A stretch of DNA of 64,000 nt. It comes from an uncultured Chitinophagales bacterium (lineage in GTDB: Bacteria > Bacteroidota > Bacteroidia > Chitinophagales > UBA2359). The notes beneath the pieces are model-generated. The model saw nothing but the letters and a program-made list of their open reading frames with translations. It did no database searches and was not told the origin of the DNA. A program made the position numbers and the translations under genes. The DNA lies in assembly GCA_937927195.1 (NCBI GenBank), contig CALBCY010000171.1, positions 1 to 64,000 on the forward strand, written 5' to 3'. Of this stretch, positions 1-64,000 are shown piece after piece. Numbering within the stretch: position 1 is the stretch's first letter; the number at the start of each line of letters is the position of its first letter.

Positions 1-55
1 GAGATATAAAACCACACAGCATTGAGAAAACCTACCATTTTATTGAATTTTGTTT

Positions 56-71
56 AAAATGCGCGCATTTT
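56..71. repeat. 16-bp perfect palindrome
   Basis: AAAATGCGCGCATTTT is a perfect palindrome lying about 150 bases before the helicase start. It could be an operator, or the remains of a terminator for a gene left of the window. There is no T-run typical of a strong terminator. The rest of 1-222 is AT-rich with no coding signal; GACCTTTG at 191-198 is one base off a Bacteroidota -7 box. Confidence 0.4.
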
Positions 72-222
72 ATTAAAAATCATTTACTTGCGCAGCAAAT
101 AAGCCTAATTTCTTTAGATAATGTTTAACAATTTTCAAAACTTTTAGGAAGAGAATCCCTAATTAATTCAAATAGCCCAATTAAATATGCGACCTTTGCA
201 GCTTATTATAAGTTGAAATTTT

Positions 223-2286
223 ATGAATTCTTTTGAAGAAACCGGCTTAAAACAGGAACTGCTTGAGGCCATTAGCGAAATGGGCTTTGTAGAACCCACC
301 CCAATACAAGCTTTAACCATTCCCCATTTATTAACCTCAGATAGAGATATTATTGCTCTAGCCCAGACAGGTACGGGTAAAACCGCTGCTTTTGGACTTC
401 CAGCACTTCATCTTACTGATGTTAAAAACAAAAAGACTCAAACGCTTATTCTCTGCCCTACCAGAGAACTTTGCCTCCAGATTGCTAGAGATTTGGAAAG
501 TTATGCCAAATTCATGAAAGGAGTTGGTGTAGTGGCTGTTTATGGTGGAGCTAGTGCTGATACTCAAATTAGAGCTATTAGAAAAGCAGGTCAAATAATT
601 GTCGGAACTCCGGGAAGAACCAGAGATTTGATTAATAGAGGAAAACTAGTTGTTTCCAATATTGAAAGAATAATTCTTGACGAAGCAGATGAAATGCTTA
701 CGATGGGTTTCAAGGAGGAATTAGATGCCATTCTTGAAAATACTCCAGATGACAAGCAAACATTGTTGTTCTCTGCCACTATGTCCAAGGACATTATTCG
801 TGTTACTAAAAAATACATGGATGATCCTGTTGAACATTCTGTTGCCAGAGTTAATGTGGGTGCAGAAAATGTACAGCATGTTTATTACACTGTTCAAGCA
901 AAAGACAAATACGAAGTTTTAAAAAGAATTGCCGATATCAATCCAAATATCTACGGCATCGTTTTTTGTCGTACTAGAAGAGATACAAAAGAAATTTCAA
1001 ACAAACTTATTCAAGACGGCTACAGCGCTGATTCACTGCATGGTGATTTGTCTCAGGCACAGAGAGACAAGGTGATGGAGCGTTTTAGAAACAAACAATT
1101 ACAAGTACTTGTCGCTACAGATGTAGCTGCAAGAGGATTGGATGTTAACAGTCTTACCCATGTCATAAATTTCACACTTCCTGATACAACTGAAAGTTAT
1201 ACCCACAGAAGTGGTAGAACTGGAAGAGCTGGGAAAAATGGAATTTCTGTCGCAATTGTTCATTCTAGAGAATTGCGAAAAATCAGAGACATCGAAAAAA
1301 GATCTGGAATAGTTTTCAAACAAGAAGTAGTTCCTACCGGAAAAGATATTTGCTCGATACAATTATTAAAACTCATCGATAAAATTGTAAAAGTTGAAGT
1401 CGATGAAAAGCAAATAGAACCATTCCTTCCCGCTATTTACGAACAGTTCGAATCTTTGGATAGAGAACAGTTAATCAAACACTTCGTATCCACTGAATTT
1501 AACCGTTTTCTTGCCTACTACAAAAATGCTAGAGACATAAACTATTCATCCAGATCAAGAGATGGTGGTAGAGATAGAGATCGTGATAGAGGGAGAGATC
1601 GCGATAGAAGAGACGGAAGAGACGGAAGAGATAGAAGAGACCGTGACAGAAGAGATGGTAGAGATCGTGACAGTAGAGACAGTAGGGACCGAGACAGAGG
1701 TAGAGATCGCGATAGAAGAGACAGCAGAGATCGTGACAGTAGAGACAGTAGAGATCGCGACAGACGTCCTGACAGAAGAGAGGACAGAAGAGACGAAAGA
1801 AGTTATGACAGAGATCGTGAAAGAAGTTCAGATAGAAGGGACAACAGAGATCGTCAAGATGGAGGCGAAAGAAGAGAGAGAAGATCGGAACCTGTTGCAA
1901 GAATAGTAAAAGAAGGCTTTTCGAGAATGTACATCAATGTTGGTACAAAAAACGATTTAGATGCATCTCGCTTAATGGGCATCGTCAATGAAGCGCTTGA
2001 CTCAAGTAGTGCTGAAATTGGCAAGATTGACATTATGAAAAAGTTTTCTTTCTTTGAAGTTGATTCATCAGTTGAGAGAGATTTAGTTAAAGGTCTTAAT
2101 GGAACTGAATTTGAAGGTGTTCCAATAGTGGTTGAAGTTTCTGAGAACAAAGCACCACCACCATTTACATCTAAAAAGAAATCATACAAACCAGGGCCTA
2201 AAACCAATGCTGTACGCAGATTGAAAAAGAAGAGAATAGCCCCTTCATCAGGCCCTAGGAACAATAGAAGAAACAGAAGAAAATAA
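223..2286 (+). CDS. deaD: DEAD-box ATP-dependent RNA helicase with Arg/Asp repeat tail
   Basis: ATP-dependent RNA unwinding, probably in ribosome assembly or cold adaptation and RNA decay (role inferred from the DeaD/CsdA family). All core motifs are visible: Q motif (F4 to Q29), Walker A AQTGTGKT (residues 47-54), PTREL, TPGR, DEAD (153-156), SAT, and HRSGRTGRAG from H328. After the two RecA domains and a linker, residues about 443-556 are a low-complexity tract of RD, RDR and SRD units. Then comes a DbpA-type RNA-binding domain (about 566-638) and a very basic tail rich in K and R. The start is the first ATG of the Q-motif reading frame. The gene stands alone and is followed by a strong terminator. 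The symbol follows domain architecture; a CshA- or RhlE-like name would also be defensible. Confidence 0.93.
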   Translation: MNSFEETGLKQELLEAISEMGFVEPTPIQALTIPHLLTSDRDIIALAQTGTGKTAAFGLPALHLTDVKNKKTQTLILCPTRELCLQIARDLESYAKFMKGVGVVAVYGGASADTQIRAIRKAGQIIVGTPGRTRDLINRGKLVVSNIERIILDEADEMLTMGFKEELDAILENTPDDKQTLLFSATMSKDIIRVTKKYMDDPVEHSVARVNVGAENVQHVYYTVQAKDKYEVLKRIADINPNIYGIVFCRTRRDTKEISNKLIQDGYSADSLHGDLSQAQRDKVMERFRNKQLQVLVATDVAARGLDVNSLTHVINFTLPDTTESYTHRSGRTGRAGKNGISVAIVHSRELRKIRDIEKRSGIVFKQEVVPTGKDICSIQLLKLIDKIVKVEVDEKQIEPFLPAIYEQFESLDREQLIKHFVSTEFNRFLAYYKNARDINYSSRSRDGGRDRDRDRGRDRDRRDGRDGRDRRDRDRRDGRDRDSRDSRDRDRGRDRDRRDSRDRDSRDSRDRDRRPDRREDRRDERSYDRDRERSSDRRDNRDRQDGGERRERRSEPVARIVKEGFSRMYINVGTKNDLDASRLMGIVNEALDSSSAEIGKIDIMKKFSFFEVDSSVERDLVKGLNGTEFEGVPIVVEVSENKAPPPFTSKKKSYKPGPKTNAVRRLKKKRIAPSSGPRNNRRNRRK

Positions 2287-2314
2287 ATTCGCAAAACCAG
2301 TCTTTTTTGATTAC

Positions 2315-2360
2315 TATTTTTCAATGTTCCCTGGATAAAAACAGGGAACATTGAAAAATA
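2315..2360. terminator. Rho-independent terminator, 19-bp stem
   Basis: Arms 2315-2333 and 2342-2360 are perfectly complementary (core CAATGTTCCCTG), with an 8-base loop and A/T runs on both sides, so it can end transcription of the helicase. It lies 29 bases after the helicase stop. Confidence 0.9.
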
Positions 2361-2401
2361 AAACCTATGCTTGAAAAGACAATGTCACTAAATGATCTGT
2401 G

Positions 2402-3325
2402 ATGTTTTCTTTTCAATTAATGTACGAGGCATTTTTATCCCAATCACAATTTATGAAACACCCACTACTCCCCCAAAACATGGAAAATTGGAATGCCATA
2501 ACTATTTCCGATTTAAATAAAACTGAATTCATAAAGAACAACAATTCCTTAAAAGCAAACGAGAATTTAGTTTATACAATAATCTTAATTGAAGAAGCGG
2601 AAGGCTCAATAATGATTGATTACAATTCGTACCAACTTCAAGCCAACCAATTATTTATAATCCAACCTTACCAATCGAAATATTTAAACTTAGATTCAAA
2701 AGCCAAAGGAAAAATCCTTAGTTTTTCTAAATTATTTTTATTGGAAAACGATATACCAGAAACCTTGATTTCTGACATTCACCTTTTCAAAGCTTTCGGA
2801 GATAATCCACCTTTGAAACTCAATGACAAATCCTTTTCGAAACTTAGTCAAATTATTGCGGAACTAAAGAATGTAATTCCGTACCAAAGTCAACTTTCAG
2901 GACATACTATTGAAACTTTGCTCAACCTCTTTCTCAATATGTGTTACAACCTTGATTCTTCAGATTGTAAAAAGATAGATGAAGAAAATCAAGCACTATG
3001 GATTTACAAAGGCTTTAAAGATTTGATTGAACAAAATTTTAATGATTGGCATGACCTGGATTTATATGCTGAATCCATGAACCTCAATCCAGAGCAAATA
3101 TCTTTGAACGTAAAATCTATTTCTGGCTATACTGCAGGACAATTACTACAAAGCCGCATCAATCTTCAAGCAAAAAAATTATTGATGGAAACACAGCTTA
3201 ATTTGGATGAGATTTCTCAAAAACTGGGTTATCAAGTGTTGCAAAAATTTGACGAAAACTTCAAAACTCAGGTTGGCCGTAGTCCACAGGAATTTCGCGC
3301 AGACTTCCATGATTCTGAGAACTAA
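2402..3325 (+). CDS. AraC-family transcriptional regulator
   Basis: A roughly 300-residue protein with an N-terminal cupin-like sensing half (strand-rich, about residues 30-115) and a C-terminal pair of helix-turn-helix segments (about 205-302). The second ends in the family signature LGYQ...FDENFKTQVGRSPQEFR, equivalent to the usual GFxxxxYFxRxFKKxxGxSPxxYR. The ligand is unknown. The start is uncertain: GTG 2399 and ATG 2402, 2420, 2453 and 2480 are all in frame, and the cupin fold would survive any of them. The protein uses LGYQVLQKFDENFK where most members have F or Y at the aromatic positions, so DNA contacts may be divergent. No divergently transcribed target gene lies next to it. Confidence 0.82.
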   Translation: MFSFQLMYEAFLSQSQFMKHPLLPQNMENWNAITISDLNKTEFIKNNNSLKANENLVYTIILIEEAEGSIMIDYNSYQLQANQLFIIQPYQSKYLNLDSKAKGKILSFSKLFLLENDIPETLISDIHLFKAFGDNPPLKLNDKSFSKLSQIIAELKNVIPYQSQLSGHTIETLLNLFLNMCYNLDSSDCKKIDEENQALWIYKGFKDLIEQNFNDWHDLDLYAESMNLNPEQISLNVKSISGYTAGQLLQSRINLQAKKLLMETQLNLDEISQKLGYQVLQKFDENFKTQVGRSPQEFRADFHDSEN

Positions 3326-4083
3326 AACCCTCGTTTTTCCGATTTTCTTTATAAAATCTTTTTGTTTTTGATTCAATTAATAAACCACAGCTTTCCCTTT
3401 GGTTTATTAACTATCGGGCCCGTAATTCTCTTATTATGGAATGAAGGAATCGCCCCTCTATCTGCAGAATTCAATTCAACACATAGCTTTCTTCGCTATT
3501 GTAAGGCTGAAACATTACAAACATCATTGGAATTAAATACTTAGTGATAAGTAATCTAGTTCAGTACAATTGCAGAATTAAAAGTCTCATCAAAAGATTG
3601 ACCATAGTCTGTTACACATGCCATAAACAAACGGTTTTCAAATGTCCGCGACTACCGATCAAGAATTTTCCCATTTAATATGCTGTATAATTTGAAAAAA
3701 TCATGCATTTTTTTCATTTTAGCATTGAAAAACAACCTGTTATTGCAATTTTGGGAACCCTATCCTTGAATATTTGATTAAATAAATTGAATAGTTATTT
3801 TTGGGATCTTAAAGTTTGCAATAAAAGAAGCTTCAATATCACCATTTTGCCCAAGCAAATACATTATAGTCCCGCCTATAAAAAATGAACTTCTAGCAAA
3901 ACCTTTAGAGTAATAATAGCTCTAAAACATTCTGAATAAAAGACCTTAGACTCTGGTTTGATCATAGATTTACAATCCGCTAAAAGGCATAAATATTGTT
4001 TTTCATGCTTTGTACCAATTTAGTCTATTGTCTAAAGCCTATTTGATATATAAAATATTTAACCCAATAAAATTAAACCTGAA
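3326..4083. other. 758-base intergenic region, no convincing gene
   Basis: AT-rich. A short open stretch of about 43 codons on the minus strand (about 3780-3915) reads like the end of a membrane-associated protein (FARSSFFIGGTIMYLLGQ), but it is preceded by an in-frame stop and has no start; it could be a gene remnant. No terminator or strong promoter is visible. Confidence 0.4.
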
Positions 4084-5958
4084 ATGATGAACAAGGTTTT
4101 TCCAATATTTCTCCTATTTTTCTTTAGCCACTCTTCCCTGGCCCAGGATCGATTTTCAATTGCAAAAGAGGCCAGTAATTTGTTTCCTGATGATGAGGTG
4201 GCAATCCTCGAATCTTCGATAAATATCGAGTTTAAGGAAGATAGATCCAAAGGCAAAATTGCTGTTGTCAGATACGATGATGAATACATTGCTCTTCAGA
4301 ATAAAGTTAAATTTTATTACACCAAATTTTATGATGGTGAATCTGAGATAACAGCCTTCCAATCTGGAGCTCCTGCCGATGACGATTACTACAATAGTGA
4401 TGGAATATTTCATTCCGACGTAAGGGTAATATACTCTGCGATTAATCTAAGAGATTTTGCTCAAATTCATGAAACCTATTCCATTAAAGAATACCACGAT
4501 CTAAGATATTTAACGAGTATTTATTTAACGCAGCCCTACCCTTGTCTTAAAAGAAAAATTAGAATAGTCATTCCTGAAGACATGAAAGTAAATCTTCTTC
4601 AATTTAACCTTGAAGAGTTCGATATTAGCAGTAAAACAGAGGATGGGAAAAAATCAGTTATTTATACCTATTCAGGGACAAATCTAGAAAGCTTTACAAA
4701 CGAGAAGGATGCTCCCGGAAATTCATACATTTACCCGCACATTCTTTTCAACATAGAATCTTATTCTGAAAGTGGAAAGCAAAAAACATTGTTCTCCTCT
4801 ACTGATGATTTGTATGGATGGTACAGCAGTCTCGTAGATAAAATAGGCAACAACAAGGAACCATTAAGAAAACAAGTCGAAAAATTAACCGCAGAAGCTC
4901 AATCAGACAAAGAGAAAGTAGAAAGTATATTTTATTGGGTTCAAAATAACATTCGGTACATTGCTTTTGAAGATGGCATCGCAGGATTCAAACCAGAAAA
5001 CTGCCAAAACGTTTACAAAAAGAAGTATGGAGATTGTAAGGGCATGGCCAACCTAATGAAACAAATGCTAATCATAGCTGGCTTTGATGCCCGACTAACT
5101 TGGATGGGCACCAAGTCTTTGGCTTATGATTATACAACCCCATCTTTAGCTGTTGACAATCACATGATCTGTGCCCTTAAATGGGAAGACGATTTTATTT
5201 ACCTTGATGCAACTGAAGAATTCATTAACATTGACAGTTATGCAGAAAGGATTCAAGGACAAGCTGTATTGATTGAAGACGGAACAAAATACATTTTAAA
5301 AACCATTCCAATTAGCAGCCATGAGAAGAACAAAAGAACTTATGAGCTCAATCTTGAAGTTGGAGCAGAAAACAAACTAGAAGGCAATGTTGAAGTAAAA
5401 TTCAGTGGTGAAGCCAAAACCTCATTGATGCAATATGTGAAATACACAGAGTCCAATAAAAAGGAAGAAGCCATTGCTGATTTCCTCTCGTATGGCGATA
5501 ACAATATTAAAATTACAGACATTGAAGAAGCTGGATTTGACCATAAAAGTACCCAAGGTTCTTTAAAGGGAAGTATTGAAATGGATGAATACGTAAGTGA
5601 ATTTGGAAAAGAACTTTATGTTTATCTTGATCCCTATAAATTATATGAACAATCAGAATTCAGAAAAGAAAGAAAATTTGATTACTGGATGAGCTATAAA
5701 AAATTCGAGACCATAACCGTTAAACTAAAGATTCCATCTGGATTTACATTGTCCTCTATACCTGAACCCATTTCATTTCAAAATGAAGACTTTAAATTCA
5801 ATGGCAAATACAAAGAAGATGGACAAACCATTGAATATAATTTTTCAGTCGAAATTCCAGATGCTAAAATCTCTGTTGACAACATCAATTCATGGAATGA
5901 TTTCAATTCTAAACTGGATGAATTTTATGAACAGCCTTTGATTTTCAAACAACAATAA
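4084..5958 (+). CDS. Secreted DUF3857 / transglutaminase-like protein, intact catalytic triad
   Basis: A 624-residue exported protein: signal peptide to about residue 20 (ends SLAQ), a DUF3857 beta-rich domain (about 45-230), a transglutaminase-like cysteine-protease fold (about 260-400) and a C-terminal beta domain (DUF3858-like). The triad is complete: Cys318 in YGDCKGMAN, His360 in VDNHMIC and Asp375 in YLDATEE. Bacterial members are presumed periplasmic or cell-surface proteases or cross-linking enzymes; no substrate is known. It is the first gene of a run with 12 bases to the next gene and 39 to the third, so co-transcription is likely. ATG 4084 and ATG 4087 are both possible starts. Function beyond the fold is inference. 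Confidence 0.85.
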   Translation: MMNKVFPIFLLFFFSHSSLAQDRFSIAKEASNLFPDDEVAILESSINIEFKEDRSKGKIAVVRYDDEYIALQNKVKFYYTKFYDGESEITAFQSGAPADDDYYNSDGIFHSDVRVIYSAINLRDFAQIHETYSIKEYHDLRYLTSIYLTQPYPCLKRKIRIVIPEDMKVNLLQFNLEEFDISSKTEDGKKSVIYTYSGTNLESFTNEKDAPGNSYIYPHILFNIESYSESGKQKTLFSSTDDLYGWYSSLVDKIGNNKEPLRKQVEKLTAEAQSDKEKVESIFYWVQNNIRYIAFEDGIAGFKPENCQNVYKKKYGDCKGMANLMKQMLIIAGFDARLTWMGTKSLAYDYTTPSLAVDNHMICALKWEDDFIYLDATEEFINIDSYAERIQGQAVLIEDGTKYILKTIPISSHEKNKRTYELNLEVGAENKLEGNVEVKFSGEAKTSLMQYVKYTESNKKEEAIADFLSYGDNNIKITDIEEAGFDHKSTQGSLKGSIEMDEYVSEFGKELYVYLDPYKLYEQSEFRKERKFDYWMSYKKFETITVKLKIPSGFTLSSIPEPISFQNEDFKFNGKYKEDGQTIEYNFSVEIPDAKISVDNINSWNDFNSKLDEFYEQPLIFKQQ

Positions 5959-5970
5959 TTTCCCTCTACA

Positions 5971-8103
5971 ATGCGATTTATAGGCTTACTAATTTTTACA
6001 CTCTGCTCGATACAACTAGTGGGGCAGCTCCCAGATTTTTATTCCGATTACACAGAAAGGGATGTAAAGAAAAAAACCTGGTTCAGCGAAGAAGCTGTTC
6101 ACAATGAAATAGAATACCCAGACGAATGGAATAAATATTCGGCAATCTTTCTAACTTATCATGTCTCACATGAAGCAATAGAAGACAATAAAATTTATAC
6201 CGCCATTGTTAGTTCATTAACTCATATCAGAGTGAAATTATTGGATGATGCAGCAGTTTCAAAATTTTCAGAATTTTATTATAAAATGGAACCTGGAATC
6301 GGAAACTTTGGAGACAAATACATAGGCATTCGAGTAGTTAAACCAAATGGCTCAGCTACTAAAGTTAGCAAATCCGAAGCAGTAGAAGAGGAGGATGGTA
6401 AAATGAAATTGGCCATTCCTGATCTTGAAATCGGAGACATTCTAGACTATTATATATTTGACAAAAGTCCAAGTTCCGGCATTACAAATGGGACATATGT
6501 AGCAGCCGACCGTTTTCCTGTTCAAGATGAATATCCAATCAAAAACTTTGAATACATTGTAACCTGTGATAATAATTGGGAGGTTCAATTTACAACCGGT
6601 AAGAACGGATATAAAATTAACGAAAGTATTGTCAAAGAAAGAGGAAAAAAAATGTTGCGTTTTTCTGTAAAAGAATCTGATATTCCGGCAATCGAATCTC
6701 AAATTTGGCAAAATCCATATCTATCTGCTCCTTATATAAAAAACTACCTAAAATATTCTTACAAAAACATGTCATATGAAAAACCATCTGATACCAATAT
6801 ACTCAGAAAAACCAGTCTCGAAGAAGAAGAAATAGAGGATACTTATACTCGATTTTATTTCCCTGATGCTGCTGCCAGAAATGAATACAATGCATTTAAA
6901 AAATTCCTTTCGAAAAACAACAAAGAAAACATTTCAAAGGAAAGAAAACTAGAAGAATATTTCAAATTCATAAGACATAAATTCATGAACATGCATTATG
7001 TTCACGATCAATTTCACAATGAGGGGTTCAGAGAGGAAAAGATGGAACTAATAATGGGACACATCAGATATGGACTACAAGCAATGGATATTCCTTATGA
7101 AATATTAGTGGTAGCCAATAAAGACATTGGACATTATGAAGACATGATCAATGTGGGAGAGACAGATTATGTCATCAAAATAAACATGAAAAATGATGTA
7201 TATCTTTACAAACCTGACCCATTTACTTTATTCAATCATTTGCCCTACAGAGTGGAAGGCGCCAATGCCTTTGTTGTGGACGCAGAAGGAAACGACATCA
7301 ATGTTTCACGTTTTCAAATTCCAATCTCTAAACCTGAGAATAATAAAATGAACCATGTTTCAACCATTGATTTAGACCTGGACAATCATGAGAAAATTTC
7401 AGTTAATACCAACATTAAACTTACAGGCCACCAAATAGAAAACTATCCTGAAAGATTGTGTAACTGGCAAAAAATGATTTGGGATGAAAATAAAAAATAT
7501 GGAACCAAATTATGGGGACATCCCGATGAATACAAAAGAGGAGATCAAATCAAATTTCAACAATACCAAAAGGATGTAAAAAAAGACATAAAGGAACGTT
7601 TGAAAAAATACGCAAACAACCATTATGACTTGGAAATAAAAGAATTAAAAAAAGCTTCTGCAAAATTAAAAAGCGGCAGCAAAGAATCTCAAGTATTAGA
7701 AATACAATTTGACTTTGATCTGGAAAATATGGTAAAAAAGGTTGGACCCAATTACATCGTTAAAATTGGACAGATGGTCGGTGGACAAGTTACTCCTGAC
7801 CATGATGAAAAAAGAATCTACCCCATCTGTATGGATTACCCCAGAATGTACAATTACCAAATAGAATTTAAAATTCCAGATGGCTACGAAGTCGATGGCT
7901 TGGAGGAACTCAACAACGACATTGACAATGAAACAGGCCACTTTAAATCTTCTGCTAAAGTGGAAGAAAATATTCTTAAAATTTCATTTGAGAAAATGTA
8001 CAAACACAATTACGAACCAACTGAAAACTGGGAGAAAATGAAGGCCTTCTTAACTCCTGCTACTAAATTTAATTCCAAGGAGATAATGCTTAGAAAAAAA
8101 TAA
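5971..8103 (+). CDS. Secreted DUF3857-family protein, transglutaminase triad lost
   Basis: A 710-residue exported protein with signal peptide (ends LVGQ), a DUF3857-type N-terminal half (KLLDDAAVSKFSEFYYK; LEIGDILDYY), a degenerate transglutaminase-like middle (about 320-450) and a C-terminal beta domain. The intact upstream neighbour has GDCK; here the matching stretch has no Cys (EEKMELIMGHIRYGL). The His position reads as Tyr in ETDYVIKI, and the Asp position falls in LYKPDPF. By my alignment by eye this is a pseudoenzyme. It is a close paralogue of the next gene, with long blocks of identity (EYFKFIRHKFMNMHYV; VKKVGPNYIVKIGQ), so the two arose by tandem duplication. A structural or regulatory partner role for the active upstream protein is inference. 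Confidence 0.8.
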   Translation: MRFIGLLIFTLCSIQLVGQLPDFYSDYTERDVKKKTWFSEEAVHNEIEYPDEWNKYSAIFLTYHVSHEAIEDNKIYTAIVSSLTHIRVKLLDDAAVSKFSEFYYKMEPGIGNFGDKYIGIRVVKPNGSATKVSKSEAVEEEDGKMKLAIPDLEIGDILDYYIFDKSPSSGITNGTYVAADRFPVQDEYPIKNFEYIVTCDNNWEVQFTTGKNGYKINESIVKERGKKMLRFSVKESDIPAIESQIWQNPYLSAPYIKNYLKYSYKNMSYEKPSDTNILRKTSLEEEEIEDTYTRFYFPDAAARNEYNAFKKFLSKNNKENISKERKLEEYFKFIRHKFMNMHYVHDQFHNEGFREEKMELIMGHIRYGLQAMDIPYEILVVANKDIGHYEDMINVGETDYVIKINMKNDVYLYKPDPFTLFNHLPYRVEGANAFVVDAEGNDINVSRFQIPISKPENNKMNHVSTIDLDLDNHEKISVNTNIKLTGHQIENYPERLCNWQKMIWDENKKYGTKLWGHPDEYKRGDQIKFQQYQKDVKKDIKERLKKYANNHYDLEIKELKKASAKLKSGSKESQVLEIQFDFDLENMVKKVGPNYIVKIGQMVGGQVTPDHDEKRIYPICMDYPRMYNYQIEFKIPDGYEVDGLEELNNDIDNETGHFKSSAKVEENILKISFEKMYKHNYEPTENWEKMKAFLTPATKFNSKEIMLRKK

Positions 8104-8142
8104 ACCACCAAACCTGAGTTCTAGACCCAAAAGACCATTATT

Positions 8143-10296
8143 ATGAAAGTGCCTAAATCACTAAAATCAATAAGTACATTAATTTTACTATTTTTCATTG
8201 TGCAATTATCTGCACAAGTAACGCCCAGATATTTAAAAGACTATACTGAATCTCACGCAAAAGCGAAAGCCTGGAACAGCAAGGACGAAGTTCATTCAGG
8301 GATGGATTATCCAGAAGAATGGAATAATTATTCTGCCGTTTATTTGACCTACAGTTTTAGAACAGAGTTTAGGGAACACAGTCCGGCTTTTTTGAAAAGG
8401 ACTTTCCTTTCTCACATTAGGGTGAAATTATTGGATGATGCTGCTGTTGAAAATTTCTCTGAAATTTATTCTGAACAACCAACCAAAACAAAGCCTAAAA
8501 TTGCAAAATATTACCTCGGGATAAAGGTCGTAAAACCAAACGGTAAAGAAATAATAATCGACAAGAAAGAATTTGTTGTGGACGAGGACGGAAACAGCAA
8601 ATTAGCCATTCCAAATCTTGAAGTTGGAGACATCTTAGATTATTACAGATATTCTTATCGAGGCTTTAATACAAGCTTGACACACCCACTTCTTCTCAAA
8701 GATAAATTTCCAATTCAAGATAAGTATCCTATTAAAAATTTCGAATACACCATTCTGACCGATGATCAATGGAATGTGAAGTTTACTAGTGGAAAAAATG
8801 GATTTGATATAAAAGAAGAAGTCACGAAAAATAAAGACCGAACCAGAACCATAAAATACAGCATCGAAGAATCTGATGTCCCGGCACTTGAGTCACAAAT
8901 TTGGCACAAACCATATATTTCAGCTCCTTATGTAAAAGCATTTGTATATTATCAAAGCAAGGCGCAGGAAAAAAAAGAAGTTGTAAGTGGAGAAACATTT
9001 AGAGTAAGTAGTCTAGATGAGGAACAAGTAAAAAATGTTTATCAAGGCTATTACAAAAAAGGAAAAAATGCCCAAAACGAATATGGAGAGTTTAAGCGAT
9101 ACTTAAAAAAACAAGGCATCACGACAAATTCGCAAGAAGCAAATCTTCAAGAATATTTCAAATTTATAAGACATAAATTCATGAACATGCATTATGTCTA
9201 TGACAGGTTTAACAATACAAAGCAAAGCCGAACCGGTGAACTAATGGGTCACATCAGGCATTTCCTATCAGCAGAAGACATTCCTTACCAAATACTGATT
9301 GTCTCCTCTAGAAACAACGGACTTTATGAAGACATTCTAAGTACAGAGGAAACATTCTATGTCATAAAAGTGGATTTCAAAGAACCTATTTACATAACAG
9401 CTCCCAATCCGTTTACACCATACAACTATTTGCCTTGGGGGATGGAAGGTGTAAATGCATTTGTTTTGGGCAGAGAGCAAGAGAAAAAAAGAAAACTAGA
9501 AATTACTAGATATGAAATTCCTGTTTCAGAACATGTCCAAAATGCGATGTATCACAAAGCGGACGTCAGTCTATTAAAAGACAGCAAGGAACTGCATGCA
9601 AAAACCAAAGTTACTCTAAGTGGATACCAAATAGGAAATTACCCTTTCCAAATTTGTGATTGGCAAAACATGATTTGGAATGAAAACAGAAAGTACGGAA
9701 CCAAGCTGTGGGGATATCCAGAAGACCACCGCGGAAAAGACAAAATAAAATTTCAACAATACCACGATGACAACAGAGAAATTCAAAAGGAAAACCTCGA
9801 GTACTTTGCCAATAATCATTACGATATGGAAATCCAAGAATTGATCAATCCATCTGCTGAATTGAATAGCCCAACTGGTGAAGCACAAAATTTGGAAGTC
9901 AACTTTGAAGCCAAGCTCGAAAACATCGTAAAAAAAGTTGGTCCAAATTATCTAATTAAAATTGGTCAACTCGTAGGTGGTCAAGTTAGCCCCGATGAAG
10001 ACGAAAAAAGGATTTATCCTGTTTGTATGGACTATCCAAGAATGTACAATTATCAAATAAATTTTGAATTGCCTGCTGGATACAGTGTCGAAGGCCTGGA
10101 AGATTTAAACAACAATATTGAAAATGAAACAGGCCACTTTAAATCTTCCGCTAAAGTAGAAGGCAACATTCTAAAAATAGTCTTCGAAAAGGTTTACAAA
10201 AATAATTTTGAGCCAACCGAAAACTGGGAGAAAATGAAAGAGTTTTTAATTCCTGCTTACAAGTTCAATACAAAGGAAATTTTATTGAAAAAATAG
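8143..10296 (+). CDS. Secreted DUF3857-family protein, second triad-less paralogue
   Basis: A 717-residue exported protein with signal peptide (ends QLSAQ) and the same three-part layout as the preceding gene. It is similar along its whole length, most strongly in the middle (EYFKFIRHKFMNMHYV) and the end (ENETGHFKSSAKVE...NWEKMK). It also lacks the GDCK cysteine (TGELMGHIRHFLSAEDIP). It starts 39 bases after its paralogue, with a conserved ATGAAAGTG start. A strong terminator follows, which suggests it is the last gene of the three-gene operon. Confidence 0.8.
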   Translation: MKVPKSLKSISTLILLFFIVQLSAQVTPRYLKDYTESHAKAKAWNSKDEVHSGMDYPEEWNNYSAVYLTYSFRTEFREHSPAFLKRTFLSHIRVKLLDDAAVENFSEIYSEQPTKTKPKIAKYYLGIKVVKPNGKEIIIDKKEFVVDEDGNSKLAIPNLEVGDILDYYRYSYRGFNTSLTHPLLLKDKFPIQDKYPIKNFEYTILTDDQWNVKFTSGKNGFDIKEEVTKNKDRTRTIKYSIEESDVPALESQIWHKPYISAPYVKAFVYYQSKAQEKKEVVSGETFRVSSLDEEQVKNVYQGYYKKGKNAQNEYGEFKRYLKKQGITTNSQEANLQEYFKFIRHKFMNMHYVYDRFNNTKQSRTGELMGHIRHFLSAEDIPYQILIVSSRNNGLYEDILSTEETFYVIKVDFKEPIYITAPNPFTPYNYLPWGMEGVNAFVLGREQEKKRKLEITRYEIPVSEHVQNAMYHKADVSLLKDSKELHAKTKVTLSGYQIGNYPFQICDWQNMIWNENRKYGTKLWGYPEDHRGKDKIKFQQYHDDNREIQKENLEYFANNHYDMEIQELINPSAELNSPTGEAQNLEVNFEAKLENIVKKVGPNYLIKIGQLVGGQVSPDEDEKRIYPVCMDYPRMYNYQINFELPAGYSVEGLEDLNNNIENETGHFKSSAKVEGNILKIVFEKVYKNNFEPTENWEKMKEFLIPAYKFNTKEILLKK

Positions 10297-10349
10297 TACA
10301 AAGAAATTCGGTCTTTGTTTTCGGAATTGAATTTTGCTAATAAAACCTT

Positions 10350-10390
10350 AAAAGGAACAGAAAAAAATTACTTTTTCTGTTCCTTTTTTT
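10350..10390 (+). terminator. Rho-independent terminator of the DUF3857 operon
   Basis: Arms 10350-10365 and 10372-10387 (AAAAGGAACAGAAAAA and its complement), 6-base loop, followed by TTT and a second T-rich stretch. It ends the 4084-10296 transcription unit. Confidence 0.9.
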
Positions 10391-10620
10391 GTTCCTTTTT
10401 TGTTTTCCAATCATGATCCTTTCGTTTGTATAGTTAGGATCTTATCATCCCTTCTTGACCTAACAGTTGGGTTATGTATAAATATTTCCAAGCAATTACC
10501 AACTCTAAGGTCTAAACTTATTCTTTCACTTCGACTTCAATAGATTGAGCTTCACCCTTGAATATCGTAATTAACCATACATTAACACTACTAAAAAGGC
10601 CAAAAAATCCCTGAATTACG
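10391..10620. other. Gap between the DUF3857 operon and the M61 gene
   Basis: No coding signal. A short GATCCT/AGGATC inverted repeat lies near 10415-10440. The right end carries the -7 box of the M61 gene. Confidence 0.4.
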
Positions 10621-10628
10621 TATTTTTG
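10621..10628 (+). promoter_or_regulatory. Bacteroidota -7 promoter box for the M61 gene
   Basis: TATTTTTG matches TAnnTTTG and sits 20 bases before the ATG at 10649. No clear TTTG -33 box is found at the usual 19-21 base spacing. Confidence 0.5.
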
Positions 10629-10648
10629 CATCAAAATAATTCATATAA

Positions 10649-12976
10649 ATGAGAAAGTTTACATCCCTAACACTGCTGATTACCATCTTATTTGGCTTCA
10701 ATGTCTTTGCTCAATCTAGCTCTGCAAGCGATTACAAATATACGGTTGATCTAAATGTAGTCGAAAATGATGAAATAAAGGTAGTCCTCATCACTCCTGA
10801 GATCAAGTCAAAAACAGTTAAATTCAATTTTCCTAGCATCGTTCCTGGAACTTATTCCATCAACGATTATGGACAATATGTCTCTCGTTTTGCGGCTTTC
10901 GACAAAAAAGGAAAAGCGCTAAAATTTGAAAGACTTAACGACAATACTTGGGAGATCCAAAAATCTCACAAACTTCATTCGATTGAATATTGGGTTGAAG
11001 ATACTTGGGATACAGAAAAAGAACAACCCTACCCTATGGGCGGTTCAAATATTGAAGAAGGAACCAACTTTGTTCTGAATACTCATTGCTTTTTCGGTTA
11101 TTTCGATGAAATGAAAGAAAATCCTTATCAGGTTGAAATGCTTTATCCAGATGGTTTTTATGGTTCAACTGGTTTGATTCCAGTTTCGAGTGGCAATGGA
11201 AAAGATGTTTTCAAAACCAGCAATTACAACAGATTAGTAGATGCTCCGATGATGTATTGCAAACCAGATTTCACCGTTGTTAAAGTTGGCAACACAGATG
11301 TTTTGGTTTCCGTTTACTCTCCTAGCAACTTGATCAAATCTGATGAATTGTCTAAAGGAATTGAAGAACTATTGATGGCTCAAAAAGAATACTTGGGTGG
11401 AGAATTACCAGTTGAAAAATATGCTTTCATCTTCTACTTTACAGATGCACAAACCAATATGTTTGGGGCTTTGGAACACAGTTATTCCTCTTTTTACTTC
11501 TTGCCTGAAATAAGCGGAGAAGCAGCCAATCAATTGGTAAGAGATGTTGCAGCTCATGAATTTTTCCACATCGTTACGCCACTCAATTTGCACTCTGAAG
11601 AAATTCACAACTTTGACTTCAACCAGCCAAAACTTTCACAACACCTTTGGTTGTATGAGGGAGTAACAGAATACTCAGCAGGACATGTACAAGTAAAATA
11701 TGATCTTATTTCTGAAAGACAGTACCTTGATATGTTGGAGGAAAAAATCGTTGCTGCTGCTACGATGTACAATGACAAATTACCATTTACAAAAATGAGT
11801 GTTTTGGCTGCAGGAGAGCATGAAGACCAGTATGGGAATGTCTACCAAAAAGGAGCATTGATCGGCATGTGCCTGGATGTTTTATTGCTTGACCTTTCCG
11901 ATGGCGAATACAATCTTCAAAAATTAGTTAGAGATTTAACAAAAAAATACGGACAGGAAAAACCATTCCAAGATGAGAACCTATTCAAGGTCATTGAAGA
12001 ATTGACTTATCCTGAAATAGGCAAATTCCTTGACAAGCATGTTGGTGGCCCAACACCTCTCCCTTACAAAAAAATATTTGCAAAGGCTGGGGTAAAATAT
12101 GTTCCTGAAAAAGATGTAGAAAATTTCAGCTTCGGAAATATCGCTTTGGGCTTCAATCCAGAAACCAATCGTTTGGTTGTTAGAGGACTTGAAAACCTGA
12201 ACGATTTTGGTGAAGAATTAAATTACAAAATTGGTGATGAAATTTCGTCGGTAAACAACATTCCAGTACCTGGGATGGCTGGATTGAGAACTTATGCAGA
12301 CGATGTAAAAAAGAAAATGAAAGTTGGTGAGCCTTTTAAAATCAATATATTCAGACCTGATGCCGATGGCGAGTATGAAGAAATGACTTTGGAGACGACA
12401 ACAAGAAAAGTAAAGTCTAAGGCAAAGCACAAGCTTGAAATGGAGGAAGACCTCAAACCTAAGCAAGCAAAAATTCAGAAAGCATGGTTAAAAGCAAAAG
12501 ACATGGGAGAACTCAAGAAGTTTCGCCCAATCCAAGCAAATCCTGAAGATGTAAAATCAATTGATGCAATTATTGATGCAATGTATGATGTAATTTCTGG
12601 ACCTGCTGGCCCAAGAGATTGGAATAGAATGCGCTCTCTTTTTAAAGATGGGGCGACTATGAATACAGTTGAAATGGACCAAGACGGACAACAAGTTTAT
12701 ACTGCAATGAAAGTTGAGGACTACATCGAAAGATCTGGGCCAATCTTCCAGCAAGTAAACTTTACTGAATCTGCCATCAAAAACAATGTTCAGATTTTCG
12801 AAAACATGGCCAATGTCTTTTCTTCTTATGTAATCAAAATTTCAGGCCCAATGGAAATGCAACAAGAAGGAATCAACAGCATCCAACTTCTAAAAGACCA
12901 AGGTCGCTGGTACATAACTCACCTTCAATGGATGGGACTTGAACCAGGAGAAAAATTGCCTGCTGAATGGAGATAA
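10649..12976 (+). CDS. Secreted M61 (glycyl aminopeptidase-type) metallopeptidase with PDZ and NTF2-like tail
   Basis: A 775-residue exported zinc peptidase. Signal peptide (ends NVFAQ), M61 N-terminal beta domain (about 25-190), a thermolysin-like catalytic domain with HEFFH (His303, Glu304, His307) and the third ligand region YEGVTEYSAG (Glu337), a PDZ domain (about 505-595), a charged linker, and a C-terminal alpha-beta domain (about 640-775) that looks like an NTF2/SnoaL fold (ISGPAGPRDWNRMRSLF ... IQLLKDQGRWYITHLQW). Family enzymes remove N-terminal residues such as Gly or Ala from peptides; substrate here is unknown. Usual M61-PDZ proteins are about 550-620 residues, so the C-terminal domain is an addition. 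It has its own promoter box and terminator, immediately after the DUF3857 cluster. Confidence 0.88.
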   Translation: MRKFTSLTLLITILFGFNVFAQSSSASDYKYTVDLNVVENDEIKVVLITPEIKSKTVKFNFPSIVPGTYSINDYGQYVSRFAAFDKKGKALKFERLNDNTWEIQKSHKLHSIEYWVEDTWDTEKEQPYPMGGSNIEEGTNFVLNTHCFFGYFDEMKENPYQVEMLYPDGFYGSTGLIPVSSGNGKDVFKTSNYNRLVDAPMMYCKPDFTVVKVGNTDVLVSVYSPSNLIKSDELSKGIEELLMAQKEYLGGELPVEKYAFIFYFTDAQTNMFGALEHSYSSFYFLPEISGEAANQLVRDVAAHEFFHIVTPLNLHSEEIHNFDFNQPKLSQHLWLYEGVTEYSAGHVQVKYDLISERQYLDMLEEKIVAAATMYNDKLPFTKMSVLAAGEHEDQYGNVYQKGALIGMCLDVLLLDLSDGEYNLQKLVRDLTKKYGQEKPFQDENLFKVIEELTYPEIGKFLDKHVGGPTPLPYKKIFAKAGVKYVPEKDVENFSFGNIALGFNPETNRLVVRGLENLNDFGEELNYKIGDEISSVNNIPVPGMAGLRTYADDVKKKMKVGEPFKINIFRPDADGEYEEMTLETTTRKVKSKAKHKLEMEEDLKPKQAKIQKAWLKAKDMGELKKFRPIQANPEDVKSIDAIIDAMYDVISGPAGPRDWNRMRSLFKDGATMNTVEMDQDGQQVYTAMKVEDYIERSGPIFQQVNFTESAIKNNVQIFENMANVFSSYVIKISGPMEMQQEGINSIQLLKDQGRWYITHLQWMGLEPGEKLPAEWR

Positions 12977-13042
12977 ACTAAACTGAAAGCAAGCATTCGG
13001 AAGTGAAAAATACTGCCGAATTTCTTGCTATCAAATACTTAA

Positions 13043-13083
13043 GAAAAGGGGAATAAAATGAAAATCATTTTATTCCCCTTTTC
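13043..13083 (+). terminator. Rho-independent terminator after the M61 gene
   Basis: Arms 13043-13060 and 13066-13083 (GAAAAGGGGAATAAAATG and its complement) form an 18-bp perfect stem with a 5-base loop, followed by TTTG. Confidence 0.9.
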
Positions 13084-13516
13084 TTTGTAAACCCATGCTT
13101 TCCCGAAATGTCGCGTACACAACTTGAATGTTAGACCCATCATCACTTCAAAACACATTCACTCCACTTTGTCATTTCACCCACAGGAAAAAATCTTCTT
13201 GATCCCAAGCAAACTTTACTGAAAAAAGACCAAAAAAGTCGATTGTTTAATTAAAATGACAATTTTGGCAATCGACATGCAATCCTTTGTCATGGACTCC
13301 GCTTCAAATGAAATTTCACCTAGAAACATTTTACATTTTAATCAAATTTCAAATTATATATATTTAAAACCATTAACTTAGTAATTCAATTCTTGAAACC
13401 AACTTCCTTAAGAATAGTCACTCTATAACTATTCATTTGATTTGTAATTGATTGCGAATAGGTTCGCATTTTTAATCAATCCATTTTCCTTATAAAATAT
13501 TACGCTTATCATTGCC

Positions 13517-13524
13517 TATTTTTG
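13517..13524 (+). promoter_or_regulatory. -7 promoter box for the TPR histidine kinase
   Basis: TATTTTTG fits TAnnTTTG, 50 bases before the ATG at 13575. The -33 element is not recognisable. Confidence 0.45.
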
Positions 13525-13574
13525 AGAACATAAGCCTCAGAAATCCGTAAAAGATATTATATACTTATCCTATT

Positions 13575-15659
13575 ATGCAGAGGTATTTATACTTATCCAT
13601 CATTTGCTTTCTGGCAAATTTTAACACCATTCTTGGACAAGAAAGTGATGGCAATATTTGTGATTCCCTAAGCCAGAAGATAGACTACATCTATCAAAAC
13701 AACCTTTTGGACGAAGCAAAGACTTTGCCGCTTTCCAAACAGATTTACCAATCCTATAAAAAAAATGATTGCCCCAACATTGCGAAGGCATTGAATCTCT
13801 TAGCATTTGAACTTTACAACGAGAATGAAATAATCCAAGCAACCAAGTTACTATTTGAGGCAGAAGCCTCTATCGTAGATAAAAGTTTAGAATCTAAAAA
13901 ACTATTGGCTGTTAACCAGTTATACCTCGGACTTATCTATACCATCGAAAAGGATTTTGAATCTGCTGCTTTTTACTTTGAAACAAGCAAAAACCTAAGC
14001 ATTCAATTAAAAAATGACAGCATGATTGCTGATGCGGGATTAAATTTAGGGCTTGCCCACCTTGAATTAGGCAACTTGGAAAAAGCTAAATTTCATTTAA
14101 CCGCAGCTTATCAAGCAAGCAAAAAAGTTAATGTTGGACTATTAACGGGTTATTCACTTCAAAATCTTTCAAGATTATTTCTACTAGAAAACAACAGGGA
14201 AAAGGCACTTGAGTATGCTTATCTAGCAAAAAAGAAATGGGAAGAAATAGATCATCCCAAGGGACTTTATTACGTCAATTTATTCATTGCTCAAATTTAT
14301 CAAAAAGAAAACAAGATCGACAAAAGGATAGAGCATCTGAAAAAATCTCTGGAAATGAGCGATAAAGCTGAAGTTAAAATTGGCCTTTTCGATGTTTACA
14401 CTGGTTTAGCAGAATCTTACCAAGCTTTAGGGGATATTGACCAGACAAAAGCAAATTATGAAAAAGCCATTGAGAATTTTGTTAACCCAGAATTACAAGG
14501 AATTGAATACATCAATAACAAACTGATTGACCTCTATCAGGCGGATGGAGAAACGGAAAAAATAAAAGAACTTTACAAAAAGTTGGCAAAGACCTACCAA
14601 CTTAAAGAGGGCCTCAAAAAAATTGAAACAGAAAACAAAATCAACAAATCAATCAGTTTAAGTAAAAAAATCAATGAAAATGAAATTCTAAAGGACAACA
14701 AGGCCGAAAATGAAGTGAAAATCCAAAAGAGAAACCTCCTTCTAATTTTCTTCATCTTAACTAGTTTGGGAATTCTAGCCATGTTTTACGCTTCGAGAAA
14801 AGAGAATCGATTGAGAAAGGAGCTCAACAACAAAATCAAAGACCATAATACAGAATTGACCAAAATCAATTCAGAATTAGAAGAATCAAAGTCCTTGATC
14901 GACAATAAAAACCAGGAGCTGGAGCAAAAAAATTCCGAGTTAAAAAACTTCGCCTATGTTGCTTCCCACGATTTAAAAGCACCTGCTAGAACCATAATGT
15001 CATTTGCTGAAATTCTGAGCCAAAAAATTGCACCGCTCCTCGATACAGAAGATCTTCAGATTTTAAATTTCATAAAATCAGGAAGTAAAAACATGCATGA
15101 ATTAATAACAGATCTTTTGGATTATTCATTGGCAGAAAACAAAGAAAGTAAATTTGCTCATTACAAAACAGAAGAATTGATTGAGCAAGTTTTGTTTAAT
15201 TTACAGGAGCAAATCAATCAAACAAATGCGAAAATTGAAATTGGAAAATTGCACAAATCAATGGTTGTTGATCGTCAAAAAATACAGCAATTGTTTCAAA
15301 ACATTATTTCCAATGGAATAAAATTTTCAAGCAAAAATAATATTCCTGTAATCAAAATTGAGGCTTCTGAAACTGAAAAATTTTATCAATTCCGAATAAC
15401 TGATAATGGAATAGGCATTTCAAAAGAAAACCAAAAAAATGTATTCAACATGTTCAGCAGAGCATCTTCCACCAAAGACTATGAAGGTTCTGGTATCGGA
15501 TTAGCAACCTGTCAAAAGGTTATTAATTTGCATAAAGGTGATATTTATGTAAAATCTGAGGAAGGAAAGGGTTCAACTTTTGTTTTCAAGATCTCAAAAG
15601 AACTCCGACCAAGTCTTAACCAACACGCTTCCATTCTCCAAGATTCAATTGAACAATAA
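13575..15659 (+). CDS. TPR-domain sensor histidine kinase
   Basis: A 694-residue membrane sensor kinase. Signal peptide (ends TILGQ), a periplasmic array of tetratricopeptide-like helical repeats (about 30-345), one transmembrane helix (about 377-398, LLLIFFILTSLGILAMFYA), a cytoplasmic coiled coil (about 400-455), HisKA dimerisation domain with phosphoacceptor His465 in VASHDLKAP, and a HATPase domain with N box (NIISNGIKFS), G1 (DNGIGI) and G2 (GSGIGLAT). TPR kinases of this layout are common in Bacteroidota. No response regulator is encoded beside it, so its partner lies elsewhere. The signal sensed is unknown. Confidence 0.9.
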   Translation: MQRYLYLSIICFLANFNTILGQESDGNICDSLSQKIDYIYQNNLLDEAKTLPLSKQIYQSYKKNDCPNIAKALNLLAFELYNENEIIQATKLLFEAEASIVDKSLESKKLLAVNQLYLGLIYTIEKDFESAAFYFETSKNLSIQLKNDSMIADAGLNLGLAHLELGNLEKAKFHLTAAYQASKKVNVGLLTGYSLQNLSRLFLLENNREKALEYAYLAKKKWEEIDHPKGLYYVNLFIAQIYQKENKIDKRIEHLKKSLEMSDKAEVKIGLFDVYTGLAESYQALGDIDQTKANYEKAIENFVNPELQGIEYINNKLIDLYQADGETEKIKELYKKLAKTYQLKEGLKKIETENKINKSISLSKKINENEILKDNKAENEVKIQKRNLLLIFFILTSLGILAMFYASRKENRLRKELNNKIKDHNTELTKINSELEESKSLIDNKNQELEQKNSELKNFAYVASHDLKAPARTIMSFAEILSQKIAPLLDTEDLQILNFIKSGSKNMHELITDLLDYSLAENKESKFAHYKTEELIEQVLFNLQEQINQTNAKIEIGKLHKSMVVDRQKIQQLFQNIISNGIKFSSKNNIPVIKIEASETEKFYQFRITDNGIGISKENQKNVFNMFSRASSTKDYEGSGIGLATCQKVINLHKGDIYVKSEEGKGSTFVFKISKELRPSLNQHASILQDSIEQ

Positions 15660-15750
15660 GGTCCAATCAACATAGGAACCAAATTATAATCTCTAATTTT
15701 CAATGGCTATCAGATTCAAAAAACCAATCGTTTTTCAAGGCTTTAAAGCT

Positions 15751-16053
15751 CTAATTCAAACCCAATTCTCTCTTCCTTTTCTTGATCAATTTGTTAACAA
15801 AAATTGTTGCTCCATCTTGCTGTTCCGAAGCGACAAACAACAAATGTTTTTTGCGCCCCTTTTTGAAATAAACTTTTTGCCCCACTTTTAAATTAACGCC
15901 ACTTTTAGAAAATGGACTCAAATTAGGATTCATAACACCAGGTATAACCAATGGAATACTATTGGGACTTGAGTTTCTCAAAGACAAAGTAATAGATTCT
16001 GTCCCCAAGTTTAATCCAACACTAAATAACAAAATCAAAGCCAAGGTTTTCAT
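15751..16053 (-). CDS. Small secreted protein of unknown function
   Basis: A 100-residue protein: a short hydrophobic leader (LALILLFSVGLNLG), then a beta-rich segment (SPNSIPLVIPGVMNPNLSP; GQKVYFKKGRKKHLLFV) and a basic tail (KLIKKRKREL). I do not recognise a family with certainty. The even amino-acid make-up, the leader and the lack of a better frame on the other strand support a real gene. It is convergent with the histidine kinase. Export to the periplasm is inferred from the leader only. Confidence 0.55.
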   Translation of the reverse strand: MKTLALILLFSVGLNLGTESITLSLRNSSPNSIPLVIPGVMNPNLSPFSKSGVNLKVGQKVYFKKGRKKHLLFVASEQQDGATIFVNKLIKKRKRELGLN

Positions 16054-16148
16054 AGAAAGGTTTTTGCGTTACAAAATTTTTGTACTATAAATATGTGTCT
16101 AAAACAGGTTTTAAAGCAAAAAGTTGTTTTTTCCCTTTTTTTTCTTAC

Positions 16149-16165
16149 TAGTCACCAAGTGACTA
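16149..16165. repeat. Copy 1 of a TAGTCAC hairpin repeat
   Basis: TAGTCACCAAGTGACTA: 7-bp arms and a CAA loop, flanked by T-runs. The 19-base string ACTAGTCACCAAGTGACTA recurs in the opposite orientation inside the hairpin at 31834-31874. Confidence 0.6.
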
Positions 16166-16280
16166 TAGCACATTTTTTCGTTTTCTCCTAAAATTTCATC
16201 CAACTACTGACAAAAGAGATGGCAATCGCTGTCTCATTAGTCTAAAAAAATCCCTATTTTTAAAAAGTATTGTAGCCAAC

Positions 16281-16718
16281 ATGCCAATTAACATGTACAA
16301 AAAATCACTCTTTTTCCTTTGTCTGTTTTTATCAATTTCTACTAGGGGTCAACTCAGTAACGAAGCCTTAGGAGCCGAACTGGATCAGTTTATTCTTTCA
16401 GAAATGAGCTCAAAAAACTTTCCAGGCTTGTCCACTTGCATTGTAAAAGAAAATCAAGTCATTTGGAATGGAGATTACGGGATAGCCAATTTTGAAACCA
16501 ACGCTCCTGTTGGCCTTGAAACTCTTTTTACAGTAGCTTCTATTTCCAAATTGTTTACCGCCACTGCTTGTGCACAACTATTGGAAAATGGCAAAATTAT
16601 TTGGAGCAAAAAACAGATTGAGAAAAAATTAAAAATAAGCGGACTTTCAAAAAGTCTTTTTTTCGTGAAATTCACCTCTGGGCAGGACAGCATTTCACGA
16701 AAACTAATAAAACAATAA
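16281..16718 (+). pseudogene. Truncated serine hydrolase (beta-lactamase class C / PBP4* family), N-terminal part only
   Basis: 145 residues: a signal peptide (ends TRGQ) and the first part of a class C beta-lactamase-like serine hydrolase, with the nucleophile motif SxxK visible in ASISKLFTATACAQLLENGK. Family members run to 350 residues or more and need a later YxN motif and a His/Lys-containing motif; all of that is missing. After ...NGKIIW the reading frame turns into Lys/Ser-rich sequence with no family resemblance and stops. The other two frames close quickly, so a simple frameshift does not restore it; a deletion is more likely. A 12-bp inverted repeat sits in the abnormal tail. It is expected to be inactive as a hydrolase. 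Confidence 0.7.
16660..16703. repeat. 12-bp perfect inverted repeat at the truncation point
   Basis: TTTTCGTGAAAT (16660-16671) and ATTTCACGAAAA (16692-16703) with a 20-base loop, in the abnormal 3' tail of the broken serine hydrolase. With T-runs around it the hairpin may also work as a terminator. Confidence 0.6.
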
Positions 16719-16794
16719 AACACATAGTTATCAGTCGACTTAACACCTACTGATGGCTAACACCAACATTCATCAACAGAAAGGAAATCACAAA

Positions 16795-18003
16795 ATGAAA
16801 ATCGCAATTATTGGAGGAGGGGCAGCGGGTTTCTTTTCAGCTATAAACGCTAAAGCAAATTATCCAGATTCTGAAGTTCAAATATTCGAAAAATCTCTGA
16901 AAATTTTATCCAAAGTAAAAATATCAGGAGGAGGAAGATGCAATGTAACCAATGGATGCAAGAATGTAAAAACCTTGTCAGAAGGCTATCCAAGAGGAGC
17001 AGCAAAGTTAAAAAAGGCTTTTAAGGTATTTGACAACAAAGATACTTGGAAATGGTTTGAAGAAAGGAATGTTCCGCTAAAAACAGAGCCAGACAATCGA
17101 GTCTTTCCAATCTCGAATGATTCGCAAAGCATCATCGACTGTCTTCTGGAACAGACCAGAACATTGAACATTCAAATTAGAATGCAAACCGGAATAAATG
17201 GCATCAAAGCCAAAGACAATAAAATAAATCTCACTCTAAAGGGAGACAAGATTGAGGAATTTGACAAAGTAATTGTTGCGACTGGTGGCTCACCAAAAAG
17301 AAGTGGATTTGATTGGTTAGCCGAGCTTGGTCATGAAATCATAGACCCATCGCCTTCCTTATTCACTTTTAATATGCCAAATGAACCCATTATAAAATTG
17401 ATGGGTGTAGTCGCAGAAAATGCCGCTGTCAGTATTCAAGGAACCAAGCTCAAATCTGATGGACCTTTACTAATAACACATTGGGGAATGAGCGGCCCTG
17501 CTATTCTAAAGCTATCGGCCTTCGGAGCAAGAATGCTAAAAGAGCGCAACTACGAATTCAAAGCACAAGTAAATTGGGTCAACGAAAACAACAATGAACT
17601 GATCTACCAAAAGTTGAATGAAATTTCATTGGAACACAATAAGAAAAAAATATCCTCTGTCAAACCCTACAAAATACGAGAACGTCTTTGGTTGTTCTTG
17701 CTTGAGAAACGAGGGCTTAATAAAGATAAAAAATGGGAAGAGCTCGGTAAAAAAGGTTTGAATAAAATTGTAAACATCTTATCTAATGATGTATATTCGG
17801 TTAAAGGCAAAACCACCTTTAAAGAGGAATTTGTTACCTGCGGAGGAATAAGTCTGGAATCCATTAACTTTAAAACCATGGAAAGTCTTTCTTGCCCCAA
17901 TCTGTATTTTGCAGGAGAAGTTCTGGACATTGATGGAATAACAGGAGGTTACAATTTCCAAGCTGCTTGGACTACCGCATTTATTGCAGGCATGTTGAAA
18001 TAG
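16795..18003 (+). CDS. HI0933/YhiN-family FAD-dependent oxidoreductase
   Basis: A cytoplasmic flavoprotein of 402 residues. The N-terminal dinucleotide-binding motif is IIGGGAAGFFSAINA. Family marks include KVKISGGGRCNVTNG, VATGGSPKRSG, THWGMSGPAILKLS and the C-terminal FAD-contact region FAGEVLDIDGITGGYNFQ. The family (YhiN, HI0933, BaiN-like) is abundant but poorly characterised; a BaiN-type role in bile acid reduction should not be assumed. The start chosen is ATG 16795, directly before the beta strand of the Rossmann fold and 9 bases after AAAGGAAA; an in-frame ATG at 16753 would add 14 non-conserved residues. Confidence 0.9.
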   Translation: MKIAIIGGGAAGFFSAINAKANYPDSEVQIFEKSLKILSKVKISGGGRCNVTNGCKNVKTLSEGYPRGAAKLKKAFKVFDNKDTWKWFEERNVPLKTEPDNRVFPISNDSQSIIDCLLEQTRTLNIQIRMQTGINGIKAKDNKINLTLKGDKIEEFDKVIVATGGSPKRSGFDWLAELGHEIIDPSPSLFTFNMPNEPIIKLMGVVAENAAVSIQGTKLKSDGPLLITHWGMSGPAILKLSAFGARMLKERNYEFKAQVNWVNENNNELIYQKLNEISLEHNKKKISSVKPYKIRERLWLFLLEKRGLNKDKKWEELGKKGLNKIVNILSNDVYSVKGKTTFKEEFVTCGGISLESINFKTMESLSCPNLYFAGEVLDIDGITGGYNFQAAWTTAFIAGMLK

Positions 18004-18259
18004 AAAAACCCTTTCTAAACTTGACAGGACAATACAAGATGCGCTAAATCACCTTGCTAAATTTTATTCTAATCATTTTGCACCTCACTTTCAGTTTTAT
18101 ACGTCATTTGAATCATGGTTCAATCTTGTCAAAGAAACAAGAATTGATATAAGAGTAAGAACTGGGAAAGTCAAGATAGCTTTAGATAGTATTTTAGGCA
18201 AAAGTACTAATGCTGATTCCAAGGGGTCAATAAAATTAAATGATTGAACATCTATACTT

Positions 18260-18700
18260 TTAATAACTTCTAAAACAGGAAAAGGACAATGAATCAATAA
18301 GACGTTTTTTATAGGATTTATAATCAAGTATTATACTTTTCTTAATCATTAGAAAAATGAAAATAATAGCGCAGTAAAGCAATAATTCCAAGACAAGAAA
18401 CTCATGTGCAATTATATAATAAAACAACATTAGTGCTAAACTTATAAAATACAATTTTCGAATATCCCTTCTCGTCTTTAGAGTTTGCATTTTATTATTA
18501 GTCAAATATCTTTTCCTCCTAGAAATCAATACAATTAAAAAGACAAAAAAAAGAACAATGAATACCAAGACTAAGGTAAAGACAAACTCAGAATTCAACC
18601 AACTTCCAGAACCGAAATACTCTAAGTTTGTACAAAATAATAGGAAAGCCAATAACTGAATTAAACAACCAATGACTAGAAAATAAAATGTTTTTTTCAT
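18260..18700 (-). CDS. Small integral membrane protein, unknown
   Basis: 146 residues with four predicted hydrophobic helices in two pairs (about 6-25, 38-60, 83-98 and 103-118), separated by a basic loop (RRKRYLTNNKMQTLKTRRDIRK). No family is recognised. The positive loop suggests a cytoplasmic middle. The C-terminal end is Ser/Phe/Arg. A second open frame (18097-18327, same strand) overlaps the end, so a frameshift there cannot be excluded. AT content is higher than in neighbouring genes. Confidence 0.5.
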   Translation of the reverse strand: MKKTFYFLVIGCLIQLLAFLLFCTNLEYFGSGSWLNSEFVFTLVLVFIVLFFVFLIVLISRRKRYLTNNKMQTLKTRRDIRKLYFISLALMLFYYIIAHEFLVLELLLYCAIIFIFLMIKKSIILDYKSYKKRLIDSLSFSCFRSY

Positions 18701-18810
18701 ACTTAATTCGTATCTTTTTTAAACCATAATTAATTTAGGCATTTACTGCTTAAAATAGTAAGAAATCATTTAATCTTATTCGCATTTAATCATAAAATCA
18801 TTCGATACAC

Positions 18811-19530
18811 ATGATCATTGGAATATTCACAGACATTCACGCAAATCTTCCTGCCTTGGAAAAATCCATCGAATTCTTCAAAAAACAGCATTGTGATGCG
18901 GTGGTTCACTTGGGTGATCTAATTGGAATGGGCCCCTACCCTAGAGAATGCGCTGAGCTGGCCCTGGCACAAAAAAACATGTCTTTCATCATGGGCAATC
19001 ACGACGAATGGTACGCACATGGAATAAAAAAGGTCCCCAATTACATGAAGAGCGGAGAATACAAACACCATCAATGGGTTCACAAACAATTAGGGAAAAA
19101 TCTAAAAAAGGAATTTCAAAAATGGCCTTGGTTTCTTAAAATTCACCTTGAAGGAAATTTCAAAATAGACTGCAGGCATTATGGATTAACAACCAATGAT
19201 CATAAAAAAAATAAGCTAAAAGGTTTCTTAAAAAAACACGAAGCCAAACAACTGGATAAATTATTTGACAATGTCGATGCCAATCTTGTTCTATACGGTC
19301 ATACCCATCAAAGCACGGATGAATCAGGAGTAAAACGATACATCAATCCAGGATCAGCGGGCTGTTACAACAAGGCTGAAGCAAAATTATTAATCATCAA
19401 AAGTGGGGATGGTAGAATAAAATTAGAGAAGCATCGAGTGAAATACGATGACGGTAAAATGATGGAAGAGTTTGAAATTCGCAAAGTTCCTGATAGAGAT
19501 TTAATAAAGAAAGTATTCATCATTCGATAG
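18811..19530 (+). CDS. YfcE/MJ0936-type metallophosphoesterase
   Basis: A 239-residue calcineurin-like phosphoesterase, probably cytoplasmic. Metal-binding motifs are all present: DIHAN (D-x-H), GDLIGMGP (GD), GNHDEWY (GNHD), a His after DCRHYG and GHTHQ. Family members hydrolyse phosphodiesters or phosphomonoesters using two metal ions; the natural substrate is usually unknown. The start ATG is immediately before the first strand (IIGIFTDIH). It is somewhat longer than the minimal family, with an extra segment before the last His motif (TTNDHKKNKLKGFLKKH). Confidence 0.88.
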   Translation: MIIGIFTDIHANLPALEKSIEFFKKQHCDAVVHLGDLIGMGPYPRECAELALAQKNMSFIMGNHDEWYAHGIKKVPNYMKSGEYKHHQWVHKQLGKNLKKEFQKWPWFLKIHLEGNFKIDCRHYGLTTNDHKKNKLKGFLKKHEAKQLDKLFDNVDANLVLYGHTHQSTDESGVKRYINPGSAGCYNKAEAKLLIIKSGDGRIKLEKHRVKYDDGKMMEEFEIRKVPDRDLIKKVFIIR

Positions 19531-19679
19531 TCAATTCTATTCATTGGTATAAGCCACTAGAATTGGATATACCACTGATTCATTTGTCCTGTAACTGAAC
19601 CAAAATTTCTTTTCTTCTGTTCTTCAATCATCACTTGATTCCTAGCCAAATGATCATTGGCCAGATAAAAAACTTTAAA

Positions 19680-20486
19680 ATGGAAAAAGAAGCAAAAAGA
19701 ATTCAGTCCAATATTCTAAAAGTTCGAAACCAAATTTTCAATTGTCCTGAAACCGAACTTTTAAAAAAGTCAGCTCCCAATAAATGGTCGAAAAAAGAAA
19801 TTCTCGGTCATCTGATAGATTCTGCAAGATTCAACCTCAACCGATTCACCCAAATTGCCAATCAGCCAGAACTTTATACTTACAAAACATATTATGGAGA
19901 TGAAGAAGTAATCCTCAACCAATATCAAAGCAGCGATCTTTATGAAATTGTAAACTTATGGCAAGCCATGAATCGCCAAATTTGCAAAACCATTCTCCAT
20001 TTCACGCAAGAAACACTAGCAAAAGAATTTATTTACAAACCAAGTTTAGGCAAGGATGGAATGAAAAGCCTTCACTGGTTAATCACCGACTACGTTGATC
20101 ACATGGATCATCACCTCCATCAAATTTTTGAAACTACAGAACCCAATCGAAAAGCCAATGAATTTCAATTTTCTAAAGATTCTGCCCTTCAAAAATTAAA
20201 GGACCACCATTCACCTTTCATTAATTTAATGAAATTTGCTGACCTTGAAATAGAGATTTATCAACCTAACAAAGTCGATCACCAAACACCTCACTCCAGA
20301 GATGAAATCTATTTCATCAGCAGCGGCTCAGGTGAATTTTATCTGGAAGGTAAGATCGTTCCCTTCAAAGAAAACGATGTCCTTTTTGTAAAAGCACAGG
20401 AAGAACACAGGTTTTTAAATTTCACAGAAGATTTCAGTACCTGGGTGGTATTTTACGGAAATGAAACAACAATAAATAAAGACTGA
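19680..20486 (+). CDS. DinB-like / cupin fusion protein
   Basis: 268 residues from the chosen ATG. The N-terminal part (to about 150) is a DinB/YfiT four-helix bundle: NKWSKKEILGHLIDSARFNLNRF carries the first metal His and DHMDHHLHQIF the second pair, as in YfiT-type metal-dependent hydrolases or thiol-transferases. The C-terminal part (about 175-265) is a cupin (HSRDEIYFISSGSGEFYLEG ... VKAQEEHRFLN). In most genomes the two are separate proteins. Starts at TTG 19635 and ATG 19650 are in frame, but ATG 19680 directly precedes the first helix. The stop is 10 bases before the acetyltransferase, so the two are probably co-transcribed. The substrate is unknown. Confidence 0.83.
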   Translation: MEKEAKRIQSNILKVRNQIFNCPETELLKKSAPNKWSKKEILGHLIDSARFNLNRFTQIANQPELYTYKTYYGDEEVILNQYQSSDLYEIVNLWQAMNRQICKTILHFTQETLAKEFIYKPSLGKDGMKSLHWLITDYVDHMDHHLHQIFETTEPNRKANEFQFSKDSALQKLKDHHSPFINLMKFADLEIEIYQPNKVDHQTPHSRDEIYFISSGSGEFYLEGKIVPFKENDVLFVKAQEEHRFLNFTEDFSTWVVFYGNETTINKD

Positions 20487-20496
20487 AGCTAAGCAA

Positions 20497-21069
20497 ATGG
20501 GAACGGCACAAAATTATTTCAATCAAGAATCAAAGCGTCTAGTGTATCGAAAATTGACGCTCGAAGACATTCCTAGTTGGGAACCCTTCTTTATAAACAA
20601 TGACCGACTAGCTTATATGGGAATCCAGCTTGATCTAAATTTTAAAACTCAAGCAAGGAACTGGGTAGAAAAACAATTAAAAAGGTATGAATCTCCTTTT
20701 CAAGGCCACCTTGCTGTCATAGAAAAAGCAAGCAATACTTTCATAGGCATGGCAGGACTTTTTCCACGTGAAATAAAGGAACAAAAGGACGACTCACTCA
20801 ACCTTGACTTTCACAAGGACGCTTGCCGCAAAGAATATGAAGTCGCCTATTCATTGCTCCCCAAATATTGGGGCAAAGGCTTTGGTACTGAAATGGCACA
20901 GCAAATAAAGAGCTTTGGAATCGCTAATCAAGTTGCAAAGCGCTATGTTTCGATCATTCATAAGGAAAATACCGCATCGATGAATGTTGCCAAAAAAAAT
21001 GGGATGGAGGTCCTTTACGAAGCTGTCTTTGAGGGGATGCCCGTCTTTGTTTATGGAATAGAAGTTTAG
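20497..21069 (+). CDS. GNAT-family N-acetyltransferase (RimJ/RimL type)
   Basis: A 190-residue acetyl-CoA-dependent acetyltransferase. Features: N-terminal LVYRKLTLEDIPSWEPFF, the core VAYSLLPKYWGKGFGTEMAQQI with the acetyl-CoA pyrophosphate loop (R/Q-x-x-G-x-G/A, here KGFGT), and VSIIHKENTASMNVAKKNGMEVL, the typical end of RimJ/RimL-like enzymes that modify protein N-termini or small molecules. The acceptor is unknown. The ATG used lies 10 bases past the DinB-cupin stop, suggesting one operon. Confidence 0.88.
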   Translation: MGTAQNYFNQESKRLVYRKLTLEDIPSWEPFFINNDRLAYMGIQLDLNFKTQARNWVEKQLKRYESPFQGHLAVIEKASNTFIGMAGLFPREIKEQKDDSLNLDFHKDACRKEYEVAYSLLPKYWGKGFGTEMAQQIKSFGIANQVAKRYVSIIHKENTASMNVAKKNGMEVLYEAVFEGMPVFVYGIEV

Positions 21070-21409
21070 CCCTCTTTTCACTAGATGCTTCGTAAAATCT
21101 AGATAGCAAGCCTTCTCCCCCCTATCCTCTCAACAAGCAATGACTAAATTAATTCAATTTTAAACGATGGTTTTTTAATACAGTCTTAATACTTTTGAGA
21201 TTGAATTTAATCAATCACCAATTTGAAAATAAATAACTATCTTAAGCTGAATTACTAAGCTTATTTACAATAATAAAATACATATACTTATAAAATAACA
21301 CGTTTTCTAAGCTCAAATTTTAAGTGAAATAAATTTTTATGTTAATTAATAACACTTAATACATATATACATTTTTATATGTGGGGTCAGAATCGCAAAA
21401 ACCAATTAA
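21070..21409. other. 340-base intergenic region
   Basis: Very AT-rich with many T/A runs (for example ATACATATATACATTTTTATATG near 21360). No gene or clear terminator is visible. Confidence 0.4.
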
Positions 21410-22372
21410 ATGAATAAACCAATATTAATCCTATTTCTCTCTTTCTTTAGCCTAAGTATTTTTGCTCAAACGCATCAATTTGTTCCAAATTGGAAAAAAG
21501 GGGAAACCAAAACCATGACCAGGATTCTGATAGAGCAAGACTATATTGAAGGCGAATTGAATAAGGAAGAGAGTGATACGGCTACTGCGGTTTTCACCAT
21601 TCTCGCTGATTCCAAAGAATCTGTAACAATGCAAATTCTACAAGCCAATTTGGCAATGGCTTCAGCCAGAGAAATGAGTGAAAACATAGAAGAAGCACTT
21701 CCTGAATATGCCCAACTTCCAGTAATCATCAAAGTAGATAAAAAAACTGGTGAAAGGACATTGGAAAATTGGGAAGAGCACAAAAAAATGTACGAAGAAG
21801 GAATTGGTAAAATTGGAGAAATCTTAGTTAAAGAAGATCCTGATGTCGCAGGCTACTTAGATTTAATGCTGACTCCTTTTGAATCTCTTTACGAATCTGA
21901 AGAAAGTTTATTGGGAAGCATTGAAACGGAGTATGGATTTCTTTTCATTCCTTTTAGCCATGAATACACAATAGGAAAAACAATAGAAATAGAAGAGTCT
22001 ACAGAAAATCCGTTGAATCCTAGTATGCAGATTGGATCATTAACTAAATTAAAATTGGAATCACTTGATGAAAAATCTGGAATGGCCAAAATAGAGCAAG
22101 AAGTCATTCTAGACATGTCTGAATTTGTTAAAATGATCAAAGGCTTGATGATGTCTATGGGGGAAACCATGGGAGTAGAAGACAGCACCATGGAAAAACA
22201 AAAGAAAGAAATGGAAGAATTTTCGATGGACATGACCAATGTTCAGACCATTGAATACAACACCAAGTCGTCATGGCCAGAAAAAGTTTCTGTTCTTGCT
22301 AGATTGGAAGGATATGATCCAAAAGAAGGTAAAAGACTAACCTTAATAACTTCAGTTATTGATTTAAAATAA
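21410..22372 (+). CDS. Secreted protein of unknown function, Bacteroidota-type
   Basis: 320 residues: signal peptide (LILFLSFFSLSIFAQ), then an all-beta-looking body with alternating polar and hydrophobic strands and a Met-rich acidic helix (FVKMIKGLMMSMGETMGVED; MEKQKKEMEEFSMDM). No enzyme motif is seen. The phrase NWKKGETKTMT near the N-terminus and the final LEGYDPKEGKRLTLITSVI resemble secreted hypothetical proteins of this phylum that I cannot name with confidence. It is monocistronic and followed by a long imperfect hairpin. Confidence 0.75.
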   Translation: MNKPILILFLSFFSLSIFAQTHQFVPNWKKGETKTMTRILIEQDYIEGELNKEESDTATAVFTILADSKESVTMQILQANLAMASAREMSENIEEALPEYAQLPVIIKVDKKTGERTLENWEEHKKMYEEGIGKIGEILVKEDPDVAGYLDLMLTPFESLYESEESLLGSIETEYGFLFIPFSHEYTIGKTIEIEESTENPLNPSMQIGSLTKLKLESLDEKSGMAKIEQEVILDMSEFVKMIKGLMMSMGETMGVEDSTMEKQKKEMEEFSMDMTNVQTIEYNTKSSWPEKVSVLARLEGYDPKEGKRLTLITSVIDLK

Positions 22373-22383
22373 GATCAATTCAG

Positions 22384-22465
22384 AATTTAGACGCTACCTA
22401 TTAGAATGCAATGCATTACGGAAATATCGTACTGCGTAAAGCTCTAATAGGTGGTGTCTGAAATT
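22384..22465. repeat. Long imperfect hairpin after the secreted protein gene
   Basis: The segment 22384-22405 pairs with 22443-22465 (about 20 of 22 positions), enclosing a loop with its own palindrome AATGCATT. No U-run follows, so it is a weak terminator candidate; a structured RNA end or a small mobile repeat is equally possible. The rest of 22466-22675 holds short direct repeats (CTAGACAACAGATG / CTAGATAACAGATT) and no gene. Confidence 0.5.
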
Positions 22466-22675
22466 TGCTTGATTACAACTAGACAACAGATGCTAGATAA
22501 CAGATTTTAGAAATCAGAATCCGATGGACTGTAAATATTTTAACGATACAATTTTTAACAATACAATGCTTTGCATTTTTCAAAAAATCTTAAGTCTGGT
22601 CGGCACTTCGATAAAATCTAATCTATAGACCAAAGATTCGATAGGTCTAGTCGTCAATTCAAATCCCCTCTGATT

Positions 22676-23266
22676 ATGAAAAAGGAAATAGTCTTACAAT
22701 CAGTTATGATCTTTTTATCAGTTTTCTTAGGCATCATGGCTGGCAACTGGAATCAGAATAGGCAGGATCATCAAAGAACTAAAAATTTTATAAAAAATTT
22801 GATTGTTGAATTTGAAAGCAATAAATCAAAAATCGAAAAGTCTATCCCTTATCATACCAAATTAGAATCGGTGGGAGACAGCTTGTTTAATAATCTAAGT
22901 AAAGCGGAACTGAGTAAACCTTTGATGGAAATAGGTGGTTTCTCAATGGTTAAACAATGGAAAGGACTTGGGCTGGCTCCTGGCGAAAATTCCGTTTTCC
23001 AATCAGGTAATTATGGTGGAATATTCGAAAACATTCCCATCGAATTGCTTACAAAAATCTCAAAACTAAAATTCTATCAAGACGAATATCACCGCTTCTC
23101 TCAATCCATAGGTGATAAACTGCTCAACATCAATGCAGAAACCAAACTGATTGATTTTGCAATATTGATTGAAATACTAGGTTCGGATATGAAAAACCTT
23201 GAAATAGGAATGGTCAAGGCTTACCAAGAAGTCATTGACTTAATGAAAACAACTAAAATAGACTAA
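22676..23266 (+). CDS. Membrane-anchored protein of unknown function (DUF6090-like layout)
   Basis: 196 residues. One N-terminal membrane helix (VLQSVMIFLSVFLGIMAG), directly followed by NWNQNRQDHQRTKNFIKNL, then a mostly helical soluble part. This helix-then-NWN layout is shared with a widespread Bacteroidota family of small single-helix proteins (DUF6090-like). That assignment is by appearance only. The soluble part probably faces the periplasm. It is convergent with the neighbouring histidine kinase; only 14 bases separate the two stop codons. Confidence 0.65.
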   Translation: MKKEIVLQSVMIFLSVFLGIMAGNWNQNRQDHQRTKNFIKNLIVEFESNKSKIEKSIPYHTKLESVGDSLFNNLSKAELSKPLMEIGGFSMVKQWKGLGLAPGENSVFQSGNYGGIFENIPIELLTKISKLKFYQDEYHRFSQSIGDKLLNINAETKLIDFAILIEILGSDMKNLEIGMVKAYQEVIDLMKTTKID

Positions 23267-23280
23267 TAAAGCAAAAATAG

Positions 23281-24579
23281 TTAATACTGTTCTTCTAAAA
23301 CTTCTAAAGGCAAGCTAACAGTGAATTCAGAATATTTTCCTAATTCAGATTTGATTGTTATTTCTCCCTTGTACTTTTCTATGATTTTAACGCATAAACC
23401 GAGTCCCAATCCTGTTCCCTTGTACTCCGTAGAATTGTGCAGTCTTTTAAAAAATTGAAAGATGCTTTTTTGATTTTCTTTTGCTATACCGATTCCATTG
23501 TCCTTGACTTTAATGCTTAAAAAACCATTTGCTTTTTTTGCATTTATTTCTATAACAGGATATTCTGATGTATTGTATTTCAATCCATTTTGAATCAAGT
23601 TTTGGAATACAATAATAAAGTCAGTTTCAGAGCCTACAAAGTATGGCAAAAATCCACTTATTACTTTAACATTTTTCTCTTTTATCTCCCTGTTAAGATT
23701 CAACAGCACTTTATCCAACACCTTGTTAAGATCAATAGGTTCAAAATTTCCTGTATCATTGTCCACAGTTGAAATTTCCAAGACCCCCTCAATTAGCTCG
23801 TTTAATTGAGTAGCACTTTTATGGGTAAAGTCTAGATACTCATCAATTTTATCGAAATGCATTTTATCATAATCCCTACGAATCAAACCAAGGAAATTGA
23901 GGATATTACGAACAGGAGATTTCAAATCATGAGAAGCAATATAATTGAACCGTTCAAGCTCATTGGTCTTTCTAGTCAATTCACGGTTTTTATCCAATAA
24001 ATTTTTAATATAAATTTCTTTTCGCATTTCATAAATGCTGATCATTAAAAATATCCACCCCAAGCAAACAGTAAAAACAAAAAGCTCATCCAAGGGATAA
24101 TCTCTAAGCCCAAATATTGGACCATAGAAGGTTACATAAATAGTTGGGAGTGCATACAATAAGAAATTATAGAACAGAACAAAATTTCTAAACTTTGGTC
24201 TCTTGTGGAAAAGTAAATAACTGATTAAAATTTCAGTAGCTCCCACAATGCTTTGGCCAAAATTTCCACCAATCGCAATTATAGAAAAGACATACCATAG
24301 AGGAATAATAAAACCAAAATGCAATCGGGCTAAGTTCACCAATCCAAAATGATGAAATACTAAAATCAGAGAAAAATCAAGCGCAATGAAGCCATTGATT
24401 CCTACGTAAAGGTAGTCATCAGTAAAAAGGAGAGATAGAACAAGAAAAAAAATGCCACCAACCGAAGACAGTGTGCTGATCACATTCAACATGCTTGTTA
24501 ACTGATTGTCAATATCTTCTTCATCAGGCTTGCGGCCTCTTGTCCAGATAAAATTGAATATTTTTTGGATTAAATTCAA
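23281..24579 (-). CDS. Membrane sensor histidine kinase with multi-helix N-terminus
   Basis: 432 residues. About six hydrophobic helices (about 35-182) form an integral-membrane sensor without a large periplasmic domain. A short coiled coil leads into HisKA with phosphoacceptor His217 in IASHDLKSPVRNI. The HATPase domain has NLIQNGLKYN, DNGIGIAKENQ and GTGLGLGLCV. It resembles the kinase half of the TPR kinase at 13575-15659. No response regulator is adjacent. The sensor domain suggests a membrane-soluble or membrane-state signal, which is inference. Confidence 0.9.
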   Translation of the reverse strand: MNLIQKIFNFIWTRGRKPDEEDIDNQLTSMLNVISTLSSVGGIFFLVLSLLFTDDYLYVGINGFIALDFSLILVFHHFGLVNLARLHFGFIIPLWYVFSIIAIGGNFGQSIVGATEILISYLLFHKRPKFRNFVLFYNFLLYALPTIYVTFYGPIFGLRDYPLDELFVFTVCLGWIFLMISIYEMRKEIYIKNLLDKNRELTRKTNELERFNYIASHDLKSPVRNILNFLGLIRRDYDKMHFDKIDEYLDFTHKSATQLNELIEGVLEISTVDNDTGNFEPIDLNKVLDKVLLNLNREIKEKNVKVISGFLPYFVGSETDFIIVFQNLIQNGLKYNTSEYPVIEINAKKANGFLSIKVKDNGIGIAKENQKSIFQFFKRLHNSTEYKGTGLGLGLCVKIIEKYKGEITIKSELGKYSEFTVSLPLEVLEEQY

Positions 24580-24840
24580 GTTTCGTAAACTGATGAAAAA
24601 ATTTCACAATTGCTTTATCTATTATATACTACTTTGTCTTTTTATATGTTTTGAAATTTATTGACTTTATTTGGAAAGGTTTCTATTGTTTGATAAAACT
24701 ACAGGACATGAGTATATTCAATTAACAAACAATACAAATTCCCAAAATGGGAAATTACATTTTCGACATTTGGTTTTCACCTTTCTGTTCGCATGAACCA
24801 AGAACAATTCTACTCATCAAAAATATATTTAAAAAGCAAA

Positions 24841-24947
24841 GGGAGTGGGATCGGTTCGCCGATGCGATCGAACCCACTCCTTAGTTAAAAGCGGAGGGAG
24901 TGAGAGCGGTTCGCCGATGCGACGAACCCACTCCTTATAATAGCGGA
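24841..24947 (-). repeat. Two tandem partial copies of the tRNA-Ser 3' part with inserted hairpins
   Basis: Unit A (24841-24895) and unit B (24896-24947) each begin GGGAGTG and end GCGGA like the real tRNA-Ser 3' part starting near 24945. In both, the T-loop is split by about 16 bases (core CGGTTCGCCGATGCGA). Read on the minus strand each unit folds into a stem GGAGTGGG / CCCACTCC; in unit B the partner is CTCACTCC, which keeps pairing through a G:U. Unit A also retains the variable-arm bases CCTTAGTTAAAAG. Not functional tRNAs. Confidence 0.75.
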
Positions 24948-25036
24948 GGGAGTGGGATTCGAACCCACACCTTAGTTAAAAGAGAACGGTTTTCAAGACC
25001 GCGTCCGGTACCCAGAATCTTTCGGAGAACCCCTCC
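24944..25036 (-). tRNA. tRNA-Ser (anticodon UGA)
   Basis: Minus strand. The acceptor GGAGGGG pairs with TCCCTCC, discriminator G. The anticodon arm GCGGT-CTTGAAA-ACCGT gives anticodon TGA (reads UCA-type serine codons). The variable region is long (about 17 bases), as expected for class II serine tRNA, and the T arm is GTGGG-TTCGAAT-CCCAC. CCA is not encoded. The D arm is unusual: a 4-bp stem TCCG/CGGA closes a loop of about 15 bases, longer than normal, though GGGTA is present to provide the conserved G18-G19. The gene looks usable, but the D arm lowers confidence. Confidence 0.85.
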
Positions 25037-25166
25037 ATTGTTTTGAAATTCGCTTGATGTGAATCGGTTTACAATTCCAACAATTGAATACAAAAATTTG
25101 AATTAAAACAACATGCCAAATTTCATTTATACCATACAAGTATATTCATTTAATACGAATTGAATT

Positions 25167-25301
25167 ATAAAATGTCGTACTGGATATGATGATAAAATTG
25201 ATCAAGGCCGAGGCGAAAAACGTAGTTCTAGCCATAGCTAAAACGAGGCTTTTCAACGAAGGCATTTGATTAATTTTAATCATTTATGTGCGACATTTTA
25301 T
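25167..25301. mobile_element. 135-bp nested-palindrome element (MITE-like)
   Basis: Ends are inverted repeats: ATAAAATGTCGTAC (25167-25180) and GTGCGACATTTTAT (25288-25301), extended inward by imperfect pairing (TTGATCAA / TTGATTAA). The core is a second inverted repeat around 25204-25263 (GGCCGAGGCGAAAAACG facing AGGCTTTTCAACGAAGGC). No coding capacity. Size and structure fit a miniature inverted-repeat element or a REP-like structured repeat. Only one copy is in the window, so mobility is inference. Confidence 0.6.
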
Positions 25302-25361
25302 GGTTTAAATCGTACAAAATAGTTTAAAATAGCCTTCAAAGCTGAAAGTCAAATATTGGCC

Positions 25362-25392
25362 TTTGCTAGCTTAAGCTAAATTGTTATTTTTG
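25362..25392 (+). promoter_or_regulatory. Complete Bacteroidota promoter for trmB
   Basis: TTTG (25362-25365) and TATTTTTG (25385-25392) are separated by 19 bases, matching the -33 TTTG / -7 TAnnTTTG consensus. The GTG start follows 14 bases after the -7 box, so the leader is only a few bases long. Confidence 0.75.
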
Positions 25393-25406
25393 CAAAAATT
25401 TTTCAA

Positions 25407-26093
25407 GTGGGTAAAAACAAACTTAGCAAATACGCAGATCTTGCGAGCTTTCCAAATGTTTACCAGAATGCTGCAGCGCTCATCCGCATTGACCTAATCA
25501 ATCATGAAGGGGAAGCCATCAAGGCAAAAGGATGCTGGAAGGAATTTCATTTTAAAAATGATCAACCAATCGTATTAGAACTGGCTTGTGGAAATGGAGA
25601 TTATACAATTGGAATGGCTCAACTGTTTCCTGAAAAGAGTTTTATCGGAATAGATATCAAAGGAAATAGAATTTGGCAAGGTGCCAAATTTGCAATTGAA
25701 AACAAACTAGCCAATGTGGCCTTTGTAAGAACTCAAATTGAATTGCTGGAAAACTATTTTGGTCCTGGAGAGATTGATGAAATCTGGATAACATTCCCAG
25801 ATCCATTTTTATCAGACAGAAGATTAAAAAACAGATTGACCTACACCAAGTTCCTTAGAATTTACAAATATATTCTAAAGGAAAATGGTTTTGTCAATCT
25901 TAAAACCGACAGTACTGAATTGTACGAATTCACAAAAGAAATGCTTGAATTGAATCAATGCAAAACGATTGTGGACAATGACCATATTTATAAAAATGGT
26001 TATGAAGAAAAATTGCTCGACTTAAAAACCAAATATGAAAAAATGCATTTGGCAAGGAATCGAACAATTAAGTATTTGAAGTTTCAACCTTAA
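25407..26093 (+). CDS. trmB: tRNA (guanine-N7-)-methyltransferase
   Basis: A 228-residue SAM-dependent enzyme that makes 7-methylguanosine at position 46 of tRNAs. Visible: SAM-binding ELACGNGDYTIGMA, FIGIDIKGNRIWQGA, and the catalytic/tRNA-contact block ITFPDPFLSDRRLKNRLT, which matches the family FPDPxxKxxxxKRR region in Bacteroidota form. The start is GTG: the protein begins GKNKLSKYADLASFPNV, the conserved beginning in this phylum, and there is no ATG nearby. It lies next to a tRNA gene, but this is probably chance. Confidence 0.93.
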   Translation: MGKNKLSKYADLASFPNVYQNAAALIRIDLINHEGEAIKAKGCWKEFHFKNDQPIVLELACGNGDYTIGMAQLFPEKSFIGIDIKGNRIWQGAKFAIENKLANVAFVRTQIELLENYFGPGEIDEIWITFPDPFLSDRRLKNRLTYTKFLRIYKYILKENGFVNLKTDSTELYEFTKEMLELNQCKTIVDNDHIYKNGYEEKLLDLKTKYEKMHLARNRTIKYLKFQP

Positions 26094-26138
26094 TTCGGGT
26101 ATTCGGTATTCGCTATTCGGTATTCGGGATTGGGCCTG
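26093..26138. repeat. Heptamer tandem repeat, about 5 copies of ATTCGGT
   Basis: Imperfect ATTCGGT/ATTCGCT/ATTCGGG units right after the trmB stop. Probably slippage-generated; no function evident. Confidence 0.7.
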
Positions 26139-26271
26139 GTGGTTTGGGTTTGACTTGCTATAAATACGTTAACAAAATCAGGCATGTGGAAATACCATTG
26201 TATCCAACAGGAGCAAGTCGGAATGCCGGCAAACCCTATCAACAGCAATGCTAACCAAGCAAACGCACAAA

Positions 26272-26305
26272 AAAAGCCGTTTCCCTGTGAAAAGAAACGG
26301 CTTTT
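26272..26305. terminator. Bidirectional Rho-independent terminator
   Basis: AAAAGCCGTTTC (26272-26283) pairs with GAAACGGCTTTT (26294-26305), 10-base loop, A-run before and T-run within. Sits between convergent trmB and the glucosaminidase gene. Confidence 0.88.
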
Positions 26306-26385
26306 ACCATTGTTATTTAAGATCAGACTTACAATTCAGTCTTTGCAATAAATGCACAGACTTAGTGTTAGCTATGAGATTACAA

Positions 26386-28206
26386 TTATCTAGTTTGAAT
26401 TGTCAGTCTCTGATCCAATTTAATAACGTTGGTAGCCAAGCTATTCAATCGCTTTAAATCTGCGACTGCAATACCATATTTCCTGCTGATATTATAAAGA
26501 GTGTCTCCTTTTTTAACAACGTGAAATATCGTCTTAGAGCTTGAATCAATGTTACTCATCGGCTTAGCCGATTCAGTAAGGTTAGTGGTGGTGTATGTTT
26601 TTTTCGGTTCAACAGTTTTCTTTTCAATTACTCTTGTGGTAATAGTTGAATTTGAATTATCAAAAAATGTAGTTCCCAATGGCTCAGAAGTTGACACTAC
26701 CTTTTTGGTATTGACAGGTCTTTGCACATTGTTGTTTGTAACGACTTCGCTTTGGTCGAAGAAAGTCTGCTTTTCGGTTACCTTTTTCTCAGCTGCATAG
26801 TTGTATGTTTTTACAGCATTGGTCTTAGGCTTGTTTGGTACTGGAACACTTGCATTTTTTTGAACTGTTGTTGATTTCGCAGCAGCATCTGTTTTGATAA
26901 CAGGCTTAACTGATTGGTTGATATTGGTATTCCCCTTTTTAAATTCTTCAGGAATGTAAGACTCTTTTTTAACAGAGCTTTGATCTACTACAACTGGCTG
27001 CTCTTGTGAAACTGGTTGAGTTCTCTTTTTATTCACATTAGCATATTTTTCATCTTGATAAATTTCAGTCATCAGAACTGGTCTGCGTCCAGAATCATCT
27101 CTCAACTGAATAACTTCTCCTGGTGCAGGTTGCATCCCAAATTCCATATTGTTGCGCTTGTAAAGTTTATCTTCTTTTACTCCATAGTGATGTGCAATTT
27201 CTTGCATACTCTCCCCTATTTTCACCTTGTGCGATGGAATATTGAAAGGACCTTTATTTCTTCTTGATTGCAAGTAAACCTTGGTATTTTCTGGAACTAC
27301 CTGACCATCGATGAAATAATTGTATTTCAATAGTTTCTTCAAATTGATTCCATAAAGCATTGCAATTTGAATGGGTGTTGCACTTTCAGTTGTAACAACC
27401 GTTTTAATATGATTGTAGTAAAATATCTCGCCTTTCTTCATTTGATCCGGAGCATATGATTTTGCTGGTACAAATGTTTTAGCAGTTTTACTTTTCGTCT
27501 TTGATTCTTTTACATTACTGCTTGTTGAAATACTTTTTGTTTTATTTGACTTTGAAACATTCAAAGAAGGTAAAACTGATTTGTTCGGTTTATTTTCTTT
27601 GGTAGAGTAACTTGTATTACTCGATCCAGCATTGGCCATTAATTGTTGATCAGCTTTAATGTCGAACTGATATAAATCGTATTTTTCAATAACATTAATC
27701 AATTGCTCATCATAAGTAGGATCGGTTGCATATCCAGCCTTTTTAAGGCCTCTACACCATCCTTTGTAGTCATTTAAGCTAAGTTTAAATAAACCAGCAT
27801 AACGACTTCTTAATAAAAACTCTGAATGATCTTGAAATGAAGAGTAATCAGAAGGATAAGCCCTAAAGCATTCATTTTCTTCATCGTCATCACGGTAAAC
27901 TTTTCTACCATTCCAACTCTTGTGGCATTTGATACCAAAATGATTGTTGCCTTCGTTCGCTAGATAACTATTCCCGTATTGTGATTCGAGAATCGCTTGA
28001 GCCAATGTAATACTGGCTGGAACTTTTACGCGATGCATTTCGCTAATCGCCATGTCTTTGTAGTCAAAAATATAATCAGCTACTGTGTTATAGATTTTGG
28101 CGTTTGGATCGTAATTGGTTTGATTTGCTGCTTTAGCATCCATGCTAATTACTAATAGCATTAAGATACAGAATAGAGATACCGTGGTATTCGTGAATTG
28201 GCGCAT
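26386..28206 (-). CDS. Exported glucosaminidase (GH73-type) with LysM domains, paralogue 1
   Basis: 606 residues from ATG 28206. Signal peptide (LFCILMLLVISMDAKA), glucosaminidase domain (about 30-180) with the family Glu at position 74 in ILESQYGNS, then NHFGIKCH and AGYATDPTYDEQLINVIEKYDLY. Two LysM-like modules (about 260-310 and 325-370) follow, then a long Thr/Lys/Val-rich spacer, then a good C-terminal LysM (VVKKGDTLYNISRKYGIAV). It cleaves N-acetylglucosamine linkages in peptidoglycan, probably in the periplasm for growth or division (inference). A start 15 codons upstream is in frame, but the leader fits 28206 better. First of three tandem paralogues on the same strand. Confidence 0.88.
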   Translation of the reverse strand: MRQFTNTTVSLFCILMLLVISMDAKAANQTNYDPNAKIYNTVADYIFDYKDMAISEMHRVKVPASITLAQAILESQYGNSYLANEGNNHFGIKCHKSWNGRKVYRDDDEENECFRAYPSDYSSFQDHSEFLLRSRYAGLFKLSLNDYKGWCRGLKKAGYATDPTYDEQLINVIEKYDLYQFDIKADQQLMANAGSSNTSYSTKENKPNKSVLPSLNVSKSNKTKSISTSSNVKESKTKSKTAKTFVPAKSYAPDQMKKGEIFYYNHIKTVVTTESATPIQIAMLYGINLKKLLKYNYFIDGQVVPENTKVYLQSRRNKGPFNIPSHKVKIGESMQEIAHHYGVKEDKLYKRNNMEFGMQPAPGEVIQLRDDSGRRPVLMTEIYQDEKYANVNKKRTQPVSQEQPVVVDQSSVKKESYIPEEFKKGNTNINQSVKPVIKTDAAAKSTTVQKNASVPVPNKPKTNAVKTYNYAAEKKVTEKQTFFDQSEVVTNNNVQRPVNTKKVVSTSEPLGTTFFDNSNSTITTRVIEKKTVEPKKTYTTTNLTESAKPMSNIDSSSKTIFHVVKKGDTLYNISRKYGIAVADLKRLNSLATNVIKLDQRLTIQTR

Positions 28207-28349
28207 TGTCTTGAATTTTAAATTTGAAAAATTAAATAAGCTTGGTATCATCCATAAGGCAAGTACTGTGCCAAAAGGAAAATTTTACCCAAAATTAAGT
28301 TCTCAAATGTGGAGAATGCGGCAAGACAGAAAGGCTATAAAAACAAAAT

Positions 28350-28372
28350 AAGGGGCTGAAAGTCAGCCCCTT
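28350..28372 (-). terminator. Terminator between glucosaminidase paralogues 2 and 1
   Basis: AAGGGGCTGA / TCAGCCCCTT with a 3-base loop, followed on the minus strand by ATTTTGTTTTT. It ends paralogue 2, so paralogue 1 should have its own promoter. Confidence 0.85.
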
Positions 28373-28490
28373 ATCCAATTATGTATTAAAAAAAATAAAC
28401 TTTTTTATTTCTATGAAATTTTATTCAAATTTCAACAAAATCATATTTATAAAGCCTTGTAAAATGTTGTTTGGAATTTAAGACAGTTAA

Positions 28491-30215
28491 CTACTTTCTT
28501 ATCTTTAAATTCATTCCGACTCTAATTTTATCAGATTTTAAATTGTTCAATGACTTCAATTCAAGAACGGTTAATCCATACTTCAAGGAGATTCTGTATA
28601 GGTTCTCTCCTGTTTTAACCTGGTGGGTTTTAACACTATTCGTGGTTCTTGAAATTTCTACTGAACTTGGCTCTACAACTCTAACAACTCTTGTGTCAGA
28701 TGTCGTTTTAACAATTGAAGGCTTCAAATTGTTCTTGTGTGAAACACTTTTGATTCTATAATCAGAATTACTAACAGGCTTATTTGCTGTATAAACGCGA
28801 GATACTGGATCGTAAACCAATGTTTGCTTCGAACTTGTTTGTTCAGCAGTTTTACTAGAATCAAATTTATCGACTGTTCTATTGACCATTTTACTTTCAA
28901 CCTTAGGCTCTTTTGGCGGATTAGCACGGCCTTTTGCTGGTGCATGGTAAACAACAAACTCTTCTTGCTTGTATTCAACAATTGCAGGATGTTTTGCTGG
29001 CTCATTCTTAGACCTGGAATTAGACCTTGATTCTTTTTTGTCCTCATTTTTAGCAGCATATTTAATTCTACTGTCATTGACGAAATGTAAAGGATCCAAT
29101 TCTTTTATTTCTGAGGGACTTTCCTTGTGCTCTTTAAGTGGTGTATATAAACGAGGAACATAGGGAGCTTTTGATCTTAAATAAAGTACTTCGCCTGGAA
29201 CAGCTTCAGTACCAACTTTCATTCTATTCAATCCATACAAAGAAGACAATTGTATACCATGGCTTAATGCTATTTTACGCATATCATCGCCAACACGAAC
29301 AATGTGATGTTCACGTTTTGAACTTCCCTTTCTTTTTCGTTCTTCTAAAAAGATATTTGTAAAAGGAGGAATCAATTGATTGTGTTCAAGATCATTTAAG
29401 CGAATCAATTCTTCCAAACTCACATTATAAATCTCAGAAACCTGAACAGGCCATACTTCTATTGAATATTTTACAACTTCTTTCCCATTGACTTTGCGAG
29501 GCTTTTGTAGAGGTAGTTTACCTATTTTATGACTTCTTTTTGGCAACACTGTGTAAAAGCCTGAATCATCGATGCTTTCTACACTGCGGCTGTTAAGAGA
29601 AGCCAATTCGTAATAAACTTTTCTTTTAGGCGGATGATAAACATAAACCTCCTTGTTGGAATTCCTCATATGAGGCGGAATGTACTCCATGTAATCATAT
29701 ACATATAAAGAGTAAGATTCTATTAGTCTGATTAGTTTGTAACCATAATATGGATCGGTGGCATAACCAGCCTTTCTCAAACCATGCGACCAAGCTTGAT
29801 AATCTTTTCTATCAATGCTATAGAGAAATTGATATCTTTTTTTCTTTAAAATCTTAGAATGATTTTGGTAAGAATCATATACTGAAGGGAATTTTCGGAA
29901 GCATTCTTGGAGTGCATCATCATCGTGCAGTATGGTTTCGCCATCCCAAGTATTGTGACATTTCAAACCAAAATGATTATTAGCTAGAACCGCTAAACGA
30001 CTTCTCCCATAATCTGATTCCAATAATCCTTGAGCGAGGGTGATGCTTGCTGGGATTCCTGATCTGTGCATTTCATCGACAGCAAAGTCCTTAAATTTAT
30101 CAACATATTCAATCGCCAACTGATCTTTAGAAACAGGTTGGGCTGAAATGAATTGACTAGATAAGAATAGGCCTATTAAGCCTGAATATAACAGGAAGTT
30201 GAGTTGTTTAAACAT
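28491..30215 (-). CDS. Exported glucosaminidase with LysM domains, paralogue 2
   Basis: 574 residues. Signal peptide (LLYSGLIGLFLSSQFISAQ), glucosaminidase domain with the Glu at position 66 in LLESDYGRS, NHFGLKCHNTWDG and AGYATDPYYGYKLIRLIESY. Three LysM-like modules: a degenerate one (SIEVWPVQVSEIYNVSLEE), a middle one (HHIVRVGDDMRKIALSHGI) and a canonical C-terminal one (HQVKTGENLYRISLKYGLTV). Like paralogue 1, it has a long low-complexity spacer between the last two modules. The role in peptidoglycan hydrolysis is inferred from the family. A set of 11-base-phased GATCAA repeats lies about 200 bases upstream. Confidence 0.88.
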   Translation of the reverse strand: MFKQLNFLLYSGLIGLFLSSQFISAQPVSKDQLAIEYVDKFKDFAVDEMHRSGIPASITLAQGLLESDYGRSRLAVLANNHFGLKCHNTWDGETILHDDDALQECFRKFPSVYDSYQNHSKILKKKRYQFLYSIDRKDYQAWSHGLRKAGYATDPYYGYKLIRLIESYSLYVYDYMEYIPPHMRNSNKEVYVYHPPKRKVYYELASLNSRSVESIDDSGFYTVLPKRSHKIGKLPLQKPRKVNGKEVVKYSIEVWPVQVSEIYNVSLEELIRLNDLEHNQLIPPFTNIFLEERKRKGSSKREHHIVRVGDDMRKIALSHGIQLSSLYGLNRMKVGTEAVPGEVLYLRSKAPYVPRLYTPLKEHKESPSEIKELDPLHFVNDSRIKYAAKNEDKKESRSNSRSKNEPAKHPAIVEYKQEEFVVYHAPAKGRANPPKEPKVESKMVNRTVDKFDSSKTAEQTSSKQTLVYDPVSRVYTANKPVSNSDYRIKSVSHKNNLKPSIVKTTSDTRVVRVVEPSSVEISRTTNSVKTHQVKTGENLYRISLKYGLTVLELKSLNNLKSDKIRVGMNLKIRK

Positions 30216-30540
30216 AATCTTAGTCTTGAAGTATTGTGCCGTTATTAAGCAGCAGCCTATAAAAATACATATTCCTGAGAATTTTCAGTAACATTTTTCC
30301 ATTGTTTCTTAGCAATTGGAATCGAAAAACGACTGAACAATCAGGTGAAAAGCAATAGTTGATGCCAATCTATTTCACTACAAAAACTTGAACAAGGTAA
30401 TCTTTTATTGATCAATACTTGATCAACGCAGGATCAATATTTCATAAAATTTCAACTCTATGAACATAAATTTCACAATAAAAATGAAATTGACTTTATT
30501 CTAAAATGTATCTTTTTTTTCTGAGCTGCTCTTATCGAAC
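30216..30540. other. 325-base gap between glucosaminidase paralogues 2 and 3
   Basis: No gene. Contains the phased GATCAA repeats at 30407-30437. No clear terminator for paralogue 3 is visible. Confidence 0.4.
30407..30437. promoter_or_regulatory. Three GATCAA half-sites at exact 11-base spacing
   Basis: GATCAA begins at 30410, 30421 and 30432; the first two lie in TTGATCAA palindromes. One-helical-turn phasing in the upstream region of paralogue 2 (start 30215, minus) suggests an operator for a protein bound on one face of the DNA. No regulator is identified. Confidence 0.35.
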
Positions 30541-31446
30541 CTATTTTTCGTATTCAACTTTTTTCGTTGGAACAGCTGAAGGCGATTCAGCATTCAAATA
30601 AATGATAGCTCCCACAGCAGGTTGGGCACCAAAAAAAAGTTTATTATTATCATAGAGCTTCTGAATATCTATTGAATACAAATTAGCAATAGATTCCATG
30701 GTTTCATTTTGCTTGACCGTATGCACTTTGGTTTTGGGCAATTCCTCAATTGGAACAATTCGTTGATTTGAGGCTACTTGGTTGGTTTTACCTGGTCTGA
30801 CATCGGCAGACTTATTGGTACTTACAGCCTGAATTTTTATTGCCAGTACTTCTTTGGCTTTGGAAGAAAGATTGGCTCTTTGTTCTTTTGGAATTCTCCA
30901 ACCTTTGCTTGAATCATCCAAGCCATAGAGTTCATATTTTTCGATTAAATGAATCAAACTACGTCCATAATAATTAGTAGTAGAATATCCAGCATGCTGC
31001 AATCCTACTGCCCAAGAAGTATAGTCTCTTTTGTCTATTTCAAAAAGATGGTCATAAAAGTGTAGACGATGATATTTCAGAAATTCCGAATGATCAAGGT
31101 AGGAATCAAGGGCGCTGGGATATTTTCTAAAACATTCATTGGGCGCATCATCATCAGCCAAAACTTTTTCGCCTGTCCAGTCTACTTTGCATTTTATTCC
31201 AAAATGATTATTGGCTTTCACAGCAAGGTTACTTGTTCCGTATCTTGATTCAATCAAGGCTTGAGCCATTTTTATACTTGCGGGCACCCCGCTTTTATTG
31301 CTTTCTTCTATTGCTATCTCGTCAAATTCGTCAACATAAGAGCGAATCAGTTCATCTGTCTTATTTCCTGAGAAGGAGACAAAACAAGCACAAGTAGCCA
31401 ACAAAAAAAACAAACCCAATAGGGCTTTTGATTTTTTGAAAATCAT
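30541..31446 (-). CDS. Exported glucosaminidase with one LysM, paralogue 3
   Basis: 301 residues from ATG 31446. Hydrophobic leader (ALLGLFFLLATCACFVSFSG), which may be a lipoprotein-like or cleavable signal, then a glucosaminidase domain with Glu at position 66 (LIESRYGTS), NHFGIKCKVDWTGEK and AGYSTTNYYGRSLIHLIEKYELYG. A single LysM follows (HTVKQNETMESIANLYSID). It is half the length of its two neighbours: it lacks the spacer and C-terminal LysM. It is probably the ancestral-size or a trimmed copy. A longer start at 31518 would put a basic, non-leader stretch in front of the signal, so it was not used. Confidence 0.87.
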   Translation of the reverse strand: MIFKKSKALLGLFFLLATCACFVSFSGNKTDELIRSYVDEFDEIAIEESNKSGVPASIKMAQALIESRYGTSNLAVKANNHFGIKCKVDWTGEKVLADDDAPNECFRKYPSALDSYLDHSEFLKYHRLHFYDHLFEIDKRDYTSWAVGLQHAGYSTTNYYGRSLIHLIEKYELYGLDDSSKGWRIPKEQRANLSSKAKEVLAIKIQAVSTNKSADVRPGKTNQVASNQRIVPIEELPKTKVHTVKQNETMESIANLYSIDIQKLYDNNKLFFGAQPAVGAIIYLNAESPSAVPTKKVEYEK

Positions 31447-31928
31447 TGGTTTCAATTTCTTAATTCTTTTTAAAACAAGCTTGGAAAGGGATTGGTCAAC
31501 CCAAAGGCGATTCAACAAAAATAAACCATTTTGAACGCTATCAAAAATGCTTTGGTGAATTTTATGTGATTTGAATAAAAAGATTTACATCAATCGTTGA
31601 CCGATTGAACAAATTATTAAACAATTTCACAAAAAATAACAATCCCTACCTCATAGCTGCTACGTTTAAAACGTGGTTTGGATTCAGAAATTTCAATAAT
31701 ACAATGTTAATTGGAATGTGCACCAATGCGTATATTGACCATTGCTTCTCTGGCTCGTTTCAACATTCGTCTGTTAATTCAAAAAAAACACTTTCATATA
31801 TATTTAATTGTTCATTTAGTTCTTCTTTCGAATCTTTTTTCGTATTAGTCACTTGGTGACTAGTACGAAAAAAGAAGCAAATTTTCATTTTTCCATGAAT
31901 TTTTTTCTGATTTTCCTTTTAAATTTTA
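31447..31928. other. 482-base gap left of truC
   Basis: No convincing gene; an open frame at 31605-31859 has poor composition and runs into the terminator hairpin. CAATCG-TTGAC-CGATTG (31591-31607) is a short inverted repeat upstream of paralogue 3. The terminator of truC is at 31834-31874. Confidence 0.4.
31834..31874 (-). terminator. Strong 19-bp hairpin after truC; copy 2 of the TAGTCAC repeat
   Basis: Arms 31834-31852 and 31856-31874 pair fully, with one G:U, around a 3-base loop (TTG). A/T runs at the ends make it a good terminator for truC on the minus strand. It contains the 19-base string shared, inverted, with 16147-16165. Confidence 0.85.
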
Positions 31929-32633
31929 TCAATCAACATAACTCATCCAGTCAAACTCTTTAAAAATCTTTTCCCAATGAAGTGGAAACCCCGCTTTTAT
32001 TGTTGTATCCTCCTTTGTTGCTGGATGACGAAAGCTCAAGGTCCTTGCATGCAACAACATAAAAGGGCAATTCAACTTTTCACGGAACATTTTATTATGA
32101 TGCCGCTCCCCATGTCTTTTGTCTCCAACAATGTAATGCCTTAAATGCGCAAAATGTCTTCTTATTTGATGCGTCCGACCTGTAAGAGGTTTAACCTTTG
32201 CCAGTGAATAACGTGCAGTTGAATAGCGACTTACAGGAATTGGCAATTCAATTTTATCCAAACATGTATAATTAGTCGTCGCTTCCTGAGCTTCTTTGCC
32301 GGTTTCATCTTCCCATGGCCGCAATGCTTTTGTTATTTCACCACCATCCGGTAAAAATCCCCTTACTATGGTGAAATATACTTTTTGAATGCCATTGGTC
32401 TTAAACAATTGCCCAAATTCAGAAGCCATGCTTTTATTTAATGAAAACAACAAAACACCCGACGTAGGCCGATCAAGTCGATGTAAAGGAAAAACCTTCT
32501 CGCCAATTTGATCTCTTAACTTCTGAACTGCAAATTCTGTCTCTTGAGCAGCAATTTTCGTCCTATGTACCAACAATCCCGCAGGTTTATTGATGGCAAT
32601 CAATTCAGCATCCCGATAAATAATTTCAAGCAT
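31929..32633 (-). CDS. truC: tRNA pseudouridine synthase C-like (RluA superfamily)
   Basis: A 234-residue pseudouridine synthase. Catalytic Asp54 lies in LHRLDRPTSGVLLF; KPLTGRTHQIRRHFAHLRHYIVGDKRHGER is the second family signature. TruC modifies U65 in some tRNAs. The RLDRPTSG motif plus short length and lack of an S4 domain favour TruC over RluC/RluD. The N-terminal IIYRDAELIAINKPAGLLVH is complete, so the start is well placed. Confidence 0.85.
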   Translation of the reverse strand: MLEIIYRDAELIAINKPAGLLVHRTKIAAQETEFAVQKLRDQIGEKVFPLHRLDRPTSGVLLFSLNKSMASEFGQLFKTNGIQKVYFTIVRGFLPDGGEITKALRPWEDETGKEAQEATTNYTCLDKIELPIPVSRYSTARYSLAKVKPLTGRTHQIRRHFAHLRHYIVGDKRHGERHHNKMFREKLNCPFMLLHARTLSFRHPATKEDTTIKAGFPLHWEKIFKEFDWMSYVD

Positions 32634-32779
32634 CCATTAATTTCATTAAAGTACCTAAATAAGGAATTAACACGTAGATATTAAAAGGATCATAATATAA
32701 CTGCCCAAAATATTGCGGAAAGATTAGACTATTGTAAAATCTATTGCATAGATAACTAATTTTAAAAGCCCAAACTGCT

Positions 32780-32787
32780 TACCTTTG
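32780..32787 (+). promoter_or_regulatory. -7 promoter box for the second M61 gene
   Basis: TACCTTTG fits TAnnTTTG, 78 bases before the ATG at 32866. No good -33 box at the expected spacing. Confidence 0.45.
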
Positions 32788-32865
32788 CAGCTTTTCCAGT
32801 CTTAGATCAGTAACAAGAAATATTAACTGGAGGATTGAATCATTTTATATTAAATCCGAGCTATT

Positions 32866-34692
32866 ATGAAGCGAATATTTACTGTTGTTACCTTTTTTTT
32901 ATTAATCTTAAATAGTATGATGGCAAGAGAAGAAGTGAAAATTACCGAATCAAGTGTTTCGGTAGCAAAAGACTTGGAAATTCGGTATGAACTCTCATTT
33001 CCGGAGCCTCAAACACACTATGTTGAGGTTACTATGGAAATAAGCAATTTGGATCAAGATACGATAGATCTAAAAATGCCTGTATGGACACCAGGTTCCT
33101 ACTTGATCAGAGAATTTCCGAAGAATGTGGATTTCTTCACAGCTAAAGATGGATCTAAGTTATTGCCTTCACACAAAGTGAGCAAAAACACTTGGAGAGT
33201 AGTCAGCAAAGATGTCTCTACTTTAACGGTTAGCTATAAGGTTTATTCTTTTGAAATGTCAGTTAGAACCTCTTTTATAGACATTGACAAAGCTTATATG
33301 AATGGGACGAGCATCTTTATGTTCCCCAAAGATGGTTTGCATTTGGAAAGTACCGTGAAATTCAATCCTTATCCAGGATGGGAAAAACTTTCAACAAGTC
33401 TGAAAGGAAAAGGCTGGGAAAGAAAAGCTGAGAATTACGATATTCTTTTTGATTCGCCAATTTTAATTGGAAATCAACAGATTGTTGAATTTGAGGCAGA
33501 AGGTATTCCACACATTATTGCCGTCGAAGGAATAGGAAACTATGATCTTGATAAAATGAAAAAGGATTTCATCCAAATTGTGAAAACAGAAACAGCAATG
33601 TTTAAGCACAATCCTTGTGATGAGTACACTTTTATTGTTTTGAGTACAGAAAACAATTATGGTGGATTAGAACACTTGAATTCTTCAAGTATGATCTTCC
33701 CAAGATGGAGCTTTGAGCCACAATCGAGCTATAATAAGTTTCTTAGCTTGGTCATGCATGAATATTTTCATTTGTGGAATATCAAAAGAATTCGTCCGAA
33801 GACATTGGGACCATTTGATTACGAAAGTGAAAACTATACCAATTTATTATGGGTTGCAGAAGGATTCACGTCTTACTATGATGAGTATTTGATGAGACGT
33901 GCAGGTTTTATTTCTGCAAACGATTATTTCAAGATGATTGAGAAAGTATTCAACTATTGTGAAAATACTCCTGGTCGTCATGTACAATCATTGGCTGATG
34001 CAAGTTTTGATGCTTGGATCAAATATTATAGAAAAAATGAAAATACTGATAACTGTTGTGTCTCTTATTACCAGAAAGGTGCAGGTGTAGCAGTATTGTT
34101 GGATTTGGCCATAAGAAATGCAACAAAAGGCAAGAAAAGTTTGGATGATGTAATGCGTATTTTATACACTGATTTTTACCAAGCGAAAGATGTTGGATTT
34201 ACTGATGTTGAAATGCAGAAAGTTATCAAGGACGTTGCAGGTGTGCCTTGCACGGAATTCTTCGATAGCTATATCTATGGAACTGGTCAGTTGAATTACA
34301 ACAAATACCTAAATTTCGCAGGACTTGAATTGGTAGATGGCAACAGCGGAAATAACAGTCCGTTTTTGGGATTGAATACCAAGAAAAAAGACGATAAGTT
34401 GGTTGTTACTTTTGTTGACAGCGAAGGACCTTCATGGGATGCTGACATCAATGTTAATGATGAAATTATTGCCATTAATGAATTCCGAGTTGGCGACAAA
34501 ATCAGCGACTGGATTAGTAAATACAAAGTAGGAGAAAAAGTGAAATTGCTAATTAGCAGAGCTGGTTTATTGAGAGAAGTTGAAATTACTCTTGAAAACA
34601 ATCCAAAATCGAAATTTAGAGTTGTTAAAATGAAAAATGCCACATCAGAACAAAAGGAATTGTTCGAAGGTTGGATGGATGAAAAATTCTAA
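32866..34692 (+). CDS. Exported M61 metallopeptidase with PDZ domain
   Basis: 608 residues, the usual length for the family. Signal peptide (VTFFLLILNSMMA), beta N-terminal domain with MPVWTPGSYLIREFPKNVD, catalytic domain with HEYFH (His298, Glu299, His302) in VMHEYFHLWNIKRIRP and WVAEGFTSYYDEY (Glu332), then a PDZ domain (about 500-590; LGLNTKKKDDKLVVTFVD). It is a zinc-dependent aminopeptidase-type enzyme for N-terminal Gly/Ala peptides by family knowledge. It is only a distant paralogue of the M61 gene at 10649, which carries an extra C-terminal domain. Monocistronic, with its own terminator. Confidence 0.92.
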   Translation: MKRIFTVVTFFLLILNSMMAREEVKITESSVSVAKDLEIRYELSFPEPQTHYVEVTMEISNLDQDTIDLKMPVWTPGSYLIREFPKNVDFFTAKDGSKLLPSHKVSKNTWRVVSKDVSTLTVSYKVYSFEMSVRTSFIDIDKAYMNGTSIFMFPKDGLHLESTVKFNPYPGWEKLSTSLKGKGWERKAENYDILFDSPILIGNQQIVEFEAEGIPHIIAVEGIGNYDLDKMKKDFIQIVKTETAMFKHNPCDEYTFIVLSTENNYGGLEHLNSSSMIFPRWSFEPQSSYNKFLSLVMHEYFHLWNIKRIRPKTLGPFDYESENYTNLLWVAEGFTSYYDEYLMRRAGFISANDYFKMIEKVFNYCENTPGRHVQSLADASFDAWIKYYRKNENTDNCCVSYYQKGAGVAVLLDLAIRNATKGKKSLDDVMRILYTDFYQAKDVGFTDVEMQKVIKDVAGVPCTEFFDSYIYGTGQLNYNKYLNFAGLELVDGNSGNNSPFLGLNTKKKDDKLVVTFVDSEGPSWDADINVNDEIIAINEFRVGDKISDWISKYKVGEKVKLLISRAGLLREVEITLENNPKSKFRVVKMKNATSEQKELFEGWMDEKF

Positions 34693-34704
34693 TCAATTAT
34701 TTAT

Positions 34705-34759
34705 AAAAAAAACGCCCGATTCATTGTGCGATTCATTGTTTATGAATCGGGCGTTTTTT
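34705..34759. terminator. Bidirectional terminator between convergent genes
   Basis: AAAACGCCCGATTCAT pairs with ATGAATCGGGCGTTTT (right arm 34742-34759), with A-runs and T-runs on both sides. It serves the M61 gene (+) and the CIA30 gene (-), whose stop codon it touches. Confidence 0.92.
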
Positions 34760-35285
34760 ATTTCAATTCAATTTTATCAATTTTCAAAGCAAAACTTTCC
34801 GCTTCCTTATTGCCAATTAAAAAACCCACTTCTTCCATTGATTCTCCAGAAAAGTTATTCATATCCAACATTCGACCTCGAAAAGCGGGCTTCATTTCAC
34901 TAAAAGGAATTTCAATCGTCTCCCACTCTCCTGTAGTGGTGAAATTATTGATGTACGAATAATAATCATTGAGATTGGCTTTTGTTCTCAGTTGATAATT
35001 CTTTCCATCTCCTTTTAAGCGGACCACAAATTTGCTGAATTCATCAGCTTTCAAAGCTTCAAAACGACAACGCACTGAAGAGAAACCTCCATTGTTTTCA
35101 AGTGAAACGTCTCCGGAGAAAACCGCATGACCTTCTGAATCAAACTGTACATTTCCCGTTGAGCGTCCGCCCATCACAACATCATCGACTACAATCCAAT
35201 TGGATAAATCATTGTCTTGCTTGCAATCAAATATACTATATGAGTTAACAGTCATTATTATTAAAATTATTGATAGTAGAGACAC
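34758..35285 (-). CDS. CIA30-family protein (NADH:ubiquinone oxidoreductase intermediate-associated protein 30 fold)
   Basis: 175 residues with a galactose-binding-like CIA30 domain: SNWIVVDDVVMGGRSTGN, ENNGGFSSVRCRF, NNFTTTGEWETIEIPFSEM, GRMLD and IGFLIGNKEAE-like end. In mitochondria CIA30 is a complex I assembly factor; bacterial members are of unknown function and often appear outside nuo clusters, as here. The frame opens with GTG 35285, giving a short hydrophobic leader; ATG 35255 is the alternative and would leave almost no leader. Localisation is therefore uncertain. Confidence 0.85.
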   Translation of the reverse strand: MSLLSIILIIMTVNSYSIFDCKQDNDLSNWIVVDDVVMGGRSTGNVQFDSEGHAVFSGDVSLENNGGFSSVRCRFEALKADEFSKFVVRLKGDGKNYQLRTKANLNDYYSYINNFTTTGEWETIEIPFSEMKPAFRGRMLDMNNFSGESMEEVGFLIGNKEAESFALKIDKIELK

Positions 35286-35434
35286 GTTTTTTGTTTGAAA
35301 GTGAATTCCAAAAAAGCAATCAGAATGATTTGATTAAGGAAATTTTAAACCTAAATTATAAGATTACAACAAGAATTAAACTCCAAATGTTTTTAAATCT
35401 CCATGAATATCTTTCAAGGATTGTATTCAAAAAA

Positions 35435-35485
35435 AATCCCATTGATTTACTTTTTGTTAATGAACAAAAGTAAATCAATGGGATT
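35435..35485 (-). terminator. Terminator after the first cyclophilin gene
   Basis: AATCCCATTGATTTAC... pairs with ...GTAAATCAATGGGATT (right arm 35463-35485), and the minus strand continues into a run of eight T. Confidence 0.9.
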
Positions 35486-35544
35486 ACTATATTGTTGGGA
35501 AGATAAATTGCCTTCCCACAACAATGCAGGCATTCAATTCGTGC

Positions 35545-36195
35545 CTACTTAACTTTCACTTTCAACATGATCACATCTTCATTTGGTCTGTTTCTTCCAT
35601 CTGCAGGCATCATTGCAATTTTATCAATTACTTCCATTCCTTTTACCAATTCACCAAACACCGTATATCCACCATCTAAATGTGGTGTGCCGCCATCTGT
35701 TTTAAAAATTTCACGTTGCTCATCCGTATACTTCATTCCAGACTTTTTTTCAAAGTTGTCCAATTCACTGTCCGAAAACTGTTTGCCCACAACAATGTAA
35801 AATTGACTTCCAGATGATTTCTTTTCTGGGTTACCCTGACCTTGTCTTGCGGCAGCCAAAGCACCTTTCTTATGTACCAAGCCTTCGACAAATTCAGCTG
35901 GTATTTTATAACCTGGACCGCCTTTCCCTAATGGTGCACCTTTCTTGGCCTCTTTAGAATCTGGATCACCACCCTGAATCATAAATTCAGGAATCACACG
36001 GTGAAATATTGTTCCATTGTAAAATCCATCCTTCGCAAGTTTGACAAAGTTGTCTCTGTGCTGAGGCGTCTCATTGTACAGTTTCATGATGATCTTGCCA
36101 TGATTGGTTTTGATTATTACTTTTCTCTCTTTCTGTGCGAAAGAAAATAGCGTTCCTGCAATCAAGAACGCTATTATTATACTTATTCTTTTCAT
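35545..36195 (-). CDS. Exported cyclophilin-type peptidyl-prolyl isomerase
   Basis: 216 residues: signal peptide (IIIAFLIAGTLFSFAQ) then a complete cyclophilin fold: HRDNFVKLAKDGFYNGTIFHRVIPEFMIQGGDPDS with the catalytic Arg in FHRVIPEF, ALAAARQGQGNPEKKSSGSQFYIVVGK, and GGYTVFGELVKGMEVIDKI. Catalyses proline cis-trans isomerisation in the periplasm. A bacterial insertion (about 115-150) lengthens the loop before the FGE strand. A close paralogue lies just upstream on the same strand, 95 bases away. Confidence 0.93.
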   Translation of the reverse strand: MKRISIIIAFLIAGTLFSFAQKERKVIIKTNHGKIIMKLYNETPQHRDNFVKLAKDGFYNGTIFHRVIPEFMIQGGDPDSKEAKKGAPLGKGGPGYKIPAEFVEGLVHKKGALAAARQGQGNPEKKSSGSQFYIVVGKQFSDSELDNFEKKSGMKYTDEQREIFKTDGGTPHLDGGYTVFGELVKGMEVIDKIAMMPADGRNRPNEDVIMLKVKVK

Positions 36196-36290
36196 AAAAT
36201 CTTCTTCTAATTTCTTCGATGGAGTAATACCATTGGAAACAATGATAAATCAACAGCATCGAGGTTTGTATTCTGTCTTATTACTTTATC

Positions 36291-36941
36291 CTATTTAGGG
36301 TATGCAACTGAAAACTTAACATCTTCATTTGGACGATCAGAACGATCTTTTGCAACCAAAGCGATTTTCTCAGCAATTTCAATTCCTTCAATTACTTCAC
36401 CAAAGACAGTATAATCACCATCTAAGAATGGTGTTCCACCTTCAGACATATAAACAGCTTTTTGTTCTTCAGTCAATGGCCTTTTCATTCTGCTAGCCAT
36501 TTGAGTCAATTCGGCATCAGCATATTTCTTACCTGTTACAACATAAAATTGGCTACCAGAAGATTTTTTTTCAGGATTTCCGGGACCTCCTTGTCGGGCA
36601 GCAGAAAGTGCTCCCCTCTTGTGAAACAATCCAGGTAAAATTTCAGCATCGACTTTGTAACCTGGCCCTCCAGTTCCCAATCGAGCTCCAGCGGCGGCTC
36701 CTTTCGAGTCAGGATCACCACCTTGAATCATAAATTGAGGTATTACGCGGTGAAACAACAAATCTTCATAAAAGCCTTCCTTTACCAGCTTCACGAAATT
36801 ATCTCTGTGCTTAGGAGTTTCATTGTACAATTTTATTTTCATATCCCCCATCGATGTATTGATAACGAGGATGGTTTCCTTTTCTGCACAGGAAGGCAGC
36901 AAAAGCATAACTGTTAAAAGAGCAAGTACTATTTTTTTCAT
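36291..36941 (-). CDS. Lipoprotein cyclophilin-type peptidyl-prolyl isomerase
   Basis: 216 residues. Signal peptide with lipobox (LLTVMLLLPSCAEKE), so it is probably a lipoprotein. Cyclophilin signatures: HRDNFVKLVKEGFYEDLLFHRVIPQFMIQGGDPDSKG, ALSAARQGGPGNPEKKSSGSQFYVVTGK, and GDYTVFGEVIEGIEIAEKIA. It is about as similar to the next cyclophilin as tandem duplicates are, but the two are anchored differently. Together with the PpiD-like protein at 37829 it makes a local folding-factor cluster. Confidence 0.93.
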   Translation of the reverse strand: MKKIVLALLTVMLLLPSCAEKETILVINTSMGDMKIKLYNETPKHRDNFVKLVKEGFYEDLLFHRVIPQFMIQGGDPDSKGAAAGARLGTGGPGYKVDAEILPGLFHKRGALSAARQGGPGNPEKKSSGSQFYVVTGKKYADAELTQMASRMKRPLTEEQKAVYMSEGGTPFLDGDYTVFGEVIEGIEIAEKIALVAKDRSDRPNEDVKFSVAYPK

Positions 36942-37103
36942 GGGTTAAATTAATTTTGAATAGATTTTAGGCGCTAGACTTTATACTATTATCAAACCTG
37001 GCGACAAAAAAATGATTTATTTTAAAAAATATTAAATTTCAACAAAACTTCACGAAGTGAAATCAAAATACGAAAACGTAAAACCATATAACTAAAAACC
37101 CTC

Positions 37104-37442
37104 TCAATCAGCCATATAATCCAAAATAAGTTCTTTTAAAAAGTATTCCTGCTGATCCAAACCTTCTGGCATTTCTTTGTGAGTCCGCTCAAAATGCGGC
37201 CAACCATCGTCATCTCGACCAACCGTTTGGAAATAGCCTTTGTTTTCCATTAAAGAACATACCGCAATGTGCATCAAATCTTGCTTCTCTTCTTTGGTAA
37301 ATGGACGGTGAAAATGTCCCAATTCCTGAACCCCGATCAAAAAAAGCATGCTTTGTAAATTAGGCTTGCGTCCAAAATCTGGTTTTACTTTGAAAAGTAG
37401 TCTCTGCCAGGCCAGTTCAATCTCCTTTTCTTTGTCCGTCAT
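37104..37442 (-). CDS. Conserved Bacteroidota protein of unknown function
   Basis: 112 residues from ATG 37442: MTDKEKEIELAWQRLLFKV, a Pro/Lys loop, FLIGVQELGHFHRPFTKEEKQDLMHIAVCSLM, and DDDGWPHFERTHKEMP. It looks like a small cytoplasmic helical protein family that I have seen near prolyl isomerase genes in this phylum, but no function is known. A start at 37523 would add a transmembrane-like stretch unlike the rest, so it was not used. A TATATTTG -7 box (37448-37455) sits just 6 bases before the chosen ATG. Confidence 0.75.
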   Translation of the reverse strand: MTDKEKEIELAWQRLLFKVKPDFGRKPNLQSMLFLIGVQELGHFHRPFTKEEKQDLMHIAVCSLMENKGYFQTVGRDDDGWPHFERTHKEMPEGLDQQEYFLKELILDYMAD

Positions 37443-37828
37443 GGCAGCAAATATACTCAAAACATGATGGTTTGGGAATCCCACAGACCTTGTTAAGAAA
37501 AAAATAATATATTTTCTCAACAAAGCATTCCCATTTTCTATTCAATGACTCTCTACTTCTCTTAACTTTTTCGATTCCTAAAGTTTCAGTTTACTCCAAA
37601 TTGGCTTCAAATTCCGAATCTTTATCACAATTTCTTCTAACTATTTGAGGTAATTATCGTTATTGTAAGAGAAAATCGCTCTTAAAAAGTCTATTTTAAA
37701 CTTTTATTAGCGTTAAAATGCCTAAAAACCGCCATTACTACTTATTTTCTTTATTTGTATGATCAATTTTTACTAACAAGATCGTATCTTCGCACACTAA
37801 TTTTTTGAATTTCTTGAAATAAATTAAT
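37443..37828. other. 386-base divergent intergenic region
   Basis: Between the divergent 37104-37442 and 37829-39940 genes. A TATATTTG box (minus) lies next to the left gene; TATCTTCG (37785-37792) is a near-consensus -7 box for the right one. No other structure seen. Confidence 0.4.
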
Positions 37829-39940
37829 ATGGCTTTAATAGGTAGAATTAGGCAAAATGTTGGCCTCCTTATCCTTCTAATTGGTATAGCAATACTTTCC
37901 TTCCTTTTGATGGACGTTTTTTCGGGTCCAGGATCAATGACAGGAGAATCGGTAAGTGCTGGATCAGTAAACGGATTGGCGGTAGATTATAATGCCTACC
38001 AGCAAAGAGTTCAGACAACCATTAACAATCAACAAAGGACGAACCCTAATTTGACAGATCAGCAGCGTTTGCAAGCTGAAGAATCAGCATGGGATTCTTA
38101 TGTTAAAGAGTTGCTAGCAGAAAAAGAGTATGAACAATTAGGTGTTAATGTTACCAAAGAGGAAATGAGAAACCTTTTTGTAGGAACAAACCCACACCCT
38201 GCATTGGCTGCTGAAGCTGCTTTCCAAAATCCTCAAACAGGTGTTTTTGACCCTGAATTAGTTAGAACCTACGAGGCTAACTTATTGGATGCTCCATCAA
38301 ATGCTGATCAAAACCAAATTCGCAATCAAGCGAATCAATGGAATCAGTTCAAAAAGTTTATTCGTCAGGATCAGCAAAGAAAAAAGTATAACAACTTAAT
38401 CAAAAAAGCAATATACATCCCTGGATGGATGGCTGAACAGAAAAATGCTGCTGCTAATAAAAAAGCAGACATTAACTATGTGATGATTCCTTATACAAAT
38501 GTTGACGATGCTTCTATCAATCTTTCTGATAGTGATTTGAGTTCTTATTTGAACAATCACATGTCAGAATACAAGCAAGAAGCAAGCAGCGATGTAGAAT
38601 TGATCAGCTTGGATATTGTTCCTTCTGAAGCAGATAAGCAAGAAGCTTTAAATAAAATCACTCAATCAATTAGTGGCTTTGCTTCTGCGCAAAATGATTC
38701 TGCTTTTGTAAGAATGAATTCTGATAGTCCACTTACTGGACAATATTATACCAGAAATCAGATTCCTTTTGCACAAAAAGATGCAATCATGAATTCTGCT
38801 ATCGGACAAGTAAGTGCGGCAGTTGAAGAAGGAAACACTTTGTACTCATACAAAGTAAGTGAAAGAGTTGCAGTTGCTGATTCAGTTAATTGTGGACACA
38901 TTCTTTTCAGAGTTAATCCAGGCGAGACTGATGTAGCTGCTAGAACAAAAATGGACAGCGTTTACAATTTAATCCTTACAGGAATGGATTTTGAAGAAGC
39001 GGCCAACAACAATACGGAAGATCAATCAGGTGTAAACAAAGGTGGAGACCTTGGTTGGGTTAAGCCTGGTACAATGTTAAAACAATTCAATGATGCTATC
39101 TTCTATGGTGGCGGAACAGGTGATGTTGTTAAATGTAGAACTCAAGCTGGATGGCACATTGCTAAAATTCACGAAGCAAACAAAACGAGTCAAGCAGTAA
39201 AAGTAGCTTTCATTACCAAAGATGTTATAGCAAGTACAGCAACAAGTAACCGTCTTTATTCAACTGCCAATGAATTCTCTTCGAGAAATAGAACAATTGA
39301 CGGTTTTAGAACAGCCGCTCAAGAAGCTGGATATGAAGTAAAAACTGCCCCATCTTTATCACAAAACGAATTTAATGTTCCTGGAATTGGTGCAAACAAC
39401 GAAATCGCTGCTTGGGCTTATGGAGCCGATGTTGGAGAAGTTTCTAAAGTGTTCATCATGGATGATAAATATGTTGTTGCTGCAGTAAGTAATAAAAGAA
39501 AAGCAGGAAATCCCAGCGTTGATGATGTTAGAATCCAATTGGAAAGTAAAGTAAGAAATATGAAGAAAGCTGAGCAAATTATTGCTGGTTTGGGTGCTAA
39601 CAGCGATATAAACAGTATTGCAAGTGCAAATAATGTTTCTGTAGCTTCTGCTTCTGGAATTTCATTCGATGGTTTCAGTTCTGATTTAGGTAGAGAACCT
39701 AAAGTTCAAGCTGCTGCTACTTCAATGGCTGCCAATTCAACTTCTAAGCCAATTGCTGGTGAAAAAGGTGTTTATGTTGTTCAAGTAACCAACATTACTG
39801 AACCAACTAATACTGACCTTACTTCATTCAAAAGCTCACAAGCTAACCTTCTACGTAATCAAGTAGACAACGGAGCGATGGAAGCAATCAAGAATGCTTC
39901 CGAAATCGAAGATGTTAGATACCAATTCAGAGGCAGATAA
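37829..39940 (+). CDS. Membrane-anchored PpiD/SurA-like peptidyl-prolyl isomerase
   Basis: 703 residues. One N-terminal membrane anchor (VGLLILLIGIAILSFLLMDVF) preceded by basic residues (GRIRQN), so most of the protein is periplasmic. A SurA_N-like helical region (about 40-200) follows, then a parvulin domain (about 345-455) beginning NCGHILFRVNPGE and including GGDLGWVKPGTML, AGWHIAKIHE. A long chaperone-like C-terminal segment (about 480-700) completes it. This is the PpiD layout. It assists folding of outer-membrane or secreted proteins at the inner-membrane surface. Near it are two cyclophilins. It is followed by a strong terminator. Confidence 0.9.
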   Translation: MALIGRIRQNVGLLILLIGIAILSFLLMDVFSGPGSMTGESVSAGSVNGLAVDYNAYQQRVQTTINNQQRTNPNLTDQQRLQAEESAWDSYVKELLAEKEYEQLGVNVTKEEMRNLFVGTNPHPALAAEAAFQNPQTGVFDPELVRTYEANLLDAPSNADQNQIRNQANQWNQFKKFIRQDQQRKKYNNLIKKAIYIPGWMAEQKNAAANKKADINYVMIPYTNVDDASINLSDSDLSSYLNNHMSEYKQEASSDVELISLDIVPSEADKQEALNKITQSISGFASAQNDSAFVRMNSDSPLTGQYYTRNQIPFAQKDAIMNSAIGQVSAAVEEGNTLYSYKVSERVAVADSVNCGHILFRVNPGETDVAARTKMDSVYNLILTGMDFEEAANNNTEDQSGVNKGGDLGWVKPGTMLKQFNDAIFYGGGTGDVVKCRTQAGWHIAKIHEANKTSQAVKVAFITKDVIASTATSNRLYSTANEFSSRNRTIDGFRTAAQEAGYEVKTAPSLSQNEFNVPGIGANNEIAAWAYGADVGEVSKVFIMDDKYVVAAVSNKRKAGNPSVDDVRIQLESKVRNMKKAEQIIAGLGANSDINSIASANNVSVASASGISFDGFSSDLGREPKVQAAATSMAANSTSKPIAGEKGVYVVQVTNITEPTNTDLTSFKSSQANLLRNQVDNGAMEAIKNASEIEDVRYQFRGR

Positions 39941-39980
39941 TCACGCTGATTTTAGGTATTATAGAATAAAAAATAATGAA

Positions 39981-40010
39981 GCCCGGACCAATTGGTCCGG
40001 GCTTTTTTTA
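39981..40010 (+). terminator. Rho-independent terminator after the PpiD-like gene
   Basis: GCCCGGACCAATTGGTCCGGGC is a 22-base perfect palindrome (shown in part by its halves), followed by TTTTTTTATTTTT. Stem core GCCCGGACC / GGTCCGGGC. Confidence 0.95.
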
Positions 40011-40134
40011 TTTTTGCATTGGTTTTGGGAATGCTTATCCTTTTTTTTGTGTTTACGTAATAATAAAATATTACAACAAGGACCGAATCAAAGATTATTA
40101 AAGCATTGCCAAAAAAAATTGAATAATATCATTT

Positions 40135-41637
40135 ATGGAAAAGTCAACTCTAAAAATATACAATTCACTTAAACGTGAAAAAGAATTATTCCAACCGCTC
40201 AACCCTCCATATGTAGGTCTTTATGTTTGCGGACCTACGGTTTACAGCGACGTGCATCTTGGCAATGTAAGAGCCAATCTTACCTTTGATGTCGTATTCA
40301 GATATTTAACTCATTTGGGCTACAAAGTGCGCTATGTGCGTAATATTACTGACGTGGGACACCTGGTTGGCGATTTGGACGAAGGCGAGGATAAAATTGC
40401 AAAAAAAGCAAGATTAGAAAACTTGGAACCAATGGAAATCGTCCAACGGTACACCAATGGATTTCACGATGTAATGCAAATTTACAATATCCTCCCACCA
40501 AGCATTGAACCAACAGCAACCGGACACATTATTGAGCAAATTGAAATGGTTCAAAGAATCATAGAGAATGGTTATGCTTATGAATCAAATGGCTCGGTTT
40601 ATTTTGATGTTCCCAAGTACAACGAAAAACATCCTTACGGACAATTATCTGGACGAAAAGTTGATGAACTTTTATCAGGAACAAGAGAAAACTTGGAAGG
40701 CAGTTCAGAAAAACAAAGCCCTCTCGACTTTGCCATTTGGAAAAAAGCAGATAAAGGCCACATCATGCGATGGAACTCTCCATGGGGACTAGGATTCCCT
40801 GGCTGGCATTTGGAATGCTCAGTTATGAGTACCAAATATCTTGGATTGACTTTCGACATACACGGAGGAGGAATGGATCTTTTGTTCCCACACCATGAAT
40901 GTGAAATCGCTCAATCTGTTGCTGCTGACGGACAAGAACCTGTTAAATACTGGATGCATAACAATATGCTTACTGTAAATGGCACCAAGATGAGTAAATC
41001 ATTAGGAAATTCATTTCTTCCACATGAGCTTATTGCAGGCGACCACGATTTATTGGAAAAAGGTTTCAGTGCCATGACCACTAGATTCTTTATGCTAATG
41101 TCGCACTACGCAAGCACACTCGATTTTTCAAACGATGCATTAATGGCAGCAGAAAAAGGCTTCCAAAGATTGATGAATGCCAATAAATTGCTCGAGAAAC
41201 TCACTTATGATGGCGATGACAATAACTATGACCTAAGTCAGACAAAAGAAATTGACGATTTATTGGATCAGGCATTTGAACACATGAATGATGATTTTGG
41301 AACGCCTCAATGTATTGCCCGTCTCTTTGACCTTTCAAAGAAAATCAATTCTTACTACGAAAAACAATTGTCAATCAATGATCTGAATAGCCAGACATTT
41401 AATAGACTAAAAGAGACTTTCCCAAAAATCATTTTTGACATCTTAGGCTTAAAAGATGAAAGCTCAGGAAATGACAACGGAGCAATGGATGGATTGATGG
41501 AGCTAATTTTGAACATCAGAAAAGATGCAAGAGATAAAAAAGACTGGGATACTTCCGATAAAATCAGAAACGTTCTTAATACCTTAAACATCGTTGTAAA
41601 AGATGGCAAAGAAGGAACAAATTGGACGATCAATTAA
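40135..41637 (+). CDS. cysS: Cysteine--tRNA ligase
   Basis: 500 residues, class I aminoacyl-tRNA synthetase charging tRNA-Cys. [19 protein letters not shown] contains the HIGH motif (HLGN from His41) and the first zinc Cys; ECSVMS and HHECE supply the others; KMSKSLGN (from Lys285) is the KMSKS loop. The C-terminal anticodon-binding part (about 380-500) is complete. ATG 40135 is right before the first core residues. The gene is alone, after a terminator. Confidence 0.97.
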
Positions 41638-41788
41638 TAGATTAGTACAAAGTGTTTAGTATTAGGTAAAAAGACGTAAAATGTGGAAGTTTAAGTGAAA
41701 TTACAATCCACCCTGAAGTCTTGTTACTTTGTACTCTAAGCGCGGCGATCTTTATAAACGCAGCGATATAAATATAAAACATTAAATA

Positions 41789-42808
41789 ATGACCAAACCT
41801 CTCCTAAATCATGGAATTTACCTGCTCAGTGCTTTACTGATTTGCACGATGTTTATTTCATCTTGCCAATCAGATGCAGAGACAAAACCGCCGCCGCCGA
41901 AAACCAATTCGAGTCAAAACACTAAACCAAAACCAGCTGTGAACTATCCGGAATTTAGTGGAGAATCTGCTTATGATTTTGTTGCCAAACAAGTGGAGTT
42001 TGGGCCTAGAGTTCCAGGGACATCTGAACATTTGGCTTGTGCAGAATGGCTGGAAAAAACATTCAAGCAATATGCTGATGAAACCATTGTTCAATCAGAT
42101 CAGGTAACCGTTTACAATGGCAAACAGGTTCCTATGTACAACATCATTGGCAGCTTTAATCCTGACAGCAAAAAACGCATTTTATTGTCTGCTCACTGGG
42201 ATACACGTCCTTTCGCTGATCAAGATACAGAGCGTGAAAACGAACCAATAGCTGGAGCAAATGACGGAGGAAGTGGAGTGGCTGTTTTGTTAGAATTGGC
42301 TAAAATTTTAAAAGCAAACCCACTCAAGGACCTTGGCGTTGATTTGGCTCTTTGGGATGTCGAAGATTACGGCAAAGGTGCTGCTGAAACATATTGCCTT
42401 GGAAGCCAATACTGGTCAAAAACGCCTCACAAGCCTGGTTACAAAGCTCAATTTGGAATCAACCTGGACATGGTTGGTGCAAAGGGCGGAATTTTTTATC
42501 AAGAAGGTTATTCCAGACAATTTGCAAATCACATAGTGTCCAAAGTTTGGAGTGCAGCACACAAAGCTGGATACAGCGGATATTTCCCTTTCGAAAAATG
42601 CAGAGAAATCACAGATGACCATGTCTTTGTAAACGCCATCGCAAAAATTCCAATGATCGATATCATCCAGTATGATGAATACTCTCAAAACGGATTTTTC
42701 AAACACTGGCATACGCATGGTGACAATATGGACATCATAGACAAAAGAACATTAAAAGCTGTGGGCCAAACCATGGTTAGAGTTATTTACAACGAAGACG
42801 TTCATTGA
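41789..42808 (+). CDS. M28-family lipoprotein, glutaminyl-peptide cyclotransferase-like
   Basis: 339 residues. Lipobox with Cys26 (FISSCQSD), a Pro/Lys linker, then an M28 zinc-hydrolase fold: SAHWDTRPFADQD, GANDGGSGVAVLLELA, DVEDYGKGAAETYCLGSQYW, NLDMVGAKGG, and FFKHWHTHGDNMD. These match bacterial relatives of glutaminyl cyclase (single-zinc members with DxE and a late His), which convert N-terminal Gln to pyroglutamate; a plain aminopeptidase is the alternative. Periplasmic or surface location is inferred from the lipobox. It overlaps the next gene by four bases. Confidence 0.88.
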   Translation: MTKPLLNHGIYLLSALLICTMFISSCQSDAETKPPPPKTNSSQNTKPKPAVNYPEFSGESAYDFVAKQVEFGPRVPGTSEHLACAEWLEKTFKQYADETIVQSDQVTVYNGKQVPMYNIIGSFNPDSKKRILLSAHWDTRPFADQDTERENEPIAGANDGGSGVAVLLELAKILKANPLKDLGVDLALWDVEDYGKGAAETYCLGSQYWSKTPHKPGYKAQFGINLDMVGAKGGIFYQEGYSRQFANHIVSKVWSAAHKAGYSGYFPFEKCREITDDHVFVNAIAKIPMIDIIQYDEYSQNGFFKHWHTHGDNMDIIDKRTLKAVGQTMVRVIYNEDVH

Positions 42809-43518
42809 AAATTCCCATTTTATACGAAGATGATTACATCCTAGCTGTCAACAAACCAGCTGGAATTCAAATCCACTTTAACAAGCTGTCCAAAGGAGAG
42901 CCTTTTCTTCTTCAATTTCTAGAAGAGCAAACAGGATCAACACTCACTGCCATTCACCGATTGGATCGTGCAACTGAAGGCATCGTCTTGTTTGCAAAGC
43001 AAAAGGAAAAAAGCGAGGCCTTTTACAACTTGTTTAGGGAAAGAAAAATCGAAAAAAAATATCTTTGTTTGGTCAATGGCAACATTCCTGGAGAAGGTGA
43101 AATTGAGATAAAAATCAATGCCAATAAAAACCAAGAGAAGCAAGAAGCGCTGACCCTTTTTGAACGACTCAAATCTTTTGAAACAACCAAGCCAGCTGAT
43201 GACATTTACAACGAACATTTTGACAAAGATTTTTTTCCAAAAAAATGTTCTCTACTTTCCGTCCAACCACTCACAGGCAGAAAACATCAAATCAGAATTC
43301 ATCTTCAAAAATTGGGTTTCTCAATAATTGGAGACAAACGATATGGATATAAACGTTGCAACTTGTTTTATAGAATTTTCTTTAAAAGCAGCGGAATGTT
43401 CCTACAGGCAAAATCATTAAAATTCATACATCCATTTCACGAAAAAGAGACATTGATTGAAGCTGAAGAAAGTAAAATTTTCAAGAATGCAATGAATCTT
43501 TTAAATACTCCTGAATAA
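42805..43518 (+). CDS. RluA-family pseudouridine synthase
   Basis: 237 residues. Catalytic Asp54 in IHRLDRATEGIVLFAK, NKPAGIQIHF at the N-terminus and LTGRKHQIRIHLQKLGFSIIGDKRYG at the C-terminal side. No S4 domain. rRNA or tRNA target cannot be told. Start: the family begin (ILYEDDYILAVNKPAG) is immediately after the previous stop; TTG 42805 is the only start codon there, overlapping the upstream stop (TTGA), a sign of translational coupling. Confidence 0.88.
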   Translation: MKIPILYEDDYILAVNKPAGIQIHFNKLSKGEPFLLQFLEEQTGSTLTAIHRLDRATEGIVLFAKQKEKSEAFYNLFRERKIEKKYLCLVNGNIPGEGEIEIKINANKNQEKQEALTLFERLKSFETTKPADDIYNEHFDKDFFPKKCSLLSVQPLTGRKHQIRIHLQKLGFSIIGDKRYGYKRCNLFYRIFFKSSGMFLQAKSLKFIHPFHEKETLIEAEESKIFKNAMNLLNTPE

Positions 43519-43520
43519 TG

Positions 43521-43562
43521 TTTGAGTTATTGGTTTGAGTTTATTGGTTTGAGTTTATTGTA
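43521..43562. repeat. 14-mer tandem repeat TTTGAGTTTATTGG, 3 copies
   Basis: Imperfect TTTGAGTTATTGG / TTTGAGTTTATTGG / TTTGAGTTTATTG, just after the pseudouridine synthase stop. Slippage-type minisatellite. Confidence 0.7.
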
Positions 43563-43603
43563 AAATGCAAAAGAATAATTGAAGGAGTTCAACTAAAATC
43601 GAT

Positions 43604-44659
43604 CTATTTAAATACAATAACATCTTTTATTCCAGCAAACTTAGGCTTAACAATCATTTTCCCAGAAGCATCAATAATGCCCCAAAGGTCTCCAATTTTA
43701 ACTGCAGCATATCCATTTTTAAAATCTCTTACGGCATCATATTTGGGTTCTATTTTCCAAGACATCGAGGCATCATAAAATCCTAACTTGTCATTTTTTC
43801 TTCCTTTCGCCAGACCATCATAAAACTTTCCAAATACTTCGGAATCCTTTTGATCAAGTAAATTGCCTTCTTTGTCAACATAACGGTAAACAGCATTCAT
43901 TCGAACACGAGCAAGACCACTGATTTCATCAAAATCATTCACCTTTTCGAATTTGGGTTCTATTTCCCAATCTCCATTTTTGTTGATGAATCCCAACAAA
44001 TTGGATTCCAAATCTCGTGCCCAAGCCAAACCATTTTTAAAATAACCTACAGAGCCAAACTTTGCCCTAATTACAATTTCTCCTTTTGTATCTACGAATC
44101 CAGCATTCTTGGAAACTTCATGAAATGGCGCAAGACCTTCAGAGAATGGTTTGATACCTTTGATTGCTCCTTTTACTAAATTACTATTTCCGTCTTTATC
44201 TATAACATACCAATCCTCTCCTTTTCTCGCTGCGGCAAAACCATTATTAAAAGGAGTACATGATTCATATTGGGGTTCAACTAAAAATTCACCACTAGCA
44301 TTAATAAAACCACGTTTCTCTCTTTCACCTGCTACCAAAAGCCCATCGTTGAATTCAACTGCTCCAAATCCACCCCCAGATCCAAAGAAACGAACAGATT
44401 CACTTTCCGGTAAAACATGATTCCCAGTTCTATCAATTATCATCAATTGTTTTTTGACTTTAATCACTGCATAACCAGATTCAGAAAATTGAAAGGCAGT
44501 TTTATGTTCTGGAGCTATCACAAACTCACCCAGCAAATTGGAATAACCCCACTTTCCGGTCTCAGCAGATTTGACCATTACTAAGGCATCCTGAGCCATC
44601 AATAAGGTGGTACTAAATAATAATACTAGAATAAAAATGGGCTTGAAAAAAGTAGACAT
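43604..44659 (-). CDS. Secreted WG-repeat protein, about 9 repeats
   Basis: 351 residues. Signal peptide (ILVLLFSTTLLMAQ). About nine WG-type units of 35-40 residues with the pattern G(F/Y/W)-(I/F/V)-(N/D)-x-x-G-x-(F/W)-x-(I/V)-x-P-x-(F/Y): for example WGYSNLLGEFVIAPEH, RGFINASGEFLVEPQYE, AGFVDTKGEIVIRAKF, LGFINKNGDWEIEPKF and WGIIDASGKMIVKPKF. WG repeats form beta-propeller-like folds and are often surface or periplasmic binding modules. Partner unknown. Three 13-base direct repeats lie upstream (44788-44841). Confidence 0.9.
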   Translation of the reverse strand: MSTFFKPIFILVLLFSTTLLMAQDALVMVKSAETGKWGYSNLLGEFVIAPEHKTAFQFSESGYAVIKVKKQLMIIDRTGNHVLPESESVRFFGSGGGFGAVEFNDGLLVAGEREKRGFINASGEFLVEPQYESCTPFNNGFAAARKGEDWYVIDKDGNSNLVKGAIKGIKPFSEGLAPFHEVSKNAGFVDTKGEIVIRAKFGSVGYFKNGLAWARDLESNLLGFINKNGDWEIEPKFEKVNDFDEISGLARVRMNAVYRYVDKEGNLLDQKDSEVFGKFYDGLAKGRKNDKLGFYDASMSWKIEPKYDAVRDFKNGYAAVKIGDLWGIIDASGKMIVKPKFAGIKDVIVFK

Positions 44660-44979
44660 ATTTTTATTTTTTTTAAATTAATTCATATAAAAGGAAAATT
44701 AATTAAACTTTCATTTAAGGCTAATCAAATAATGTTGAATAAAAATCTTGAGTAATAGACATTTTCTCAAATCAAAAAACAGCTTTATTTTGGTCTTATG
44801 TGCATTCTTTTGGTCTTATGACGCTTACTTTTGGTCTTATGACCAAAAGGGCATTATTTGATTAATTCTGCCCCTTAAATTAAGCATTTTCGCTTCGTTT
44901 CATAAAAGTTCACCAGGTCCTTTGATGAAAACACCAAAGGAAAGCCATGATTTGTCTAGTACCAAATAAAAATCCTAAT
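44660..44979. other. 320-base gap upstream of the WG-repeat gene
   Basis: Holds the three TTTTGGTCTTATG repeats. A weak TCCTTTG/CAAAGGA inverted repeat (44918-44941) could end the hydrolase gene but lacks a U-run. Confidence 0.4.
44788..44841. promoter_or_regulatory. Three direct repeats TTTTGGTCTTATG, 20-21 base period
   Basis: Copies at 44788-44800, 44808-44820 and 44829-44841; the last runs straight into ACCAAAA, making a small inverted repeat. The spacing equals two helical turns. They lie 130-180 bases before the WG-repeat gene (minus), as an operator or a slippage product. Confidence 0.5.
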
Positions 44980-45828
44980 CTACAACTTAAAAAAATGAAT
45001 AGTCCCCTCAACAACCCTCATCAGATCTTTAGGCATTTGTGGCTCATCCCAAGGATGAGAAGCTCCAAAAACATGATCGCCCCCCTCCACAGTAAACAGC
45101 TCAAACAAAGGATTGCGCTCTGCTAAATCCTCCCCAACGAAAAAGGCGACCGATGAATCTTCTGTCCCATGAACGATCAAGCCAGGTGTTTTTATTTCTG
45201 CTGCTGCTTCATAAACATTAATCCTGTCGGCATTTTCAATCATGCTATTGTACAATTGAAAATACATAGGCATTTGTTGCTTAGTGCGACTGTTTTCTAC
45301 ATAATGAACACCTGTTTCTTTCCACTTATCAAAAAGTTCGCCATTCAATTTATAACTTTCAAAGGTGCTCAAACCTGCCCATGTTGAAATTTTCTTTATG
45401 CGTATGTCTTCTTTGGCTTTTAAAATGGTTGTTCCCCCACCCTTGCTGTGTCCAATCAAATATATCTCTGATCGCTTTACCTCATTTAGTGGAATGCCAA
45501 AATTCCCATCAATTACCCAGTCGATTACTTTACCCAAATCGTCGAGCTCTTTGCAAAACGTGTTGTTCCCAAAAGCCTCCAAATCTCCAAAATTCATTGG
45601 ATCATCTACTGTAGTTCCATTGTGAGAAAAGTTGTATTTAATAAAAACAAAACCTGCTCTGGCAAAAGCCTTTCCTACCATATCCCAACAACCATAATCT
45701 TTAAAACCTTTGAAACCATGCGTAAATATTACAACAGGTTTTGGGCCGCTGTCTCTTACAACAAACAAGTCCAGCAAAAAAGGTCTTCCGTCTGCACCTT
45801 CCAATTCAACATTTCTAATGACATTCAT
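44980..45828 (-). CDS. Alpha/beta hydrolase, dienelactone-hydrolase-like
   Basis: 282 residues. Oxyanion segment FTHGFKGFKDYG, nucleophile elbow GHSKGGGT, a Glu/Asp acid after LIVHGTEDSSVAF, and the final His in EGGDHVFGASHPWDE. This gives a full Ser-Asp-His triad. Probably an esterase or acyl peptidase of the S9/dienelactone hydrolase group; substrate unknown. No signal peptide, so likely cytoplasmic. ATG at 45828 begins right before VIRNVELEGADGR, a typical first strand. Confidence 0.85.
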   Translation of the reverse strand: MNVIRNVELEGADGRPFLLDLFVVRDSGPKPVVIFTHGFKGFKDYGCWDMVGKAFARAGFVFIKYNFSHNGTTVDDPMNFGDLEAFGNNTFCKELDDLGKVIDWVIDGNFGIPLNEVKRSEIYLIGHSKGGGTTILKAKEDIRIKKISTWAGLSTFESYKLNGELFDKWKETGVHYVENSRTKQQMPMYFQLYNSMIENADRINVYEAAAEIKTPGLIVHGTEDSSVAFFVGEDLAERNPLFELFTVEGGDHVFGASHPWDEPQMPKDLMRVVEGTIHFFKL

Positions 45829-45851
45829 ACGATTAGTTTTTACTGAGTTTT

Positions 45852-46253
45852 TTACTCCTTGACTTTTTTCATTTTCCCCGCACTATTGTAAGCACGTCCA
45901 TTTTTACTAAATTTCGATTCAAAAGAAAAAACCTCCTCATTGATCGGTTCTATTGACATATACAAAGTATCACCCAATTGAACAACGCCTTTAGTTCTCG
46001 TTGTTGCATTCAATATTAAACGAAATTCACAATCACTCAACCATTTGATATCGTAACACATCGTATCACGACTGTTCTTGTCAATATAAATTTGTTCATT
46101 CCCATCCCGAATGGTTAAGAAGTTTTCATCAAAATCCTCAATCGTTTTTTGATAAAAGATAAAACTTCCATCCTTAAAATCTTTACAGGTCGGTTCACTT
46201 GTCATATAGACTCCAGCAATAAGAAAAGAAAGAAAAAGTGTAAATATCTTCAT
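45852..46253 (-). CDS. Small secreted protein of unknown function
   Basis: 133 residues: signal peptide (IFTLFLSFLIAGVYM), then CKDFKDGSFIFYQ... and CYDIKWLSDCEFRLILNATT. The pattern (C-x-D-F-K-x-G-x-F near the N-terminus; W-x-x-x-C-x-Y/F-x-L in the middle) is a common secreted family in this phylum, seen here without a known function. It follows the alpha/beta hydrolase gene upstream on the same strand; the gap is 24 bases, so they could share a transcript. Confidence 0.75.
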   Translation of the reverse strand: MKIFTLFLSFLIAGVYMTSEPTCKDFKDGSFIFYQKTIEDFDENFLTIRDGNEQIYIDKNSRDTMCYDIKWLSDCEFRLILNATTRTKGVVQLGDTLYMSIEPINEEVFSFESKFSKNGRAYNSAGKMKKVKE

Positions 46254-46303
46254 ACTATATATTTAAGAGATTCCGATTTAAAAAACAGTCATTTACTTTT
46301 ATA

Positions 46304-46342
46304 ACTGATTAGTGCAACTGATTGATAAAACTAATTGATAAA
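46304..46342. repeat. 13-mer tandem repeat, 3 degenerate copies
   Basis: ACTGATTAGTGCA, ACTGATTGATAAA and ACTAATTGATAAA, back to back. Lies between hemCD and the small secreted protein gene. Confidence 0.6.
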
Positions 46343-46405
46343 TGAGTTGTTTGCGAAACAATAAACCATTTGATATCTAGAAAGATTAATTTTCAATCCA
46401 ATGGA

Positions 46406-47989
46406 TTAAAAGCAAACATCAACTAAATTCTTATCTTCAAATCGATACGGAACGCTAATTGGGCCATCATAAAACAATTGAACCTCCCTAGCCGTTGATT
46501 GGCCAATAGCTACTACTTTAACTGCTGAATCGATTTTATATTTTGTAAAATAAGTGCGCACATTCATCGGGCTTGTAAAAACCATTATATCCGCATTGGG
46601 TTTGGTGAAATTAGATTTTGGATTGTTGCTGTAAACTTTCAAATCAATTGTTTCAATTTTCCCTTCCAACCTTTTTTGTATACTCTGCAATGAATTTTCT
46701 GCTTGCGGGAAAAGCACTTTTTTACCCGCCGCTGCTTCACCAAACTTTTCTGCAGTTTCATCCACATCGTTTCCTGAACCGACAAAATCTGCTTTCAATT
46801 CATAATCGACTAAGCCTGGTAATGTTCCATTGCCCATAACTGCAATCTTAACAGAGTCAGGCAATTTTCCTCCTGATTCATAGAAGTATTTGATTGCTTT
46901 TTTACTGGTAAAAAACACCCAATCTATATCATCAACATTTTCAAATGACAAGGCTTCAAATTCTATCAAAGAGCTTCCAGAAATTTTATATGGATGCTGC
47001 TCAAAATAGTTTGTCAGAAAGGAATCCTCTTTTAAATCTCGGCTGATAAAAACCGATTTTTCACTTTGATCTTTAATGGCTGAAATGGCTTCATCAACCA
47101 AAACCTTTTTATCTGTTCCTTTGTGAAATGTTTTTCGAAGCTTGGTGTCTTTTAACTTGACTTCGAGTGGAATGTCATCCGATTCGCTCTTTCCATAACT
47201 CACCCAAAGATGGTACGTTTCATTTTTCTTCGACGCATAGATACCAATTGGCTGTTGACATCCCCCCTCGAGCTTGGCTAGAATTTCACGCTCTAAAGAA
47301 ATTTCATCCTCCACTTGTTCGTCTGTTATTTTTCGTAAAATGCTTTTCATTTCCTCATCTTCCGACCTGATTTGATAGGCAAGTACACCTTGTGCTGGAG
47401 CTGGAACAAAATTATTGGGATCAGGTTTTACAATTTCATAAGCAGACAAATCAAGTTCCAATCTTTTTAAGCCAGCCGCAGCCAAAACGACTGCATCAAC
47501 TTCTGAACCTACTTTCTTGATTCTCGTTGGCACATTTCCTCTGATTGGGATGATGTTAAGATCTGGTCGAGAAGCGTAAAGTTGACAGGCTCTTCTAGGA
47601 GAAGAAGTTCCAACGGTAACGCCCTCTTTTAAGTGAAACTCTTTATTGGGATCAAAAAAATTCTTATTGATCAAAATCCAATCAGTAGGATCTTCCCGAT
47701 AGGAACTTCCCGCTATTGTCAAACCTTCAGGATGTTGAGTAGGCAAATCTTTGTAAGAATGAACCGCCATGTCAATGTCGCCATCCAAAAGTTCCTCTTC
47801 CAATTCTTTGGTGAAGAATCCTTTTCCTTCAATTTTATCAAAGGTCAAATTTTGAATTTTATCTCCTTTTGTTTTGATAATTTTTATTTCAAGCTCATAT
47901 CCCAATTGTGTAAGGCTATCTTTTACAAAATGCGCCTGCCACAAAGCCAATCGACTTCCTCTGGAACCAATGATGATTTTCCTCTTCAT
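46406..47989 (-). CDS. hemC: Fused hydroxymethylbilane synthase - uroporphyrinogen-III synthase
   Basis: 527 residues combining two successive haem-pathway enzymes. HemC part (about 1-300): IIGSRGSRLALWQA, KTKGDKIQN, HSYKDLPT, TSSPRRACQL, RGNVPTRIKKV and LEGGCQQPIG, in which Cys244 holds the dipyrromethane cofactor. HemD part (about 308-520): FISRDLKEDSFL, WVFFTSKKAIKYF, FVGSGNDVDETAEKF and VFTSPMNVRTYF, the usual poorly conserved two-domain fold. The product converts porphobilinogen to hydroxymethylbilane and then uroporphyrinogen III. A natural fusion could pass the unstable intermediate directly. No other haem genes are adjacent. HemD is assigned from position and weak motifs. Confidence 0.92.
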   Translation of the reverse strand: MKRKIIIGSRGSRLALWQAHFVKDSLTQLGYELEIKIIKTKGDKIQNLTFDKIEGKGFFTKELEEELLDGDIDMAVHSYKDLPTQHPEGLTIAGSSYREDPTDWILINKNFFDPNKEFHLKEGVTVGTSSPRRACQLYASRPDLNIIPIRGNVPTRIKKVGSEVDAVVLAAAGLKRLELDLSAYEIVKPDPNNFVPAPAQGVLAYQIRSEDEEMKSILRKITDEQVEDEISLEREILAKLEGGCQQPIGIYASKKNETYHLWVSYGKSESDDIPLEVKLKDTKLRKTFHKGTDKKVLVDEAISAIKDQSEKSVFISRDLKEDSFLTNYFEQHPYKISGSSLIEFEALSFENVDDIDWVFFTSKKAIKYFYESGGKLPDSVKIAVMGNGTLPGLVDYELKADFVGSGNDVDETAEKFGEAAAGKKVLFPQAENSLQSIQKRLEGKIETIDLKVYSNNPKSNFTKPNADIMVFTSPMNVRTYFTKYKIDSAVKVVAIGQSTAREVQLFYDGPISVPYRFEDKNLVDVCF

Positions 47990-48035
47990 TTACTTTCTAT
48001 TTTCTAATCTTGTGTCAAGCCTTTTTTGTAAAATC

Positions 48036-48518
48036 TTAATTTGCCGCATCAAAGAGCCCATCCATTTTGGCTTGTTGTTCTTCTAAAGGCAAATCTTGCA
48101 GCAACCAATCCATTCTAATTTCCCCACTTCTCATAATTATCTCATTACCCAATGTATCCATAAAAACACATTTCCCAACATTGGGTTCTAGATTGTAAAA
48201 ATTGAAGCCGACAGCCCATTTAGACTTTTTATCAAACAACCTAGCTTCCCAAGCTTTTGCCTGCAAAGTATTTTTTCTTGATTGAAGCAAATTTTCAATA
48301 TTAGAAGCATACTCGCCCTCTTCAATGATTGCATCGTCAAACTTTAAATCAGTTTCAAGAAAAGTATACCCTTGATACCGAATATATTCCTCGGCCAATT
48401 CAATGGCCTTTTCCTCACTGATGCATTTATTTATTTTGGTTGAATTTTCGACTTTCGCTTGGCCGCAAGCAACAAAAAGGATCATTGCCAATAAAAATAG
48501 AACATTAAACTTTCGCAT
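48036..48518 (-). CDS. Putative lipoprotein of unknown function
   Basis: 160 residues from ATG 48518. Signal peptide with lipobox (LLAMILFVACGQAK). The body has ISEEKAIELAEEYIRYQGY, resembling the PepSY/NTF2-like start seen in other lipoproteins, and WAVGFNFYNLEPNVGKCVFMDTLGNEI. No assignment. The in-frame start at 48566 would place a basic stretch before the leader. It lies just upstream of hemCD, 46 bases away, on the same strand. Confidence 0.7.
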   Translation of the reverse strand: MRKFNVLFLLAMILFVACGQAKVENSTKINKCISEEKAIELAEEYIRYQGYTFLETDLKFDDAIIEEGEYASNIENLLQSRKNTLQAKAWEARLFDKKSKWAVGFNFYNLEPNVGKCVFMDTLGNEIIMRSGEIRMDWLLQDLPLEEQQAKMDGLFDAAN

Positions 48519-48706
48519 TTCAATTAAAATCTTTCTTAGTACTTTGGCAATTAAGTTTCGTTCCATTTTGAGTTGGCTATTTTTTGATCAATCGAGGCGG
48601 CAAAAACGCTTTATGTCTTAGCATAATGAATATTTTGTCAACAAAGAGTGATCTAAAAAAAAGTAGCCACCAGGCACAGAACTTATTTGACAGTGTGCTT
48701 ATCTAT

Positions 48707-49378
48707 TTACTGTATTTTATGACGATCAGTGATGCCATTTAGCATCGGAACAAATTTCACTTTACTGGCCTTTTCCAATTCAAATTTATAAGGCTCCGTC
48801 TTTGTGTAAAGGTGTAATTCCTGAACTTTATTTTCTGGCCCAATTGGAATAATCATTTTACCACCAATCTTCAATTGCTTACCCAGTTGTTCTGGAAAAA
48901 CAGGAGATGCCGCAGTAACGATTATTTTATCAAATGGACCATTTTCAGGCCAGCCAGCAAATCCATCACCATACTTAAGCCGAATCTGTGGATAACCTAT
49001 TTCTTTGAGTAAGGCTTTTGTTTTATCATGCAATTTCTTGATTCGCTCAACAGAATACACATTCGCACCCATTTCACTCAAAACACAAGCCTGATACCCT
49101 GACCCCGTACCTATTTCTAAGATTTTATCATTGGGATTAACATCTAACAAAGAAGTCTGCGTGGCGACGGTAAAAGGCTGAGAAATTGTCTGATTTTCAT
49201 CGATTTGCAAGGCGATATCTTCATAAGATCTATGTTCAGCCCCTGGAATAACAAATAAGTGTCTTTTAACCCTTGAAATGGCCTTTAACACTTTTACAGA
49301 GCGTATTCCTTTGCTTGTCAAGGTGTCCAGAAGACGATTTCTCAATCCTTGGAATCTATATGAATCCTGATTTCTCAT
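48707..49378 (-). CDS. pcm: Protein-L-isoaspartate O-methyltransferase
   Basis: 223 residues; repairs isoaspartyl residues by SAM-dependent methylation. Visible: VKRHLFVIPGAEHRSYEDIALQI, NQTISQPFTVATQTSLLD (conserved substrate and SAM loop), ILEIGTGSGYQACVLSEMG (SAM binding), YSVERIKKLHDKT, DGFAGWPENGPFDKIIVTAA and GGKMIIPIGPENKVQELHLYTK. Complete. It is divergent from the phosphohexomutase gene. Confidence 0.95.
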   Translation of the reverse strand: MRNQDSYRFQGLRNRLLDTLTSKGIRSVKVLKAISRVKRHLFVIPGAEHRSYEDIALQIDENQTISQPFTVATQTSLLDVNPNDKILEIGTGSGYQACVLSEMGANVYSVERIKKLHDKTKALLKEIGYPQIRLKYGDGFAGWPENGPFDKIIVTAASPVFPEQLGKQLKIGGKMIIPIGPENKVQELHLYTKTEPYKFELEKASKVKFVPMLNGITDRHKIQ

Positions 49379-49396
49379 AAATGCCTGACTTTTGAT

Positions 49397-49404
49397 TAAC
49401 TTTG
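49397..49404 (+). promoter_or_regulatory. -7 promoter box for the phosphohexomutase gene
   Basis: TAACTTTG fits TAnnTTTG, 86 bases before the ATG at 49491. Confidence 0.45.
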
Positions 49405-49490
49405 CACGTTTTAGTGATGCTAAAATAAGATTCTTTTATCAAAAGACGGATTATAATTATCAAACACAATCGAAAATTTTATAAAATATC

Positions 49491-50885
49491 ATGGTACAGA
49501 TTAAATTCGGAACAGATGGCTGGAGAGCAATTATAGCCAAAGAATATACAACAGAAAATGTTGCACGTATTGCAGATGCCACCGCCAAGTGGTTAAAGAA
49601 AAACAAAAAGAAGTCAATTGTTATAGGTCATGATTGTCGATTTGGAGGAGCAATGTTTACAGAGGTTGCTGCTAAAATGTTCTGTAACAATGGAATTAAG
49701 GTCTACATGGCCGATAAATTTGCCACAACTCCAATGGTTTCACTGGCCACGCTTAAATTGGGCGCCGATCAAGGAATCGTCATTACAGCAAGCCACAATC
49801 CACCAAGCTACAATGGTTACAAATTGAAGGCATCAAATGGTGGCCCGACCATTTCCAAAGACATTGATGCTGTGGAAAAAATGATCAGAAAAACTGCAAA
49901 AATTCCTGACACAACTTTGGAGGAATATGAAAAGCAAGGACTGATCGAAAAGGTCGATTTGGAGAAAATGTACATCAAAGAAGTAAAAAAATGCTTTGAT
50001 CTAAAATTGATCAATAAAAAGATCAAAGTTGGATACGATGCAATGTATGGGGCTGGCATGAATGTATTGCCAAAACTTTTGCCTACTGCAGAATTGCTTC
50101 ACTGCGATTTAAACCCATCTTTTAAGGGACAGGCTCCAGAGCCTTTGCACAAAAACTTGACGGAACTTTCAAAGTTGATGAAAACCAACAAGAAATTAAA
50201 CATTGGCCTAGCCAATGATGGGGATGCTGACAGAATCGGTTTATACGATGACAAAGGTAATTTCGTAGATTCACACCACATTATTCTCTTGGTTATTCAC
50301 TATTTGGTGAAATACAAAAAAATGACCGGAAAAGTTGTCATTGGTTTTTCAGTTACCGATAGGGTTAAGAAAATGTGTGAAATTTATGGCTTGGAGCATC
50401 AAACAGTCAAAATTGGTTTCAAACATATTTGCGAAATCATGGCCAATGAAGACGTATTATTGGGAGGAGAAGAATCTGGAGGGATTGCAATAAAAGGATT
50501 CATTCCAGAAAGAGATGGTATTTGGATCGGTCTTGTTTTGTTTGAATTTATGGCTAAAACGAAAAAGTCATTAAGAGATCTTGTAAAAGAGGTTTACAAA
50601 GTAGTTGGTAAGTTCTGTTTCGAAAGAAATGATTTACACATTACCAATGAATTGAAGGCTAAGATCATGAAAAATTGCAAAGCTGGTAAATACAAGAAAT
50701 TTGGCAAGTACAAGATTGAAAGAGTCGAAACCGTTGATGGATACAAATACTTTTTCAATGAAAATGACTGGGTAATGATTCGTCCATCCGGAACGGAGCC
50801 TGTCTTAAGGGTATATGCTGAAGGGCCTTCACAAAAAGGAGTAAGGGATATTTTAGAAGAAGTTAAAAAAGTTTTATTAAATTAA
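49491..50885 (+). CDS. Phosphoglucomutase / phosphomannomutase family protein
   Basis: 464 residues, alpha-D-phosphohexomutase family. Phosphoserine Ser101 in ITASHNPPSYNGYKL, metal loop NDGDADRIGLYDD, sugar-binding GGEESGGIAIKG, and the phosphate-binding RPSGTEPVLRVYAE. All four domains are present. It interconverts sugar 1- and 6-phosphates for glycogen, cell-wall or glycan precursors; glucose versus mannose versus glucosamine specificity cannot be read from motifs here. Strong terminator downstream. Confidence 0.92.
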   Translation: MVQIKFGTDGWRAIIAKEYTTENVARIADATAKWLKKNKKKSIVIGHDCRFGGAMFTEVAAKMFCNNGIKVYMADKFATTPMVSLATLKLGADQGIVITASHNPPSYNGYKLKASNGGPTISKDIDAVEKMIRKTAKIPDTTLEEYEKQGLIEKVDLEKMYIKEVKKCFDLKLINKKIKVGYDAMYGAGMNVLPKLLPTAELLHCDLNPSFKGQAPEPLHKNLTELSKLMKTNKKLNIGLANDGDADRIGLYDDKGNFVDSHHIILLVIHYLVKYKKMTGKVVIGFSVTDRVKKMCEIYGLEHQTVKIGFKHICEIMANEDVLLGGEESGGIAIKGFIPERDGIWIGLVLFEFMAKTKKSLRDLVKEVYKVVGKFCFERNDLHITNELKAKIMKNCKAGKYKKFGKYKIERVETVDGYKYFFNENDWVMIRPSGTEPVLRVYAEGPSQKGVRDILEEVKKVLLN

Positions 50886-50961
50886 TACTGCAAACTCTTA
50901 GAGTTTTCATTATTTTTGAACAAACATATGACTTTAAAAGAAGAAATATATTAAACAAACA

Positions 50962-51010
50962 GTCCACTTTTAGCATTAAAAAGCTAAAAGTGGACCAATA
51001 TTTTTCAATT
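50962..51010 (+). terminator. Rho-independent terminator after the phosphohexomutase gene
   Basis: GTCCACTTTTAGC (50962-50974) pairs with GCTAAAAGTGGAC (50983-50995), 8-base loop, followed by CAATATTTTTC. Confidence 0.88.
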
Positions 51011-51079
51011 CCTTCACTCTTTTTGAGTCATATTATATATATTTAAATAAGTAGAAATTCATCTAGCCAATTCTACGCA

Positions 51080-52774
51080 ATGAAAAGCATTTTAATACAT
51101 CTTCAAACGATGCTGTTCCTGTTCATTATTGCCATTCCGGTTTTTAGTCAGGAGCCCATGCCGTTTAGAAAAGATTTTCTCTGGGGTTATGCAAATGACC
51201 AAGGTGAAATTCTTATCGCCCCATCTTACGATTCTGCAGGCTTCTTTATCAACAACCTCGCTGTCGTAAAATCTGATGGTCGATACATTGTGATTAACAA
51301 GTCTGGAGATCAGCTGCACAATTTTAACAGCGAAATAAGCATTCAACAAGTAGGAAACCTATTGGAACTGGTGCATGATGGTAAAAAACAAATTCTTGGC
51401 CCAGATGGCCAAGCCCTGACCATTGCCGATTTTGATGAAATCATTCCAATGGAAAATGGATTTACCATTGCACAAAAGAATGAGAAAAGCGGACTGTTTG
51501 ATGAAAACGGTAAAGAAATATTTCAACCCAAATACGATGTGATCCACGAATTCATGGAGGAAGGACTTGCAAGAGTTGAAACAGGAGACAAATACGGCTT
51601 CATCGACCCTCAAGGCAACGAGACCATCGAACTTCAATACACCAATGCAACTGATTTCAGAAGCAACAGATCTGTGGTCGATAAAGTCCGAAAAAAAGGC
51701 TTAATCGATACTGCTGGCAACATTATTATGCCATTGCAATACCAAATCATTAATTACTTAAGCGACGATCTTCTAAAAGTAAAAGGCGACCGTTTCTCTG
51801 GACTTTTTGATATCGATGGAAACAGTGTTACAAGCTTAAAATACGATAGAATATACGGCTTGGAAAACAATAGAATACGAGCTGTTAAAAATCAAAAATA
51901 TGGCTATTTAGATGTTCATGGAATGGAATACACGGATTTTGAATACGATGAAGTGTTTGACTTTTCAGAAGATTTGGGACTGGTTCGAAAAAACGGTGAA
52001 TATGGCTATGTTGATCCCTTTGGAAAGGAAATTATTGCCCCGAAATTTTTCAAAGCTCAGCCATTCAACCAAGGTTGGGGGATTATCAAAACCAGTGACA
52101 GGCATGAAGGTGTTATAGATCAAACAGGAACTTTTATAATCGAACCTAAGTACCGTAAAATAAATCCTCTTATAGATGGAGTGAGTATCTTCATCGGGAT
52201 GAATCGTTTTTACGGTTTATTCAATCCGATGGGAGAAGAAATCATTGAAGAAACTTACCTCCACATTCAACCATTTGATGGTGAATTTGCAGTCGTTACC
52301 GGCAAAGGAAAAAAAATGGGGCTCATCAATAAACTGGGCGAGATCATTGTTCCGGTCGAGTTCGATCAAGCCACCATGCTCAACGATGGGCCTGTAATAG
52401 TTGAGAAGCGTGAAATGTTTGGTCTATACAATTTGCTTGGCGAAGAAATTGTTCCTCTGGAATATCAATCCATCAGATACTTGTCCAACGGAAGTTTGGT
52501 TGCTGTAAAGGACGGAGAAAATTACATTCTTGGCCGAGATGGACAAGTCAACAAAAAGAATAAGAAAAATAAATACGACAAAGTCCTTCCATTCAACAGT
52601 AACTTTTGTGTCTCATATCTAGATGGAAAACAAGGACTGATCAGAAAATCTGGAGAGGTTGTTCTCGCCCCTGAATACGATTCAATCAAAGAATTGTCAA
52701 ACGGTTACATCGAAGTCAAAAAAGAGGATCAAAATGGATTTGTCTCTGCTGAAGGCCAGGTCCTGTTTAAATAA
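51080..52774 (+). CDS. Secreted WG-repeat protein, about 13 repeats
   Basis: 564 residues. Signal peptide (MLFLFIIAIPVFSQ), then at least 13 WG-type units: WGYANDQGEILIAPSYD, SGLFDENGKEIFQPKYD, YGFIDPQGNETIELQYT, KGLIDTAGNIIMPLQYQ, YGYLDVHGMEYTDFEYD, YGYVDPFGKEIIAPKFF, EGVIDQTGTFIIEPKYR, MGLINKLGEIIVPVEFD, FGLYNLLGEEIVPLEYQ, QGLIRKSGEVVLAPEYD and others. It has almost nothing else, so the whole protein is a repeat array. It is related to but not an immediate neighbour of the 43604-44659 protein. Function unknown; surface or periplasmic location by the leader. Confidence 0.9.
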   Translation: MKSILIHLQTMLFLFIIAIPVFSQEPMPFRKDFLWGYANDQGEILIAPSYDSAGFFINNLAVVKSDGRYIVINKSGDQLHNFNSEISIQQVGNLLELVHDGKKQILGPDGQALTIADFDEIIPMENGFTIAQKNEKSGLFDENGKEIFQPKYDVIHEFMEEGLARVETGDKYGFIDPQGNETIELQYTNATDFRSNRSVVDKVRKKGLIDTAGNIIMPLQYQIINYLSDDLLKVKGDRFSGLFDIDGNSVTSLKYDRIYGLENNRIRAVKNQKYGYLDVHGMEYTDFEYDEVFDFSEDLGLVRKNGEYGYVDPFGKEIIAPKFFKAQPFNQGWGIIKTSDRHEGVIDQTGTFIIEPKYRKINPLIDGVSIFIGMNRFYGLFNPMGEEIIEETYLHIQPFDGEFAVVTGKGKKMGLINKLGEIIVPVEFDQATMLNDGPVIVEKREMFGLYNLLGEEIVPLEYQSIRYLSNGSLVAVKDGENYILGRDGQVNKKNKKNKYDKVLPFNSNFCVSYLDGKQGLIRKSGEVVLAPEYDSIKELSNGYIEVKKEDQNGFVSAEGQVLFK

Positions 52775-52789
52775 GATTTACTTCGTGCC

Positions 52790-52822
52790 TTAGCCGTCTT
52801 AGCGGCTTCGTGTTAAAACCTC
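52790..52822. repeat. Degenerate CTTCGTG / AGCCG...CGGCT hairpin repeat
   Basis: CTTCGTG occurs twice around AGCCGTCTTAGCGGCT, a 5-bp hairpin. Similar CTTTGTG-rich spacers are common between genes in this phylum. Function unknown. Confidence 0.5.
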
Positions 52823-52975
52823 ACTCCACAAGAATCAGAACTTTAATCCGCGAATAACTATTTAATTAAAAACAGCGCAAGGTTTTCTCAGACTACAATT
52901 CTCAGACTATGGGTTGAAAATTAAAACAGCCAAAAGCCAAAGGCTAAAGGCCAATAGCTTTTACCACACCAAGGA

Positions 52976-54448
52976 CTAAAACTTAAGACCTCTAATGACA
53001 ATCTTTTCCTCCAAAGTAGAAGATTCCATAACATAAGCATAAATCCCAACAGGAAAACCAGCTGTATCAACATCTATACTTTGAGCACCTGCTGAGTAGT
53101 TTTCATTGTGAACAATGTAACCTAAAAACTGCCCATTCATCTTGTAGACACCAATACTGACAACAGCATCTTCTTCTAAGCAGAATTGCAAATTGGTATT
53201 TATCGAATGAACAGTTGGAGATAAATCAAACCGCTCGCTGAATTCAGAATCAAGCGATAAATTGGCAGTAGAGGTAAAATCACAACCATTGGATAGGTCT
53301 GTCACTACTAATTCGTAATCACCTGCTCCCAAGTTTTCGACCATACTCATTTCACCACAAGCCTCTCCACAATGACTCCAAGTATAGGAAAATGGCCCAA
53401 GTCCGCCATCTAAAATCGCCTCAATTCTTCCACTGTTGGTTCCGCCACAAGAACCAGGATTAGTCCCAATTAATTCTACTGTAAGTGGCAAGAATTCTTC
53501 CTCCAATAAAGCAATACTGCCTTGTACCAAAGTACTGTCATTTGTTCCAGTATTGACTGCATAAAAAGAATAGTCTCCGGCCTTTAATCCTGAAATGGTA
53601 TCATTGACCTCCCCATTAAAACTCAGCAAATAATCACATCCTCCTTCAACGGGTTGAACAACAAAGCCACCAGTCTCAGCATCGAACCCTTCGCAATCTC
53701 TTCCAGTATTCATTTCAACAATGTTCCAATCATTCACACAACTTACGATATCCTGTACTTCAAAAATACAATTGTTGTTGTCTGAAACTGCAATGTTCAA
53801 CTCTACATCATTGGGAACCAAACCTAAATAATAAACGCTGTCTGGATTATAGTAACTGTAAAATAAGTTTTGATCAGAATCTATAATATTATAGGGAGGC
53901 GTTCCTCCCAGCATTTCAAGCTTCAACATATAACCATCAGACATTTCTATTTTTGTGGCATTTACGATGAAATTGGTATCGGGATGACACTCCAAAACAG
54001 TTGTATCAGCTTTCAAACAATCAGGATTTACATTTACCTGCCCAAATGCAACCAAATCTCCATCAGGTAAAGATTTTTTCAAATACCTTATATCGACTTG
54101 TGCACCCTCTGCAAAAGAAAGCGTTCCTCCACATTCTGCATAACTCAAACAAGGTTCACCATTGCTAGAAAAATCACCTTCATATTCATAATACAAACCC
54201 TGCTCAAACAAATCCTCAGGCCACATCCAAGTTGGCAATATCAAATATAAATCGAAGTTTCCCGTCTCACCGTCCTGACATTCAACGTCAAACAAAATCG
54301 GTAAACAATCCGCACAATCGGGACCACCACAATCAATACGCAATTCATTGCCATTCAGAATGCCATCATCGCACTGAGCATTTACAAAAACAGATGAAAA
54401 AAGAGAGAAAATTAATAGGTATATATACTTGTTACAAAGATTCGGCAT
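52976..54448 (-). CDS. T9SS type A sorting-domain protein (secreted, SprB-like repeats)
   Basis: 490 residues. Signal peptide (LIFSLFSSVFVNAQ), a Cys-rich N-terminal motif DGILNGNELRIDCGGPDC, two SprB/PKD-like beta modules (GGTPPYNI; GGLGPFSYTWSHCG), and a C-terminal type A secretion-sorting domain (about 415-490: VYKMNGQFLGYIVHNENY ... GIYAYVMESSTLEEKIVIRG). The C-terminal domain directs export by the type IX system and surface attachment. No enzyme domain is visible. It is large for a small cargo and may be an adhesin or surface matrix protein (inference). Confidence 0.9.
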   Translation of the reverse strand: MPNLCNKYIYLLIFSLFSSVFVNAQCDDGILNGNELRIDCGGPDCADCLPILFDVECQDGETGNFDLYLILPTWMWPEDLFEQGLYYEYEGDFSSNGEPCLSYAECGGTLSFAEGAQVDIRYLKKSLPDGDLVAFGQVNVNPDCLKADTTVLECHPDTNFIVNATKIEMSDGYMLKLEMLGGTPPYNIIDSDQNLFYSYYNPDSVYYLGLVPNDVELNIAVSDNNNCIFEVQDIVSCVNDWNIVEMNTGRDCEGFDAETGGFVVQPVEGGCDYLLSFNGEVNDTISGLKAGDYSFYAVNTGTNDSTLVQGSIALLEEEFLPLTVELIGTNPGSCGGTNSGRIEAILDGGLGPFSYTWSHCGEACGEMSMVENLGAGDYELVVTDLSNGCDFTSTANLSLDSEFSERFDLSPTVHSINTNLQFCLEEDAVVSIGVYKMNGQFLGYIVHNENYSAGAQSIDVDTAGFPVGIYAYVMESSTLEEKIVIRGLKF

Positions 54449-54667
54449 AGTTCAATTTCATTAAATTCTGGTTTGGCTTTTTTGTGGGTTCTTAGCTTAA
54501 CGTCAAAGAACAATTAATATTACAAAAATTGCCTTAGACCATTGGATTTTTGTTTGGTTTAGTCATATTAAAATAAATAAAATTTTTGTGACTTTTTCTT
54601 AAACTTTGATCAATTCTTCCACTCAAAGGCTCATAAAACAAACACTTTATCTATAAAATACATTGAC

Positions 54668-55882
54668 ATGAGAGCACCGAATAAAGACTCTAGAAAATAC
54701 ACAAGAAGCCTGGTTTACGTTTTCCTAATGGTATTGGGAATGAGCACCTTCTCCTGTAAAAATTATGAAAGGGCAATTAATTCAGGAGACTATGACCAGA
54801 TCATTTTTAGCTCTGTTGAAAAATTGAGAAAAAACAAAAAGAAGCAAAAGCAAATCATCGCTTTAGAAGAAGCTTATGCGAAAGCAAACAAGCATAGTTT
54901 TAGTGAAATAGAAAAAATGTTGTCTGCAGGCAGTCCAGCCTACTACAAAAGCGTTTATACCCTCTACCAAAAAATCGAGGATCGTCAAAATGCTGTAGAA
55001 CCTTTGTTGCCGCTTTACATAAAAAAGGAAAGCAGAAATGCAGTTTTTGAAAGACCAAATGTACATGCAGAAGTATCCAGATTTAGAACAAGAGCTGCAG
55101 AATACCTCTATGCCAATGCACAGAACTTATTAGAAACCAATAATAAAATGGACGCTAGAGATGCCTACAGAATTTTGAATGATTTGGACAATTTTTACCC
55201 AAACTTTAGAGACACTAGAAATTTAATGGCGCAAGCAAATTTCACTGGAAGCAATTTTATTTTGTTTGAAATGAAAAACAGGACCAATTTGCCTCTACCG
55301 AAAAATTTCGAGAGTCAAATCAAGAAGTTAAACTTGACTGATTTGGATCAGCTTTGGGCCGAATTTCATTTAAGTCCTCAAAAAAACATCAACTACGATT
55401 ATAAGGTGGTCATGAACATCAATGACTTCTTTGTAAGCCCCGAAAGATTGAGCGACAGAGTATACCCAAGAGAAAAAGAAATCATTGATGGATGGCAGTA
55501 TGTTTTGGATAAAAATGGAAATGTCATGAAAGACAGCTTAGGCAATGACATCAAAGTTGACATCATTCAAAGAGTAAGATGTGAAATCATCGAATCGGCA
55601 CAAAGCAAAGAAGCTGGTTTCCACGGTACGGTTGATTTTGAAAATCTTCGCACCAATCAAATTATCGCCAATTATCCGGTGAATACCAGAACTGATTTTC
55701 AACATCTTTATGGAACAGTTCGAGGAGATATGAGGGCCTTAAACAAGAACGACAGAGTTTTATGTGATGCATTGCCTTTGCCATTCCCAACAGATCAGGA
55801 TATGTTGATCAGAGCAGGATTGGAATTAAAGCCGGCGATCGAAAGAATAATCCGCAGAAACGATGACCTCGTTTTGAACTAG
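54668..55882 (+). CDS. Conserved lipoprotein of unknown function, helical repeats
   Basis: 404 residues. Lipobox (GMSTFSCKNY, Cys30) near the N-terminus with a long preceding n-region. Helix-rich N-terminal half with TPR-like segments (INSGDYDQIIFSSVEKLRKN; ALEEAYAKANKHSFSEIEKM), C-terminal half mixed alpha-beta (VMKDSLGNDIKVDIIQRVRCEIIE). It resembles conserved Bacteroidota lipoproteins but I cannot name a family. The upstream region has no obvious promoter. Confidence 0.78.
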   Translation: MRAPNKDSRKYTRSLVYVFLMVLGMSTFSCKNYERAINSGDYDQIIFSSVEKLRKNKKKQKQIIALEEAYAKANKHSFSEIEKMLSAGSPAYYKSVYTLYQKIEDRQNAVEPLLPLYIKKESRNAVFERPNVHAEVSRFRTRAAEYLYANAQNLLETNNKMDARDAYRILNDLDNFYPNFRDTRNLMAQANFTGSNFILFEMKNRTNLPLPKNFESQIKKLNLTDLDQLWAEFHLSPQKNINYDYKVVMNINDFFVSPERLSDRVYPREKEIIDGWQYVLDKNGNVMKDSLGNDIKVDIIQRVRCEIIESAQSKEAGFHGTVDFENLRTNQIIANYPVNTRTDFQHLYGTVRGDMRALNKNDRVLCDALPLPFPTDQDMLIRAGLELKPAIERIIRRNDDLVLN

Positions 55883-55920
55883 GATTCTAAATATGACAGA
55901 ATTTGTTAGCACAATAAATA

Positions 55921-55942
55921 GAATTGATGTAAACATCAATTC
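55921..55942. repeat. 10-bp perfect inverted repeat
   Basis: GAATTGATGT-AA-ACATCAATTC. It stands 9 bases before the terminator, making a double hairpin. Confidence 0.7.
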
Positions 55943-55950
55943 CTGACTCG

Positions 55951-55982
55951 GGAGGTTATCTGCATGGATAACCTCCTTTTTT
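55951..55982 (+). terminator. Rho-independent terminator
   Basis: GGAGGTTATC (55951-55960) pairs with GATAACCTCC (55967-55976), followed by TTTTTT. It ends the lipoprotein gene. Confidence 0.88.
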
Positions 55983-55984
55983 CG

Positions 55985-56028
55985 TTTCAGAAGCGTTTCA
56001 GAAGCGTTTCAGAAGCCTCTCTGAAGCG
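55985..56028. repeat. 11-mer tandem repeat TTTCAGAAGCG, 4 copies
   Basis: Copies at 55985, 55996, 56007 and 56018; the last two are degenerate. The remaining bases up to 56260 have no gene and no clear promoter. Confidence 0.7.
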
Positions 56029-56260
56029 TCTCGAAAAACTCTATAAGCTGTCAGCCTTATCAAGGTCCCAAATGCTCACAAGGTCCGACACCTCTTCTTT
56101 TTGTTAAAATTCAATAAAACCCTTCATTTTATCCTTCGTAAAATAACATTGTGATATTTTTATTAGTTAAATTATTGACGGATTCTATGTATTGAAACAA
56201 TCACAAAAGGAATCTTAAACAGTATTATTATAATTTTTAATAAAAGCTCAAGTATTCATT

Positions 56261-57907
56261 ATGCTTAGAAGACTTGCAAAACCTTTTCTAATCGCCATTT
56301 TAGGAATTTCAGCCCTATCATTCTCTAATGTTGGAGGCAATTACTTTGAAATCTCTAAAAACCTGGATCTATTTGCCAATCTGTTCAAGGAATTGAACAC
56401 TTTTTATGTCGATGACCTCGATGTTGAAGGATTGGTGCAAACCGGAATTGATGCCATGCTCAATTCCCTCGATCCTTACACTGTCTATTATCCCGAGGAA
56501 GACCTCGAAGGCTATAATATGCAGATGACTGGAAAATATGGAGGTATAGGTGCCATTATAAAAAGAAGTGGCGATCATGTCATCATTTCAGAACCTTACG
56601 AAGGTTTCCCAGCCTATAAAGCAGGTTTGATTGCGGGAGATAAAATTCTCGAAATTAATGGCATTTCATTCAAAGACAAAAACTCTGATGATGTCAGCAA
56701 TGAACTTCGTGGGACACCTGGAAGTAAAGTAAACATGTTGATCGAAAAACCAGGCACTGGTGAAAAGGTTAAAATAGAATTAACTAGAGAAGAAATAAAA
56801 ATTGAATCGGTTCCTTATTATGGAATCGTAGACGAAGTTGGATATGTAATGCTGACCAGCTTTACCAATCACTGCAGCGATGACTTGAAAAATGCTTTGC
56901 AAAAATTAAAAGAAGAAAGCCCAAAAGGAATTATCCTTGACCTTCGCGATAATCCTGGTGGACTTTTGAATGAAGCTGTTGATGTCAGTAATCTGTTCCT
57001 TGACAAAGGAAAGGAAATTGTAAGTACAAAGGGAAAAACTTCTATTTCAGACAAACCATTCAAAACCAGAAAAGGTGCTTTTGATAAAGAAATTCCTTTG
57101 GTAGTTTTAACCAGCCATGGTTCTGCTTCAGCTTCTGAAATTGTTTCTGGAGTTATGCAAGATTATGATCGTGCGGTTATTATCGGTGAAAAAACATTCG
57201 GTAAAGGTTTGGTTCAATCAACCAAGGAAGTTGGTTACAATGCCAAGTTAAAATTGACCACAGCCAAATACTATCTCCCATCTGGAAGATGTATCCAAGC
57301 GATAGATTATTCTGGGAAATACAAAGACGGAGCAGAGAAAATTCCAGATTCATTGAGAACTGAATTTAAAACTGTCAATGGAAGAAAAGTTTATGATGCT
57401 GGTGGAGTTGATCCTGATTTTGAAGTGGAAACTGAAAAGTTAAGCGGCTTGACTGTCAGCCTTTACCTCAAGCAATATTTCTTCGATTTTGCGACTGATT
57501 TTGTTTTAAGAACACCAAGTATTGAAAGTCCTGATAAATTTAAAATTTCAGACGCCATCTATGATGATTTCGTGAAATATTTGGATGGAAAAGATTACGA
57601 TTATACGACAAATAGTGAGAGTCTTCTAAATGAACTTAAAGAAAAAGCAGAAGAAGAAAACTTATTGGACAAAATTGAGGAAGAGATAAAAGTGCTCGAA
57701 ACCAAAATCAAGCATGACAAGGAAAAAGATCTATACAAATACAAAGATCAGATTAAAGATTATTTGGAAAGTGAAATAGTCACCCGTTATTACAATCAGA
57801 AAGGGCGCATCCAGGCTTCATTGGACAATGATCCATTTGTTCAAAAGTCTATTGAGATTTTAAAGAACCCAGCACAGTATGGTAAAATTCTGCAAGGCCA
57901 GAATTAA
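56261..57907 (+). CDS. S41 C-terminal processing peptidase
   Basis: 548 residues. N-terminal signal/anchor (PFLIAILGISALSFS), a PDZ domain (about 90-165; EGFPAYKAGLIAGDKILEIN), then a Ser-Lys protease core. Catalytic pair: Ser290 in GSASASEIVSG and Lys315 in FGKGLVQ, 25 residues apart as in the Tsp/Prc family. Cleaves periplasmic proteins at C-termini. Residues 400-548 are a helical extension. Tandem with a paralogue 62 bases downstream. Confidence 0.94.
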   Translation: MLRRLAKPFLIAILGISALSFSNVGGNYFEISKNLDLFANLFKELNTFYVDDLDVEGLVQTGIDAMLNSLDPYTVYYPEEDLEGYNMQMTGKYGGIGAIIKRSGDHVIISEPYEGFPAYKAGLIAGDKILEINGISFKDKNSDDVSNELRGTPGSKVNMLIEKPGTGEKVKIELTREEIKIESVPYYGIVDEVGYVMLTSFTNHCSDDLKNALQKLKEESPKGIILDLRDNPGGLLNEAVDVSNLFLDKGKEIVSTKGKTSISDKPFKTRKGAFDKEIPLVVLTSHGSASASEIVSGVMQDYDRAVIIGEKTFGKGLVQSTKEVGYNAKLKLTTAKYYLPSGRCIQAIDYSGKYKDGAEKIPDSLRTEFKTVNGRKVYDAGGVDPDFEVETEKLSGLTVSLYLKQYFFDFATDFVLRTPSIESPDKFKISDAIYDDFVKYLDGKDYDYTTNSESLLNELKEKAEEENLLDKIEEEIKVLETKIKHDKEKDLYKYKDQIKDYLESEIVTRYYNQKGRIQASLDNDPFVQKSIEILKNPAQYGKILQGQN

Positions 57908-57969
57908 TAAGCATTAAACAATTTGATATTCGGTAGAACGATTGATTATCACTAAGGAATTAGAATAAA

Positions 57970-59625
57970 ATGAAAAAGTTAAAATATATCTTCCTGTTTG
58001 TTGCATTGGCTGGCTTGGTCGCATTTACTGGAAAAAATACAGAAAGTAATTTGTTTAAACTCGGTAAAAACATGGAATTGCTTGCCAATGTTTACAAGGA
58101 GTTGAACGAAACTTATGTAGACGAAGTTGAACCTGCAGGATTAATGCGCATTGGTCTAAACGCCATGTTGAAAAAACTGGATCCATATACCAATTATATT
58201 TCAGAGGCTCAGATAGAAGATGCAAGATTGAGAAAATTTGCAAGTGGTGGAGACATTGGAGTAAGCCTAATGCAAGAAGATGAAAGGATCATTATCAAAA
58301 GTATTCTGGAAGGTTTACCTGCAGACAGCAGCGGTTTAAAGCAAGGAGATGAGATCATCAGTATTGATGGAAAATCATTGTCCGAACACAGCATGGAGGA
58401 CATTGAGGTTTTCCTGAAAGGCCAACCAGATACTGAAGTTATTATCGATTTTATACCTTTTGGAAAAGAAAGTTCTAAATCTGTTTCTTTACAAAGAGCC
58501 GTCATCAAACCAAAAGATGTAACCTTTTCAAAAATGCTCAATGATTCAATCGGTTATGTAAAATTAACCACCTTCCTTGCGAGAGGTTGCGGAAGTTTTG
58601 TCAATACTGAAATAACAAAATTGCAAACTGAGAATGAAAACTTTAAATATTTGGTTTTCGATCTTCGCAGCAATCCAGGTGGTTTGTTAGATGAATCAAT
58701 TTTGGTTTCTAATATTTTCATTCCGAAAGATGAAATTGCTGTTGTAACAAAAGGAAGAGATCCGGAAGAAGTGAGAGAGTTAAAAACTCCAAGAGATCCT
58801 ACCTTCCCGGATATTCCACTAGTTGTTCTGACCAATGCCAATTCGGCTTCCGCTTCGGAAATAGTTTCAGGAACCATTCAAGATTTTGACAGAGGCGTAG
58901 TTATTGGCGATCGTACTTATGGTAAAGGACTTGTTCAACAAACAAAGGACATTGGATTTAATTCTAAAGTGAAATTGACCATCGCCAAATATTACATCAA
59001 CTCAGGAAGATGTGTACAAGCTGTTGATTATTACGGAGACTATACTGACAAAGGAGCAAAGCAAATTCCAGATTCTCTTAAAAACGAATTTAGAACTAAA
59101 AATGGAAGAATCGTATTTGACAATTCTGGTGTAGCACCAGATATCGATGTTGACGATTTGAAAAACAGTCCTTTGACAGAAGAGCTGATAAAAGAAAATG
59201 CCATCTTCAACTTTGCCAATCAATTCAAAACTCAAACAGATAGCATTGAAGCACCTTTGGAATTTGAAATAAGCGATGCCGTTTTTGAAGATTTCCTTAG
59301 CTATGTTACAACCAGTAAAGTTGACATTAAATTTGATACTGAAACCATCATTAAAGATCTTCAAGAAAGCACAAAAGATGAGAATTACTACGATTCTGTA
59401 AAAGATGATTTGTTGGCTTTACAGAACAAATTGAATTCTTATAAAAACGAAGACATTCGTCAATACAAAGATGAAATCAAAGGTCTTTTGAAGTATGAAA
59501 TTTTAGAAAGATTCTATTATGACAAAGGAAGATTAGAGGCTTCGTTAAATGACGATCCAGACATTCAAGAAGCCTTCTCTTTGTTTGGCGACATGAATAG
59601 ATACAATGAAATTTTAGGAAACTAA
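57970..59625 (+). CDS. S41 C-terminal processing peptidase, tandem paralogue
   Basis: 551 residues. Signal/anchor (IFLFVALAGLVAF), PDZ domain (about 100-175, GLPADSSGLKQGDEIISIDGK) and protease core with Ser294 in NSASASEIVSG and Lys319 in YGKGLVQ, both intact, 25 apart. The C-terminal extension (DIRQYKDEIKGLLKYEIL...) matches that of the upstream copy. Distinct enough from its neighbour to suggest an old duplication with separate substrates. Confidence 0.94.
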   Translation: MKKLKYIFLFVALAGLVAFTGKNTESNLFKLGKNMELLANVYKELNETYVDEVEPAGLMRIGLNAMLKKLDPYTNYISEAQIEDARLRKFASGGDIGVSLMQEDERIIIKSILEGLPADSSGLKQGDEIISIDGKSLSEHSMEDIEVFLKGQPDTEVIIDFIPFGKESSKSVSLQRAVIKPKDVTFSKMLNDSIGYVKLTTFLARGCGSFVNTEITKLQTENENFKYLVFDLRSNPGGLLDESILVSNIFIPKDEIAVVTKGRDPEEVRELKTPRDPTFPDIPLVVLTNANSASASEIVSGTIQDFDRGVVIGDRTYGKGLVQQTKDIGFNSKVKLTIAKYYINSGRCVQAVDYYGDYTDKGAKQIPDSLKNEFRTKNGRIVFDNSGVAPDIDVDDLKNSPLTEELIKENAIFNFANQFKTQTDSIEAPLEFEISDAVFEDFLSYVTTSKVDIKFDTETIIKDLQESTKDENYYDSVKDDLLALQNKLNSYKNEDIRQYKDEIKGLLKYEILERFYYDKGRLEASLNDDPDIQEAFSLFGDMNRYNEILGN

Positions 59626-59630
59626 GATTT

Positions 59631-60021
59631 GTACGCTGCGCTGTTGGTACGGTGCCTGCGGCACCTCTTGGTACGTCTCGGTTTCGCCATTGCTTTTGGT
59701 ACAGCTGCATTGGCCTTGACGGCCAATTTTGCCTGTTGGTAAGTTAGTAGGATCAACAGCTCGGTTTTTATGTTATTGGTACAGCTGATGGCCCGAGGCA
59801 AGTTTCCATCCAACAGGCAAAATTAATCTAAGCTTACCTGGCTTGCGTTCAAGTGCAGCCATTCCAAAAAGCATTTATGTTATTGGTACAAGCAGGTGAC
59901 CCCGAGGCAAGTTTACACCCAACAGGCAAGATTGGCCGATAGGCCAATACAGCCGTACCAACAATAATGGCGAAGCCGAATAGACCAACAGATGAAGCAT
60001 CGTACCAACAGCACAGCGTAC
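59631..60021. repeat. 390-bp composite inverted repeat with internal direct repeats
   Basis: Outer arms GTACGCTGCGCTGTTGGTACG (59631-59651, written in two parts: GTACGCTGCGCTG and TTGGTACG) and its near complement at 60001-60021 (one mismatch). Inner pairs: CGGTTTCGCCAT (59679-59690) with ATGGCGAAGCCG (59967-59978), and GGCCAATTTTGCCTGTTGG (from 59721) with 59917-59937. ATTGGCC...GGCCAAT small palindromes occur on both sides. Between the arms are two direct repeats of about 56 bases starting TTATGTTATTGGTACA (59768 and 59876). TTGGTAC recurs many times. GC content is well above the surrounding DNA. No coding signal. Confidence 0.75.
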
Positions 60022-60035
60022 CCAATACCACAACA

Positions 60036-60416
60036 CTACTTCTTCCGTTTCGAAGCATAAGGCACTGTCTCATCCAATAAAATAGCCTCCTGCAGGACTT
60101 CGTTCAAAGACTCCAATGGAATTTCATCTACACTTTCAAAGCTGATACCCATTACTTGTTTTCTTCCTTTTGCTTCAAGCAAGCCCTGAGCATTGGACAA
60201 TTCATTCCCTCTTAAAAACACCAACTCTACCCTGCCCTTTTGATCTGCTTTACTAGGATTCAAATAACAAATCCAACTCTTTCTATAATAAAATGGAATC
60301 TTATATCGGATTTTTGTAGTCATTTCAGGATGCTCTAACAACAGTTCATGCAGGAACAACATCACACTTTGTGGTCCTTTGGGAAAGGAAAAAATAAAAT
60401 CTTCAACTGCAGACAT
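60036..60416 (-). CDS. DUF1801 domain protein (YdhG-like)
   Basis: 126 residues, a small alpha-beta protein. Marks: FIFSFPKGPQSVMLFLHELLLEHPEMTTKIRYKIPFYYRKSWICYLN and a late ESLNEVLQEAILLDE. DUF1801 proteins are related to a frataxin-like fold; function is not established. No signal peptide. Its coding end lies immediately beside the composite repeat. Confidence 0.85.
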   Translation of the reverse strand: MSAVEDFIFSFPKGPQSVMLFLHELLLEHPEMTTKIRYKIPFYYRKSWICYLNPSKADQKGRVELVFLRGNELSNAQGLLEAKGRKQVMGISFESVDEIPLESLNEVLQEAILLDETVPYASKRKK

Positions 60417-60495
60417 AAATATAAAAATTTGATACGATTCTTAATCTAAAATCTAGCGTCAAGCCCTTTCTTCGAAAGAAAATAAAATGTATTCA

Positions 60496-62157
60496 TCAAA
60501 CCTTCGACGGCCAGCGGTTGCCAACCCAAGCAAATCTTTTATTGACAAAGGATGGATCAGCATAAGAAGCTGTTCCAGCATTGTTGGCTCCCGTTCCATG
60601 AAAGTCAGAAAAAGCAGCATGCTGATTTACAAAAAAGAAGCCAACCAAGTTTAAGGATACAGGGGCGAAAACCTCGTTCATGGTATCAATGATTTCTCTA
60701 GATTTTTTTTCATCATCACAATACAAGGCACAAGTCAAAGCTCCCTTTTCCTCCACTAGTTTTCTTGTTATTTCAACTGATTGATCAGTACTGCGAGTTT
60801 TTATAACAAAGATTACTGGACCAAACATCTCTTTGTTATAAGCGGATTCATTTTCAGCATCGTATTCAACAATGCTTGGAGCACACAAACGTGCCAATCC
60901 ATATTCAAAGTTCTTAAACCTTATCGATTTCAAAATTGTTTTTCCTCCCAAACCATCCAAATCCTTCGCTCTTGCTAAAGTCTTTTCACTGTTGAGTGCA
61001 CCCAAAGTTCCCGGACCCATTTTAGGATGCAAGGCCAAGGCTGAAATTTCATTCTTCAACAATTCAACAACCGCTTCATAAGACAATGTTTCTCCTTCCG
61101 TTCGAACGCCCGTCTCTGGAATGAAAAAATTCTGCGGCGCTGTACACATTTGACCTGAATACAGACAAACTGAAAAAGCAAGATTTCTCATAACATCTCT
61201 CAAGTCTCTAGCAGAATCAATAATCACAGAATTTACTCCGGCCTTTTCTGTAAAGACTTCTTTCCCTTTCAAAGATTCAACATAAGCACCAAATTCTGAA
61301 CTTCCAGTAAAGTCAATCACTTTAACTGCGGAATGTTCTGCCAATTCCTTGGCAATCAAATGCGCTGAAGAGTCAACTGCCAATTGCACAATGCAAGGAT
61401 CGTATCCGTTTTCCTTCAAAACCTTCTGCAACTCTGCTACATAAATAGCAATTGGCAAAACAGATTGCGGATGTGGTTTTACAATGCTTGGAATACCACA
61501 AGCAAGATTGGCAAACAAACCTGGCAAACTGTTCCAAGTTGGAAAAGTTGAGCAACCAATGATCAAGCCAATCCCTTTGGGAACAGCTTTGAATTCTTTG
61601 TCTAATCGAATGCTGCTTCTTCCCATTGGCTTTTCCCACAATACTGTTTTTGGGAAACGATTCATTTCTGTAAATGCCATCGCCACAGCTTCCAATGCTC
61701 TATCGGCAGAGTGTGGCCCAGAGGCCTGAAAAGACATGGGATAAGATTGTCCAGTTGTGTGGTAGGTGGCCCAAGTTATTTCATGAAATCGCTCTATAAT
61801 TCGACTGAGCGTTTCAATCAACAAACCAGCACGCTCTTCAATCGCAACCTTAGACCATTCCTTTTTAGTACGAACAGCATTTTCGATCAAATCTTCTACT
61901 TTGAAGGCTGGATAAGTAATCCCTAATTTTTCTCGCGAATAAGGAGATTCCTCTTCACCCAAAAAGCCACAATTACCCGTTTCTTCCAATCCTACGAATG
62001 CTTTCTTCTCTTGTGCTTCGTAAGCCAATTGCCCACGTTCAATAGCTTCATCCCCATAGGCTCTGGGATGTTCTGGGTATGGGCTAAAATAAGTCCTATC
62101 TGCTAACGCTTTAACAGCAAGCTCAAGCGTTTCTTTATGTTTAAGATATAATGACAA
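60496..62157 (-). CDS. PaaN-like aldehyde dehydrogenase family protein
   Basis: 553 residues, aldehyde dehydrogenase superfamily. Visible: IGLIIGCSTFPTWNSLPGLFANLACG (NAD pocket), KPHPQSVLP, VKVIDFTGSSEFGAYVES, the nucleophile Cys in LYSGQMCTAPQNFFIPE, and MFGPVIFVIKTRSTD. Layout fits PaaN-type proteins (phenylacetate degradation, ring-opened aldehyde oxidation). No other paa genes are present in the window, so the pathway link is family knowledge, and another substrate is possible. Confidence 0.82.
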   Translation of the reverse strand: MSLYLKHKETLELAVKALADRTYFSPYPEHPRAYGDEAIERGQLAYEAQEKKAFVGLEETGNCGFLGEEESPYSREKLGITYPAFKVEDLIENAVRTKKEWSKVAIEERAGLLIETLSRIIERFHEITWATYHTTGQSYPMSFQASGPHSADRALEAVAMAFTEMNRFPKTVLWEKPMGRSSIRLDKEFKAVPKGIGLIIGCSTFPTWNSLPGLFANLACGIPSIVKPHPQSVLPIAIYVAELQKVLKENGYDPCIVQLAVDSSAHLIAKELAEHSAVKVIDFTGSSEFGAYVESLKGKEVFTEKAGVNSVIIDSARDLRDVMRNLAFSVCLYSGQMCTAPQNFFIPETGVRTEGETLSYEAVVELLKNEISALALHPKMGPGTLGALNSEKTLARAKDLDGLGGKTILKSIRFKNFEYGLARLCAPSIVEYDAENESAYNKEMFGPVIFVIKTRSTDQSVEITRKLVEEKGALTCALYCDDEKKSREIIDTMNEVFAPVSLNLVGFFFVNQHAAFSDFHGTGANNAGTASYADPSFVNKRFAWVGNRWPSKV

Positions 62158-62225
62158 TGGATTGTTTTTTTAATAAAATAGCTTTGAACTTTTTCAACGT
62201 GCAGCCTTCAAACAACTGAATTCTC

Positions 62226-62975
62226 CTAGAAAAAATCGTAATAACCATTTTTGTTGATGTGAACAAAAGGAGGACGACGATGCATTTCATAATAGTAATA
62301 ACCTTCTTCCAGGTTTCTCCAAAATGCTTTTAATTTTTCATCGTGACGACCTTGATAAATAATCTTTGGACTTGATTCATCAAATTTGTAGGGAAAAATG
62401 TGAACAGGAATATAAGTTTGCCCATTACTTTTGGCTTTTACTGACAAATAATAAACCTCATCGATTTTAATATCTGTTAAAGGAATACAGCCAATTGTTT
62501 CGCAGGCTCCATGGATAAAAATATCTCCACCCAATCTTGAGTATTTGGAAAGAGCAGCATCGGAAGGATTCGGATAATTGATGCCCAAAGAAAGATGATA
62601 ATTACTTGCGGGATTGAATTGTTCGATAAAATAAAAACCTTCAGGAATTTGTCGATCCCCTTGCTTTCTTTTTGGTCCTAAATAACCAGACATTTCACAG
62701 AAAGGATAAGTTTTGAACAAGGTATAGTCTTCGCCATAATCGCCTTGTACATAAACTTCAAACAATTGTTCCTGTTTGAAAGCCCTGAAATAGATTCCTG
62801 AAAAAGTGTTGATGTTCAGCCCCTGATACTCAAATTCCAATCTCAGTTTCTCGCCCACAGCTTCCTTGGCATCGCGAACCCTTGGATTCTGCAATTGATT
62901 TTTTTCAAAAGATTGAGCAAAACTGCTTAGAAAGAAAAATATGGGAAGAAAGAAAATAAATATTCGAAATTTCAT
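62226..62975 (-). CDS. Exported L,D-transpeptidase (YkuD-like)
   Basis: 249 residues from ATG 62975. Signal peptide (IFFLPIFFFLSSFAQ), YkuD-type core: EVYVQGDYGEDYTLFKTYPF, GYLGPKRKQGDRQIPEGFYFIEQFNP, LSLGINYPNPSDA and the catalytic motif IHGACETIGCIPLTD with His155 and Cys163. Cross-links meso-DAP to meso-DAP or anchors proteins to peptidoglycan in the periplasm. An alternative TTG one codon upstream is possible. A TATATTTG box is just 6 bases before the ATG. Confidence 0.9.
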   Translation of the reverse strand: MKFRIFIFFLPIFFFLSSFAQSFEKNQLQNPRVRDAKEAVGEKLRLEFEYQGLNINTFSGIYFRAFKQEQLFEVYVQGDYGEDYTLFKTYPFCEMSGYLGPKRKQGDRQIPEGFYFIEQFNPASNYHLSLGINYPNPSDAALSKYSRLGGDIFIHGACETIGCIPLTDIKIDEVYYLSVKAKSNGQTYIPVHIFPYKFDESSPKIIYQGRHDEKLKAFWRNLEEGYYYYEMHRRPPFVHINKNGYYDFF

Positions 62976-62980
62976 CAATA

Positions 62981-62988
62981 CAAATATA
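62981..62988 (-). promoter_or_regulatory. -7 promoter box very close to the L,D-transpeptidase start
   Basis: Minus-strand TATATTTG fits TAnnTTTG and ends 6 bases before the ATG. If used, transcription would begin at or within a base or two of the start codon (a leaderless mRNA). No -33 element is seen. Confidence 0.35.
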
Positions 62989-62993
62989 CCGAT

Positions 62994-63205
62994 TAAGTAT
63001 AAGTCGAAGAACTAAGATGAAGTTTAAAATTTTACCAACCTATTCAATTCCTCCTATTAAAAAGGTTGAAATAAAAAATCTGGTAAAAATTACTGCCCTA
63101 TCAAGCTAAAAAACTAAGGTAAGGTATAAGTAAGTATAAGTGCGAAGATGAAGTTTAAATTTTTTACCACTCAATTGAACCCCTCTTAAGACTATGTTGA
63201 AATCA
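62994..63205. repeat. Two degenerate copies of an about 75-base direct repeat
   Basis: TAAGTATAAGT...GATGAAGTTTAAA...TTTTACCA...CAATT..CC..CTC...TTGAAAT appears at 62994-63074 and 63131-63205. Origin unclear; no coding. Confidence 0.5.
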
Positions 63206-63258
63206 AAATCAGCTACAAATTGTCTTCAGATAAAAAAAACAAAGGCAATGGCGAAAGG

Positions 63259-63278
63259 CTAAAAGCTTAAGCTTTTAG
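63259..63278 (-). terminator. 20-bp palindrome overlapping the stop codon
   Basis: CTAAAAGCTTAAGCTTTTAG is perfectly symmetrical and overlaps the stop at 63275-63277. No loop bases and no strong U-run; a weak terminator or a protein site. Confidence 0.45.
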
Positions 63279-63877
63279 GCAATTTTACGTTTGCCATTCA
63301 TATCCAATATTTTATAATTGGGTTGCCCTAATAAAGGTTGCTCCTTTGCTGGTGGAAGCGCTTGTGGCAATTCTGGGAACATTGATTTTTTGACGTGCTC
63401 GAAAAGGTTTCTAACTGAACCGTAGATGTTGAGCATAACTTGTTTGACTGGAGCAAAAACTCCATATTCCATCATGCTCTTAAAACGTTGGTAATTTAGT
63501 GGTTCTTTTTCGATGATACTGCTGGCTTGTGGAACAACCAGTTTAAAATCAGCATCGTAGGTTTTTTGGTTGAAATCATTAAAGTTGTAAAGCATTTGAA
63601 ATGCCAAAACTGCCATTTGATCGTAATCATAGACCGGATTGTCTGTTTCGAAGAAACAATAGCTGGTAACGAAATTATCGAGAGCAGTTAACCTATAGTT
63701 TCTTTTTTGCGGTTGATTTTTAACCACATATTTATTTCCGAGATGATCCTGACCGACAATAACTGCAAGGCTTAACTCACTGTCGCATTTCCAAATGACA
63801 CCACCCATTTTGGAGGTATCCAAAAGGCAAAACTTCTCAAGATGTTTATCCAGAGGATCGTTGTTTTCCAAATACAT
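63275..63877 (-). CDS. Protein of unknown function
   Basis: 200 residues with no signal peptide or membrane helix. Features: KMGGVIWKCDSELSLAVIVGQDHLGNKYVVKNQ, DQMAVLAFQMLYNFNDF, PLNYQRFKSMMEYGVF and a Pro-rich C-terminal tail (PELPQALPPAKEQP). I do not recognise the family. A promoter (TTG at 63940-63942 and TAAGTTTG at 63914-63921, read on the minus strand) is in place upstream. The ATG at 63877 is the only good start. Confidence 0.7.
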   Translation of the reverse strand: MYLENNDPLDKHLEKFCLLDTSKMGGVIWKCDSELSLAVIVGQDHLGNKYVVKNQPQKRNYRLTALDNFVTSYCFFETDNPVYDYDQMAVLAFQMLYNFNDFNQKTYDADFKLVVPQASSIIEKEPLNYQRFKSMMEYGVFAPVKQVMLNIYGSVRNLFEHVKKSMFPELPQALPPAKEQPLLGQPNYKILDMNGKRKIA

Positions 63878-63913
63878 AAAATAAAAAATTAAGTTGTTAT
63901 TTCCACATTAGCA

Positions 63914-63942
63914 CAAACTTAGGCTATTTCAACAATCAACAA
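63914..63942 (-). promoter_or_regulatory. Bacteroidota promoter for the last gene
   Basis: On the minus strand, TTG (63940-63942), an 18-base spacer and TAAGTTTG (63914-63921) match TTTG/TAnnTTTG. The spacing is good and the box lies 36 bases before the ATG at 63877. Confidence 0.55.
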
Positions 63943-64000
63943 TTGTCCCAATATTGATTAACTGAAAATATCTATCCAACCCGATGGTCAAAACCAAAAA

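Follow-up and report, generated by a model that had tools for sequence, protein, structure and literature searches.

Two hairpin arrays between convergent genes

The DNA analysed here, a stretch of 64,000 nucleotides from an uncultured Chitinophagales bacterium (referred to as the window), contains a 390-base palindrome at positions 59631-60021. The palindrome occupies the gap between two convergent genes, one encoding an S41 peptidase with a PDZ domain on the plus strand (57970..59625, 551 aa; open reading frame, Pfam PF03572 7e-42) and the other a DUF1801 protein on the minus strand (60036..60416, 126 aa; open reading frame, Pfam PF08818 6e-13). As an earlier note on this DNA had claimed, inverted pairs share one common axis: a repeat search of the window aligned three of them on it, namely 59631-59655/59997-60021 (25 nt, 92%), 59678-59716/59941-59979 (39 nt, 85%) and 59720-59739/59919-59938 (20 nt, 95%). 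When the arms 59628-59739 and 60025-59919 were aligned end to end, 89 of 114 columns were identical. The long hairpin that had been proposed is well supported by folding, since the RNA fold reached -180 kcal/mol compared to a mean of -117 for shuffled sequences (z -11.1; 100 shuffles, none as good). The DNA fold of the element gave a z of -9.7, with 0 of 100 shuffles equal to the real sequence. The claims of a repeated TTGGTAC (20 occurrences in the window versus 4.9 expected, 7 of the 20 within the element) and of a higher GC content (0.49, compared to 0.36 for the window and 0.33 and 0.38 for the flanks) hold, too. Two direct repeats are indeed present in the loop, but they measure 58 nt (59767..59824) and 60 nt (59874..59933) instead of the reported 56 bases.

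The palindrome is composed of two separate arrays, placed nose to nose, of a repeat family that mostly occurs singly elsewhere. The left array (59628..59739, plus strand; covariance model match 59663-59739, E 2.5e-18) begins 2 nt downstream of the S41 peptidase stop codon and comprises four tagged hairpins. Unit 1 (59628..59641) consists of the tag TTTGTAC (59628-59634) and the hairpin GCTGCGC (59635-59641), unit 2 (59644..59665) of the tag TTGGTAC and the hairpin GGTGCC-TGC-GGCACC. Unit 3 (59668..59693) carries the tag TTGGTAC and the bulged hairpin GTCTCGGTTTCGCCATTGC; its type provides helices 1 and 2 of the pair counts given below. Helices 3 and 4 belong to the terminal unit (59696..59739), in which the tag TTGGTAC is followed by the two-stem hairpin AGC-TGC-ATTGGCC-loop-GGCCAAT-TTT-GCC and then by TG and TTGG. 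The right array (59919..60025, minus strand; model match 59919-59993, E 3e-21) has the unit order of the left one and begins 11 nt downstream of the DUF1801 stop codon. Both arms begin at most 11 nt from the stop codons of the two genes, and the palindrome is a by-product of two arrays lying behind two convergent genes. A third, degenerate array was detected by the covariance model inside the loop on the minus strand (59809..59897; 26.5 bits, E 5.2e-5).

A dispersed family of tagged hairpin arrays

When the genome from which the window comes (6.3 Mb, 372 contigs) was searched by BLAST, dozens of matches were obtained, almost all to a single arm of about 110 nt. The repeated unit is one arm, i.e. 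a hairpin array of about 110 nt, and not the palindrome. The arrays have a plan in common: short hairpins, each with TTGGTAC in front of it, follow one another head to tail, and a longer two-stem terminal hairpin comes last, followed by TGTTGG. The hairpins belong to few formats: GCTTCGC, GGTGCC-TGC-GGCACC, bulged forms such as ACTTGGCTTCGCCATTGT, and the terminal GGC-TTC-ATTGGCC-loop-GGCCAAT-TTT-GCC. Stems of 2 bp to 7 bp are found within one array. The tag lies immediately 5' of each stem and is unpaired, yet conserved. After one array on contig C62 (L062), positions 16497-16615 contain another hairpin-like repeat stretch (GCGACCCCAAAGATGGCAGCCATCGACCCAAAAGCATAAAAACGCGCGTAGCGGCG...).

A covariance model built on the last two units, with matches accepted to E 0.001, detected 105 matches at 75 sites of the genome, and 52 of the 75 sites carry a single match. 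No match to this model was obtained in 19 other genomes of the same bacterial family, including two of the same genus. The repeat family is therefore species-restricted, dispersed and probably mobile. The earlier note had suggested a genome search for further copies and would have abandoned its reading for a solitary one, a case that does not arise with 75 sites. On contigs of known length, 18 of 78 matches lie less than 600 nt from a contig end (5.5 expected), so that the assembly is probably interrupted by the repeat, and the true copy number may be higher. In the window itself we observed a further weak match on the minus strand at 26203-26276 (28.7 bits, E 1.4e-5), possibly a lone copy that has decayed (...ATTGCTGTTGATAGGGTTTGCCGGCATTCCGACTTGCTCCTGTTGGA).

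The dispersal and the long inverted repeats formed by the arms would also be compatible with a MITE mobilised by a DDE transposase of the classical type, in which the entire 390-bp palindrome with terminal inverted repeats of about 110 bp is mobile as one. Non-coding nature, dispersal and the inverted arms of the window copy are indeed features shared with MITEs. However, the 52 sites with one model match have no inverted partner, so that a partner is absent at most sites, and the spacing varies among the copies that are paired. Furthermore, direct repeats flanking 63 copies were not above those of shuffled pairings; the target duplications expected from aligning copies thus gave no signal. 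Of the MITE-like element proposed earlier, the dispersal and the probable mobility remain, whereas a MITE in the strict sense, with target-site duplication and the palindrome instead of a single arm as the unit, does not. We regard the classical DDE reading as largely refuted and very improbable.

The arrays are intergenic and abut a gene edge with their tagged end. Among the 49 arrays that have genes on both sides, the median distance to the gene is 22 nt for the tagged end and 203 nt for the other, the gene calls being those of a simple codon-usage scorer, so that individual distances may be wrong. The fraction of the intergenic gap that lies on the side of the tag deviates from a uniform distribution (KS p 1e-10). 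Of these tagged ends, 28 are next to a stop codon and 21 next to a start codon. Twenty of the 49 are located between convergent genes, and divergent pairs are rare (5/49). Where two arrays are inverted neighbours, the tags point outside in 6 of 7 cases.

Such a position suggests an alternative, in which the hairpins are a selected RNA structure at the 3' end of transcripts, ending transcription or protecting the mRNA ends of the neighbouring genes, and their spread is incidental. The 28 tagged ends at stop codons and the 20 convergent gaps are in line with it. Downstream of the orthologous S41 gene in three relatives, where the next gene differs, a hairpin followed by a T-run but no array was seen by eye, and no standard intrinsic terminator was found in the convergent gap of the window. 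The relatives' lack of an array points to gain or growth of the array in the lineage of the window. A role of the two window arrays as a shared terminator or in protecting mRNA ends is possible. As an account of the family, however, the RNA structure is at odds with the 21 tagged ends at start codons, and a terminator needs no conserved tag outside its stems. Nor does a function for single genes explain about 75 dispersed copies that are absent from two genomes of the same genus.

The stems are kept by compensatory change. In a 15-pair structure compared over 49 arrays, 89.6% of the cells are paired, and changes on both sides occurred in all 15 pairs (131 such cells compared to 35 in shuffles). 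The covariation score was 0.495 compared to 0.191 for shuffled sequences and at most 0.131 with the partners slid, a control that favours the proposed structure because the structure was derived from the same sequences. Since kinship of the copies can push such scores above those of shuffles, we rely chiefly on the both-sided changes in every pair. Compensatory change is likewise seen in the outer stems of 142 internal units. Few intermediates occur, with only 11 G.T cells and 25 A.C cells among the 734 of the tagged strand (p 0.03).

The scarcity of G.T speaks against a function as RNA of the tagged strand, although the excess of A.C would read as G.U in RNA of the other strand. The rare intermediates fit three possibilities: hairpins of single-stranded DNA, RNA of the opposite strand, or hairpin correction through template switching. 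An Rfam search of the element gave nothing at gathering score, the only match being Giardia U2 with 21 bits versus 100. The structured RNA considered in the earlier note is weakened by these results, as the compensatory changes are nearly all from one Watson-Crick pair to another. Taken as a whole, we consider selection for an RNA at the 3' end unlikely.

Template switching within hairpins would yield covariation, too, and it belongs to a second alternative: passive expansion, in which replication slippage, template switching and recombination spread the hairpins and their arrays unaided by a dedicated enzyme. Changes on both sides of a pair, with few intermediates, are consistent with hairpin correction. 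On contigs C350, C256, C337 and C334, single units and entire arrays with their flanks have plainly been duplicated in tandem, as such processes would do, and no RAYT gene of this genome was found directly flanked by TTGGTAC arrays. Slippage, however, does not bring a complete ordered array with its terminal unit to dozens of unrelated sites, and it explains neither the polar placement at gene edges nor the conservation of TTGGTAC, which is unpaired. We therefore judge passive expansion on its own to be rather unlikely, and prefer an enzyme-driven, REP-like family to which tandem duplication has contributed.

RAYT-like genes and GTAC-tagged hairpins in other genomes

REP sequences are attributed to HUH endonucleases of the RAYT/TnpA-REP type, whose genes are usually flanked by their own repeats (PMC6006769). 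In a first search with Pfam Y1_Tnp, only a classical IS200 on contig C74 was detected. It has no TTGGTAC repeats nearby, and an origin of the arrays as IS200/IS605 ends was rejected. With a looser threshold and the NCBI RAYT model (NF047646), genes predicted to encode RAYT-like HUH proteins were found on contigs C289 (with one stop), C163, C339 and C152, scoring 33-73 bits versus a cut-off of 80. Inspected by eye, their NHFH and YIHSNP/YIHENP motifs do not exactly fit one described subclass.

None of these genes was found with TTGGTAC arrays directly flanking it. The 12-kb contig C339 also contains three TTGGTAC arrays, the nearest of them 1.2 kb from the RAYT-like gene and beyond a glycosyltransferase-like gene. 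On the other side the contig stops 25 nt past the stop codon, so that the far flank lies beyond the contig end, and no overlapping contigs were found. With about 75 sites in 6.3 Mb, we estimate the chance of an array lying this close to one of four RAYT genes at roughly 1/8, which makes the proximity only suggestive. In relatives, RAYT genes of the C339 type have no GGTAC arrays near them and are accompanied by other repeats or none. A homologue in a genome of the same genus, for instance, is situated between ACCTACGAGG...CCTCGTAGGT hairpins, and in the same-genus genome G002 (L421 1401-2117) ACCTACGAGGTTTTTAAAACCTCGTAGGT hairpins stand on either side of a RAYT homologue.

Other repeats lie near the remaining RAYT-like genes. 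Both flanks of the C289 gene (L365 3854-4811) consist of arrays of another family, AACCGCC.ACTTTTGGGCTATC with a period of 22 nt, plus TTTGGTCTNNAGACCAAA palindromes. The C163 gene (L366 3644-3804) adjoins repeats TGGGCTCGCGAGCGTCGCGAGCC of a third family at a spacing of 45 nt, and upstream of the C152 gene (L355 1-400) there is a direct duplication of about 246 nt with the palindrome AGTCACTTGGTGACT. Judging from the repeats of C289 and those beside C163, the genome seems to harbour several RAYT-repeat pairs.

A tag-pattern scan for triple TTGGTAC across named genomes returned mostly coding sequences or simple tandem repeats. Clear hairpins behind the tag were seen in one Lysobacterales and one Bacteroidales genome; in the cyanobacterial matches, GTAG follows right after the tag. 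The Lysobacterales MAG JALHMG (L370 880-2310), which is unrelated to the window's genome, contains a RAYT gene, scoring above the curated cut-off, between inverted GGTAC-tagged arrays. These are built from 37-nt units, GGTAC-GCGGACC-CAT-GGTCCGC, about 8 in one array and 11 in its counterpart. This genome was picked for its tag, while the position of the arrays around the RAYT gene was not part of the selection. By its arrangement, the predicted locus is a REPtron with a GTAC foot and represents the strongest support for GTAC tags. In the Bacteroidales MAG RGIG3374 (L169 2530-2670, L177 5740-5910, L195 3670-3760), tandem TTGGTAC-GCGGGCGTCCC(C)GCCTGCG repeats carry the tag before a GC-rich hairpin; GGTAC hairpins were not found near the RAYT genes of this MAG.

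Relation to REP sequences and possible mode of spread

REPs are small palindromes of intergenic DNA that carry an unpaired tetranucleotide at their foot and keep their pairing despite stem variation; they sit by gene ends, and their dimers are mostly head to head with the tags outside (PMC3733652, PMC2817692). The present family agrees with the general definition, as it is a high-copy, mostly intergenic hairpin palindrome with a conserved unpaired tag at its 5' foot. With the GTAG and CGTC REPs and with BIMEs it shares many copies, restriction to a species and an unpaired tag at one end. Placement near gene ends, tags-outside dimers, tandem clusters and stem variation with the pairing kept are further features in common with them. 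It differs from these in the tag (TTG)GTAC, in ordered head-to-tail arrays of different formats, in a dedicated terminal unit and in stems ranging from 2 bp to 7 bp. Membership in the GTAG or CGTC superfamilies is ruled out, since it requires GTAG/GTGG or CGTC and the tag is GTAC; a REP-like mode of action is not thereby rejected. GTAC is absent from the texts of PMC6006769 and PMC3733652 and present in PMC8266576 only as a mutant, and a GTAC-tagged REP-like family with ordered arrays is undescribed in the literature searched. Compared to known REPtrons (PMC6006769, PMC8266576), the similarities are the RAYT-like genes of the genome and the Lysobacterales RAYT between inverted GGTAC arrays; the difference is that no RAYT gene of the own genome was seen flanked by TTGGTAC arrays. 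Atypical flanking structures, with copies elsewhere in the genome, have been described for the RAYT subclass 2.6 of Bacteroidetes (PMC6006769). Hairpin elements of sponge mitochondria (PMC2800124) likewise invade intergenic DNA and are scattered between taxa. Unlike the window family they are mitochondrial.

On balance, the arrays probably represent a species-restricted, GTAC-tagged, REP-like family, and the palindrome of the window is a tags-outside dimer of it; mobility by a putative RAYT enzyme is the part of this explanation that we infer. The hairpins would form in single-stranded DNA, e.g. during replication. A tyrosine HUH endonuclease of the RAYT/TnpA-REP type might then be guided by the tetranucleotide GTAC at the foot of the hairpin, cut beside the hairpin and join it elsewhere, so that arrays would spread through intergenic DNA. 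Local tandem duplication could subsequently multiply units and whole arrays. The two arrays of the window would have reached their positions behind the convergent genes either in independent events or by one array being copied in inverted form; they now probably constitute a hairpin-rich 3' spacer between two genes, like a BIME. Missing target duplications are the expected outcome of single-strand transposition by HUH enzymes. In vitro, a change of GTAG to GTAC shifts cleavage by the Marinomonas enzyme to GA or GT (PMC8266576). A or T follows the terminal TTGG in 64 of 68 arrays, in line with the GTAC-guide model and cleavage at GA or GT, the array flanks being A+T-rich in any case.

Several observations stand against this explanation. 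Every RAYT-like gene of the genome scores below the NCBI cut-off, the array nearest to the C339 gene is separated from it by another gene, and the homologues of C339 have other repeats or none. GTAG is needed in the systems of E. coli and Stenotrophomonas, and GTAC abolished cleavage in the latter (PMC8266576). Head-to-tail arrays, moreover, are under-represented in most described REP families (PMC3733652).

REP repeats are widespread in bacteria and known chiefly with GTAG tags. More tentatively, GTAC may be a third class of REP tag, occurring in at least two phyla, in which RAYT enzymes would build ordered, terminal-capped arrays with fixed polarity at gene edges. If this doubtful extension were true, the GTAC class would be a modular mobile element instead of a set of single palindromes. 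A natural GTAC family with fixed order and a terminal unit would offer a direct test of the guide model, according to which cleavage at GT or GA is determined by the tag. Furthermore, the arrays supply many natural examples of compensated stem changes, with few wobbles among them, and these are useful for the question of selection at the level of DNA or RNA.
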